Assembly (NCBI GenBank): GCA_026988015.1
Contig: JALSMA010000060.1
Location: 1 to 39,426, forward strand
Length of the DNA: 39,426 nucleotides
From: Desulfobulbaceae bacterium
Lineage (GTDB): Bacteria; Desulfobacterota; Desulfobulbia; Desulfobulbales; Desulfocapsaceae
Reading direction: 5' to 3'
Shown: one piece after another, positions 1-39,426 of the stretch
Numbering within the stretch: the stretch's first letter is position 1
How the letters are laid out: each line of letters opens with the position of its first letter
The notes under the pieces: generated by a model
Databases searched by the model: none
What the model was told of the DNA's origin: nothing
Seen by the model: the letters and a program-made list of their open reading frames with translations, nothing else
Translations under genes and position numbers: made by a program

Positions 1-410
1 GTGCTATATTCATTGTTCATGGTGGTCTCCCTTGTTGTGGTTTTGGTTATTTTGGTCGATTGCCAAATTTACCATAACAGAGACCACCATTTATTCTCAA
101 ATGTGCGAAAATTATTATACGTTATCGACTGAATATGGTTACCTGATTTATGAACTGAGTTTCCCCCTGAGCCAGATACATACTCAACATATCATCAGTA
201 TGGGTTTTGAATCCGGCAGTATGAAAATGGCTGCTGGCAGAGGCGGCACTGGTAGTGGCCAGGGTGGAGGTAAAGGAAAGGGAGGAATGTCAGGAGATCA
301 GCGGGGGGAAGGCCAAGGCGGTGTCCCTCCTGAACCTATAAATATATGGGCCCAGGTACGCCTGGCAAACAGTTCTTCAGACCAATAACCCAATAAACAG
401 TGGTGACATA
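1..410. other. Region without a confident gene
   Basis: I see no recognisable gene here. An open frame on the + strand (32-388) ends in a strongly glycine-rich stretch (about 238-330 at the DNA level, GGN-rich) followed by a short non-repetitive tail. It has no clear ribosome binding site or family signature. If it is translated, a start near position 200 (Met-Gly-Phe-Glu) would give a 62-residue Gly-rich peptide. A perfect 11-bp inverted repeat lies at 19-29/80-90. The stretch runs head-on into the AI-2E-family permease gene ending at 411. Confidence 0.3.
19..90. repeat. 11-bp inverted repeat with about 50-nt spacer
   Basis: The arms ATGGTGGTCTC (19-29) and GAGACCACCAT (80-90) are perfect reverse complements, separated by a T/G-rich spacer. 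No T-tract follows either arm, so it does not look like an intrinsic terminator. It could be a remnant of a small mobile repeat or a folded RNA element. The window edge prevents seeing what lies upstream. Confidence 0.5.
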
Positions 411-1469
411 TCAGTTTTCGTGCGGTTCTGCAGGCACACAACGACTCAAACCCCGGTTTGAGGCAAGAAGTATGGCAATCCAACGGGTATGCTCGCTGCC
501 ATCAAGGGCTATACGTACTGCCATGGTGAGGGGCACCGATAGGAGCATGCCCACCGGCCCGAGGACCCATCCCCAGAACGCCAGAGAAAGAAAAACCACC
601 AGGACAGAGAGCCCTACACCTTTCCCCATCACTCGTGGTTCAAGGATGGAGCCGATAACAATATTTACCACAAGATAGATAATACCGGTGACCAAGGCTG
701 CTCGCCAGCCAAGTTGAACCAGAGCAAGCAGAATGGCGGGAATGGCCGCTATGATAGAACCAATATTAGGAATAAAATTCAACAGGAATGCCACCACACC
801 CCACATGACCGCATAATCAAGCCCCAGCAGTGTCAAGCTGCCGGCCACAATAACCCCGGTAACCAGGCTGGTAAGTGTCTTAATCCCAAGATAACGGTTC
901 ACTCCGGAGGCAATCTCTCCGTATTTTTTGAGAGCAGTCGAATCTTCCCCCTGAATCGCCTTTATTTTACAGGGAAAGCCTGCAGCCTCGGACAGGATAA
1001 AGAAAAAGGTCAAAAATATAACAAAGGCATTGGTGAGCATGCCGCCAACACCGTTAAGAGTATTGGCTGCAACTCTCAACAACTTCCCTGGATTGAAGGT
1101 GTCGGTTATTAGCGTTCTGTCCAGAGTAACCCCCTTATTGTCCAGCCATTGCCACCAACCGCCGGCCTGTTCCAGAAGGCGTTCCTGATAACGTGGGACA
1201 TTTCTGGAGAAATCAGTCATGGACGATCCGATCAGGGTAACAAGAAAGAGCCAGATCCCAACAATTAATACAATGAGAAGCAGCATCCCGACAAGCTCGG
1301 GAACCCCTTTTTTCTGCATCCAGAACAGCGGCGGGGCACAAATAATTGCCAGAAAAACAGCCAGCAGAAACGGGACCACAAGGGGAGATGCAGCCTTCAT
1401 CCCGGCAACCACAACCACAAAAGCAGCCATATTTATAAGAGGACTGTTTCGGACAGAAAGAGATGTCAT
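411..1469 (-). CDS. AI-2E transporter family (UPF0118) membrane permease
   Basis: A 352-residue polytopic membrane protein. It has paired hydrophobic segments near the N-terminus (about 14-45 and 58-85), a soluble insert (about 86-140) and a cluster of helices to about residue 325. The motif NFIPNIGSIIAAIPAILLAL and the later SILEPRVMGKGVGLSVLVV are hallmark signatures of the AI-2E transporter/TqsA/YdiK family. Members move small molecules or ions across the inner membrane. Some are tied to AI-2 export and others to Na+/H+ exchange, so the substrate is not predictable here. The length matches the usual 340-370 residues. The gene stands alone, divergent from the lipoprotein gene at 1628. The ribosome binding site is poor, in an A/T-rich leader. 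Confidence 0.9.
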   Translation of the reverse strand: MTSLSVRNSPLINMAAFVVVVAGMKAASPLVVPFLLAVFLAIICAPPLFWMQKKGVPELVGMLLLIVLIVGIWLFLVTLIGSSMTDFSRNVPRYQERLLEQAGGWWQWLDNKGVTLDRTLITDTFNPGKLLRVAANTLNGVGGMLTNAFVIFLTFFFILSEAAGFPCKIKAIQGEDSTALKKYGEIASGVNRYLGIKTLTSLVTGVIVAGSLTLLGLDYAVMWGVVAFLLNFIPNIGSIIAAIPAILLALVQLGWRAALVTGIIYLVVNIVIGSILEPRVMGKGVGLSVLVVFLSLAFWGWVLGPVGMLLSVPLTMAVRIALDGSEHTRWIAILLASNRGLSRCVPAEPHEN

Positions 1470-1627
1470 AAAATAAAAAGTAATAGAAAAAAAAAGGAAA
1501 ATAGCGTATTTTTTTAACAGTTATCGGGATTACCGGGCACATGAGGGGACGGGCAACAGTAATTTGCAGCTTGTACTGATCCGGGCCACCCTCTGTTTTC
1601 ACTTTTATACACTACAGGTTGATCATC

Positions 1628-2122
1628 ATGCACAAAATAAAACTTTTTTTACTGATCGCTGTCAGCACCATTCTCTCAGGGTGTGTTTCCGGAACTGCAA
1701 AATACACAGGTATCAGTTTCCCTGCAACACCTGATAGTGAGATAGTGTTTCAGGAAAGTGACATTCCAGACACCTGTTCCGCGTTTGCACACCTGCTGAT
1801 GACTACCAAAGAGAACTCAACCGGGCAGGAAATCAGCACTGCCATCAAAAAAGAAGCTGAACTGAGAGGTGCGGATCTCATCCTCATCGGCCTGTCCAGA
1901 GAAAATGAATCCAACCTTGACGAGAATCTTTTCGCATATCATGGCCCCAAATACAGTTATAATTTCAACAAAACCTGGCTGGGTTGGAAATTTGGTTTTG
2001 ACGCCTGGAATGACGCAGGTCCCCTGGTTGGCCTTGGCAGCAACAATCTGGGAAACAGCGAAGTCAGCTTTAAAAACAGTCTCATGGTTCAAGCAGTCTT
2101 CCTTCGCTGTAGCGACAGATAA
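1628..2122 (+). CDS. Small outer-membrane-type lipoprotein of unknown function
   Basis: A 164-residue protein with a type II signal peptide: Lys-rich start, hydrophobic core, and lipobox LSGC with the lipidated Cys at residue 19. The residue after the Cys is Val, not Asp, so outer-membrane sorting is more likely than inner-membrane retention. I chose the ATG at 1628 over an in-frame TTG at 1619 because AGG at 1615-1617 sits at a usable distance. The mature part has a segment of the form AxxRGADLILIG seen in several small bacterial lipoproteins, then an aromatic/Gly-rich tail ending with a second Cys near the C-terminus. I do not recognise the family. It is transcribed away from the permease at 411-1469. 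Confidence 0.75.
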   Translation: MHKIKLFLLIAVSTILSGCVSGTAKYTGISFPATPDSEIVFQESDIPDTCSAFAHLLMTTKENSTGQEISTAIKKEAELRGADLILIGLSRENESNLDENLFAYHGPKYSYNFNKTWLGWKFGFDAWNDAGPLVGLGSNNLGNSEVSFKNSLMVQAVFLRCSDR

Positions 2123-2145
2123 GCCCGGATAACAGCCACCGCAAG

Positions 2146-2526
2146 TCAGGATAATTCAGGACAGTTCTTTACCCATCCTGTCAGATCATCAAAAACATTT
2201 TGCATCTCATCCATCCGACTTTTGAGTTCTGTCAGTTCTCCGTCACGGGCAAGGTACTCGAACTCAAGGGCGAGATTTGAAATCTTCCACGCAAAGACAG
2301 TTGCACTGGCTCCCTTCATACCATGACAGATTTCCCGTAATTTCTCAGCGTTGCCGGCATCACTTGCCTGCTGCAGGGCCGCGATCCACTTTGGACCGCT
2401 TTTGTCTCGCAGGTGGGCAATAAGTTCCCTCACAATGGCGGTGTTGCCATTACAGTTTCTTTTCAGTCGTTCCAGATCAAGGGTAACCATTGACTGCTCA
2501 CCATTTGAGCCTGTTGTTGAATCCAT
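2146..2526 (-). CDS. Histidine phosphotransfer (HPt) domain protein
   Basis: A 126-residue stand-alone HPt domain. The phospho-accepting site is ICHGMKGASATVFA, with His68 in the canonical H-x-L/M-K-G-x-(S/A) context, inside a predicted four-helix bundle (about residues 20-115). Such proteins shuttle phosphoryl groups between a hybrid sensor kinase and a response regulator. No kinase or intact receiver is adjacent: the receiver protein at 9700-11343 lacks its acceptor Asp, so the partner must lie elsewhere. It lies about 100 nt downstream of the AAA ATPase gene on the same strand and could share its transcript. The first 12 residues are low-complexity, and an internal Met13 start is possible. 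Confidence 0.88.
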   Translation of the reverse strand: MDSTTGSNGEQSMVTLDLERLKRNCNGNTAIVRELIAHLRDKSGPKWIAALQQASDAGNAEKLREICHGMKGASATVFAWKISNLALEFEYLARDGELTELKSRMDEMQNVFDDLTGWVKNCPELS

Positions 2527-2625
2527 ATCAATCTATTCCAGAATAAGTATTAATACATTTTTATACAAACCTACCCACTTATTCAGAGAAGATAAAGAAT
2601 ATTGTGTACTGCTATAAAACTGACC

Positions 2626-4887
2626 CTACCAAACCGCCCGCATGCCCTCCTGCTTACGCAGGTGATCTATCCTTCTTTCAAGATCAATACGCCATTCCGC
2701 ATGAATCCTGGCAGCAGACGGTGCAATCAGTTCCGGCAATCCATAAACCAACCTGTCGGAAGCCCGACTGGCCTCAATGACAGCTTCAATGGATCGTGCG
2801 CCGAATTTATAACGGCTGAGCAGTAAGCGTAGCAGTAACCCGGAAGTCTTTCGGGCAGCCTTTTTCCAATGGGTATCCATCTGATGGGCAATGATAAAGG
2901 CACGTTTCAACAGTATTCGGCGCAGCTCTTCAAGATCCTCATTGGTAGCAGAATCACGCAGGAGGATGTCAGGAATCTCAATACCGTCAATATCTAAAAC
3001 AACCCGTAACCGACTCATAAAATCAGGAATTTTCAGGGTCTTCATCAGGGCCAGAGACGCCTTATCGGTAGGATCAAGAAGCTTCTCCATTCCAGCCCAA
3101 CTAGCTTTTACTCCTCCGGCAAAGACAAAAATGGCCCTGCCGATGAAATGTGGTATACCGTTCACATAGGTGACACCATCCTGCATGGAGGGGAGAAAGT
3201 AACGGAGATAACCAAATTCATAGCCATCATAGCGACAGTCAAACTCGTCCCAAAATACAATGGGCACCTTCCCCATGGCCACAGAAGCTCGCACAGGCTC
3301 AATGGCAGAATTTATCTCATCAGGAGAGGCAAATTGAGTGAGGTTAAACTCAAAAAAATCAAAGGGGTTACCGTCAAAGCGCTCCGAAATAACCCTGGCA
3401 ACCTCCTTTACAGCAAAGGATTTCCCAGATCCGGGGGGACCGAACACCCCAAGACAAAGGGGTCGCAAGACACTCTCTTTGGACACATAAGAATCCATGA
3501 CATTCTGAAGAGTAATCACCGGATCAATCTCAGCTGGATCGGTTGTCCTCAGGTGACCCACCTGAAAAATAGGCAACTCACCAAATCCATCCTTACGATT
3601 CACCTCTTCCTTTAAATCATGGAGAACTGATACAATTTCATCCATGTAACCATAAGCGGCACCAAGAGAGCCACTTCCCATGGCTGGAGAAGGCTTTCGG
3701 AAATAAAAGAAACTCCTTAAGGCGCGCTTCTTTTCATCTGACCAAATCTGAGAAGCGACAAGGTCAAGAACCACCTCAAAATCTGCCGACAATGGTGGCA
3801 GTTCGAAAAAACTAGGGTCGGGCCCGGTGCTGACAAAAGAACAGGCATAGCCACCCGGAAAACTTTTAGCAAAATCAAGATTGGGAAACTCGAGAGTTTC
3901 CTTGAAGTAATAGCCGTGATTATAAAGAAGCTCCCAGTTATTCAGAACCCGCTGCGAAAAATCATAAAAATAATTTCTGCTGAATGTGAACTCGCCGAAA
4001 CGAAGGGCATCCATGGCAAGCATGGCTGGAAGCAGGGTATCATAGCAGGGAACTGAACCGCGCTGCCGCGGTGAACTTTTCTCAGGGAGGCACCCCTTGC
4101 GGTGACGGAAAAAAATAGCCTCCGGGCCAATGTAGAGAACTCCGTGAGGGAACATCTCAACCACAATATGACAGCAGAATTTTTCCTTCCGGCTATCCCA
4201 GAGCCCCACCTCTTCAGTCCGCAGAGCCCGCAGGCACATCGCAACAATTGTCTCCCAGTTCACCGAGCAGTCCATTTCCATCCGGGTGGTTTCCAGATCA
4301 GAGAGGCGACAAAACAGGACAAAACGATCACCCAGCAGCTTAGCCCAGTTACCCCAGTACGCCACGCTGATTCCCATGGCAATAGCCCAGAGCCCTGGAT
4401 TAAGATCGAGATCCTCCTTGCGGAATTCCGGCGGATGCCCGGAGTCATCAATCACAATCAGTCCGTTATTGTTCGAAAAAATTTCCCTGTTGGAAGCATC
4501 CACAACAAAGTCTTCCGCTTCACTGGAACGCCCTCCAGCAGGCAGATACTGATTCACCATGTACCAGCCGTGATCATCCCGTTCCACATTAGCATTGCGA
4601 TACTTTCTAAATATCTGAAAGACATCCTTCTGTTCACCGTAAGTCACAGAATGGATTCTCGGATTCAGATTAGATTCCGACACATAAGATGCAAGCCAGG
4701 TTAACAGCTGTTCCAGTCGCCCATACTCCACTGACACATCGCCGGCCATCAGTTCAATATGATCCCCGGGATTATATCCGTAGGCAGGGAGATTACCCTC
4801 TTCGAGGAGACTCACCTGCTTGATTGGTAAATTGCGAATCTTGACATTTGACCCGAGCAGAGTCACCTTTTGGTCATATTCAATCAT
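2626..4887 (-). CDS. Large AAA-family ATPase with unassigned N-terminal region
   Basis: A 753-residue soluble protein. The C-terminal third is a single AAA+ module: Walker A GPPGSGKS at residues 483-490 (Lys489), Walker B IVFWDEFD with Asp547/Glu548, then a long helical C-terminus with Arg-rich segments ending at a Leu/Arg-rich tail. The first roughly 480 residues match no domain I can name. They contain many aromatic residues and the phrase ILITL-like hydrophobic strands typical of a mixed alpha/beta fold. A short conserved-looking linker (GHLRTTDPAEIDPVITLQ) precedes the ATPase module. A single nucleotide-binding site plus a big N-terminal module suggests a remodelling or switch ATPase with a dedicated sensor domain. 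The function is unknown and the only close neighbour is the HPt gene downstream. Confidence 0.8.
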   Translation of the reverse strand: MIEYDQKVTLLGSNVKIRNLPIKQVSLLEEGNLPAYGYNPGDHIELMAGDVSVEYGRLEQLLTWLASYVSESNLNPRIHSVTYGEQKDVFQIFRKYRNANVERDDHGWYMVNQYLPAGGRSSEAEDFVVDASNREIFSNNNGLIVIDDSGHPPEFRKEDLDLNPGLWAIAMGISVAYWGNWAKLLGDRFVLFCRLSDLETTRMEMDCSVNWETIVAMCLRALRTEEVGLWDSRKEKFCCHIVVEMFPHGVLYIGPEAIFFRHRKGCLPEKSSPRQRGSVPCYDTLLPAMLAMDALRFGEFTFSRNYFYDFSQRVLNNWELLYNHGYYFKETLEFPNLDFAKSFPGGYACSFVSTGPDPSFFELPPLSADFEVVLDLVASQIWSDEKKRALRSFFYFRKPSPAMGSGSLGAAYGYMDEIVSVLHDLKEEVNRKDGFGELPIFQVGHLRTTDPAEIDPVITLQNVMDSYVSKESVLRPLCLGVFGPPGSGKSFAVKEVARVISERFDGNPFDFFEFNLTQFASPDEINSAIEPVRASVAMGKVPIVFWDEFDCRYDGYEFGYLRYFLPSMQDGVTYVNGIPHFIGRAIFVFAGGVKASWAGMEKLLDPTDKASLALMKTLKIPDFMSRLRVVLDIDGIEIPDILLRDSATNEDLEELRRILLKRAFIIAHQMDTHWKKAARKTSGLLLRLLLSRYKFGARSIEAVIEASRASDRLVYGLPELIAPSAARIHAEWRIDLERRIDHLRKQEGMRAVW

Positions 4888-4924
4888 GATTTTTCATACC
4901 AGTGGAAGAAGTGTAACGCAAAAC

Positions 4925-4955
4925 GCACAATGGAAAGACCAGCCCTCCATTGTGC
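4925..4955 (-). terminator. Candidate terminator after the cyd operon
   Basis: A perfect 10-bp stem GCACAATGGA (4925-4934)/TCCATTGTGC (4946-4955) with an 11-nt loop lies just downstream of the cytochrome bd operon. Read on the - strand, the stem is followed by GTTTTGCG, a weak T-tract. The stem is convincing. Its role as terminator is inference, because the T-run is short and the stem also sits in the leader of the AAA ATPase gene, where it could instead attenuate read-through from the cyd genes. Confidence 0.45.
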
Positions 4956-4999
4956 ACTCTAGCACCCCGGACAGGGGCGAGTTCTACCTGATATTGAAT

Positions 5000-5092
5000 C
5001 TACAGGAGTCCTGATTTATCAAGTGCTATCACAGCTCCTTTATAGGATATTATGATAACGGCTACATAGCCAAGTAAAATCACAGTGGTCAT
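5000..5092 (-). CDS. 30-residue single-helix peptide after cydB (candidate oxidase subunit)
   Basis: A 30-codon ORF starts at ATG 5092 with GAGG about 8 nt upstream and ends at TAG 5000. The peptide is one hydrophobic segment (residues 4-16, VILLGYVAVIIIS) followed by a short polar tail with YKGAV and LDKSG. It is the last ORF of the rrf2-DUF4492-cydA-cydB run, 43 nt beyond cydB. In E. coli and Bacillus, cytochrome bd oxidases carry similarly tiny single-helix subunits (CydX, CydS, CydH). This one does not look like CydX by sequence, so any subunit role is inferred from position, size and topology. Confidence 0.5.
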   Translation of the reverse strand: MTTVILLGYVAVIIISYKGAVIALDKSGLL

Positions 5093-5135
5093 AAATTTTC
5101 CTCTTTCTAGTGTACTGTTTTAAAAATCTTTTTCC

Positions 5136-6284
5136 TTAATAGGCCTCGTGATCCATTGCATCGTGCGTACTCAATTTCTGGGAGTCCATCTGTTTCCAGA
5201 GGTACGCCACATAAAGCAGCACAAAAGGAACCGCAAGGGCCACATAGGTCATTATCCGCAGGGTATACTCAGACGAGGAAGCATTGTAAATGGTAAGACT
5301 CGACTGCAGATCAAAGGTTGATGGATAAAAGGCTGTTCCATTAAATGCAGGCAGACACAGAACACATAACCCGACCAGAACGGTACCAAGTCCCGCAGGC
5401 CAGATACCCCGGAAACTTCCCTTGTGGGCCCCAAGAAGCACACCCCAGATAACCAGAACCAGTCCACCAAGGAGCATGACCAGCAGATGGGGCAGAGCCA
5501 GGAAATTCAAGAAATACTTAAAAGATACCATGGAGACAATCCCATCATCATCTACATTAAAACCTTTCATCAGAAGGATCGCAACAACAACATAGAGCAA
5601 GAAGGGAAGAGAACAGATAAAATTTGTCCACACTGCTTTGCGGAGACGATGTTCCATCGCGGCAACAGAGCCAAGATCAAGGTTATTGAGTAGATAAAGA
5701 GCGCCCAGTACCCGGGCATTAAAGACAAGAAACAGCCCGAGAGAGATATTAAACAAAGAAAATGCTGCCTCAAGACCACGAAGATTCACACCACCCAAAG
5801 TATACTGCCAGGTAACATGATTCATGTCATTGAGAGAAAAAGCCGAACCGGTATAAAAGGTGCCAACGGCAGTTCCGATAAGAAGTACACCGACAGAACC
5901 ATTAATAAACATGAACAGTTCATAGGTTTTCGCCCCCCAGACATTACCCGGCTTCTTGCGATACTCATAACTAACCGCTTGAATAATAAAGGTGAAGAGA
6001 ATAAGTATCCACACCCAATAGGCACCACCGAAGCTTGTGGAGTAAAATTTCGGGAAAGAGGCAAAAAGTGCCCCGCCAAAAAGAACCAATGTTGTAAAAG
6101 GAAGTTCCCATTTACGACCAAGGGAATTCACTACGAGTGCACTTTCCGTCTCACTTTTTGCCACCTGCCAGAGCAGGGTCTGTCCTCCTTGAACAAAGGT
6201 GAGAAAGAGAAAAAGTGCCCCGACAACTGAGCAGATAACCCACCAGAGTTGCTGTAAGGTAACGTAATCTAAATTTGATATCAT
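5136..6284 (-). CDS. cydB: Cytochrome bd quinol oxidase subunit II
   Basis: A 382-residue polytopic inner-membrane protein, the CydB partner of the oxidase that reduces O2 to water with quinol electrons. The N-terminus LQQLWWVICSVVGALFLFLTFVQGGQTLLW matches the CydB pattern of an early membrane helix followed by a Gly-Gly-Q/D-like turn. About eight to nine hydrophobic segments follow, and the C-terminus is a short cytoplasmic tail after the last helix. It begins 2 nt after the cydA stop with GGAGGG as ribosome binding site inside the cydA 3' end, so the two are translationally coupled. In a presumed anaerobe it would serve O2 detoxification or microaerobic respiration. Confidence 0.93.
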   Translation of the reverse strand: MISNLDYVTLQQLWWVICSVVGALFLFLTFVQGGQTLLWQVAKSETESALVVNSLGRKWELPFTTLVLFGGALFASFPKFYSTSFGGAYWVWILILFTFIIQAVSYEYRKKPGNVWGAKTYELFMFINGSVGVLLIGTAVGTFYTGSAFSLNDMNHVTWQYTLGGVNLRGLEAAFSLFNISLGLFLVFNARVLGALYLLNNLDLGSVAAMEHRLRKAVWTNFICSLPFLLYVVVAILLMKGFNVDDDGIVSMVSFKYFLNFLALPHLLVMLLGGLVLVIWGVLLGAHKGSFRGIWPAGLGTVLVGLCVLCLPAFNGTAFYPSTFDLQSSLTIYNASSSEYTLRIMTYVALAVPFVLLYVAYLWKQMDSQKLSTHDAMDHEAY

Positions 6285-6286
6285 TT

Positions 6287-7819
6287 TCAGTGGCCCTCCG
6301 GTCCGGCTGCAATCTGTTTCAACATAATGGATATTTCAGCAATAAGAAGCATGGTGAAAACTACTGCAAACATTGCAAAAGTGATCTGAACAGCAGTGGT
6401 GGAGAGATTCGTTGTAGCAATCTTCACCGGCATAAGTCCCTGTATGGCCCAGGGCTGTCGTCCAACTTCCGCTGTAACCCATCCTGCCTGCTGAGCCAGA
6501 AGTCCGAGAAGTCCGGTAAACAAACCCACCGGAAGCAACCAGCGTTTTTCAGTAATGGTTCCCTTGATGGTGTAAAAGAGAAATGCTCCAAATATCACCG
6601 GAAAGAGAGATCCGATGATTGCCATCAGGCGGAAAGAGTTAAAAACAATGGTTACAGGCGGAACGGCCTCCTCAGGTGTATTGAGGTACCCATATCCCAT
6701 AAACTCCTTATTCACATTAAAGCGCTCAAGAGCAGCTTCTGCGACCTGATCTGTTTTATTCTTCCTGGCCTCTTTAAAGGATGCAAGATCGGCAAGCGCC
6801 AGCCTTCCTTTTTCCATCATGGTGTTTACGCCCATGATGCTTTCTTCCTCATTTCCATAAACAAGGTCATCAATTCCGGGAACAAAGGATCCTGGCTCAC
6901 GATTTGCGAGAAGTGACAGGAGTTCGGGAACCTTTACTTGAAACAGAAAGGCATCCTGCACGTCACCCGGTTCTTTGGCACTGTTCAGAATTCCCATGGC
7001 TACTATTCCAGCTCCACGCTCACCCTTGTAGAGGCCTTCCATAGCCGCAAGCTTCATGGGCTGCTTCTGGGCAACCTCGTATGCAGCTTCATCGCCTGTG
7101 AAACCAACAAAGATCGATGCCACAAGCCCAAAAACAGATGCCACAACTATGGATTTTTTGGCCATCTCAACATGGCGACCTTTTATGAGATACCAGCAGG
7201 ACACGGTCAAGACAAAAGCTGATGCCATAACAAAGCCTGATGAGGATGTATGGGTAAATTTAGACACTGCAACGGGGTTAAAAACAACTTCTGCAAAATT
7301 TTCCATCTCAAATCGGGCCGTATCAGGATTAAATGCCATCCCTACCGGATTCTGCATCCAGCCGTTTGCAACCAGGATCCAAACAGCAGAGAGGTTGGAC
7401 CCTATGGCCACCATCCAGGTTGAGAAGCAGTGAAATCCTTTGGATACTCTATTCCAGCCAAAGAACATAACGGCAAAGAAACTAGCTTCCAGGAAGAAGG
7501 CAAAGATACCCTCAATGGCCAGCGGGGCACCAAAAATATCTCCAACCATCCAGGAATAGTTTGACCAGTTTGTTCCAAATTCAAACTCAAGAATAATTCC
7601 AGTGGCAACACCAATGGCAAAGTTGATACCAAAAAGGGTCATCCAGAAACGAGTTATCTTCCGCCACTCCTCATTGCCGGTCTTGAGATAAATAGTCTCA
7701 TAAAAAGCACAAAGAAATGACAATCCAAGTGTCAGGGGTACAAAGATCCAGTGATACATTGCCGTAAACGCGAACTGCGCTCTAGACCAGTTCACCAGAC
7801 TGGGGTCCACATCAATCAT
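6287..7819 (-). CDS. cydA: Cytochrome bd quinol oxidase subunit I
   Basis: A 510-residue heme-bearing catalytic subunit. Visible signatures: the N-terminal SRAQFAFTAMYHWIFVPLT with heme ligand His23, the acidic pair in helix III (Glu103, Glu111), His190 in the KFTHTSSSG context (heme b558 ligand), and GRQPW before the last helices. The quinol-binding Q-loop (about 240-370) is of moderate length. Length is close to E. coli CydA (522). A strong GAGGAGG precedes the ATG. It follows the DUF4492 gene by 15 nt and precedes cydB by 2 nt, so the genes form an operon, probably controlled by the Rrf2 protein encoded first. Confidence 0.96.
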   Translation of the reverse strand: MIDVDPSLVNWSRAQFAFTAMYHWIFVPLTLGLSFLCAFYETIYLKTGNEEWRKITRFWMTLFGINFAIGVATGIILEFEFGTNWSNYSWMVGDIFGAPLAIEGIFAFFLEASFFAVMFFGWNRVSKGFHCFSTWMVAIGSNLSAVWILVANGWMQNPVGMAFNPDTARFEMENFAEVVFNPVAVSKFTHTSSSGFVMASAFVLTVSCWYLIKGRHVEMAKKSIVVASVFGLVASIFVGFTGDEAAYEVAQKQPMKLAAMEGLYKGERGAGIVAMGILNSAKEPGDVQDAFLFQVKVPELLSLLANREPGSFVPGIDDLVYGNEEESIMGVNTMMEKGRLALADLASFKEARKNKTDQVAEAALERFNVNKEFMGYGYLNTPEEAVPPVTIVFNSFRLMAIIGSLFPVIFGAFLFYTIKGTITEKRWLLPVGLFTGLLGLLAQQAGWVTAEVGRQPWAIQGLMPVKIATTNLSTTAVQITFAMFAVVFTMLLIAEISIMLKQIAAGPEGH

Positions 7820-7834
7820 TTTTTCCTCCTCAGG

Positions 7835-8068
7835 TTACTTTATACTTTGGACCGGCTGCCTGGTAAGCTGCTCCAGGACATACCCGGCCCGTTCTTCATC
7901 GGTTTCAAAATTAGTGTTCAGGTAGTTTGGGAAAAAGAAGAGTTTCAGGACTGCAAACATGATAACCAGCTTAATGATAATGATTTTCCATAGCGTTCTG
8001 CCGACGGTCATCTGCCTGAAACCGTCACGATAAAAATTAAAAACCCTACCGGCTACCTTCGTCATCAT
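7835..8068 (-). CDS. DUF4492 small membrane protein upstream of cydA
   Basis: A 77-residue protein with a basic, Arg/Phe-rich amphipathic N-terminus (about 1-24), one hydrophobic segment (about 27-48, KIIIIKLVIMFAVLKLFFF) and a polar tail. This matches the DUF4492 family, which is known mainly as a gene just upstream of cydA in Bacteroidota and Desulfobacterota. Its function is not established. The position suggests an assembly or accessory role in the bd oxidase. GGAGG lies immediately upstream. Two consecutive ATG codons (8068, 8065) are possible starts, and the second has the better spacing. Confidence 0.85.
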   Translation of the reverse strand: MMTKVAGRVFNFYRDGFRQMTVGRTLWKIIIIKLVIMFAVLKLFFFPNYLNTNFETDEERAGYVLEQLTRQPVQSIK

Positions 8069-8120
8069 TTCCTCCTTTTATACACTGGCACCTTTTGGAT
8101 ACCACAAAATGTTCGTCTCT

Positions 8121-8555
8121 TTAATTATGCACAGGAAAAACAGGAATACAAGAATCACTTTCTGACAACTCTGCCAGATTTACCTTTCCCAGAGTCTCAC
8201 GCAGCTGAGTTCTGGCCTCCTCCCAGACCTTATGGACACTACACTGTTTACTCGCTATGCATGTCCTAGGACGGCCAACACAGTCATTAAGAAAAATCTC
8301 ACCAATCATCACCTCAACAACTTCGAGCAATGATATTTCCTCTGGCTTTTTAAGCATGCTGTATCCGCCCCCAGGCCCCTGCTTTATTGCAATCATACCG
8401 GCCCTTGCCAGATCCTGGGCAATTTTCGCAAGAAAATGTCCTGGAATAGCAGCACGTTCAGCAATCTCCTGTTTGGAAACATGAACCCCTCTCCCTTTGT
8501 GGGCCAGATAAACCATACATCTGATCGCGTACTCTCCTGCTCGTGTCAGTCTCAT
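8121..8555 (-). CDS. Rrf2-family transcriptional regulator with Fe-S-type cysteines
   Basis: A 144-residue Rrf2-family winged-helix regulator. The N-terminus MRLTRAGEYAIRCMVYLA, the recognition region IAERAAIPGHFLAKIAQ and the wing KQGPGGGYSM are typical. Three cysteines (Cys92, Cys99, Cys105) occupy the region where IscR and NsrR ligate a [2Fe-2S] or [4Fe-4S] cluster, so sensing of Fe-S status, O2 or NO is likely. It is the first gene of the cyd run (52 nt before the DUF4492 gene), which suggests control of the oxidase and autoregulation. The cluster type and effector cannot be decided from sequence. Confidence 0.92.
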   Translation of the reverse strand: MRLTRAGEYAIRCMVYLAHKGRGVHVSKQEIAERAAIPGHFLAKIAQDLARAGMIAIKQGPGGGYSMLKKPEEISLLEVVEVMIGEIFLNDCVGRPRTCIASKQCSVHKVWEEARTQLRETLGKVNLAELSESDSCIPVFPVHN

Positions 8556-8584
8556 TCTTCGTCCGTCAATAAAAGATAAATAAG

Positions 8585-8613
8585 ATACTTAATGTCCTAT
8601 ATACATCGTTCAA
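8585..8613 (-). promoter_or_regulatory. Weak sigma70-like promoter candidate for the rrf2-cyd operon
   Basis: On the - strand TTGAAC (8608-8613) and AAGTAT (8585-8590) are separated by 17 nt, about 30 nt upstream of the rrf2 start. Only four and three positions respectively match the consensus hexamers, so this is a tentative placement. The rest of 8556-8813 is A/T-rich and holds no gene I can support. Confidence 0.22.
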
Positions 8614-8813
8614 AATCCCAGTCAATAGTTTTATATCTGCTTTTTGGCTTAATCGCCTATAACTTTGAAGGAATTAACGATTTTCCACGGGTTTCACCTA
8701 ACCCCCACATAGAGAACCAACAGCAATGCTGTACAACAAACCGGATGAACTTGGGAGGTAAAAAGAAATGCTCCGGCACGTCAAAATAAAAACAGTATGA
8801 CAGCTGCGAATAA

Positions 8814-9722
8814 TCACATCTGAAGCATATCAAGCAGGTCAGCTCTCTCTTCCAGCCTTCTTACAAAGCAGCTCTCCATGGCACCCAGAATCTTCTCATC
8901 TGAAATAAGATCTGATTTTGTACCGCTGCTGAGCAGAAGGCTCAATAGAACTGCCTCCTGTTCTTTATTTTCATTCTCAGATCTTTTCAGCAGTACCCAC
9001 CTGCTCAGAAGATTCCCAATTATCAGGACCTGAGACTGGAAGTCACACTCTGCAATACCATCATAATTATGATGATTATGCACCATCTGCACAAGTTGCG
9101 GCGGAAACATCCAACGATGGAGAAGCTGGGAACCAAGTTCATGGTGCCCACATCCGAGAAGTTTCAGTTCAGTCTCAAGACCATTCTCCTCAACAAGCTG
9201 TCCATAATGCTCAAGGTCTTCGATCTCTTTGAGAAATTTTTGAACAATAATCAACTTACCGATATCGTGAAGCATCCCCCCGAGGAAGAAAGTTGAATCT
9301 TCAACACCGCACTGTTCAGCGACACATTCTGCAGCAAGAGCACATTCCAGTGAATGCCGCCAGACACCTGTCATCAACGCCTTCTGCTGTCCATCTGGAA
9401 CCTTAAATGCCTGAAACATCACTTGGGAGAGTACCAGATTCTGCACTTCATTCTTCCCAAGAAGAATCAGAGCATGACGCAGAGAGACCACCTTCCTCCT
9501 GAGTCCGTAGAAAGCGGAGTTGGCCAACTTCAGCACAGCGGCCACCAGGGACACATCCCCTTGAAGTACAGATTCAAGTTCCACCGCCATGGTCTCCGAC
9601 TCAGCCACCATATCCATAATCCTAATGGCAACCGCCGGAAGGGGAGCAAAGTCTCCAACACAGGCAGAAATACGTTTATGAAGAGCAAATGATTGACAAT
9701 TAGCCTTTTGCAGCATTAGCAT
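8814..9722 (-). CDS. HDOD-domain signalling protein
   Basis: About 302 residues from the ATG at 9722 (ATG 9716 is an equally good start, and AGGGG lies just upstream of both). The HDOD domain begins near residue 15 with the typical LPAVAIRIMDMV segment, then the VLKLANSAFYGLRRKVVSLRHAL segment. The HD-like site GGMLHDIGKL and a later HHELGSQLL and HNHH are preserved better than in many HDOD proteins. HDOD proteins act in signal transduction, often as non-catalytic relatives of HD-GYP phosphodiesterases. It overlaps the 3' end of the GGDEF gene by about 20 nt, so the two are coupled and likely work in the same c-di-GMP circuit. Confidence 0.9.
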   Translation of the reverse strand: MLMLQKANCQSFALHKRISACVGDFAPLPAVAIRIMDMVAESETMAVELESVLQGDVSLVAAVLKLANSAFYGLRRKVVSLRHALILLGKNEVQNLVLSQVMFQAFKVPDGQQKALMTGVWRHSLECALAAECVAEQCGVEDSTFFLGGMLHDIGKLIIVQKFLKEIEDLEHYGQLVEENGLETELKLLGCGHHELGSQLLHRWMFPPQLVQMVHNHHNYDGIAECDFQSQVLIIGNLLSRWVLLKRSENENKEQEAVLLSLLLSSGTKSDLISDEKILGAMESCFVRRLEERADLLDMLQM

Positions 9723-11343
9723 TGTCCCCTTTAACAGAGAGAAATTCATACTTTTCAAGAGTCGACAACAGCATGTCAACCAGAAAAGGGTCAAACTGTG
9801 TCCCAGAGCAGCTCCTCAGTTCCCCTTCCACCTCTTCCCGGCTCATCCCCTCTTTTTCCAATGCCGGAGTAACCATTGCCACAAAAGAATCCACAAGGGT
9901 GAAAATACGGGCTGCCATTGGGATTTCATTCCCTTTGAGTCCGTCCGGATAACCAGTTCCATCATAACGTTCATGATGAGAGTAGAGAATGATCCTCTCC
10001 GAGGCAAAAAAGTCAAACATGGTTGTCAACTCTCGCAGCATAAGGGGCTGATCAAACAGCATCTCCTCCTGCTCCACATTCAGAGGCCCCTCAGTCTTCA
10101 CCGAAGAATCGTGAATGTAACAGCGGAAAAGATCATGCAGCTTTATGGCACGGCGGAAAGAGTGGATAAGCTGGTCTGGAAGATTGAGTTTTCGGGCCAA
10201 CTCATCAAGGACATTAATAAAAAATGTATTTCGATCTGCAAAAATTTCATACTCACGAGTCTGTGCATGAACCATGGCTTCAAATGAAGCCAGAGTCATG
10301 GCACGTGCTTTTTCAATGGTTGCATTCAAATGGTTTTGTTGCGTTGTACCAATAACATCACAGATGTGATCGTCAACTCCCCTGCCACCCCTCGGTGTCT
10401 GATAATGACATACCCTGTTCCGACCTTCGGCCTTGGCCTGATAAAGCGCATTATCAACATAATCAACAATAACTCCTGAAGAGTCTGTTTCTTCGCCAAA
10501 ACCTGAATAAGCACCAATGGACACCCTCACATACCTCTCATAGGTTCCACTGGCAAACACGGTGGCAGCTACCGTCTTTCTGATCTTTTCCGCTACAATA
10601 CCAGCCTGTTTTCTATCTATATTGGGCAGTATAATTAAAAACTCCTCCCCCCCATAACGACCGAAGATATCAGACTCCCGAATCGTGGCCTTCACTCTCC
10701 TGGCAAACTCCTTTAAAACGTAGTCACCAAAGGGATGGCCACAACTATCATTAACGTCTTTAAAAAAATCAAGATCAAGCAGAAAAACAGAAAGGGGATC
10801 ATTGTAACGCCTAGCATAAGAAACGGCCCTCGCTAATTGCTCAAGCAGGTAATTATGGTTGTAAAGATCGGTGAGGCTATCACGGATTGCACGCTCCTCG
10901 AGCTTTAAATTCTGTTCCTGAATAGTAGCTGTTGCAAAGGCAAGCTGACGCTGCCTGGTATCAAGCTCAAGAAAAACCTTAACCTTGGCAAGTAAAATTG
11001 CTGGTTTTACGGGTTTATGAAGAAAATCCACCCCGCCCGAAGCATAGCCCTGCTCAAGCAACTCTCTGACATATTTAGACTTTGCCTGAAAAATAATGGG
11101 TACATACCAGGTCTTTTCATTGTTATCAAGTGCTACAGCCGTGGCAAATGGCTCAGGATTTGAAGGATCAACTCCCAGAAGAATGAGGGCAAAATCGTAA
11201 CGTATGATCAGCTCTGGAACATCTTCCAAAGAATCCGCAACAACCACCTGGATATCAAGATCTTTCAAAATTTCAGTTACACTTTTCTGATCGACCGGGT
11301 CATCATCAACAAGCAATATGGACTGTTTTTGATTGTCACTCAT
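9700..11343 (-). CDS. Receiver-GGDEF-HD-GYP-like c-di-GMP signalling protein
   Basis: 547 residues from ATG 11343, chosen over an upstream GTG at 11364 because AGGA is 9 nt away. The domain order is receiver (about 8-125), coiled linker (about 130-152), GGDEF (about 153-315) and HD-GYP-like (about 350-530). The GGDEF part looks active (GGEEF at 231-235) with an intact inhibitory site RESD at 222-225. The receiver keeps the acidic pocket (Asp13-15) and Lys110, but Gly57 occupies the phospho-Asp position. The HD-GYP part keeps His403-Asp404 and HHERYDGTGYP (456-466), but HDxGK has become HDLFR. The likely output is c-di-GMP synthesis, with receiver and HD-GYP in regulatory roles. It is cotranscribed with the HDOD gene. 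Confidence 0.9.
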   Translation of the reverse strand: MSDNQKQSILLVDDDPVDQKSVTEILKDLDIQVVVADSLEDVPELIIRYDFALILLGVDPSNPEPFATAVALDNNEKTWYVPIIFQAKSKYVRELLEQGYASGGVDFLHKPVKPAILLAKVKVFLELDTRQRQLAFATATIQEQNLKLEERAIRDSLTDLYNHNYLLEQLARAVSYARRYNDPLSVFLLDLDFFKDVNDSCGHPFGDYVLKEFARRVKATIRESDIFGRYGGEEFLIILPNIDRKQAGIVAEKIRKTVAATVFASGTYERYVRVSIGAYSGFGEETDSSGVIVDYVDNALYQAKAEGRNRVCHYQTPRGGRGVDDHICDVIGTTQQNHLNATIEKARAMTLASFEAMVHAQTREYEIFADRNTFFINVLDELARKLNLPDQLIHSFRRAIKLHDLFRCYIHDSSVKTEGPLNVEQEEMLFDQPLMLRELTTMFDFFASERIILYSHHERYDGTGYPDGLKGNEIPMAARIFTLVDSFVAMVTPALEKEGMSREEVEGELRSCSGTQFDPFLVDMLLSTLEKYEFLSVKGDNANAAKG

Positions 11344-11619
11344 GTTTACCGTTCCTACCGCCACCGGCTGAGACTAGGCGGTCCTCCTGAATCTCCCTTC
11401 ATTTTTCCCCCACCAGATTATAGCATATCAAAAATATCTCCAGTATCCCAATTTTTCTTAAATTTGTTTCAAGCAATACCTCAAAAGACGAAAACCTAGC
11501 GCAATAGTGACAACAGGAAACAAAAGACAGACAAGATCCGCTGGCTGGAGCAATTGGTGATAGAAATCTTTAGGCCGGGAAGAATAAGCATCCCCCGGAT
11601 ACCCTGCAAAAAGTTTAGC

Positions 11620-11649
11620 TTGACTTTGTTTCAGGCCATACAGTATAGA
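11620..11649 (+). promoter_or_regulatory. Sigma70-like promoter for tetR and perhaps the propionate cluster
   Basis: TTGACT (11620-11625) and TATAGA (11644-11649) are separated by 18 nt on the + strand, roughly 115 nt before the TetR start codon. This is the best promoter match seen in the window. The -10 hexamer abuts the inverted repeat at 11649-11675, so a repressor bound there would block polymerase. Confidence 0.5.
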
Positions 11650-11675
11650 TCAATGTAATATTGTTACTCATTGAT
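11649..11675. promoter_or_regulatory. Candidate TetR operator (inverted repeat)
   Basis: ATCAATG (11649-11655) and CATTGAT (11669-11675) are perfect 7-bp inverted arms around a 13-nt spacer that itself contains TAA/TTA symmetry. The element starts at the last base of the -10 hexamer and covers the expected transcription start. Position, size and symmetry fit an autoregulatory TetR-family operator. Binding by the adjacent gene product is inference. Confidence 0.45.
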
Positions 11676-11762
11676 ACTTTCTGTTATTTTTATGTTTTTT
11701 TTATACCATCAACACAGTGTGATAAAAGGATAACAAGTGACAACAAAAAGCACAGAATCCAT

Positions 11763-12413
11763 ATGAAAGAGGACGGCAGTCACCACCATAAACAGATACA
11801 GAAAACGGATTTCCATACGCGTCTTGGCAGGACCATACTTGAAGTCTTCTCAAAGTCAGACTTTCATGCCGTTGGAATCAGAGATATTGCTAAAAAAGCA
11901 GAAGTTAGTTTTGCCACAATATACAAATATTATGGCAACAAAGAACAGCTTGTCTTTGCCTTTGTGGATATCTGGATGGGCAGACTCACTGACCGGATTA
12001 TCGATCATCTCCGGGGCATGGCCGACCTTAAGGAAAAGCTGCGGAAAATCTTCTGGCTCCAACTTGATTATTACGAAAAGAACGATGAGTTTGCAAAAAT
12101 AATATTTCTCACTCTTCCCATGAAGACGTGGATGACAGACGAAAGTTTTGAACAAAGTAGGATGTTTAACCTTCTCATGGATGTCCTGCGCCAGGGGCAG
12201 GAGGAGGGTGTACTGAACCCCGAGATAGATACCCGAATTCTTCTTGACTTCATGCTCGGTTTTGTACAGCGCAGTTTTATCATGTGGGTACAAAGAGGGC
12301 AGAAAGAAAGCCTCTCAGGTCAGACAGATATCATGTTTGAAATGATCTGGCGCGGCATAGTCACACCCGAGAACACTAAACAGAATGACACCTTTTTTGC
12401 ACAGCAAACCTAA
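11763..12413 (+). CDS. TetR-family transcriptional regulator
   Basis: A 216-residue regulator. The DNA-binding helix-turn-helix is GIRDIAKKAEVSFATIYKYYGNKEQL (about residues 38-65), the classic TetR pattern, followed by a helical ligand-binding domain. I chose ATG 11763; an upstream in-frame ATG at 11661 would add 34 atypical residues and would place the start inside the putative operator. It is followed after 41 nt by the propionyl-CoA synthetase gene on the same strand, so it probably controls the methylmalonyl-CoA pathway genes, with an acyl-CoA or related metabolite as a plausible effector. The ligand cannot be told from sequence. Confidence 0.9.
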   Translation: MKEDGSHHHKQIQKTDFHTRLGRTILEVFSKSDFHAVGIRDIAKKAEVSFATIYKYYGNKEQLVFAFVDIWMGRLTDRIIDHLRGMADLKEKLRKIFWLQLDYYEKNDEFAKIIFLTLPMKTWMTDESFEQSRMFNLLMDVLRQGQEEGVLNPEIDTRILLDFMLGFVQRSFIMWVQRGQKESLSGQTDIMFEMIWRGIVTPENTKQNDTFFAQQT

Positions 12414-12454
12414 CTACTTTTCATTTCACAGAGCAACTTTACGCGGGGAGCAGT

Positions 12455-14350
12455 ATGGATCAATTCAACACTTTATTCAAACAGAGCATTGAACAGCCAG
12501 AGGAATTCTGGGCAGAAGCGGCAGAAAGCATCGACTGGATAAAAAAATGGAACAGGGTACTGGATGTCTCTAATCCTCCTTTTTATCGCTGGTTCAGTGG
12601 AGCTGAGACCAACACCTGTTATAACGCTGTGGACCGTCATGTGGAAAATGGCCGTGGGGAACAGACCGCTATAATATACGATTCACCGGTCACTGACACC
12701 ATCCGGAAAATTTCCTACAGAGAGCTTCAAAACGAAGTGGCCCTCTTTGCTGGTGGCTTGAAAAGTCTTGGGGTAACAAAAGGTGATACCGTCATCATCT
12801 ATATGCCCATGATTCCTGAAGCCGCTGTTGCCATGCTCGCCTGTGCACGCCTGGGTGCCATCCACTCCGTAGTCTTTGGAGGATTTGCCGCCAGTGAGCT
12901 CTCCATTCGCATTGACCATGCCCGGCCAAAGGTTCTAGTCACTGCATCGGGAGCTGTGGAAGGAAAGAAAATCATATCTTACAAACCACTGGTGGACAGA
13001 GCCATTGAGCAATCTGACCATGAACCCGAAAAATGTATTGTCTTTCAACGTGATATCATCACAGCTGAGATGCAGGCCGGGAGGGATCTTGACTGGAAAA
13101 AACTTGTCGCATCCAGTGAGCCGGCAAATTGCGTAGCCGTTGCCGCCACCGACCCGCTATACATTCTCTACACCTCTGGAACAACCGGGATGCCCAAAGG
13201 AGTAATGCGGGATAATGGTGGACACGCTGTGGCCATTCACTGGTCCATGGAGAACATCTATGACATCAATTCAGGAGATGTGTTCTGGTCAGCATCTGAT
13301 GTGGGTTGGGTTGTTGGTCACTCCTACATCATTTACGGACCTCTGCTCAAAGGTGCCACCACCATTATCTATGAAGGGAAACCCATTGGGACCCCCGATG
13401 CAGGTGCCTTCTGGCGGGTCATCTCAGAACATAAGGTCAAGGTTCTGTTCACTGCACCCACTGCCTTCAGGGCTATTAAAAAGATGGATCCCACAGGATC
13501 CCTGCTGCAGCAGTATGACATGAGTTCCTTTGAAGCCCTTTACCTTGCCGGGGAACGACTGGATACCGACACTTACCACTGGGCCTCAGAGCTCCTTAAA
13601 GTTCCAGTTATTGATCACTGGTGGCAGACTGAGACCGGATGGGCCATCGTTGCCAACTGCCGTGGCATTGAAGAGAGGGAGATTAAAGCAGGCTCTCCAA
13701 CCCTTCCGGTGCCCGGCTATGATGTCCGCATAGTTAATGATGGAGGTGAGGAACTTCCCCCTGGAGAAGAAGGAAATATTGTTATCAAACTGCCTCTGCC
13801 TCCCGGAACTTTAGCCGCCCTGTGGCGCAATGAAGAACGCTTCAAGTCATCCTACATGGCCACCTTCCCAGGTTTTTATGAAACCAGTGATGGTGGCTAT
13901 ATAGACAAGGATGGTTATGTTTTTGTCATGGGCCGCATGGACGATGTCATTAACATTGCCGGGCATCGCCTCTCTACCGGTGCCATGGAAGAGGTCATTG
14001 CAACTCACCCCGATGTTGCCGAATGTGCCGTCATCGGCACCGACGATCAACTGAAAGGCCAACTTCCCCTGGGCCTTTTTGTGCTGAAGGAAGGTGTTGA
14101 ACGTGCCCCTGAGGATATCCAGAAAGATCTGGTAAAAATGGTTCGGGAGAAGATCGGCCCCATTGCCTGTCTGCGCGAAACTTCAATGGTGGAGCGACTT
14201 CCTAAGACACGTTCAGGAAAAATACTTCGGGGGACCATGCGCTCTATCGCCAATGGTAAGGACTATCGCATGCCTTCTACTATCGATGACCCTGCAAGTC
14301 TTGATGAAATCACCTCGACTCTTGAAGTGATGGGCTACCCGAAAAAGTAA
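12455..14350 (+). CDS. prpE: Propionyl-CoA synthetase (AMP-forming acyl-CoA ligase)
   Basis: A 631-residue adenylate-forming enzyme that activates propionate with ATP and CoA to propionyl-CoA, AMP and PPi. It has the ACS N-terminal domain (PEEFWAEAA, residues 17-25), the ATP-binding motif YTSGTTGMPKGV starting at Tyr239 with the PrpE-typical continuation DNGGHAVA, the WWQTETGW motif, and the C-terminal catalytic lysine Lys589 in TRSGKILRG. That lysine is the site controlled by acetylation/propionylation in known PrpE/Acs enzymes. Length and motifs favour PrpE over acetyl-CoA synthetase. GGGGAG precedes the ATG. It opens the pathway gene run behind the TetR gene and feeds propionyl-CoA to the mutase steps. 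Confidence 0.92.
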   Translation: MDQFNTLFKQSIEQPEEFWAEAAESIDWIKKWNRVLDVSNPPFYRWFSGAETNTCYNAVDRHVENGRGEQTAIIYDSPVTDTIRKISYRELQNEVALFAGGLKSLGVTKGDTVIIYMPMIPEAAVAMLACARLGAIHSVVFGGFAASELSIRIDHARPKVLVTASGAVEGKKIISYKPLVDRAIEQSDHEPEKCIVFQRDIITAEMQAGRDLDWKKLVASSEPANCVAVAATDPLYILYTSGTTGMPKGVMRDNGGHAVAIHWSMENIYDINSGDVFWSASDVGWVVGHSYIIYGPLLKGATTIIYEGKPIGTPDAGAFWRVISEHKVKVLFTAPTAFRAIKKMDPTGSLLQQYDMSSFEALYLAGERLDTDTYHWASELLKVPVIDHWWQTETGWAIVANCRGIEEREIKAGSPTLPVPGYDVRIVNDGGEELPPGEEGNIVIKLPLPPGTLAALWRNEERFKSSYMATFPGFYETSDGGYIDKDGYVFVMGRMDDVINIAGHRLSTGAMEEVIATHPDVAECAVIGTDDQLKGQLPLGLFVLKEGVERAPEDIQKDLVKMVREKIGPIACLRETSMVERLPKTRSGKILRGTMRSIANGKDYRMPSTIDDPASLDEITSTLEVMGYPKK

Positions 14351-14392
14351 TGGAGTCTGCCTTCAACCTTTGAGAAAGGAACACAAACACCA

Positions 14393-15544
14393 ATGAAAAT
14401 CCACGAATACCAAGCAAAAGAGCTCTTTAAAAATGCTGGCATCCCTGTCCCTGAGGGAGTTGTCTGCAGAACAAAAAAGGAAATCTCAGGTATTGTGGCA
14501 ACAATGAAGATGCCTGTTGCTGTGAAGGCACAGATCCTCGCCGGAGGACGAGGCAAGGGCGGAGGAGTGGTTCTTGCTAAAAGTATTGAAAGTGCCCAGA
14601 AAGCAGCTGATACAATCCTTGGTATGCAGCTTGTCACAAAACAAACCGGAGAGACGGGGACAGAGGTCAAAACCCTTCTCATAGAGCAGGGTGTAAATAT
14701 TTCCAGAGAACTCTACATCTCCATACTTGTTGACAGAGATCGTGCTGCGATCGTTATCATCGCAAGTCAGGATGGCGGTATGGATATTGAGACAGTTGCC
14801 GAAAAGACCCCGGAACGTATTCTCAAGGTGTATGTAAACCCACTACTTGGCCTCCAGGGTTACCACCTTCGAGAACTGACAAATGGCCTTGATATCCCCG
14901 GAGACATCGCAAAATCCTTCGCCACAATCTTTAGAAATCTTTTCCGGCTGTTCATGCAGTATGACTGTTCACTCCTCGAAATCAACCCTCTGGTCATCAC
15001 AAAAGAAGATACTGTGTTTGCCCTTGATGCAAAGGTGGACATCGATTCCAACTCTCTGTTCCGTCATCCTGATATTGTCGCCATGCATGACAGCGACGAA
15101 GAAGATGAACTCGAGGCCGAGGCAGCCACACATGGCCTGAACTATATTCGCCTTGAAGGAACCATCGGCAGTATGGTCAATGGTGCAGGGCTCGCCATGG
15201 CCACCATGGACCTGATCAAACAGGCAGGGGTTGAACCAGCCAATTTCCTAGATGTTGGTGGCGGAGCCAGTGCTGAAATGGTGGAGAACGGCTTCCGGAT
15301 CATTCTTCGGGATCCAAATGTGCGCGGTATTTTCATCAATATATTCGGTGGGATTCTCCGCTGTGACATCCTCGCAGAAGGCGTTGTGGCAGCTATGCAA
15401 AAAGTCGACCTGTCACTCCCTGTGGTGGTTCGAATGGAAGGTACAAATGTGGATGCAGGCCGGAAGATTCTTGCAGAATCCGGCCTGCATCTCACCAATG
15501 CCACAGACCTCACTCATGCAGCAACTCTGCTGGCTGCAATTTAA
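14393..15544 (+). CDS. sucC: Succinyl-CoA ligase (synthetase) beta subunit
   Basis: A 383-residue beta subunit starting with the family hallmark MKIHEYQAKELFKNAGIP. It has an ATP-grasp fold with KAQILAGGRGKGGGV (about residues 43-57), the metal/nucleotide region LEINPLVIT and the C-terminal CoA-ligase-type domain with LDVGGGAS and NIFGGILRCDILAEG. With the alpha subunit it interconverts succinyl-CoA and succinate with nucleotide phosphorylation. AAAGGAA precedes the ATG. Unusually, the alpha gene does not follow directly: a GlpQ-like gene is inserted between them. The subunit could work in either direction of the propionate/succinate pathway. Confidence 0.95.
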   Translation: MKIHEYQAKELFKNAGIPVPEGVVCRTKKEISGIVATMKMPVAVKAQILAGGRGKGGGVVLAKSIESAQKAADTILGMQLVTKQTGETGTEVKTLLIEQGVNISRELYISILVDRDRAAIVIIASQDGGMDIETVAEKTPERILKVYVNPLLGLQGYHLRELTNGLDIPGDIAKSFATIFRNLFRLFMQYDCSLLEINPLVITKEDTVFALDAKVDIDSNSLFRHPDIVAMHDSDEEDELEAEAATHGLNYIRLEGTIGSMVNGAGLAMATMDLIKQAGVEPANFLDVGGGASAEMVENGFRIILRDPNVRGIFINIFGGILRCDILAEGVVAAMQKVDLSLPVVVRMEGTNVDAGRKILAESGLHLTNATDLTHAATLLAAI

Positions 15545-15556
15545 CCACACATAATC

Positions 15557-16672
15557 ATGCAATACTTATCGTTATCTAAACTGTCTGCCGCCCTTATCAG
15601 TCTTTTCATTCTGACTGTTCTCCCCCTGCCCCTGGCAGCAAAGATAGTCATTGCCCAGGGTGGAGCATCGGGTTACATCATGAAAAGCAGCCTGCCAGCG
15701 GTTGCTCTGGCCATTGCAAGTGACGTGGAGATCATAAAATTTGATGTGGTTCTCAGCAGCGACGACCAGCTCCTGGTGTTGCAAAATGCAGACATCACTG
15801 AGACTACAAATGTTACCGATATTTTTCCGGAACGCGCAAGAATGAATAATCGCTATTACACTTTTGACTTCACTCTCGAAGAGATAAAAAATCTCCGGCT
15901 TCTTGATCCCGGAGCCAAAAACCCTGCAGTTCTTTCTTCTCTTTTTACCATCCACAGCCTTGAAGAAGAACTGGCCTTTATCACCACCCTGAACGCCAAC
16001 TATGAAAAAAACAACACCGTGGCCATTGAGTTGAGAAAGCCGTGGCTGCACCGCAAAGAAGGCAAAGATATTACCCGTCCCCTGCTCAACCTCCTGCAGC
16101 AGTTTGGTTATGGTGAATCTCAGAACGAGGCCTTCATTTTTTCTTATGATGCTGCAGAACTACAGCGGATACGTAAAAATCTGCTCCCCGAAATGAACAT
16201 GGTTGCTCAATTAGTACAATTAATAGAACTAAATGATGGCCAGGAAACAAAAACCGAAGAGTGGGGAGAGTGGATCAGCTACAACTATGACTGGATGTTC
16301 AGTAAATCAGGAATGCGGGCACTTAACAGTTCTGTTGCAGCAATTGGGCTGCCGAAGGAGATGCTCAGCAGCCCCGAAGGAGATCTGCTACTCACCGATT
16401 TTATAAATACAGCCCACCAGCTGGGCACCATGATATTCACTTTCTCTGTGGAAAAAGATGCAATGACACGAATGCCTTTTGCCGACAGCTTTGAAGAAGA
16501 ACTTGAGTTTTTCTATTTCACAGCAGATGTGGATGCCGTGATGACTGCATACTGCAAAGACACACTGCACTACCTGCAGAACCGACCGCTGGCATCAATT
16601 CCCGCACCAGAGTCCGCAGAACAGAATACAAAAGACCCGCTGCACATTACCAACCCGGCAGAATTTCAATAA
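15557..16672 (+). CDS. Secreted GlpQ-like protein with lost catalytic residues (pseudoenzyme)
   Basis: A 371-residue protein with a signal peptide (cleavage near Ala28) and full-length similarity in layout to periplasmic glycerophosphodiester phosphodiesterase GlpQ: GASGY, FPERAR-NRYY-FDFTLEEIK, PWLHRKEGKDI, and WISYNYDWMF. The catalytic set is eroded. The HRG motif is QGG (Gln34-Gly35), the PEHT metal-binding site is MKSS (Lys43, Ser44), E-x-D is K-x-D (Lys61, Asp63 kept), and the HD of VLHD is QN (Gln76-Asn77). The frame is intact and a normal start is present, so it is a maintained protein, not a decayed gene. Phosphodiesterase activity is very unlikely; a binding or structural role is inferred. 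It sits 12 nt after sucC and 12 nt before sucD. Confidence 0.85.
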   Translation: MQYLSLSKLSAALISLFILTVLPLPLAAKIVIAQGGASGYIMKSSLPAVALAIASDVEIIKFDVVLSSDDQLLVLQNADITETTNVTDIFPERARMNNRYYTFDFTLEEIKNLRLLDPGAKNPAVLSSLFTIHSLEEELAFITTLNANYEKNNTVAIELRKPWLHRKEGKDITRPLLNLLQQFGYGESQNEAFIFSYDAAELQRIRKNLLPEMNMVAQLVQLIELNDGQETKTEEWGEWISYNYDWMFSKSGMRALNSSVAAIGLPKEMLSSPEGDLLLTDFINTAHQLGTMIFTFSVEKDAMTRMPFADSFEEELEFFYFTADVDAVMTAYCKDTLHYLQNRPLASIPAPESAEQNTKDPLHITNPAEFQ

Positions 16673-16684
16673 AAGGGACAGAAA

Positions 16685-17569
16685 ATGGCCATTTTTGTAA
16701 ACAGAGACACCAGGGTTCTTATCCAGGGTATAACCGGAAAAGAGGGCTTGTTCCACACAAGACAGTGCCGCAACTACGGAACCACCATCGTTGCTGGAGT
16801 TACCCCTGGAAAAGGTGGCCAGAAGGTGGATGAAATCCCGGTATTCGACAGTGTGGCTGAGGCCTGCATGAAAACCGAGGCTAACGCCTCCATGATTGTT
16901 GTCCCACCACCCTTTGCCGCAGAGGCCATTCTTGAAGCTGTTGATGTCGGTATTGACCTAGTTGTCTGTATCACCGAAGGCATTCCAGTGATGGATATGT
17001 TGAGAGTCAAAAACGGTATGAAAGGTTGTCACACCCGGCTCATTGGTCCAAACTGTCCCGGGATAATCACCCCCGGGGAATGCAAAATAGGCATCATGCC
17101 AGGTCCTATTCACACCCCCGGCGGCCCGGTCGGAGTTGTGTCACGCTCCGGGACCCTAACCTACGAGGTTGTTCACCAGCTCACGCAGCAGGGCCTGGGC
17201 CAGAGCACCTGCCTCGGAATTGGCGGCGACCCTGTTAACGGCACTGACTTCATAGACTGCCTCCTTGCCTTCCAGAACGACCCTGAAACCCGTGGAATTG
17301 TCATGGTCGGTGAAATTGGCGGCAGTGCGGAAGAAGAGGCTGCTTTCTGGATCAAAGCCAACATGGATAAACCTGTGGTGGGATTTATTGCCGGACTCAC
17401 AGCTCCTCCCGGTCGCCGCATGGGCCATGCAGGAGCCATTGTCAGTGGTGGCAAAGGAACAGCTGCAGCTAAAATCGAAGCCATGCGTTCCAATGGCATT
17501 CACGTCTGCGAAAACCTTGGCAGCCTTGGAGTATTCTGCCGGAAGGTTTTCGCAGCAGACGCCAGATAA
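16685..17569 (+). CDS. sucD: Succinyl-CoA ligase (synthetase) alpha subunit
   Basis: A 294-residue alpha subunit with an N-terminal Rossmann CoA-binding domain ([18 protein letters not shown], residues 12-29), the [20 protein letters not shown] segment, SRSGTLTYE, and the phosphohistidine loop [14 protein letters not shown] with His248. With SucC it forms the enzyme that converts succinyl-CoA and ADP (or GDP) with phosphate to succinate and CoA, or the reverse. AAAGGGA lies upstream of the ATG. It is followed 4 nt later by the CsaA-like reading frame. Confidence 0.96.
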
Positions 17570-17573
17570 AGAA

Positions 17574-17911
17574 ATGAAAGAGATCAACCGGGATGAATTT
17601 TCACAGGTAGAACTCTGCACCGGAACCATAATCGAAGTCTCGAACTTTCCAGAAGCCCGCAAGGCCGCCTGGAAATTGCACATCGACTTTGAAACCGGAA
17701 TTGGGACCGATAAATCAAACGCCCGGCTCACAGATCGTTCCTCAAAAGAGGATTTACTTGGCAGACAGAACATTGCCATGCTTAATCTCCCAACCAAACA
17801 GATAGCCCCTTTCTCTCAGAATGCCTGCTCACCAGGTTTCTGCAAAAAAACGAGTCCGTGCTTCTGGCAACTCCTGATAAAATAACAGCAAATGGTTTAA
17901 AACTCTCATGA
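17574..17911 (+). pseudogene. CsaA/YgjH-like tRNA-binding protein, interrupted by a -1 frame change
   Basis: The 0 frame starts at ATG 17574 and encodes 80 residues of a tRNA-binding OB-fold protein (VELCTGTIIEVSNFPEARKA, LLGRQNIAMLNLP, KQIAPF), then turns into unrelated sequence and stops at 17885. The family C-terminus continues in the -1 frame from 17813 (L-S-E-C-L-L, later ATPDKITANGLKLS) and stops at TGA 17909-17911, overlapping the next ATG as ATGA. The joined product would be 112 residues, the usual family size. The switch point is CCCTTTC at 17807-17813, which has the X-XXY-YYZ form of a -1 slippery site. A real one-base deletion, a sequencing error or programmed frameshifting are all possible. 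Confidence 0.75.
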
Positions 17912-18336
17912 CTAAAGAACAGACACCCTTCCGGGTACTCATTGCAAAACCCGGCCTAGACGGCCACGATCGCGGTGCCAAATTCATTGCCCGAGCTCTA
18001 CGCGATCAGGGTTTCGAGGTCATCTATACCGGCATTCGCAGAACCGCAGCTGAGATTGCAGCCACCGCCATCCAGGAAGATGTGGATGTGGTTGGCCTCT
18101 CTTCACTCTCAGGAGCCCATTTGCGCCTGTTTCCAGAGGTGGTCAGAGAACTGGCTGCCAGAGGCGGATCTGACATTCCGGTTCTAGGCGGCGGAGTTAT
18201 CCCTGATGAAGATATTACCACACTCCTTGAAAAGGGATTGAGTGGTATATTTACTTCCGGTACCCCAGCAGATGCCATCATCAGCTCCTTTAAAAAAGCC
18301 AGTCAACACCACCGGAACCATGACAGCCTCAAATGA
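17908..18336 (+). CDS. Methylmalonyl-CoA mutase, B12-binding subunit
   Basis: A 142-residue stand-alone cobalamin-binding domain. The base-off/His-on motif DxHxxG is present as DGHDRG with Asp18, His20 and Gly23, followed by the expected VGLSSLSGAH and VLGGGVIP loops. It is the small chain of a split methylmalonyl-CoA mutase, the arrangement common in archaea and several anaerobes. It binds adenosylcobalamin for the catalytic subunit encoded at 19329. The ATG overlaps the TGA of the reconstructed CsaA-like frame. The next gene, meaB, starts 17 nt inside its 3' end. Confidence 0.95.
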   Translation: MTKEQTPFRVLIAKPGLDGHDRGAKFIARALRDQGFEVIYTGIRRTAAEIAATAIQEDVDVVGLSSLSGAHLRLFPEVVRELAARGGSDIPVLGGGVIPDEDITTLLEKGLSGIFTSGTPADAIISSFKKASQHHRNHDSLK

Positions 18337-19249
18337 GACTCTGCTTACAGGTATAACAAATCACGATCCTAGGGCAATCGGCCGGGCCATCTCTATTGTC
18401 GAAAACAATGGTGAAGGGGCCGCAGATATCCTGGCATCCCTTGACCAGGAACGCATCAACAGTGTCGTGGTGACAGGCATTACCGGCCCCCCCGGTGCCG
18501 GTAAATCCACCCTGACATCCGGACTGATAACGATCCTTCGCAAAACCGGAAAACGAGTTGGTATCATTGCAGTTGACCCATCTTCTCCCATTAGCGGCGG
18601 CGCGATCCTGGGAGATAGGATCCGGATGATGGATCACGCCCTTGATCCTGATGTTGTGGTCCGATCCATGGCGACCCGGGGACGCCTCGGAGGACTCTGT
18701 GCTTCTGCGGGAGCCACCGTTCGTATCATGGCGGCTGCCGGATGTGAAGTTATCCTCATCGAAACCGTGGGTGTGGGACAGTCGGAAATGGATATCGTTC
18801 AGCTTGCCGATATAACTGTCATGGTACTTGCCCCCGGCTTTGGTGACGATATTCAGGCCATGAAGGCAGGGCTTCTTGAGGTGGCAGATTTTCTGGTGGT
18901 AAATAAGTCTGACCAGCCCGGGGCCAGTGGTCTGCTCATGGACATGGAACAGATCTTCGCTGCCAAAGAGGAGGAAAGTGGAGTTGCCAGGGTTCTTGAA
19001 ACCGTAGCTTCAGAAAACAAAGGCCTTGTGGAGCTGCTGCAGAGCATGGATACCTTCAGCGACTACCTGACAGCAACAGGTCAGAAGGAACAGCGCCGCA
19101 ACAGGGCCTTAAACGCCGAAACTCTTGATTGGATAATCGAGATGCTGCGCTCCCGGTTCCTGGACGCCATGAACGAATCATCTTCACAAAAAGATCCGCG
19201 AATCAGAGCAAAAGAGTTTATCAGCAAAACCCTTCAGATCAACCAGTGA
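18320..19249 (+). CDS. meaB: MeaB/ArgK-type G-protein chaperone of methylmalonyl-CoA mutase
   Basis: A 309-residue P-loop GTPase from ATG 18320. It has Walker A GPPGAGKST (residues 56-64, Lys62), the switch region DPSSPISGGAILGDRIRM, the ETVGVGQSEMDI motif and the guanine-specificity NKSD. MeaB loads and protects adenosylcobalamin in the mutase and gates cofactor exchange. It lies between the two mutase subunit genes, overlapping the B12-binding subunit gene by 17 nt. I rejected an upstream in-frame ATG at 18242 because it would sit deep inside that gene. Confidence 0.94.
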   Translation: MTASNETLLTGITNHDPRAIGRAISIVENNGEGAADILASLDQERINSVVVTGITGPPGAGKSTLTSGLITILRKTGKRVGIIAVDPSSPISGGAILGDRIRMMDHALDPDVVVRSMATRGRLGGLCASAGATVRIMAAAGCEVILIETVGVGQSEMDIVQLADITVMVLAPGFGDDIQAMKAGLLEVADFLVVNKSDQPGASGLLMDMEQIFAAKEEESGVARVLETVASENKGLVELLQSMDTFSDYLTATGQKEQRRNRALNAETLDWIIEMLRSRFLDAMNESSSQKDPRIRAKEFISKTLQINQ

Positions 19250-19336
19250 ATGTCCAGCATGATTTTTCTCTACTGCAATAAGAAAACAGAAGGACAGGAA
19301 CCAACAAATTATTACTTGGGATTAACACGTGAGTAA
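19250..19336 (+). other. 28-codon open frame bridging meaB and the mutase gene
   Basis: An ATG directly after the meaB stop (19247-19249) opens a 28-codon frame whose TAA (19334-19336) overlaps the GTG start region of the mutase gene at 19329. It has no ribosome binding site or family signature. It may be chance, or a small coupling ORF that brings ribosomes to the weakly signalled GTG start. Confidence 0.2.
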
Positions 19337-20972
19337 AGATAAAAAGTTCAGCGACTGGCAGAAAAATGAACTGGCTGCAAGCCTGAAACGCTTCCCTGAA
19401 CGGAAGGAGGAGTTTTCTCTCCATGGAGGTGTAGAAATTCCCCGACTTGCACTACCGGAGACCATTGATGACAACTACCGGGATCGCCTCGGCTTTCCGG
19501 GACAATACCCCTACACCCGTGGAGTCCAACCCACCATGTACCGGGGCAGATTCTGGACCATGCGCCAATACGCAGGATTTTCCTCGGCTGCCGAATCCAA
19601 CAAGCGCTACCGCTACCTGCTGGATCAGGGAACCACGGGTCTTTCCGTAGCCTTTGACCTACCCACCCAGATCGGATATGACTCGGACGACTCCATGTCC
19701 TTGGGTGAAGTGGGAAAAGTGGGTGTGGCCATCGACACCCTGGCCGACATGGAGATGCTCTTCAAGGACATCCCACTTGACAAAATTTCCACATCCATGA
19801 CCATTAATTCACCAGCCATTGTCCTGCTTGCCATGTATGTTGTGGTCGCAGAAAAACAGGGTGTAACAGCTGACAAACTCCGGGGTACTATTCAAAATGA
19901 TGTTCTCAAAGAATATGTGGCCCGTGGAACTTATATTTTTCCTCCACGCCCATCCCTTGGCCTGATCACTGATATCTTCCAATGGTGTTTTGCCAATATG
20001 CCCCTGTTTAACACCATCTCCATCTCCGGATACCATATCCGGGAAGCTGGTTCCACCGCAGCCCAGGAAGTGGCCTTTACCTTGGCAAACGGTATCACCT
20101 ATGTTCAGACTGCCCTTGACGCAGGCCTTGAACTGGATCATTTTGCCAAGCGTCTTGCATTTTTCTTTAATGCGTCCTCAAATCTCCTGGAAGAGGTGGC
20201 TAAATTCCGCGCGGCCCGGAGGCTCTGGGCACGCCTCATGAAAAACCGTTTCCAGGCCAGAAAACCAGCCTCCATGATGATGCGTTTCCATACCCAGACG
20301 GCGGGAAGTTCCCTTGCTGCCCAGCAGATAGATAACAATATCGTGCGCGTCACAATCCAGGCACTGGCTGCGGTCTTTGGGGGCACCCAGAGTCTTCACA
20401 CCAACTCCCGTGATGAAGCTCTGTCACTACCAACTGAGGATTCTGTACGCACTGCCCTGCGCACCCAGCAGATCATCGCCCATGAGTCTGGCGTGGCAGA
20501 TACTGTTGATCCTTTTGCAGGATCATATTATATCGAGCAGCTTACTGATTCCATCGAACTGGCTGCAGAAGATCTGATCTCCAAAATTGAACAGAAAGGC
20601 GGCGTGGTATCCTGCATAGAAGATGGGTTCATCCAGCGCCAGATTGAACAGGCAGCGTACGATTATCAGAAAGAAATAGAAGCCGGACAACGAGTAATTG
20701 TTGGCGTTAATAAATTCCAGATAAAAGAAGAGGATAAACCAGAGTTGCTTCGGATGAATCCTGCCGTGGAAAGCGCCCAGATAGCAGCTCTACAAAAAGT
20801 GCGGTATGAACGCAATGATGACGAAGCTCAAGCAAGGCTTGCCACGTTAAAGGTTGCCGCAGAATCAGGCAGCAACCTCATGGAACCGATTATTGCTGCG
20901 GTTCGCGCCTATGTCAGTCTTGGTGAAATTTGTACTGTTCTCCGTAAAATATTTGGAGAATATCGTGATTAA
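19329..20972 (+). CDS. Methylmalonyl-CoA mutase, catalytic (large) subunit
   Basis: A 547-residue TIM-barrel catalytic chain of the split mutase, which rearranges (R)-methylmalonyl-CoA and succinyl-CoA. Diagnostic features are the substrate-binding RQYAGF at residues 79-84 (methylmalonyl-type rather than isobutyryl-type), [12 protein letters not shown], the [11 protein letters not shown] segment and DPFAGSYY. The GTG start at 19329 has only a weak GGGA upstream, and the gap from meaB is 79 nt. It lacks the C-terminal B12 domain, which is supplied by the separate gene at 17908. The epimerase gene follows after 18 nt. Confidence 0.96.
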
Positions 20973-20990
20973 AAGGGAAAACAAGATCAT

Positions 20991-21398
20991 ATGCTGAAAA
21001 AAATAGACCACCTCGGGATTGCCGTTCACTCCATCAGTGAGGCCAGAATATTCTACGAGAATGTGCTTGGCCTTGTATGCGAGAAAGAAGAAGAGATCAG
21101 TTCCCAGAAGGTACGAACAGCTTTTTTTGAGTTGGGCGAAACCCACATAGAACTCCTCGAGCCCACCACAGAAGACAGTCCAATTGCAAAATTCTTGAGC
21201 AGTCGGGGCGAAGGCCTGCACCATGTTGCCTACTGCTGCGACAATGTGACGGAACAACTGACACAAGCAAAGGAGATGGGCTGCAGACTTATCCATGAAA
21301 CACCTTTTACAGGCGCCGGAAACAAACAGGTTGCCTTTCTCCACCCAAAATCCAGCCATGGCCTGCTCACAGAATTCTGCAGCGAGGACAACAAATGA
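20991..21398 (+). CDS. mce: Methylmalonyl-CoA epimerase
   Basis: A 135-residue member of the vicinal oxygen chelate (glyoxalase-like) superfamily. It begins [10 protein letters not shown] with metal ligand His7, and contains LHHVAY (His77/His78 region) and LLTEFC with Glu128 as the terminal ligand. It epimerises (S)- and (R)-methylmalonyl-CoA between the carboxylation/decarboxylation step and the mutase. Its stop overlaps the carboxyltransferase start (ATGA), so the two are translationally coupled. Confidence 0.95.
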
Positions 21399-22939
21399 CA
21401 AACCATCTTGACAAACTCCTGCAACTCCGAGCTGAAGCGCGACTCGGCGGCGGCCAGGACAGAATTGACAAACTCCACGCCAAGGGAAGGATGACCGCAA
21501 GAGAACGGATAGACCTGCTCCTTGATCCCGGCTCATTTGAAGAGTTTGATATGTTCAAAGCTCACCGCTGCCACGATTTCGGCATGGAAAAGAAAGTATT
21601 CCCGGGAGACGGTGTGGTCACAGGATACGGAACCGTGAACGGCAGACTTGTTTATGTATACGCCCAGGATCCCACGGTTCTTGGCGGTTCTCTCTCTGAA
21701 ACATTTGCAGAAAAAATCTGTAAAATCATGGATCTTGCCGTTAAGAACGGTGCCCCGGTCATTGGGCTCAATGACTCTGGAGGAGCCCGAATCCAAGAGG
21801 GGATAGAAAGTCTGGCCGGATACTCCGACATTTTTCTTCGCAATGTCATGGCCTCGGGGGTTGTACCTCAAATATCAGCGATCTTCGGCCCCTGCGCAGG
21901 AGGAGCTGTCTATTCACCAGCCCTCACTGACTTTGTGGCCATGGTCAAAAATAACTCCTATATGTTCCTTACAGGACCCAAAGTAGTGAAATCTGTCACC
22001 CATGAGGATGTGTCTGTAGAAGAACTCGGTGGTGCTGACATGCACTCTTCCCGCAGCGGAGTTTCCGATTACGCAGCAACTTCCGGTATGGACTGCGTAG
22101 AGTATGTAAAAAAACTCCTCTCCTATCTGCCCCAGAACAATGTGGAAACCCCGCCCACCATACCGACGCAGGATCCTTCTGAACGGTGTGCAGAGGAACT
22201 CAATACCATCATCCCCGACAGTGCCAGTGTGGCTTATGACATGAAAGAGGTCATCCTGGCATCCATTGACAACCGTGACTTTTTTGAAATAAAGAAAGAT
22301 TTTGCCCCCAACCTTATCATCGGATTTGCACGCTACAGTGGCAAGGTGGTTGGTATTGTGGCCAATCAGCCAGCACATCTCTCTGGTGTGCTGGACATTG
22401 ATTCTTCGGTGAAAGGGGCTCGTTTTGTTCGATTCTGTGACTGTTTCAATATCCCGGTGGTCACCTTTGTAGATGTCCCGGGATTTCTTCCGGGAACAGC
22501 CCAGGAATATGGTGGTGCCATCCGAAACGGTGCCAAAATCCTCTATGCCTATGCAGAAGCCACTGTTCCGAAAATTACAGTGATCACCCGCAAGGCATAT
22601 GGTGGTGCCTACTGCGTAATGTCATCGAAACACCTCCGGGGTGATATCAACTACGCCTGGCCCTGCGCAGAGATTGCGGTGATGGGTGCTAAAGGGGCTG
22701 TGGGAGTTCTCTATGGAAGAGAAGCGGCCAAAAGAGATGACCCGGAAGCTTTTCTTGCGGCAAAGGAGGTTGAATATCAGGACGCTGTGGCCAACCCTTA
22801 CGTGGCAGCACGGCGCGGGTATGTCGATGACATCATCGAGCCAGCTCGTACCCGTTTTCGCATCATTAAGGCCCTTGGTATGCTGCAGAACAAAAGGGAC
22901 ACTAATCCAATGAAAAAACATGGTAACATTCCTCTTTAA
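21395..22939 (+). CDS. mmdA: Methylmalonyl-CoA decarboxylase/carboxyltransferase alpha subunit
   Basis: A 514-residue biotin-dependent carboxyltransferase of two crotonase-like halves. Oxyanion-hole segments are visible in both: [23 protein letters not shown] in the first and [24 protein letters not shown] with [11 protein letters not shown] in the second. It moves CO2 between methylmalonyl-CoA and biotin. The same family includes propionyl-CoA carboxylase beta and the transcarboxylase 12S subunit. The delta, biotin-carrier and beta genes that follow make a Na+-translocating decarboxylase the best call; a shared role in transcarboxylation is an alternative. About 85 nt of non-coding sequence separates it from the delta gene. 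Confidence 0.92.
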
Positions 22940-23023
22940 AACAGACCCCCAAAATATGGGTGCACGTGGTAGCAATCCATCTGCACCAAAGATTCACACC
23001 ATACAGAAACCGTAAATCCTGAT

Positions 23024-23395
23024 ATGAATTTTACAAATACTGGTCCTCACAACCTGAGCCAACCCGGTTTTGATGCCCTGCAGTTTTCCATCATGGGCAT
23101 GGGGTTGGTCTTTGCGGGCCTGGTTATTATTGCCATCTATATAACGCTGCTGCCAAAACTACTCAAAATCGGCCGTAAAAAACCACGGCCTGCACCACCA
23201 AAGAAACCGACCGATCATGTCGAAGAGGAAATCCTGCTGGCCATCGCAACAGCCTTTCACCTCCACAACAATTTCCCTGAAGGAGACGAGCGCATCACCT
23301 GGAAGAGCCATGGTGACATGGAATCGCCCTGGCTTGTCTCAGGCCGCCTGCACAGCCTGCAGAGCAGAAAACTCTCCACCACCTGGAACCGCTAA
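23024..23395 (+). CDS. Decarboxylase sodium pump delta/gamma (OadG-type) subunit
   Basis: A 123-residue protein with one N-terminal membrane helix (about residues 21-45, FSIMGMGLVFAGLVIIAIYI) and a polar, Pro/Lys-rich cytoplasmic tail. This is the OadG/MmdD layout: a single-span scaffold that holds the carboxyltransferase and the beta subunit together. The tail carries a stretch EEEILLAIATAFHLH also seen in related chains. Its stop overlaps the biotin-carrier start (TAATG), giving tight coupling. Confidence 0.85.
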   Translation: MNFTNTGPHNLSQPGFDALQFSIMGMGLVFAGLVIIAIYITLLPKLLKIGRKKPRPAPPKKPTDHVEEEILLAIATAFHLHNNFPEGDERITWKSHGDMESPWLVSGRLHSLQSRKLSTTWNR

Positions 23396-23838
23396 TGAAA
23401 GAATATAAGCTCAAGATAAATAACAACAACTATACGGTTGTTATCAAAGATGTCACTGACGACGCGGTACTTGCTGAGGTCAATGGCAAAAAACACATAG
23501 TTCACATTGACACCATTGAAAACCTCAGCACAGCTCCAGAGACGCAACCCAGCGTTCCTGTCTCTGCAGTTTCAGCACCAGCTGCTGCCCGCCCACAGCA
23601 AAACACGCCTCAGGCAACAACGCAGCCTGGCACCATCATCACTCCCATTCCTGGCCAGATCATCAGTATTACTGTAGCCGTCGGTGAACAGGTTCGCACT
23701 GGCCAGAAGCTCCTTGTCCTGGAGGCCATGAAACTGGAAAACAGCATTACGGCAACCATGGATGGTACAGTAAGCGAGATCCTTGTTGCTGAAGGTGACG
23801 TAGTTAACCAGAGTCAGCCTCTGATAGTAATGACATAG
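23395..23838 (+). CDS. mmdC: Biotin carboxyl carrier protein of the decarboxylase
   Basis: A 147-residue biotinyl carrier. It has an N-terminal beta region (1-45), a flexible Pro/Ala/Gln-rich linker (about 46-80) and a biotinyl domain with the attachment site EAMKLE, biotinylated Lys113. It carries the carboxyl group from the carboxyltransferase to the membrane-bound beta subunit. It sits between the delta and beta subunit genes, 8 nt before the latter. Confidence 0.94.
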   Translation: MKEYKLKINNNNYTVVIKDVTDDAVLAEVNGKKHIVHIDTIENLSTAPETQPSVPVSAVSAPAAARPQQNTPQATTQPGTIITPIPGQIISITVAVGEQVRTGQKLLVLEAMKLENSITATMDGTVSEILVAEGDVVNQSQPLIVMT

Positions 23839-23846
23839 GAGATGCA

Positions 23847-24974
23847 GTGAATTTACTCACTTTTTACCATAATTCCGGCTTTGCCCATCTGGAGTGGATT
23901 AACCTGTTTATGATCGCGGTGGGGGTGATCTTTATCTATCTGGCTGTCACCAGAGATTACGAGCCACTTCTTCTTGTACCCATTGGATTTGGAGTTATTG
24001 TTGGCAATATCCCACCCATTGAAGGAATGCCACTGTCTGTTTACGCCGAAGGATCCGTCTTTTCATACATATACCTTGGTGTCATGAAGGGAATATACCC
24101 TCCACTGATCTTTCTCGGCATAGGAGCCATGACTGATTTTTCTACCATGCTCTCCAATCCGAAACTGATCCTCCTTGGTGCTGCAGCCCAAATCGGAGTC
24201 TTTCTCACCTTCATTGGCTCGCTCTACCTTGGATTCAGCCCCGAACAGGCAGGAGCAATCGGCATTATCGGCGGAGCCGATGGCCCGACAGCCATCTTTC
24301 TCTCCTCCATGCTGGCTCCTGAACTGCTCGGTCCCATTGCCATTGCAGCCTACTCGTATATGGCACTGGTGCCGGTTATTCAACCCCCTATTATGTATCT
24401 TTTCACCACCAAAAAAGAGCGCACTATCCATATGAAACCGCCACGCCAGGTTTCTAAAAAGGAGAAGATCATCTTCCCCATCGTGGCCTTTCTTATCTGC
24501 GCCCTCATCGCACCAGGCTCAATGACTCTGCTCGGAATGCTGTTCTTTGGGAATCTCCTCAAAGAGTCCATGGTCACAGAACGACTTGCCAATACAGCAC
24601 GAAACTCACTTATTGATATTGTGACAATTCTGCTTGGGTTTTCCGTGGGGGCATCAACTCAAGCCCAAACCTTTCTCACCAGTCAATCCATTCTGATTTT
24701 TGCCCTGGGCGCCGCCTCTTTTGTAGTTGCCACCATGGGTGGGATCCTCTTTGCCAAGCTAATGAATCTCTTTTTAAAAGAAAAGATCAACCCCCTGCTG
24801 GGAGCAGCAGGCGTATCAGCGGTACCAGACTCCGCCCGGGTGGTCCACGCAGTAGGGCTGAAAGAAGATCCCTGTAATTTCCTGCTCATGCATGCCATGG
24901 CTCCCAATGTTGCAGGTGTGATCGGATCAGCCATTGCAGCCGGTGTACTCTGGTCTGCCCTTGGTACATTTTAA
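23847..24974 (+). CDS. mmdB: Na+-translocating decarboxylase beta subunit (OadB/MmdB)
   Basis: A 375-residue polytopic membrane protein with about nine hydrophobic segments. The family signature GGADGPTAIF, whose Asp is needed for Na+ transport in oxaloacetate decarboxylase, is present near residue 145, and the second conserved region GAAGVSAVPDSARV near residue 325. It decarboxylates carboxybiotin and pumps Na+ outward. It has a GTG start with AGGAGA upstream. It is the last member of the propionate pathway run and makes an energy-conserving decarboxylation step likely. Confidence 0.94.
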   Translation: MNLLTFYHNSGFAHLEWINLFMIAVGVIFIYLAVTRDYEPLLLVPIGFGVIVGNIPPIEGMPLSVYAEGSVFSYIYLGVMKGIYPPLIFLGIGAMTDFSTMLSNPKLILLGAAAQIGVFLTFIGSLYLGFSPEQAGAIGIIGGADGPTAIFLSSMLAPELLGPIAIAAYSYMALVPVIQPPIMYLFTTKKERTIHMKPPRQVSKKEKIIFPIVAFLICALIAPGSMTLLGMLFFGNLLKESMVTERLANTARNSLIDIVTILLGFSVGASTQAQTFLTSQSILIFALGAASFVVATMGGILFAKLMNLFLKEKINPLLGAAGVSAVPDSARVVHAVGLKEDPCNFLLMHAMAPNVAGVIGSAIAAGVLWSALGTF

Positions 24975-24996
24975 CACTTCTGCCTCTGGTTATCAT

Positions 24997-25854
24997 ATGA
25001 TTTGCCCACCACTGCACATTGGAGAATTCCAGATATACTGGTTGAACGGCGGCAGATTTCGCCTTGACGGTGGCACTATGTTCGGCGCAGTTCCCCGGAT
25101 ACTCTGGGAAAAACGCTGCCCACCAGCAACCGACAATACTCTCCCCTTTAGCAATGACGTACTCCTGATCAAAACAACACAACATGCGCTCATTGTCGAC
25201 ACCGGGCTTGGCAACAAACTCACAGAAAAACAACGTACCATCTTCCAGCTATATTCCCCATGGTCCATCGTTGAGGATCTTGCCAAAATCGGTCTTTCAA
25301 GAGAAGACATTGATTACGTTCTGCTCACCCACTGTGACTTTGATCATGCCGGTGGCATTGTCATGCACAATACTCAAGGAGAGGAGGAACTGAGCTTCCC
25401 CCGAGCCACTCATATTGTGCAGAAAAAAGAGTGGGAAGATGTGGAAAACCCTTGTCTCCGTGCCCAGTCCACCTACTGGCCTGAAAATTTTTCCTGTCTC
25501 AAAAAAACAGGACAGTTAACAGTAATTGACGGGAACCATGAAGTATTCCCAGGCATCAGACTACGCCTCACCGGAGGTCACACCCGGGGACATCAGGTTA
25601 TCGAGATCTGTTCAGAAGGTGAGACAGCTATCCACCTTGGAGACCTCCTGCCAACGCACTGCCACTCCAATCCCCTCTGGATAATGGCCTATGACAATTT
25701 TCCTTTGAAAGTCATTGACCTGAAAGAGCAATATCTGAAGGAGTACCAGAAGAAAAACAGCTGGTTCACCTTCTATCACGATCCAACGGTGAAAGCATGT
25801 ACCCTGAACCTCAGGGGATATCCAGATCACACCTGGCCTCTGGCCTCAAAATAA
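24997..25854 (+). CDS. Metallo-beta-lactamase-fold hydrolase
   Basis: 285 residues from ATG 24997 (an upstream in-frame ATG at 24934 would lie inside mmdB). The metal site reads THCDFDHAGG (His112, Asp114, Asp116, His117), with Asp in place of the second His of HxHxDH. Further ligands are GGHTRGHQ and HLGDLLPTH, and the C-terminal YHDP provides the last His. The overall form resembles AHL-lactonase/YtnP-like enzymes of the fold. The substrate is unknown; a lactone or thioester of a nearby pathway is only a guess. The ribosome binding site is weak. Confidence 0.85.
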   Translation: MICPPLHIGEFQIYWLNGGRFRLDGGTMFGAVPRILWEKRCPPATDNTLPFSNDVLLIKTTQHALIVDTGLGNKLTEKQRTIFQLYSPWSIVEDLAKIGLSREDIDYVLLTHCDFDHAGGIVMHNTQGEEELSFPRATHIVQKKEWEDVENPCLRAQSTYWPENFSCLKKTGQLTVIDGNHEVFPGIRLRLTGGHTRGHQVIEICSEGETAIHLGDLLPTHCHSNPLWIMAYDNFPLKVIDLKEQYLKEYQKKNSWFTFYHDPTVKACTLNLRGYPDHTWPLASK

Positions 25855-25995
25855 GATATTGACAAAAGGTGTATTAAAAATACCTTGAAAATAAAATACC
25901 GACTGCCCAGAATATTTGGAATTTAAAGTACTTTTAGGGTAAGATAAAAAAGCATTTTCCGCGGACTCTTATACTTTTATAAATACTGGTATCCT

Positions 25996-27318
25996 ATGAA
26001 CCTCTCATCCCTGCTCAAGGCGTTTTGTTTTCTTGGCTTCGCCTCCTTTCTTGTTACCCCAAGTCTGCACGCCAGACCCAACACCACCGTTAAAAGCACG
26101 TTATTCCGTGCAGAGAACATTGATAACGGAACAAAGAACAAACTGATACTCCCCTTTGCATTCTCAACGGAAAGTATGGGCCTCACCATGGGTGTGGGTG
26201 GGGGAACCAAAGGGCATGGCCAGGAACAACTCCTCCTTGGAGCAACAGCCTTCGGGAGTGTTGACGGGGTAGCGGCTCTCTTTCTTGGAATGTGGGACTT
26301 CCGCCCCTCTTTTTCCAAGCGTTTTTTCTTCGGTGCCCAGGGAATGATGGGTTACTATCCAAAAAACAGGGCTTACACCAGTGTCGGCTTTCAACAGAAC
26401 ACTATTCGGGCAGGAAGCAATGACTCTGACATGGACGACTATGTTGAGGACAGTGGTTATGACAACTGGTCCGACTTCAGAATCGAATATGTTATCCCCT
26501 GGGGTTCTGCCGCAACTGATGCCATGCAGCACTATCGTTTAAAAGGTGGCCTGCTGCAGTCTGCCCCTGTTGGAGGAAACACCTGGAATCCATTGCAGCA
26601 TGGTGTCACAACGCTTCTTCTAAGACAGTACAACCGATACCGTTCTTTCGAGCTTGATAACGGGGACAAAGATGCAACGGTTCACCCTATCCAGGTTGCC
26701 ATCTCATACAACAACACGAACTTTCCTCTGAATCCTGAAACGGGAAGTAGTCAGTATTTGGGAATCACCCACGATTTCGGCTGGCTTGAATCTCCGACCA
26801 AGTGGACTTTCATGGAATTTGAAACAAGTAAATATTTTTCTTTTGGCAAGTCAGCCTGGGCTAAACAGCGTATTATTGCCTTAAATTTATGGACAGGAGA
26901 TACACCAAGCTGGAGTGAAAAAGATAACGCTGATGGTTCAGTTTCCGTTACCAATCGGCCCCCTTTTTATGAAGGAGCAACGCTTGGCGGGTTTTATCGA
27001 ATGCGCGCCTACCCCATGCATCGGTTCAATGATCGCTCAGTGATTTATACCTCCGCAGAATACCGTTACACCCTGGACTGGAACCCACTTGGAAATGTCT
27101 CCTGGTTACGATTCCTGCGGAGTGACTGGTTGCAGCTCGTTGCCTTCGCTGAAGGAGGAAGGGTTGCTAACGACTACGGTTCAGACATCTTCCAGGACTG
27201 GAAGGTTGATGGCGGATTCGGAATCCGTGCCTTTCTTTCCGGTTCAGTTGTCCGCTTTGATGTGGGATTCTCAGATGAGACCACATCCGCATGGGTAATG
27301 TTCGGCCAACCCTTTTAG
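25996..27318 (+). CDS. Omp85-like outer-membrane beta-barrel protein
   Basis: A 440-residue exported protein with a signal peptide (cleavage near Ala27 in SLHARP). The rest alternates aromatic-rich beta-strand segments and ends in Phe, as outer-membrane barrels do. The C-terminal half has the surface-antigen/Omp85 style: GGFYRMRAYP resembles the conserved (L/V)RGY-type barrel motif, followed by YTSAEYRYTLDW and GGFGIRAFLSGSVVRFDVGFSD. No POTRA repeats are visible, so it is a barrel-only member of unknown cargo. It starts after a 141-nt gap, the largest in this stretch, so a separate promoter is likely. Dtd follows 9 nt later. Confidence 0.8.
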   Translation: MNLSSLLKAFCFLGFASFLVTPSLHARPNTTVKSTLFRAENIDNGTKNKLILPFAFSTESMGLTMGVGGGTKGHGQEQLLLGATAFGSVDGVAALFLGMWDFRPSFSKRFFFGAQGMMGYYPKNRAYTSVGFQQNTIRAGSNDSDMDDYVEDSGYDNWSDFRIEYVIPWGSAATDAMQHYRLKGGLLQSAPVGGNTWNPLQHGVTTLLLRQYNRYRSFELDNGDKDATVHPIQVAISYNNTNFPLNPETGSSQYLGITHDFGWLESPTKWTFMEFETSKYFSFGKSAWAKQRIIALNLWTGDTPSWSEKDNADGSVSVTNRPPFYEGATLGGFYRMRAYPMHRFNDRSVIYTSAEYRYTLDWNPLGNVSWLRFLRSDWLQLVAFAEGGRVANDYGSDIFQDWKVDGGFGIRAFLSGSVVRFDVGFSDETTSAWVMFGQPF

Positions 27319-27327
27319 GGGCTAACC

Positions 27328-27777
27328 ATGCGTGCGGTTATCCAACGAGTCAGCAGGGCATCGGTCACTGTGGATTCTGAAATCACAGGTGAGATAAACT
27401 CCGGCCTGCTGGTGTTTTTAGGCATTCACCGCAATGACGGCAAAAAAGATATAACGTGGCTGTCCGATAAAATTGTCAACCTGCGCATCTTTAAAGACCA
27501 GGATGGCAAGATGAATAGATCCCTCATTGATATGGAAAAATCCCTGCTGGTTGTCTCTCAGTTCACCCTCTACGGAGACTGCCGCAAAGGCCGCCGCCCC
27601 GGATTCTCTGCTGCAGCACCTCCCGATCATGCAAAAAATCTTTATCAGCAGTTCATTGATGCCATCAACCAAAAAGGTATCACCACAGCCAGCGGCCGCT
27701 TTCAAGCTCAGATGGATGTGGAACTTATCAATGATGGTCCTATAACCCTCCTGCTCGACTCCTCTAAACTCTTTTAA
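27328..27777 (+). CDS. dtd: D-aminoacyl-tRNA deacylase
   Basis: A 149-residue enzyme that removes D-amino acids (and Gly) mis-charged onto tRNA. It begins MRAVIQRVSRASVTVD and has both active-site signatures: SQFTLYGD (about 80-87) and the cross-subunit NDGPITLLLDS near the C-terminus (the Gly-cisPro motif). Length is normal. It starts 9 nt after the barrel protein gene and precedes the M16 peptidase by 13 nt, so the three are probably cotranscribed. Confidence 0.96.
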   Translation: MRAVIQRVSRASVTVDSEITGEINSGLLVFLGIHRNDGKKDITWLSDKIVNLRIFKDQDGKMNRSLIDMEKSLLVVSQFTLYGDCRKGRRPGFSAAAPPDHAKNLYQQFIDAINQKGITTASGRFQAQMDVELINDGPITLLLDSSKLF

Positions 27778-27790
27778 CAACGAGATACTC

Positions 27791-30712
27791 ATGACCTCTT
27801 ACACTCCCGGTACTTCCTATTCCGGCTTTACCCTCAGAAAATTCCAGCATATAGACGAAATCCAGGCCGATGTTTACCTCTTTGAACATGATGTGCTCAG
27901 CTGCCCACTGCTTGCTATTAAGAATGGTGACTCCAACAAGACTTTCTCCGCATCATTTAACACCATCCCCACAGACTCAACTGGAGTCGCCCACATCCTG
28001 GAACACTCAGTGCTTATGGGGTCAGAAAAATATCCGGTCAAAGACGTCTTTGGTGAAATCAACAAAGGCGGCTTGATGACCTTTTTAAATGCCATGACCG
28101 GCTCAGATATCACCTACTATCCCTTCGCCACCAGAAATATGAAGGAATATTTCAATATCATGGATGTCTACATGGATGTTGTGCTGAACCCCTTGCTGGC
28201 AAAATCCACGTTTGAGCAGGAAGGCTGGCACTTCCATCAGGAGAGCGTTGAAGCCCCACTCCAGTATCAGGGGGTGGTCTACAACGAGATGAAAGGCGCC
28301 TTTTCTGATCCTATCCGTCTTATCTTTCATCATATATTTGGCGGTTTAATGCCGGGCTCCACCTATTCCCATGAATCCGGTGGTGATCCGAAAAACATTC
28401 CGGATCTCTCCTATGAAGCGTTTTGTGACTTCCACAGAACCCATTACCATCCGTCCAATGCTACCTTTTTCATTTATGGCGACGCTGACCTCGGAGAAGA
28501 GCTCCATTATCTCCAGGACAAATTCCTCTCCAGATTTTCGGAACCTGGAAGCCGCGCAGAAGTTACTATTGGAACCGATATTGACAAGCTCACATTCATT
28601 GAAGACTGCTACAGTGTTGACTCCACAGATACGGCCGAAAAAACTTTTCTTGCCGTGGCCAGCACTGTCTCAACCGTCCTCAACCGTGAGGAAAATGCTG
28701 CCTTCCAGATAATTGCCAACATCCTTTACAATTCGGATGCATCACCTCTGAAAAACACCATTATCACCAGTGGATTATGCAAGGATTTTGGTGGATTCTA
28801 TCTCAGCACTTCAAGCTTTAAGACGATGATGGTCTCCTATCTTGTGGGCAGCGACCCGGAAAAAAGAGACAACTTCCTGAAGCTTTATCAGAAGACCCTG
28901 TCACAGATGGCCACAGATGGACTTGGACATGACCTTATTCTTTCAGAGCTCAACAAATATGAGTTTGGGGTACGCGAGGAGGGCTGTAAGGCCCAACGTG
29001 GACTCGACCTCATTGGTAAAGCCTTACCTGCCTTTAAATATGGGACAGACCCCTATGAATCACTGCAGATTGATAAAGTCCTCTCCACCATTCGTAAAAA
29101 AGCACTTGAAGAAGGATATTTTGAAGAGCTTATACAGACATATCTACTCGACAATCCCTCTTCAGTGATCGTCACCTTAACACCGGATCCAGAGAAACAG
29201 GCCCGAGACCAGGCGATGGAGGCGACCCGCCTGAAAGAGTATGAAGACAGCCTCGATCAGAAGAGCAGAGACAATCTCATAGCCAGAACAGTGGCTCTGA
29301 TGACAGATCAACAGCATCCAAACAGTGTAGACATCCTTAAACTGCTCCCTCAGCTCAACCTTGACGACCTTGAACGACAGGTCAACTTTCACCAGGCACA
29401 GGCCACCACAATCAATGATCAGGAGTGTATAGTCAGTGAACTGAACACAGATCATATCTCCTACATTGAGATTGGTTTTGATATCTCAAGCCTTCCTTCC
29501 CGCTATCTTCCCTGGCTGGATCTCTTTGGTACCATTGTCACCGAAATCGGCACCAGTACCATGGACTACATGCACCTTGCCAGAGAGATCGCCACATGCA
29601 CCGGAGGATTTTCCCATAACTTTCAGAGCCATTTAAAAAAAGGGGGAAAGGGCAGCTTCCGGCCCATTCTCTGGTTTCAGGTGAAGTGTCTTCCTGAATA
29701 CCAGGAACGTACTCTGCAACTCCTCACTGCTATCTTTTCAGATCTTGCTTTGGAAGACCGGGTTCATATCCAGGAGATCGTGGCCAGGGAATTTGCATGG
29801 GCCGAGCACGCTGCCCAGAGTGAAGGCTACGGCCTTGCCACCTCACTGGCATTTGCTCAACTGAGTAAGGCAGGGGCCTGTAACGAAATGGTCTCTGGGG
29901 TCAGTGCATACAGAAGCACGAAAGATCTTGCCGCCAATTACAGTGCAATGGAGGAATCCTTTCTCTCAGGCCTGAAAGAGATGGCTGATATAATTTTCAA
30001 CCGAAATAATCTGATTTTTTCAATCACTTCCAACGAATCTGAAGTTATCACCTTTCAGGAACTCAGCAGAGATCTGGTAGATCGTTTACCAAGCACCATT
30101 CTGCCGGTACAGGAGTTCCTCATTCCAGCATTACCAAGACATGAGGCACTGATAACATCGGCAGAAGTGGTTTATGCAGTGCAGAGTGGTACCCTCCTGC
30201 CCCACGGCAACAACTACAATGGACACTTTGAGGTATTGAAAACCTACCTCTCCCGGGACTATCTCTGGAATAGTGTCAGGCAGATGGGAGGGGCCTATGG
30301 CTGCTTTATCCAGTTCAGTCATATCAGCGGCAACTTTGCGGTAATCAGCTACCGGGATCCGCAGGTCAGAAAAACATATGAAAGCTACCAGGCCATGCCA
30401 AAGGTGATCGCAGACCTTGAGCTTCCCAGAGAAGTCCTGCAACAACTGATCATAGGAACGTATGGCAGCTTCAACCCACACCAAGCTGCTGCGGGAAAAG
30501 GTGCCACAGCCAGAAATGAGTACCTTAATGGTATCACTCCGGAATACAAACAGCAGAGAATAGAGGAAATCATATCCACCTCTGTCAAAGATATGCGTTC
30601 TTTTGCCCTGGCCTTTGAGACCATGCTCAACAACAGTCATCGAATGATCATCGGAAACAGAGCAAAAATTGAGGCAGACAGTGATCTTTTTGAGCAGATC
30701 AGCGAACTATAA
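27791..30712 (+). CDS. M16C (PreP/Cym1-like) zinc metallopeptidase
   Basis: A 973-residue peptidase with the inverted zinc motif HILEH (His68-His72; Glu71 catalytic) and a third ligand in the downstream YNEMKGAF segment. The length and the four-domain layout (two M16 halves joined by a hinge) match presequence-protease/Cym1 enzymes, which degrade unfolded peptides inside a closed chamber. There is no signal peptide, so cytoplasmic action is expected. It is followed 24 nt later by the methyltransferase that begins the dar-like cluster, and no terminator is visible between them. Confidence 0.94.
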   Translation: MTSYTPGTSYSGFTLRKFQHIDEIQADVYLFEHDVLSCPLLAIKNGDSNKTFSASFNTIPTDSTGVAHILEHSVLMGSEKYPVKDVFGEINKGGLMTFLNAMTGSDITYYPFATRNMKEYFNIMDVYMDVVLNPLLAKSTFEQEGWHFHQESVEAPLQYQGVVYNEMKGAFSDPIRLIFHHIFGGLMPGSTYSHESGGDPKNIPDLSYEAFCDFHRTHYHPSNATFFIYGDADLGEELHYLQDKFLSRFSEPGSRAEVTIGTDIDKLTFIEDCYSVDSTDTAEKTFLAVASTVSTVLNREENAAFQIIANILYNSDASPLKNTIITSGLCKDFGGFYLSTSSFKTMMVSYLVGSDPEKRDNFLKLYQKTLSQMATDGLGHDLILSELNKYEFGVREEGCKAQRGLDLIGKALPAFKYGTDPYESLQIDKVLSTIRKKALEEGYFEELIQTYLLDNPSSVIVTLTPDPEKQARDQAMEATRLKEYEDSLDQKSRDNLIARTVALMTDQQHPNSVDILKLLPQLNLDDLERQVNFHQAQATTINDQECIVSELNTDHISYIEIGFDISSLPSRYLPWLDLFGTIVTEIGTSTMDYMHLAREIATCTGGFSHNFQSHLKKGGKGSFRPILWFQVKCLPEYQERTLQLLTAIFSDLALEDRVHIQEIVAREFAWAEHAAQSEGYGLATSLAFAQLSKAGACNEMVSGVSAYRSTKDLAANYSAMEESFLSGLKEMADIIFNRNNLIFSITSNESEVITFQELSRDLVDRLPSTILPVQEFLIPALPRHEALITSAEVVYAVQSGTLLPHGNNYNGHFEVLKTYLSRDYLWNSVRQMGGAYGCFIQFSHISGNFAVISYRDPQVRKTYESYQAMPKVIADLELPREVLQQLIIGTYGSFNPHQAAAGKGATARNEYLNGITPEYKQQRIEEIISTSVKDMRSFALAFETMLNNSHRMIIGNRAKIEADSDLFEQISEL

Positions 30713-30736
30713 ACCGGGAATTCCCAGGTATACACC

Positions 30737-31354
30737 ATGAACACAGAACGATTTGATAAAGCAGCATCTGAATGGGATAGTAAATCCAGACGGGTTCTTC
30801 TTGCCGGCAAAATCAGCAATGCCATTTTAAAACTCCCCCTCACAAAGGAGATGGATGCGTTGGAATATGGATGTGGCACCGGTCTTGTTGGTATTGCCAT
30901 CTCCCAAGTCATCAAAAAACTCACAGCCATCGACAATTCGCGGGGAATGCTTGAGGTACTCGAAAAAAAAATATCCACTGAAGACCTGAAAAATATCCGC
31001 ACACTCTGTTGTGATCTTCTTACTGAAAACTACACTGAAAAGCATCATCTAATCTTCTGTTCAATGACCCTGCACCATATAAAAGATGCCAAGGGCCTGT
31101 TACAGCGCTTTGCAGATATTCTCCTGCCCGGCGGCTATATCGCAATAGCAGATCTTGTCACTGAAGATGGTACATTTCATGACACAGACGCTGAAGGAAT
31201 CCATCACGACGGATTTACTCCTGAAGAGCTGGCAGCAGTCCTGAGCTGTTGCGGCCTCGAGGATATCAGCCACAGAATTGTTCATACCATAACCAAGGGG
31301 GGGATCAATAAAAAATACCCTATATTCCTGCTCACTGCCCGAAAACCATCCTGA
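30737..31354 (+). CDS. Class I SAM-dependent methyltransferase
   Basis: A 205-residue methyltransferase. Motif I is LEYGCGTGLVGIA (about residues 42-54), the acidic motif II sits at LTAIDNS, and the post-I/IV region FCSMTLHHIKDAKGLL is typical of class I small-molecule enzymes. The final base of its TGA stop (31352-31354) is the first base of the next ATG, so it is coupled to the DarA-like gene. It may tailor the product of the cluster or be an unrelated passenger; its position favours a role in the cluster. Confidence 0.85.
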   Translation: MNTERFDKAASEWDSKSRRVLLAGKISNAILKLPLTKEMDALEYGCGTGLVGIAISQVIKKLTAIDNSRGMLEVLEKKISTEDLKNIRTLCCDLLTENYTEKHHLIFCSMTLHHIKDAKGLLQRFADILLPGGYIAIADLVTEDGTFHDTDAEGIHHDGFTPEELAAVLSCCGLEDISHRIVHTITKGGINKKYPIFLLTARKPS

Positions 31355-32268
31355 TGTCTAAAAAAGTTCTCGTTCTCTACTATTCTCAGAGTGGCCAGCT
31401 GCAATCCGTTATGAAACAGATTGTGACCCCCCTCGCCGAATGTGATTCGGTACACTGTGATTTTCTTGAGATCACGCCCGAGACCCCCTACCCCTACCCC
31501 TGGTCCTTTTATGAGTTTTTCAACGTATTCCCGGAGGCTGTCTACCTTGATGGCTGTCCGGTAAAGCCCCTTGAAACTGAAGATGAGTATGATCTCATTA
31601 TCCTAGGATACACATCCTGGTTCCTGTCGCCTTCCATCCCGGTCACCGGTTTTCTGCAAAGCGACCAGGCAAAAAATCTTTTCCGCGACACTCCTGTGAT
31701 AACAGTGATCGCCTGCCGCGATATGTGGCTGATGGCTCAGGAGAAGATGAAAACTATGCTCAGTGATCTTGGTGCCAGGCTGCTGGACAACATTGTACTC
31801 ACAGATCAGGGCAAGTCACTCTATACCTTTGTCACTACCCCACGCTGGATGCTCACTGGAAAAAAGGACAGTTTCTGGTTCTTTCCTCCCGCTGGAGTAC
31901 ACACTGAAGATATCGCCTCTGCTTTCCGTTTTGGAAAACGAATATGTAACGCATTGCAGCATGATGAAGAATGCGCTACACTTCCACTCCTCAGTAACAT
32001 GAACGCGGTCAACGTCAATGGTAAGCTGATAGCAACAGAGCATATCGCCCACCGCAGTTTTCTGATCTGGTGCAAGCTGATTAAAAAAGCCGGCCCACAG
32101 GGTTCATCGGGGCGCAATGTGGTGATCACCATTTACACAGTCTTTCTCTTGACACTGGTTGTCACTGTTGTACCGTTGAATATGCTGCTCCGAAAACTCC
32201 TCGCCCCTTTTCGGAGAAAAGCGCTTGCCAGGGCTGTTCATTACTATGAACAGCCTTCCGGAAAATAA
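31354..32268 (+). CDS. DarA-like flavodoxin-fold protein (dialkylresorcinol biosynthesis type)
   Basis: A 304-residue protein with a flavodoxin-like N-terminus (KVLVLYYSQSGQLQSV, residues 4-19, the FMN-phosphate-type loop), internal segments YDLIILGYTSWFLSPSIP (about 79-96) and DMWLMAQEKM (about 123-132), and one C-terminal membrane helix (256-280). This layout and these motifs match my recollection of proteins annotated as dialkylresorcinol condensing enzyme DarA, which pair with a DarB ketosynthase in bacterial dialkylresorcinol and flexirubin loci. The DarB-like gene follows after 31 nt. The exact chemical role of DarA is not settled; a redox or aromatisation role is plausible. The membrane tail suggests work at the inner membrane. 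Confidence 0.8.
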   Translation: MSKKVLVLYYSQSGQLQSVMKQIVTPLAECDSVHCDFLEITPETPYPYPWSFYEFFNVFPEAVYLDGCPVKPLETEDEYDLIILGYTSWFLSPSIPVTGFLQSDQAKNLFRDTPVITVIACRDMWLMAQEKMKTMLSDLGARLLDNIVLTDQGKSLYTFVTTPRWMLTGKKDSFWFFPPAGVHTEDIASAFRFGKRICNALQHDEECATLPLLSNMNAVNVNGKLIATEHIAHRSFLIWCKLIKKAGPQGSSGRNVVITIYTVFLLTLVVTVVPLNMLLRKLLAPFRRKALARAVHYYEQPSGK

Positions 32269-32299
32269 TTAAAAAGAAGGAAAACTTCTCTGATTCTCC

Positions 32300-33448
32300 A
32301 TGTCTCATAACGTCTACATCAATGATATCAGCGCATTTATGCCCAATGCACCGGTTCCAAATGACAAGATGGAATCCATCCTGCTTCCCGTTGCCACACG
32401 CCCATCCCGGGCCAGAAAACTGATCCTCCGAAGTAACCAGATCACTTCACGCCACTATGCCATTGATCCCGAAACTGGACTTGCCAGCCACAGCAATGCC
32501 AGGCTTACAGCAGAGGCCGTCCAGCAACTCACCACTCGTAACCGGGAAACCATAGAGCTCCTGGCCTGCGGTACAACACTGCCGGATCAACTCATGCCAA
32601 ACCATGCCCTCATGGTCCAAGGCGAACTCGGCCTGCCGGCCTGCGAAGTAATCGCCACATCCGGAGTCTGTCTCTCTGGCGTCATGGCCCTCAAATATGT
32701 GTACATGGCTATCCTCTCAGGACTCAATACAAATGGAGTGGCAACAGGATCTGAAAATGTATCCTCTCTCATGCGCGGTTACCTTTTTGATGAAGAGATC
32801 GCAAGCCGAAGTGAAGCTCTCAAAAAGCACCCGGAGATAGGTTTTGAGAAAGATTTCCTGCGCTGGATGCTCAGTGATGGCGCAGGTGCTGTGTGGATGA
32901 GCAACACCCCCAACCCTCAAGATGACCAAATTTCTCTCCGCATCGACTGGATCAGACAGATATCCTATGCCGGCGAGCTTGAAACCTGCATGTATGCCGG
33001 AGCAGAAAAAGAAGAAGATGGTAGCCTCAGAGGCTGGCGGGATTACCTGCCGCAGCAATGGCTGGAAAAGTCCATATTCAGCATCAAACAGGATGTCAAA
33101 CTACTCAATGACAAGATCATTGAATACACAGTAACCCGACCACTCAAGGATCTGCTGGCAAAAAGAATTCTGCAACCCGATGCGATTGACTGGTTTCTAC
33201 CCCACTATTCATCAGGGTTTTTCCGTGACAAAGTGTACGCAGGAATGCAGCTTGCTGGCTGCGATATTCCTCAAAATAAATGGTTCAGTAACTTGGACAG
33301 CAAAGGTAACACCGGATCCGCATCCATCTATATTATTCTGGAAGAACTCTTTCATTCAAAAACCCTTAAAGAAGGTGAGCGCCTCCTCTGCTACATTCCG
33401 GAAAGCGGCCGGTTCTCCACAGCATTCATTCATCTCACGGTGGTGTAA
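32300..33448 (+). CDS. DarB-like 3-oxoacyl-ACP synthase III family ketosynthase
   Basis: A 382-residue thiolase-fold condensing enzyme with the KAS III triad: Cys124 in SGVCLSGVM, His302 in FLPHYSSGFF and Asn337 in SKGNTGSAS. Segments such as RSNQITSRHYAIDPETG, LRWMLSDGAGAVW and AGELETCMYAG are shared, as I recall them, with DarB ketosynthases of dialkylresorcinol/flexirubin pathways, more than with housekeeping FabH. DarB condenses two beta-ketoacyl units toward a resorcinol ring. AAGGAAAA lies upstream. The next gene starts 1 nt after its stop. The substrate chain is not predictable from sequence. Confidence 0.85.
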   Translation: MSHNVYINDISAFMPNAPVPNDKMESILLPVATRPSRARKLILRSNQITSRHYAIDPETGLASHSNARLTAEAVQQLTTRNRETIELLACGTTLPDQLMPNHALMVQGELGLPACEVIATSGVCLSGVMALKYVYMAILSGLNTNGVATGSENVSSLMRGYLFDEEIASRSEALKKHPEIGFEKDFLRWMLSDGAGAVWMSNTPNPQDDQISLRIDWIRQISYAGELETCMYAGAEKEEDGSLRGWRDYLPQQWLEKSIFSIKQDVKLLNDKIIEYTVTRPLKDLLAKRILQPDAIDWFLPHYSSGFFRDKVYAGMQLAGCDIPQNKWFSNLDSKGNTGSASIYIILEELFHSKTLKEGERLLCYIPESGRFSTAFIHLTVV

Positions 33449-33449
33449 A

Positions 33450-33863
33450 ATGGAACAGGACATGGTGCCACAGGATAACATTTCCACCTACGCCGACAAT
33501 AAAAAGGCTGTATACGCCACTGACCGTTCCGGTAATTACAACGTTATTGCGTCAAGTGGCTGGGAAATAGAAGAGGAGGCAACCCTTCAGGCAGTAAGGG
33601 AGATGGAACGGCTGGCCCGGGAAGCATATGTGCTCGCAGCAAGAGGAGAGTACTCCCCCCTGTTTTTTCATATGTATAATCGACGCATGGACATACAAGT
33701 GCTGGCTGAGGCCACCGGTCTGTTCAAGTGGCGTATAAAACGTCATTTCAAGCCTGTAGTTTTCGATAGGCTCTCCGAAAAGATTCTTGCGCGTTACAGT
33801 GATGCCCTCGGTATATCCCGGCAGAAACTCTGCAGCCTGCCACAGCAGAACAGGAACCTGTGA
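33450..33863 (+). CDS. Small HTH-like protein of the dar-type cluster
   Basis: 137 residues from ATG 33450, 1 nt after the ketosynthase stop; a longer in-frame extension upstream would overlap the ketosynthase and is rejected. The N-terminal half is polar; the middle is a long amphipathic helix (about 42-66). Residues 80-125 (MDIQVLAEATGLFKWRIKRHF, then a second helical repeat ending GISRQKL) look like a helix-turn-helix of the XRE kind. It could be a cluster-specific regulator or a protein-protein adaptor. Its stop overlaps the next start by 4 nt (GTGA), so it is made together with the biosynthetic proteins. Confidence 0.7.
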   Translation: MEQDMVPQDNISTYADNKKAVYATDRSGNYNVIASSGWEIEEEATLQAVREMERLAREAYVLAARGEYSPLFFHMYNRRMDIQVLAEATGLFKWRIKRHFKPVVFDRLSEKILARYSDALGISRQKLCSLPQQNRNL

Positions 33864-34888
33864 GTAACACCATGCAGGAGCAACAGGATTTTAAACACAG
33901 ACATTTTGCACACTGTGAAAGCGGGGTCATGTCCCTTATGGTCTCCCATCATGGTCTGCCACTTTCCGAAGCCATGGTTTTCGGCCTCTCCGGTGCCCTG
34001 ATGTTTGCCTACATTCCCTTTGTGAAACTTGGCGGGATGCCCCTTATTGCCTATCGCTCTCGTCCCAGAAGCATTATCAAAGGGCTCCAGAAGACCCTGG
34101 GTATCAAAATGAAAATGCATACTTTTTCTAACCCCTCCAAAGGAATGGCAACACTGGATGCTCTTCTCCAGCAGGGACATGTCGTGGGCGCCCAGAGTTC
34201 TGTCTTCTGGCTTCCCTACTTTCCTCCTGAGATGCGCTTTCACTTTAACGCCCATAACCTTATCATTGTCGGCAAGGAGGGTGACGACTATCTGATCAGT
34301 GACCCAGTTTTTGAAAGCAGCCAGCGCTGTGCCACAGAAGACCTGAAGAAGGCCCGCTTTGTTAAGGGGATGATGGCGCCAAAGGGTCTCATTTACTACC
34401 CCTTGGCTGTGCCAGATCATATCGATTACCAGCGTATACTCCCAGCGGTAATCAAAAGGAACGCCAAAGCAATGTTAAAAACCCCTGTCCCGATTGCTGG
34501 AATCCGCGGAATCCGTGCCCTTGCCAGATCCATCACCAGGCTTTCCGGAAAAGATCCGCGTCAGGCCAGACTCTTCCTCGGTCATATCGTCAGAATGCAG
34601 GAAGAGATAGGAACGGGTGGCGCCGGGTTTCGCTTTATCTATGCCTCGTTTCTCCAGGAAGCCGGACGCTTGCTGGATAATAACCGTGGCCTGGAGAGTG
34701 CTTCCAGAGAAATGACCATAGTGGGTGACCAGTGGCGGGAGTTTGCCCTGCTTGCCGTCACCACCATTCGCAAGAAAAGAAATGATAAGATGAACTTTTC
34801 AGCACTGACAGAAAAACTCCTTCATGTTGCAGCCGCTGAAGCTGAAGTGTATCAGAGAATTCTTAAGATACGCTTTACCTGCCTATGA
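33860..34888 (+). CDS. BtrH-like protein, putative ACP-dependent acyltransferase
   Basis: 342 residues from GTG 33860, with AGGAA 3 nt upstream of the overlap. The first 150 residues match the BtrH N-terminal pattern: HCESGVMSLM-HHGLPLSEAMVFGLSGAL, then FNAHNLIIVGKEGDDYLISDP. Cys19, His132 and Asp148 are placed like a papain-type Cys-His-Asp set. The C-terminal half is helical and basic (DUF4872-like). BtrH in butirosin synthesis transfers an acyl group from a carrier protein to an amine. Here the dedicated ACP at the end of the cluster is the obvious donor; the acceptor is unknown. The family assignment is from motif memory, the catalytic proposal is inference. Confidence 0.78.
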   Translation: MSNTMQEQQDFKHRHFAHCESGVMSLMVSHHGLPLSEAMVFGLSGALMFAYIPFVKLGGMPLIAYRSRPRSIIKGLQKTLGIKMKMHTFSNPSKGMATLDALLQQGHVVGAQSSVFWLPYFPPEMRFHFNAHNLIIVGKEGDDYLISDPVFESSQRCATEDLKKARFVKGMMAPKGLIYYPLAVPDHIDYQRILPAVIKRNAKAMLKTPVPIAGIRGIRALARSITRLSGKDPRQARLFLGHIVRMQEEIGTGGAGFRFIYASFLQEAGRLLDNNRGLESASREMTIVGDQWREFALLAVTTIRKKRNDKMNFSALTEKLLHVAAAEAEVYQRILKIRFTCL

Positions 34889-35808
34889 TTCGAATTAACA
34901 ATCTCACTAAACGCTACGGAGACACAGCAGCACTAGACAGGTTCTGCCTGAAAATCGAACGCGGTATTATCTTTGGACTGCTCGGACCCAATGGCGCCGG
35001 CAAAACAACTCTGATCTCCATCTTGAATGGTCTCACCCGGTTCCAGGAAGGTGAAGTTGAGATCTTCAACCTGCCCCTGCGGCAGAACCTCAGGCAGATC
35101 CGAAAACGCTGTGCCTTTATCCCGCAATCCCTTGCCTTCTATGAAAACCTGACAGTTCATGAAAATCTCCGTTTCTTTGCCGGAATACAGTCTATCACCG
35201 GCCGGACTCTCCAGGACAGCCTGGATCGTGCCATCTCCGTAAACCATCTCCAGCCCCTGATCAACAGACAATCGGCCACCCTGTCAGGTGGAGAAAAGAG
35301 ACGACTTAATATTGCAATCGGCCTCCTGAACAATCCGGACATTCTCTACTTCGACGAGCCGACCATTGGCATAGACCCCGAATCCCGCAATGATATTCTC
35401 AACACCATACGTACCTTTAAAGATGATAATAAAACAGTGATCTACACCTCCCACTATATGGAGGAAATTGAAAAAATCTGTGATGAAGTGGCCATTATCA
35501 ACCATGGCAAAATTATCCGACAGGGAAAACTTAAGGAGATGCTGCAGCAGGAGGGAAGTAACTCAGCCATCATCGAACTGCACAAATGCGGTCCTACCCG
35601 GCTCGATCGGATCAGCAAGACCGTCACCGGTCTTCGGGTGCTGAATCCAGACACCCTACTACTCTCACCACAAAACAGTGGCGTCATGGCGAAACTCCTC
35701 ACAATCCTGGAGCGGGAGGATATCAGTGTCAGACAGATTCGCTACCAGTCCTTGAGCCTGGAATCACTTTTCATCAATCTGACCGGTCAGGAGCAATCTG
35801 ATGTTTAG
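34885..35808 (+). CDS. ABC-2 type exporter, ATP-binding subunit
   Basis: A 307-residue nucleotide-binding subunit. Walker A GPNGAGKTT (residues 34-42, Lys40), Q-loop Gln81, signature LSGGE (133-137), Walker B ILYFDEPT (153-160) and H-loop His190 are all intact. The roughly 90-residue C-terminal extension after the ABC core is usual for drug/lipid exporters of the ABC-2 (CcmA/DrrA) kind. It overlaps the BtrH-like gene by ATGA and the permease gene by 8 nt. It most likely powers export of the product made by the cluster, or of a lipid intermediate. Confidence 0.94.
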   Translation: MIRINNLTKRYGDTAALDRFCLKIERGIIFGLLGPNGAGKTTLISILNGLTRFQEGEVEIFNLPLRQNLRQIRKRCAFIPQSLAFYENLTVHENLRFFAGIQSITGRTLQDSLDRAISVNHLQPLINRQSATLSGGEKRRLNIAIGLLNNPDILYFDEPTIGIDPESRNDILNTIRTFKDDNKTVIYTSHYMEEIEKICDEVAIINHGKIIRQGKLKEMLQQEGSNSAIIELHKCGPTRLDRISKTVTGLRVLNPDTLLLSPQNSGVMAKLLTILEREDISVRQIRYQSLSLESLFINLTGQEQSDV

Positions 35809-36994
35809 GGCTATGCTCAAAAAAGAGTTCCTTCTTATCATGCGGGACAGGCATGCCCTCGCTGCCCTCTTTATCATGCCGTCGGTCTTTATTCTCATCA
35901 TGTCCATGGCCCTGAAAGACACCTTCAGCAGCGACCGGGCCTTCATCAATTATGTTGTCATTGACCAAGATCGAACAGCCATCAGTATGGAACTTGCAAC
36001 TCTGCTTAAAAAAAACAGGCTCCTCAAAGAGTACCAGCAGCATATTAGTTCCAAGAAACAACTGCAGCAAGCCTTAAATGATGATCTGACCTTTGCCGTG
36101 ACCATTGCTGTCGGCTTCTCAAAAAGCCTTGGCAATGAAAACCCTGCCGTTCCCCTGACTCTTAACGTGGCCAGCGATGTACAGCAGAATGTACTGCGTC
36201 TCTTTGAGGGTGAGCTGACAGGAATACTCATGAAACTACGAATCAAAGCCCTGCTCCACAAACTCGAGCCAGCGCTTCCCGGTATCAGTGCCAAAACCGA
36301 TGCCAGACTTCTGGATCAAAGCAGCCTGATACAGGTACGGTTTAACGACCTGCAAAATAGCCAGTTTCCCACTTCAACACAACAGAGTGTCCCATCCTGG
36401 ATAGTCTTTGGCATGTTTTTCATCATCATCCCCATGTCCACAATTTTCATCAGTGAACGGCGACAGAACACCCTGATGCGCATGAATGGCATGAACATTT
36501 CCATTCCTGCACTTTTTACGGGTAAAATTGTTCCATATATGGTTATTAACCAAATCCAGGTCTTGCTCATGGTTGGGGTGGGTATCTTTATTGTCCCACT
36601 CCTTGGTGCGGCACCGCTTACACCTGGAAACTCTGTTACCGCACTTTTGTTGGTCTCCACCGGGCTCAGCCTTGCAGCCATAGGCACCTCAATGCTCATC
36701 GCTGTATCGGTAAACACTGTGGAACAGGCAACAACCATAGGGGGAATTCTCAACATCCTCTTTGGCGCCATTGGCGGGGTCATGGTTCCTAAATTTTTCA
36801 TGCCACCAGCCATGCAGAGTTTCAGTATCGTGTCGCCTATGTCATGGGGCCTGGAAGGTTTTTTGGATATATTTCTGCGCGGCCTAGGACCACGTGCAGT
36901 TGTTACAGAATCATTCGCCCTTGCAGGGTTTGGACTACTTATGCTCCTTCTCGCATGGGGAATTTTTGCCAGAAGAACAGGAAAAGGATTATGA
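35801..36994 (+). CDS. ABC-2 type exporter, permease subunit
   Basis: A 397-residue membrane protein with one N-terminal helix (about 19-38), a large extracytoplasmic domain (about 45-197) and about five further helices from 199 on, the standard ABC-2/YhgE-type layout (SWIVFGMFFIIIPMSTIFISERR marks the second helix and its cytoplasmic end). It pairs with the overlapping ATPase gene. Its stop overlaps the ACP start (ATGA), which ties exporter production to the carrier protein. Confidence 0.92.
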   Translation: MFRAMLKKEFLLIMRDRHALAALFIMPSVFILIMSMALKDTFSSDRAFINYVVIDQDRTAISMELATLLKKNRLLKEYQQHISSKKQLQQALNDDLTFAVTIAVGFSKSLGNENPAVPLTLNVASDVQQNVLRLFEGELTGILMKLRIKALLHKLEPALPGISAKTDARLLDQSSLIQVRFNDLQNSQFPTSTQQSVPSWIVFGMFFIIIPMSTIFISERRQNTLMRMNGMNISIPALFTGKIVPYMVINQIQVLLMVGVGIFIVPLLGAAPLTPGNSVTALLLVSTGLSLAAIGTSMLIAVSVNTVEQATTIGGILNILFGAIGGVMVPKFFMPPAMQSFSIVSPMSWGLEGFLDIFLRGLGPRAVVTESFALAGFGLLMLLLAWGIFARRTGKGL

Positions 36995-37260
36995 AAGGCT
37001 CACTGGATGATGCGCTGAAGCGACGTCTGAAACAAATGATTATCACAGAGTGTGATATTGACGACGTCAGCCCGGAATCCCTGGCTGACGATATGGTGAT
37101 TTTCTCCGACGCCAGCCCTTTAGGACTGGACTCACTGGATGCTCTGCAAATTTCAATGGGTCTGCAACGGCAGTTTGGGACACGGCTTGTGGACAGCAAG
37201 GACTTTCGGCGCCACGTCACAACCATTGACGCATTAGCTGACTACATCCAGCCTGAATAG
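36991..37260 (+). CDS. Dedicated acyl carrier protein of the dar-type cluster
   Basis: An 89-residue acyl carrier protein from ATG 36991 (a longer in-frame extension to 36844 lies inside the permease gene and is rejected). The attachment motif LGLDSLDALQ is intact, with Ser48 as the 4'-phosphopantetheine site, within the four-helix ACP pattern. It is not adjacent to fatty-acid synthesis genes, so it is a specialised carrier, equivalent in position to DarC. AGGAAAAGG precedes the start. It closes the cluster; the 490 nt downstream have no gene on this strand. Confidence 0.9.
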   Translation: MKGSLDDALKRRLKQMIITECDIDDVSPESLADDMVIFSDASPLGLDSLDALQISMGLQRQFGTRLVDSKDFRRHVTTIDALADYIQPE

Positions 37261-37752
37261 CGTACCTTCATCTGTTGAGGTGCAGTTTACTGTTACCCCT
37301 TTTTTTGCCCTTACTGACTGGTTTTGTCAAGGATTTTTTCGTGTGTACCTGGCGTCCGTGATGTGCGCCAAATCAAGACAACTTTATTGCAATGCCCCAT
37401 TCGTACATACAGGTCGTAAGGAGGTGGCAAATAAGGTAGCAACCGTAGTAAAATCTCCAGTTAACACAAAAATCACAGCAACCAACGACAGGAAAGACAC
37501 TCCTTCCGTCATGACAACTTCGTACTTGTTTCCTTAATAACACACTGGAATCCAGGTATCATATCCACAAGCAGGAATGTTTGAAAAAATCACTGGCCTC
37601 TCTTTGGGGCGTTCGCTCCCGGATTCAGCAGGTTCCTGTAACAATGGAAGGATACACGATCTCTTTGCCCTGTACAGAAAGACTATCATGAACACCTAGA
37701 TTACCATAACTGAAGCCGCCACGACTTGTCATTCAACGTCTTTTTTGTCACT
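37261..37752. other. Intergenic region between the ACP and ABC-F genes
   Basis: About 490 nt between two convergent units. Just after the ACP gene there is a weak stem (ACCTTCA/TTGAGGT near 37263-37281) followed about 18 nt later by a seven-T run (near 37301-37307), possibly a poor terminator. A 42-codon hydrophobic ORF lies on the - strand at 37384-37512 (listed separately). I see no further gene, repeat or mobile-element remnant. Confidence 0.4.
37384..37512 (-). CDS. Candidate 42-residue single-helix membrane peptide
   Basis: An ORF from ATG 37512 to TAA 37384. The peptide has one hydrophobic segment (about residues 6-30, SLVAVIFVLTGDF then VATLFAT) and a short polar tail with one Cys. 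An AGGA lies about 17 nt before the ATG, farther than ideal; a GGAG inside the first codons could serve a non-ATG start. No family is recognised. It is the only hydrophobic ORF in an otherwise empty intergenic region, so a chance ORF cannot be excluded. Confidence 0.28.
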   Translation of the reverse strand: MTEGVSFLSLVAVIFVLTGDFTTVATLFATSLRPVCTNGALQ

Positions 37753-39372
37753 CTACATCAACGAAAGATCCTGACGTAACTGAACAACTCCTTCATCAGT
37801 CAAATATTCATTAAAGGGCATCATCCGATCAATAGCACCACCCGGCAATAATTCGACAATCCTGGTGGCAATAGTATCCACAAATTGATGATCATGAGAG
37901 GTAAACAGTATCACTTCCGGAAAGGCAATAAGGCCATTATTCAGGGCTGTAATTGATTCCAGATCAAGGTGATTGGTCGGCTCATCCAGAATCAGACAAT
38001 TGGCATCAGCGAGCATCATCTTTGCCAGCAGGCAACGAACCTTCTCCCCGCCCGAAAGTACTCCGGTCTTTTTCAGTGCCTCTTCCCCAGAAAAGAGCAT
38101 CTTCCCCAAAAATCCCCTGGCAAATGTTTCCCCCTCAGTGACAGGGGTGTAGTTTCCAAGCCATTCGACCAGGGTCACATCCTTATCAAAATATGAGCTG
38201 TTCTCTTTGGAAAAGTAGGAATGACTCATGGTAACACCCCAGCGAAATTTCCCTGTATCAGGTTCCATCTCTCCGGTAAGTATCTGGAAAAGCGCAGTCT
38301 TGGCTAGGCTGTTCCTTCCCACAAAAGCTATTTTATCACCCTTATTCACCGTGAGGTTCAGATCTGAGAACAGAGTAACGCCATCCAGACTTTTCCCAAG
38401 CCCCTCGATCTCCAGAATGATATCACCGCAGGGCCTGCCTGCCTTAAAATGGATAAACGGATATTTCCGCGATGAGGTGGGCATTTCTTCCAGGGTCAGC
38501 TTATCCAGCAGTTTCTTTCTTGATGTTGCCTGCCGGGCTTTTGAGGCATTGGAAGAGAATCGCTGGATAAAATCTTTGAGCTCTTTTGCCTTGGCAGTGG
38601 CTTTTTTATTCTCATTCTGTTTCTGCTGCAGCACCAGCTGACTGGCCTGATACCAGAAATCATAATTCCCGACATAAATAGAAATCTTGCCAAAATCGAT
38701 ATCTGCCATATGGGTGCAGACCTGATTGAGAAAATGTCTGTCATGGGAGACAATAATGACAGTGTTCTGAAATCTATCGAGGAAATTTTCCAGCCAGAGA
38801 ATAGAGTCGATATCCAGATTATTCGTGGGCTCATCAAGCAGCAGGATATCCGGAGACCCAAAGAGAGCCTGAGCGAGAAGAACCCGCACCTTCTCTCCCC
38901 CCTCGAGCTCTTTCATTTTTTTCTCAATGAGTTGCTCATCAATCCCAAGACCACTGAGCAGAACTGCAGCTTCAGATTCAGCCTCATAACCGTCCAATTC
39001 GTCAACTTCAGCCTCAAGCTCACCACTGCGGACCCCGTCTGCTTCAGTAAATTCAGTTTTTGCATACAGAGCCTCACGCTCTGCAAGGAGTTCGTAGAGA
39101 CGGCTATGTCCCATTATCACGGTATCCAAAACTCGTACCTCATCAAAGGCAAAATGATCCTGCCGAAGAACTGCAATACGCTCTCGGCTCCCCACAGAAA
39201 TGGATCCACGATCAGGATCAAAGTCTCCGGCAAGAATTTTCAGAAAAGTGGTTTTGCCAGCTCCATTCGCCCCTATGAGGCCATAGCAGTTTCCAGGCGT
39301 AAATTTTATATTAACATCCTGAAAGATCACTCGTTTCCCATAGGAAAGAGCAACGTCAGTTGCAGTTATCAT
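37753..39372 (-). CDS. ABC-F family ATPase (YbiT-like)
   Basis: 539 residues from ATG 39372 (ATG 39393 is possible but atypical for the family, which starts MITATDVALSYGKR). It has two ABC domains joined by the charged helical ABC-F linker (about 240-300, KKATAKAKELKDFIQRF) and no membrane segments. Site 1 has GANGAGKTT (Lys40), LEGGEKVR and LLLDEPTNNLD; site 2 has the clade-specific GRNSLAKT in place of a normal Walker A, plus LSGGEKVR and LILDEPTNHLD. ABC-F proteins act on the ribosome, entering the E-site to adjust the P-site tRNA. This one resembles the YbiT group rather than antibiotic-resistance members. Confidence 0.92.
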   Translation of the reverse strand: MITATDVALSYGKRVIFQDVNIKFTPGNCYGLIGANGAGKTTFLKILAGDFDPDRGSISVGSRERIAVLRQDHFAFDEVRVLDTVIMGHSRLYELLAEREALYAKTEFTEADGVRSGELEAEVDELDGYEAESEAAVLLSGLGIDEQLIEKKMKELEGGEKVRVLLAQALFGSPDILLLDEPTNNLDIDSILWLENFLDRFQNTVIIVSHDRHFLNQVCTHMADIDFGKISIYVGNYDFWYQASQLVLQQKQNENKKATAKAKELKDFIQRFSSNASKARQATSRKKLLDKLTLEEMPTSSRKYPFIHFKAGRPCGDIILEIEGLGKSLDGVTLFSDLNLTVNKGDKIAFVGRNSLAKTALFQILTGEMEPDTGKFRWGVTMSHSYFSKENSSYFDKDVTLVEWLGNYTPVTEGETFARGFLGKMLFSGEEALKKTGVLSGGEKVRCLLAKMMLADANCLILDEPTNHLDLESITALNNGLIAFPEVILFTSHDHQFVDTIATRIVELLPGGAIDRMMPFNEYLTDEGVVQLRQDLSLM

Positions 39373-39426
39373 GGTAATGTATCCTCTGGCCATTGCGAAG
39401 TCGAAACGGCCTAGTATATGTTGTGT

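Follow-up and report, generated by a model that had tools for sequence, protein, structure and literature searches.

A dar-type operon in a Desulfobulbaceae genome, probably the resorcinol half of a polyene-dialkylresorcinol pathway

Gene content and layout of the operon

The window, i.e., the whole stretch of DNA that was analyzed, comprises 39,426 nucleotides of contig JALSMA010000060.1 from a Desulfobulbaceae bacterium (GCA_026988015.1). At 30737-37260, on the + strand, it carries eight tightly packed co-directional open reading frames. The original prediction had described eight closely spaced genes with gaps of at most 31 nt; coordinates, strand, and distances were all borne out (from 5' to 3' along the operon: -1, 31, 1, -4, -4, -8, and -4 nt). 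The first gene encodes a SAM-dependent methyltransferase (30737..31354; Methyltransf_25, 55.5 bits for a cut-off of 27). It is followed by the genes of a DarA-like flavodoxin-type protein, putatively a dialkylresorcinol aromatase (31354..32268), of DarB, a beta-ketosynthase of the StlD/DarB family (32300..33448), of a small protein of the DarG family (33450..33863), and of DarH, a BtrH-related putative acyltransferase (33860..34888). The last three genes encode an ABC transporter ATPase (34885..35808; ABC_tran, 100.1 bits, with a Walker A motif and LSGGE), an ABC-2 type permease (35801..36994; ABC2_membrane_3, 109.3 bits for a cut-off of 31.6), and an acyl carrier protein, or ACP (36991..37260; PP-binding, 27.9 bits for a cut-off of 20.8). 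All eight are on the + strand. DarG and DarH are NCBIfam names; in the naming used for Azoarcus, the last five genes are darD, darE, darF, darI, and darC. The profile matches agree with the domains initially proposed for the methyltransferase, the ATPase, the permease, and the ACP. In the latter, Ser48 lies within LGLDSLDAL, and D47-S48-L49 are kept in at least 97% of the 79 aligned rows.

A peptidase gene ends 24 nt 5' of the methyltransferase gene, and transcription may thus extend beyond the eight genes. Scans of the sequence gave no excess of promoters (15 sites, against 11.9 +/- 3.7 in shuffles) or of terminators (10 sites, against 10.1 +/- 3.3). These features would fit an operon that is in decay or silent, reached by read-through of housekeeping genes 5' of it, and in one related genome (G014) darA and darB are indeed missing between the methyltransferase gene and darG, with darG, darH, and the exporter still there. 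However, all eight frames of the window operon are intact, with the catalytic residues in place, and dar genes are retained in 18 of the 20 genomes of the genus, which makes decay or silence very improbable.

The order DarA-DarB-DarG-DarH-ABC-permease-ACP is repeated in related genomes, i.e., beyond chance, in answer to the suggestion that the neighborhood be compared across genomes. The methyltransferase was originally counted in the same set, but it is not a core member of the operon. Among eight loci of this arrangement, five have it between the peptidase gene and the dar genes, whereas three (G009, G015, and G017) have no methyltransferase between the peptidase gene and darA. It is a lineage-specific extra. 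We also looked for a tie between this protein and the anammox methyltransferase through solved structures, and obtained nine weak matches, none identifiable as anammox.

The ketosynthase and its upstream neighbor

The ketosynthase had been predicted to be DarB-like, and the curated model NF005293 assigns it to DarB/StlD (576.9 bits for a cut-off of 450). It matches the solved structure of StlD (5gk0) over its full length with an E-value of 1.3e-127. Residues C124, E152, H302, and N337 are kept in at least 97% of 49 aligned rows, and C124, H302, and N337 provide the Cys-His-Asn set of this type of ketosynthase.

The assignment of the flavodoxin-type protein to DarA was only partly upheld. The protein, which has a hydrophobic stretch at its C-terminus, reaches the cut-off of no curated profile (Flavodoxin_4 gives 18.9 bits for a cut-off of 24), and its sequence has a single match in the PDB, at 17 bits. 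What speaks for DarA is the position of the gene, immediately 5' of darB as in Azoarcus, and distant relatives encoded beside KSIII and ACP genes. One relative, with 52% identity, adjoins darB in a Desulfurivibrio MAG. Another, with 31-32% identity, lies between a KSIII gene and other genes on a Streptomyces plasmid; relatives on plasmids come from three Streptomyces records. The search for DarA covered 40 of our 56 related genomes, the 16 left out being darB-negative.

We recorded the upstream neighbor of 51 distinct darB genes, leaving out G010 and G016, where darB is cut by contig ends. This neighbor is either darA (18 genes) or a gene for a B12-binding radical SAM protein (33 genes, two of which, at L264 and L273, are seen only in part), and never both. 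The alternation maps to one change on the DarB tree. It points to an unrelated candidate enzyme for the same biosynthetic step.

DarG and DarH

The small protein had been called HTH-like. We found no support for this; it belongs to the DarG family (NF053536, 167 bits for a cut-off of 70). A known HTH regulator was rejected as an identity, with only a faint 14.5-bit match to SoxS and no Pfam match.

The proposal of a BtrH-like enzyme, putatively a carrier-dependent acyltransferase, fared better: the protein has a curated model of its own, DarH (NF053550, 484 bits for a cut-off of 300), and its domains, BtrH_N (PF14399, 164.9 bits for a cut-off of 29.7) and DUF4872, are consistent with an acyltransferase role. 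Residues C19, H128, H132, and D148 are kept in at least 97% of 45 aligned rows. Among them, C19, H132, and D148 are invariant and fit the Cys-His-Asp of the BtrH_N/C39-like fold. A sequence search of DarH against the PDB gave no match. Its predicted structure is modelled with the fold of the acyltransferases AziU3 (Z-score of 20.7), CtaG (18.9-19.4), and CcbD (15.8-16.1). From residue offsets and the titles of the entries, we infer that the three invariant residues pair with C11, H128, and D144 of CtaG. The cysteine acyltransferases BtrH, CtaG, AziU3, and CcbD thus resemble DarH in domains (BtrH_N and DUF4872) and in whole-length fold, with Z-scores of 15.8 to 20.7. They differ in sequence, with 11-15% identity, and in the acceptor, which for DarH would be a phenol and not a nitrogen. 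In a separate search of plasmids, DarH-type BtrH proteins were present in 93 records, all with less than 60% identity.

This difference in acceptor is open to another reading, in which DarH does not join a polyene to the resorcinol. It could form an amide or ester with some other partner (an amine, a sugar, an amino acid, or a lipid), or act as a thioesterase. In the solved relatives of this fold, carrier-bound acyl groups go to nitrogen acceptors, and CtaG, AziU3, CcbD, and BtrH are enzymes of antibiotic pathways in which amides or aziridines are formed. BtrH is named an ACP:aminoglycoside acyltransferase in the literature (PMC10318531). Yet the same gene is present in the dar cluster of Azoarcus sp. 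BH72, for which the published account reports mass spectra that led its authors to predict an ester of polyene and dialkylresorcinol (DAR) (PMC3949708). We consider another partner for DarH to be rather unlikely.

A polyene-type cluster on another contig

The original prediction had stated that no polyene genes were visible. This is true of the window, but the same genome carries an aryl-polyene-like cluster on a separate contig of 27,187 bases (C2). Four of the six Ketoacyl-synt_C matches of the genome are found there, one of the ketosynthases being fused to Ketoacyl-synt_2. Also encoded in the cluster are a CrtI-like oxidoreductase and six proteins with the radical SAM-like motif CxxxCxxC. 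The protein at C2:18735-20078 passes TIGR04072, an NCBIfam model of B12-binding radical SAM proteins named after ladderane clusters (378.1 bits for a cut-off of 360). An ApeI-like dehydratase (55.9 bits for a cut-off of 28.5), LolA, Lip_A_acyltrans, and AMP-binding are all above cut-off. There are also a 4HBT_2 thioesterase, two ACPs, and a FabG whose second-best model is FlxB. A putative GT2 protein matches NCBIfam glycosyltransferase models below cut-off and is 42% identical to a protein that Pfam assigns to GT2. Hence, the contig holds an aryl-polyene gene set of ApeI-type dehydratase, KS/Ketoacyl-synt_2, LolA, Lip_A_acyltrans, GT2, thioesterase, and AMP ligase. A match to the ApeP-type dehydratase (PF22817) stays below cut-off (20.9 for 27). 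The contig ends inside the cluster and has no MMPL gene; in G009, such a gene lies beside the cluster (51.8 bits for a cut-off of 20.5).

We searched six genomes, including this one, for enzymes that provide an aryl starter. Aromatic (tyrosine) ammonia-lyase (TAL; PF00221) and FkbO/Hyg5 chorismatase were found in none of them, and a UbiC-type chorismate lyase in one, which is not the genome of the window. A starter derived from chorismate was therefore rejected, and the genome has no known aryl-starter enzyme of the three families searched (TAL, FkbO/Hyg5, and UbiC).

Linkage and co-occurrence of dar and polyene genes

Flanks were read at 18 closely related loci that share the type of the window, which is itself among the 18; G005 and G016 were left out. 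In six (G012, G013, G001, G023, G006, and G039), polyene-type genes adjoin or enclose the dar operon, and these neighbors are orthologous to the genes of C2, with 54-90% identity in most comparisons. The other 12 loci are unlinked, and 11 of their genomes carry a CrtI-like gene elsewhere (63-77% identity). The draft genome of the window has the two loci on separate contigs; in G009, assembled in two contigs, they are around 1.6 Mb apart.

DarB is above cut-off in 31 of the 56 relatives, all of which also have DarH. We then considered 50 genomes, chosen by hand from the 80 loci listed among at least 572 relatives, leaving out mostly short or repetitive loci. DarB was found in 24 of them and DarH in 27, which include all of the 24. 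Four genomes, to judge from their identical sizes and coordinates, appear to be duplicated across the two sets (G063/G042, G070/G028, G071/G035, and G072/G054); once they are removed, 24 of 46 genomes have DarH and 21 have DarB. In both sets, DarB is found only in genomes with DarH. Outside the genus, TIGR04072 is present in 13 of 15 DarH-positive genomes and in 2 of 21 DarH-negative ones. All these counts are drawn from related genomes, and p-values overstate their independence. The assignment of the ketosynthase to DarB/StlD, and the BtrH-like, ABC, and ACP genes that travel with darB, leave the original grouping of these genes standing.

The operon might nevertheless act alone, with no part for a polyene: its product would be a dialkylresorcinol (or cyclohexanedione), free or bearing a fatty acyl group, that is exported to serve as a signal or an antibiotic lipid. 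Other bacteria are known to make free dialkylresorcinols, e.g., the HPR of Pseudomonas chlororaphis. The window itself is devoid of polyene genes, and 9 of 33 DarH-positive relatives, several of them fragmentary, lack TIGR04072 above cut-off. However, in two of the nine (G023 and G049), dar adjoins other genes of polyene type. The six linked loci and the CrtI-like genes of the unlinked genomes also argue against a lone operon. So do 12 of the 80 loci listed of at least 572, where the 10 kb on either side of the B12 radical SAM marker include DarH. We regard a pathway without polyene as distinctly unlikely.

Proposed pathway

Profiles and conserved gene order support the idea that the operon is of the dar type, serves both synthesis and export, and includes an ACP of its own along with a putative carrier-dependent acyltransferase. 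To judge from the sequence comparisons, this operon is probably the DAR half of an arcuflavin/flexirubin-type polyene-DAR pathway, with the polyene half elsewhere in the genome. Enzymes of the DarB family are described as condensing two beta-ketoacyl units to a cyclohexanedione, and the window protein would likewise turn two beta-ketoacyl chains into a 1,3-cyclohexanedione. DarA would oxidize it to a 2,5-dialkylresorcinol, as described for its family. The gene set of C2 suggests that this cluster builds an ACP-bound polyene acid. DarH would load an acyl chain, the polyene or another one, from an ACP onto Cys19 and then transfer it to a phenolic OH group on the resorcinol; we propose this joining role because of its fold, the conserved Cys, His, and Asp, and the strict co-occurrence with DarB. 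The ABC pair, together with the LolA-, MMPL-, and lipoprotein-type genes found in polyene clusters, may move the product to the outer membrane. The methyltransferase could, as a guess, decorate the product in some lineages.

Comparison with known systems

The so-called ladderane FASII clusters have been studied in Kuenenia and in Desulfotalea psychrophila (PMC2649909; PMC4790861). According to the published descriptions, on which we base the whole comparison, they share with C2 radical SAM genes, a phytoene-desaturase-like gene, and several divergent KS genes, as well as CoA-ligase, glycosyltransferase, and FabG/FabZ genes. The descriptions consulted do not take up aryl-polyene markers. Anammox bacteria and Desulfotalea are absent from the 80 loci listed of at least 572 relatives, so the link to them rests on these papers. 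D. psychrophila is reported to have a syntenic cluster and to have made no ladderanes (PMC2649909), candidate ladderane genes are reported to have given none in Escherichia coli (PMC4790861), and such clusters are described in many non-anammox anaerobes with their function unknown (PMC9902471). The polyene partner cluster suggests what some of them may make. Taken jointly, the following proposal is tentative, with chances that we put somewhat below even. The ladderane-like FASII clusters that anaerobes other than anammox bacteria carry (Desulfobacterota, Geobacter types, Nitrospirae, Omnitrophota, Lentisphaerae, and others), rich in radical SAM and CrtI-like genes, would be anaerobic aryl-polyene-type lipid pathways and not ladderane ones. 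Around half of those sampled would be paired with a dar operon for esterification of the polyene with a resorcinol. Most of these dar operons would have the unrelated B12-binding radical SAM enzyme in place of DarA 5' of darB, and this enzyme would carry out the same or an equivalent ring-finishing step. We found no published description, in the open-licence literature, of the darA swap or of the coupling of polyene clusters to a dar operon. With aryl-polyene markers and dar operons in these clusters, the search for their product can be directed at a concrete class of compounds, and candidate genes for ladderanes can be sorted.

The flexirubin clusters of Bacteroidota, as far as their published description goes, also combine DarA and DarB with a polyene cluster, which includes LolA, glycosyltransferase, acyltransferase, exporter, and deacetylase-type genes (PMC3992019). 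A flexirubin cluster proper was rejected here, as four flexirubin-specific models stay below cut-off and no gene of the TAL family was found. In the window, these models are those of DarG (NF053545, 121.7 for 170) and DarB (NF053539, 483.8 for 550); in the whole genome, FlxB (279.8 for 340) and LolA2_flexi (76.8 for 125).

The closest counterpart is the dar cluster of Azoarcus sp. BH72 (azo0293-azo0283), whose product is described as a dialkylresorcinol joined to an aryl polyene, arcuflavin (PMC3949708). The statement that this gene set had no described product is hence wrong. In the published account of this cluster, darA, darB, darD, darE (BtrH-like), darF, darI, and darC come in the same order as in the window, with the DarG- and DarH-type genes, the ABC pair, and the ACP gene downstream, and the polyene (arc) genes are unlinked to dar as in our genome (PMC3949708). 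Azoarcus adds a two-gene toxin-antitoxin-like insert, darJ, and darK, whereas the window operon adds the methyltransferase. Among the Azoarcus polyene genes, for which the description lists no radical SAM or CrtI-like gene, are those of a XanB2 chorismatase and of a halogenase (PMC3949708). The window operon is of a known type, with seven genes, the first of them a putative darA, that follow the Azoarcus dar cluster in kind and in order. Taken alone, it extends a known gene set to a new host.

The dar operon and a separate, probable polyene cluster in the same genome

The operon comprises eight ORFs on the + strand (30737-37260), with distances between successive genes of -1, 31, 1, -4, -4, -8, and -4 nt. 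According to profile searches, they encode in order a methyltransferase, a DarA-like protein, a DarB/StlD ketosynthase (NF005293, 576.9 bits, cut-off 450), a DarG family protein (167 bits, cut-off 70), DarH, a "BtrH-related acyltransferase" (484 bits, cut-off 300), an ABC ATPase, an ABC-2 permease, and an ACP. In this search of the window proteins, DarA matched no curated profile and its flavodoxin matches were all sub-threshold. DarB aligns end to end with StlD, a ketosynthase of solved structure (5gk0, E = 1.3e-127), and the DarB residues C124, E152, H302, and N337 are conserved in at least 97% of 49 alignment rows, a few of which are repeated genomes. Judging by eye from the translation, D-aminoacyl-tRNA deacylase-like and M16C-type peptidase genes (27328-30712) lead up to the dar genes, the gaps being 13 and 24 nt. 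A pair of - strand genes (5136-7819) resemble, by eye only, cytochrome bd oxidase subunits; the host is a presumed anaerobe.

The probable polyene half sits elsewhere in the genome, on contig C2 (27,187 bases), which carries four of the six Ketoacyl-synt_C matches of the whole genome. The assembly has 91 contigs, and the dar operon (contig C60) and the C2 cluster are unlinked. The first run of C2 genes encodes an ICMT-type methyltransferase, a CrtI/CrtD-like oxidoreductase, a SPASM radical SAM protein, a B12 radical SAM protein, a PlsC-type acyltransferase, a ketosynthase (KS), an ACP, a Lip_A-type acyltransferase, a glycosyltransferase-like protein, a DegV-type protein, an AMP ligase, a second B12 radical SAM-like protein, a lipoprotein-like protein, LolA, FabG, and an ApeP-like dehydratase. 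A divergent run encodes a KS with a Ketoacyl-synt_2 half, a third B12 radical SAM protein, an ApeI-like dehydratase (55.9 bits, cut-off 28.5), an ACP, two further radical SAM-like proteins, two KS, a thioesterase, and a dehydratase. The oxidoreductase matches Amino_oxidase (59.2 bits, cut-off 19.8), with every CrtI/CrtD model far under cut-off. Six C2 proteins have a CxxxCxxC motif, three above the Pfam Radical_SAM cut-off of 29.5 (86.4, 60.7, and 54.2) and three under it (22.9, 22.5, and 27.8). The third B12 protein passes TIGR04072, "rSAM_ladder_B12" (378.1, cut-off 360), which we used as a marker of polyene-type clusters.

Linkage and co-occurrence in related genomes

We read the flanks of 18 loci of this type, counting the window. 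In six (G012, G013, G001, G023, G006, and G039), the dar genes adjoin or are embedded among C2-matching genes, in G012 between the CrtI-like and SPASM radical SAM genes. They follow the peptidase gene in eight (the window, G009, G015, G017, G003, G004, G008, and G014) and are elsewhere or cut in four (G007, G018, G002, and G010). In G009, assembled in two contigs, the two loci are at about 1.75 Mb and 0.15-0.18 Mb of contig 1. Eleven of the 12 unlinked genomes have a CrtI-like gene elsewhere (63-77% identity). The twelfth, G014, has none, nor TIGR04072 over cut-off genome-wide; there (L028 4969-6030), the stretch from the methyltransferase gene to darG has lost darA and darB, with darG, darH, and the exporter genes still present. 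Other loci vary in detail: in G004 (L024) the genes following darH differ from the ABC pair, and in G006 (L049) an ICMT-type methyltransferase gene is inserted between darH and the ABC gene. Near the G009 polyene cluster, an MMPL protein with a fused methyltransferase domain (L106 6327-9371) is encoded close to a polysaccharide-deacetylase gene; for Azoarcus, too, exporter, methyltransferase, and deacetylase genes are listed as neighbours (PMC3949708).

Among 56 relatives, DarH was found in 33 and DarB over cut-off in 31, all with DarH; the two DarH genomes lacking such a DarB are G014 and G016, and in G016 it is truncated at a contig end (448.9 bits). The TIGR04072 cut-off is passed in 27 genomes, 24 with DarH and three without, and nine DarH genomes have no TIGR04072 match at that level. 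Outside the genus, the marker occurs in 13/15 DarH-positive vs 2/21 DarH-negative genomes (Fisher test, 4e-6, a p-value too small given shared ancestry). A named-genome scan with the TIGR04072 alignment confirmed at least 572 relatives, and the 80 loci kept come from Desulfobacterota, Geobacter types, Nitrospirae, Omnitrophota, Lentisphaerae, Hydrogenedentes, and other groups. Of the genomes behind these 80 loci, 50 were searched: 27 have DarH and 24 have DarB, each of the 24 also having DarH (24/46 and 21/46 once four repeats are removed); DarH lies inside the marker's flanks in 12 of the 80 loci. Hence, dar is optional beside TIGR04072-marked clusters, as is reported for polyene clusters in general (16/39 genomes; PMC3949708). 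One deltaproteobacterial MAG (L231) has, in order, ApeP-like, LolA, MMPL, ApeI-like, thioesterase, KS, B12 radical SAM, GT2, acyltransferase, and KS genes, followed by a PagL-like protein, DarG, DarH, ABC, and permease. The PagL-type outer-membrane protein (17495-18070; 71.4 bits, cut-off 23) has this place, after the polyene genes and ahead of darG, in clusters of the Geobacter type.

FASII clusters of Kuenenia and Desulfotalea are described as having radical SAM, phytoene-desaturase-like, phenylacetyl-CoA ligase, and glycosyltransferase genes, with similar clusters in Geobacter and Pelobacter, and Desulfotalea is reported not to make ladderanes (PMC2649909). Ladderane calls in non-anammox phyla have been noted as unexplained (PMC9902471). 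The Desulfosediminicola flagellatus cluster (L188) encodes, in order, a CrtI-like protein, KS, acyltransferase, AMP ligase, SPASM radical SAM, two B12 radical SAMs, glycosyltransferase, KS, FabG, ApeP-like protein, LolA, and an MMPL-type protein. Profile searches found neither DarH nor DarB in this genome or in the sampled Desulforhopalus singaporensis, D. vacuolatus, and Desulfopila genomes. In our reading, such "ladderane" FASII clusters of non-anammox bacteria may be aryl-polyene-type.

Alternation of darA with a radical SAM gene

Upstream sequence of darB sufficed for this comparison in 51 distinct genomes (L147-L176 and L258-L281), all drawn from a sampling of relatives. Of these, 18 have darA directly upstream and the other 33 have a B12-binding radical SAM gene there; no genome has both, and none lacks both. 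Genome-wide, DarA occurs at 65% identity or more in 18 of 40 genomes searched and the upstream-type radical SAM gene in 13 of 56 (at least 50% identity and 458 bits; next best 122.8). The two sets add up to exactly the 31 DarB genomes, with zero overlap. On the DarB tree, the two states are split by a single change (support 100/98), and the alternation is therefore one event, not 51 independent cases. The radical SAM proteins have about 430 aa and 48-71% identity to one of their number. The three tested have B12-binding and Radical_SAM domains over cut-off, and the nearest models, HpnR and BchE, are far under cut-off. The alternation suggests to us that this enzyme replaces DarA function; alternatively, it may be a methylase, with another aromatase encoded elsewhere. 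On a Streptomyces plasmid (NZ_CP108315; L177 6556-8969), genes for an ACP, a KSIII, and a "hypothetical protein" that resembles DarA at about 31-32% identity adjoin one another, with other FAS genes.

The proposed joining step and the known dar cluster of Azoarcus

The DarH model (12 sequences, mean pLDDT 78.9, pTM 0.81) matches, over nearly its full length, the solved AziU3 (Z 20.7, 302 residues, 4.4 A), CtaG (Z 18.9-19.4), and CcbD (Z 15.8-16.1), and Foldseek agrees. These three proteins use carrier-bound acyl groups as substrates. CtaG structure entries are titled after C11, H128, and D144 variants, which by offset would pair with C19, H132, and D148 of DarH, invariant in all rows of two alignments. 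BtrH likewise acts on carrier-bound acyl groups (PMC10318531). In marker genomes without a DarB-like context, DarH is missing far more often than present, and DarB was never seen without DarH; this distribution fits a predicted step needing the resorcinol.

The original prediction knew of no described product for this gene set, a claim that falls with the dar cluster of Azoarcus BH72, whose product is arcuflavin, a resorcinol bound to an aryl polyene (PMC3949708). Table 1 of that paper lists darA, darB, darD (hypothetical), darE (BtrH-like), and darF (ABC ATPase), then a PilT/Phd-like pair, darI (ABC permease), darC (ACP), darJ, and darK (PMC3949708). The bond is an ester according to its authors' prediction, and the two arc loci are unlinked (PMC3949708). 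Genes 2 to 8 of the operon match this cluster in kind and order, gene 2 as a putative darA, with DarG and DarH of NCBIfam corresponding by position to darD and darE. The window thus carries an already known gene set, of the Azoarcus dar type.
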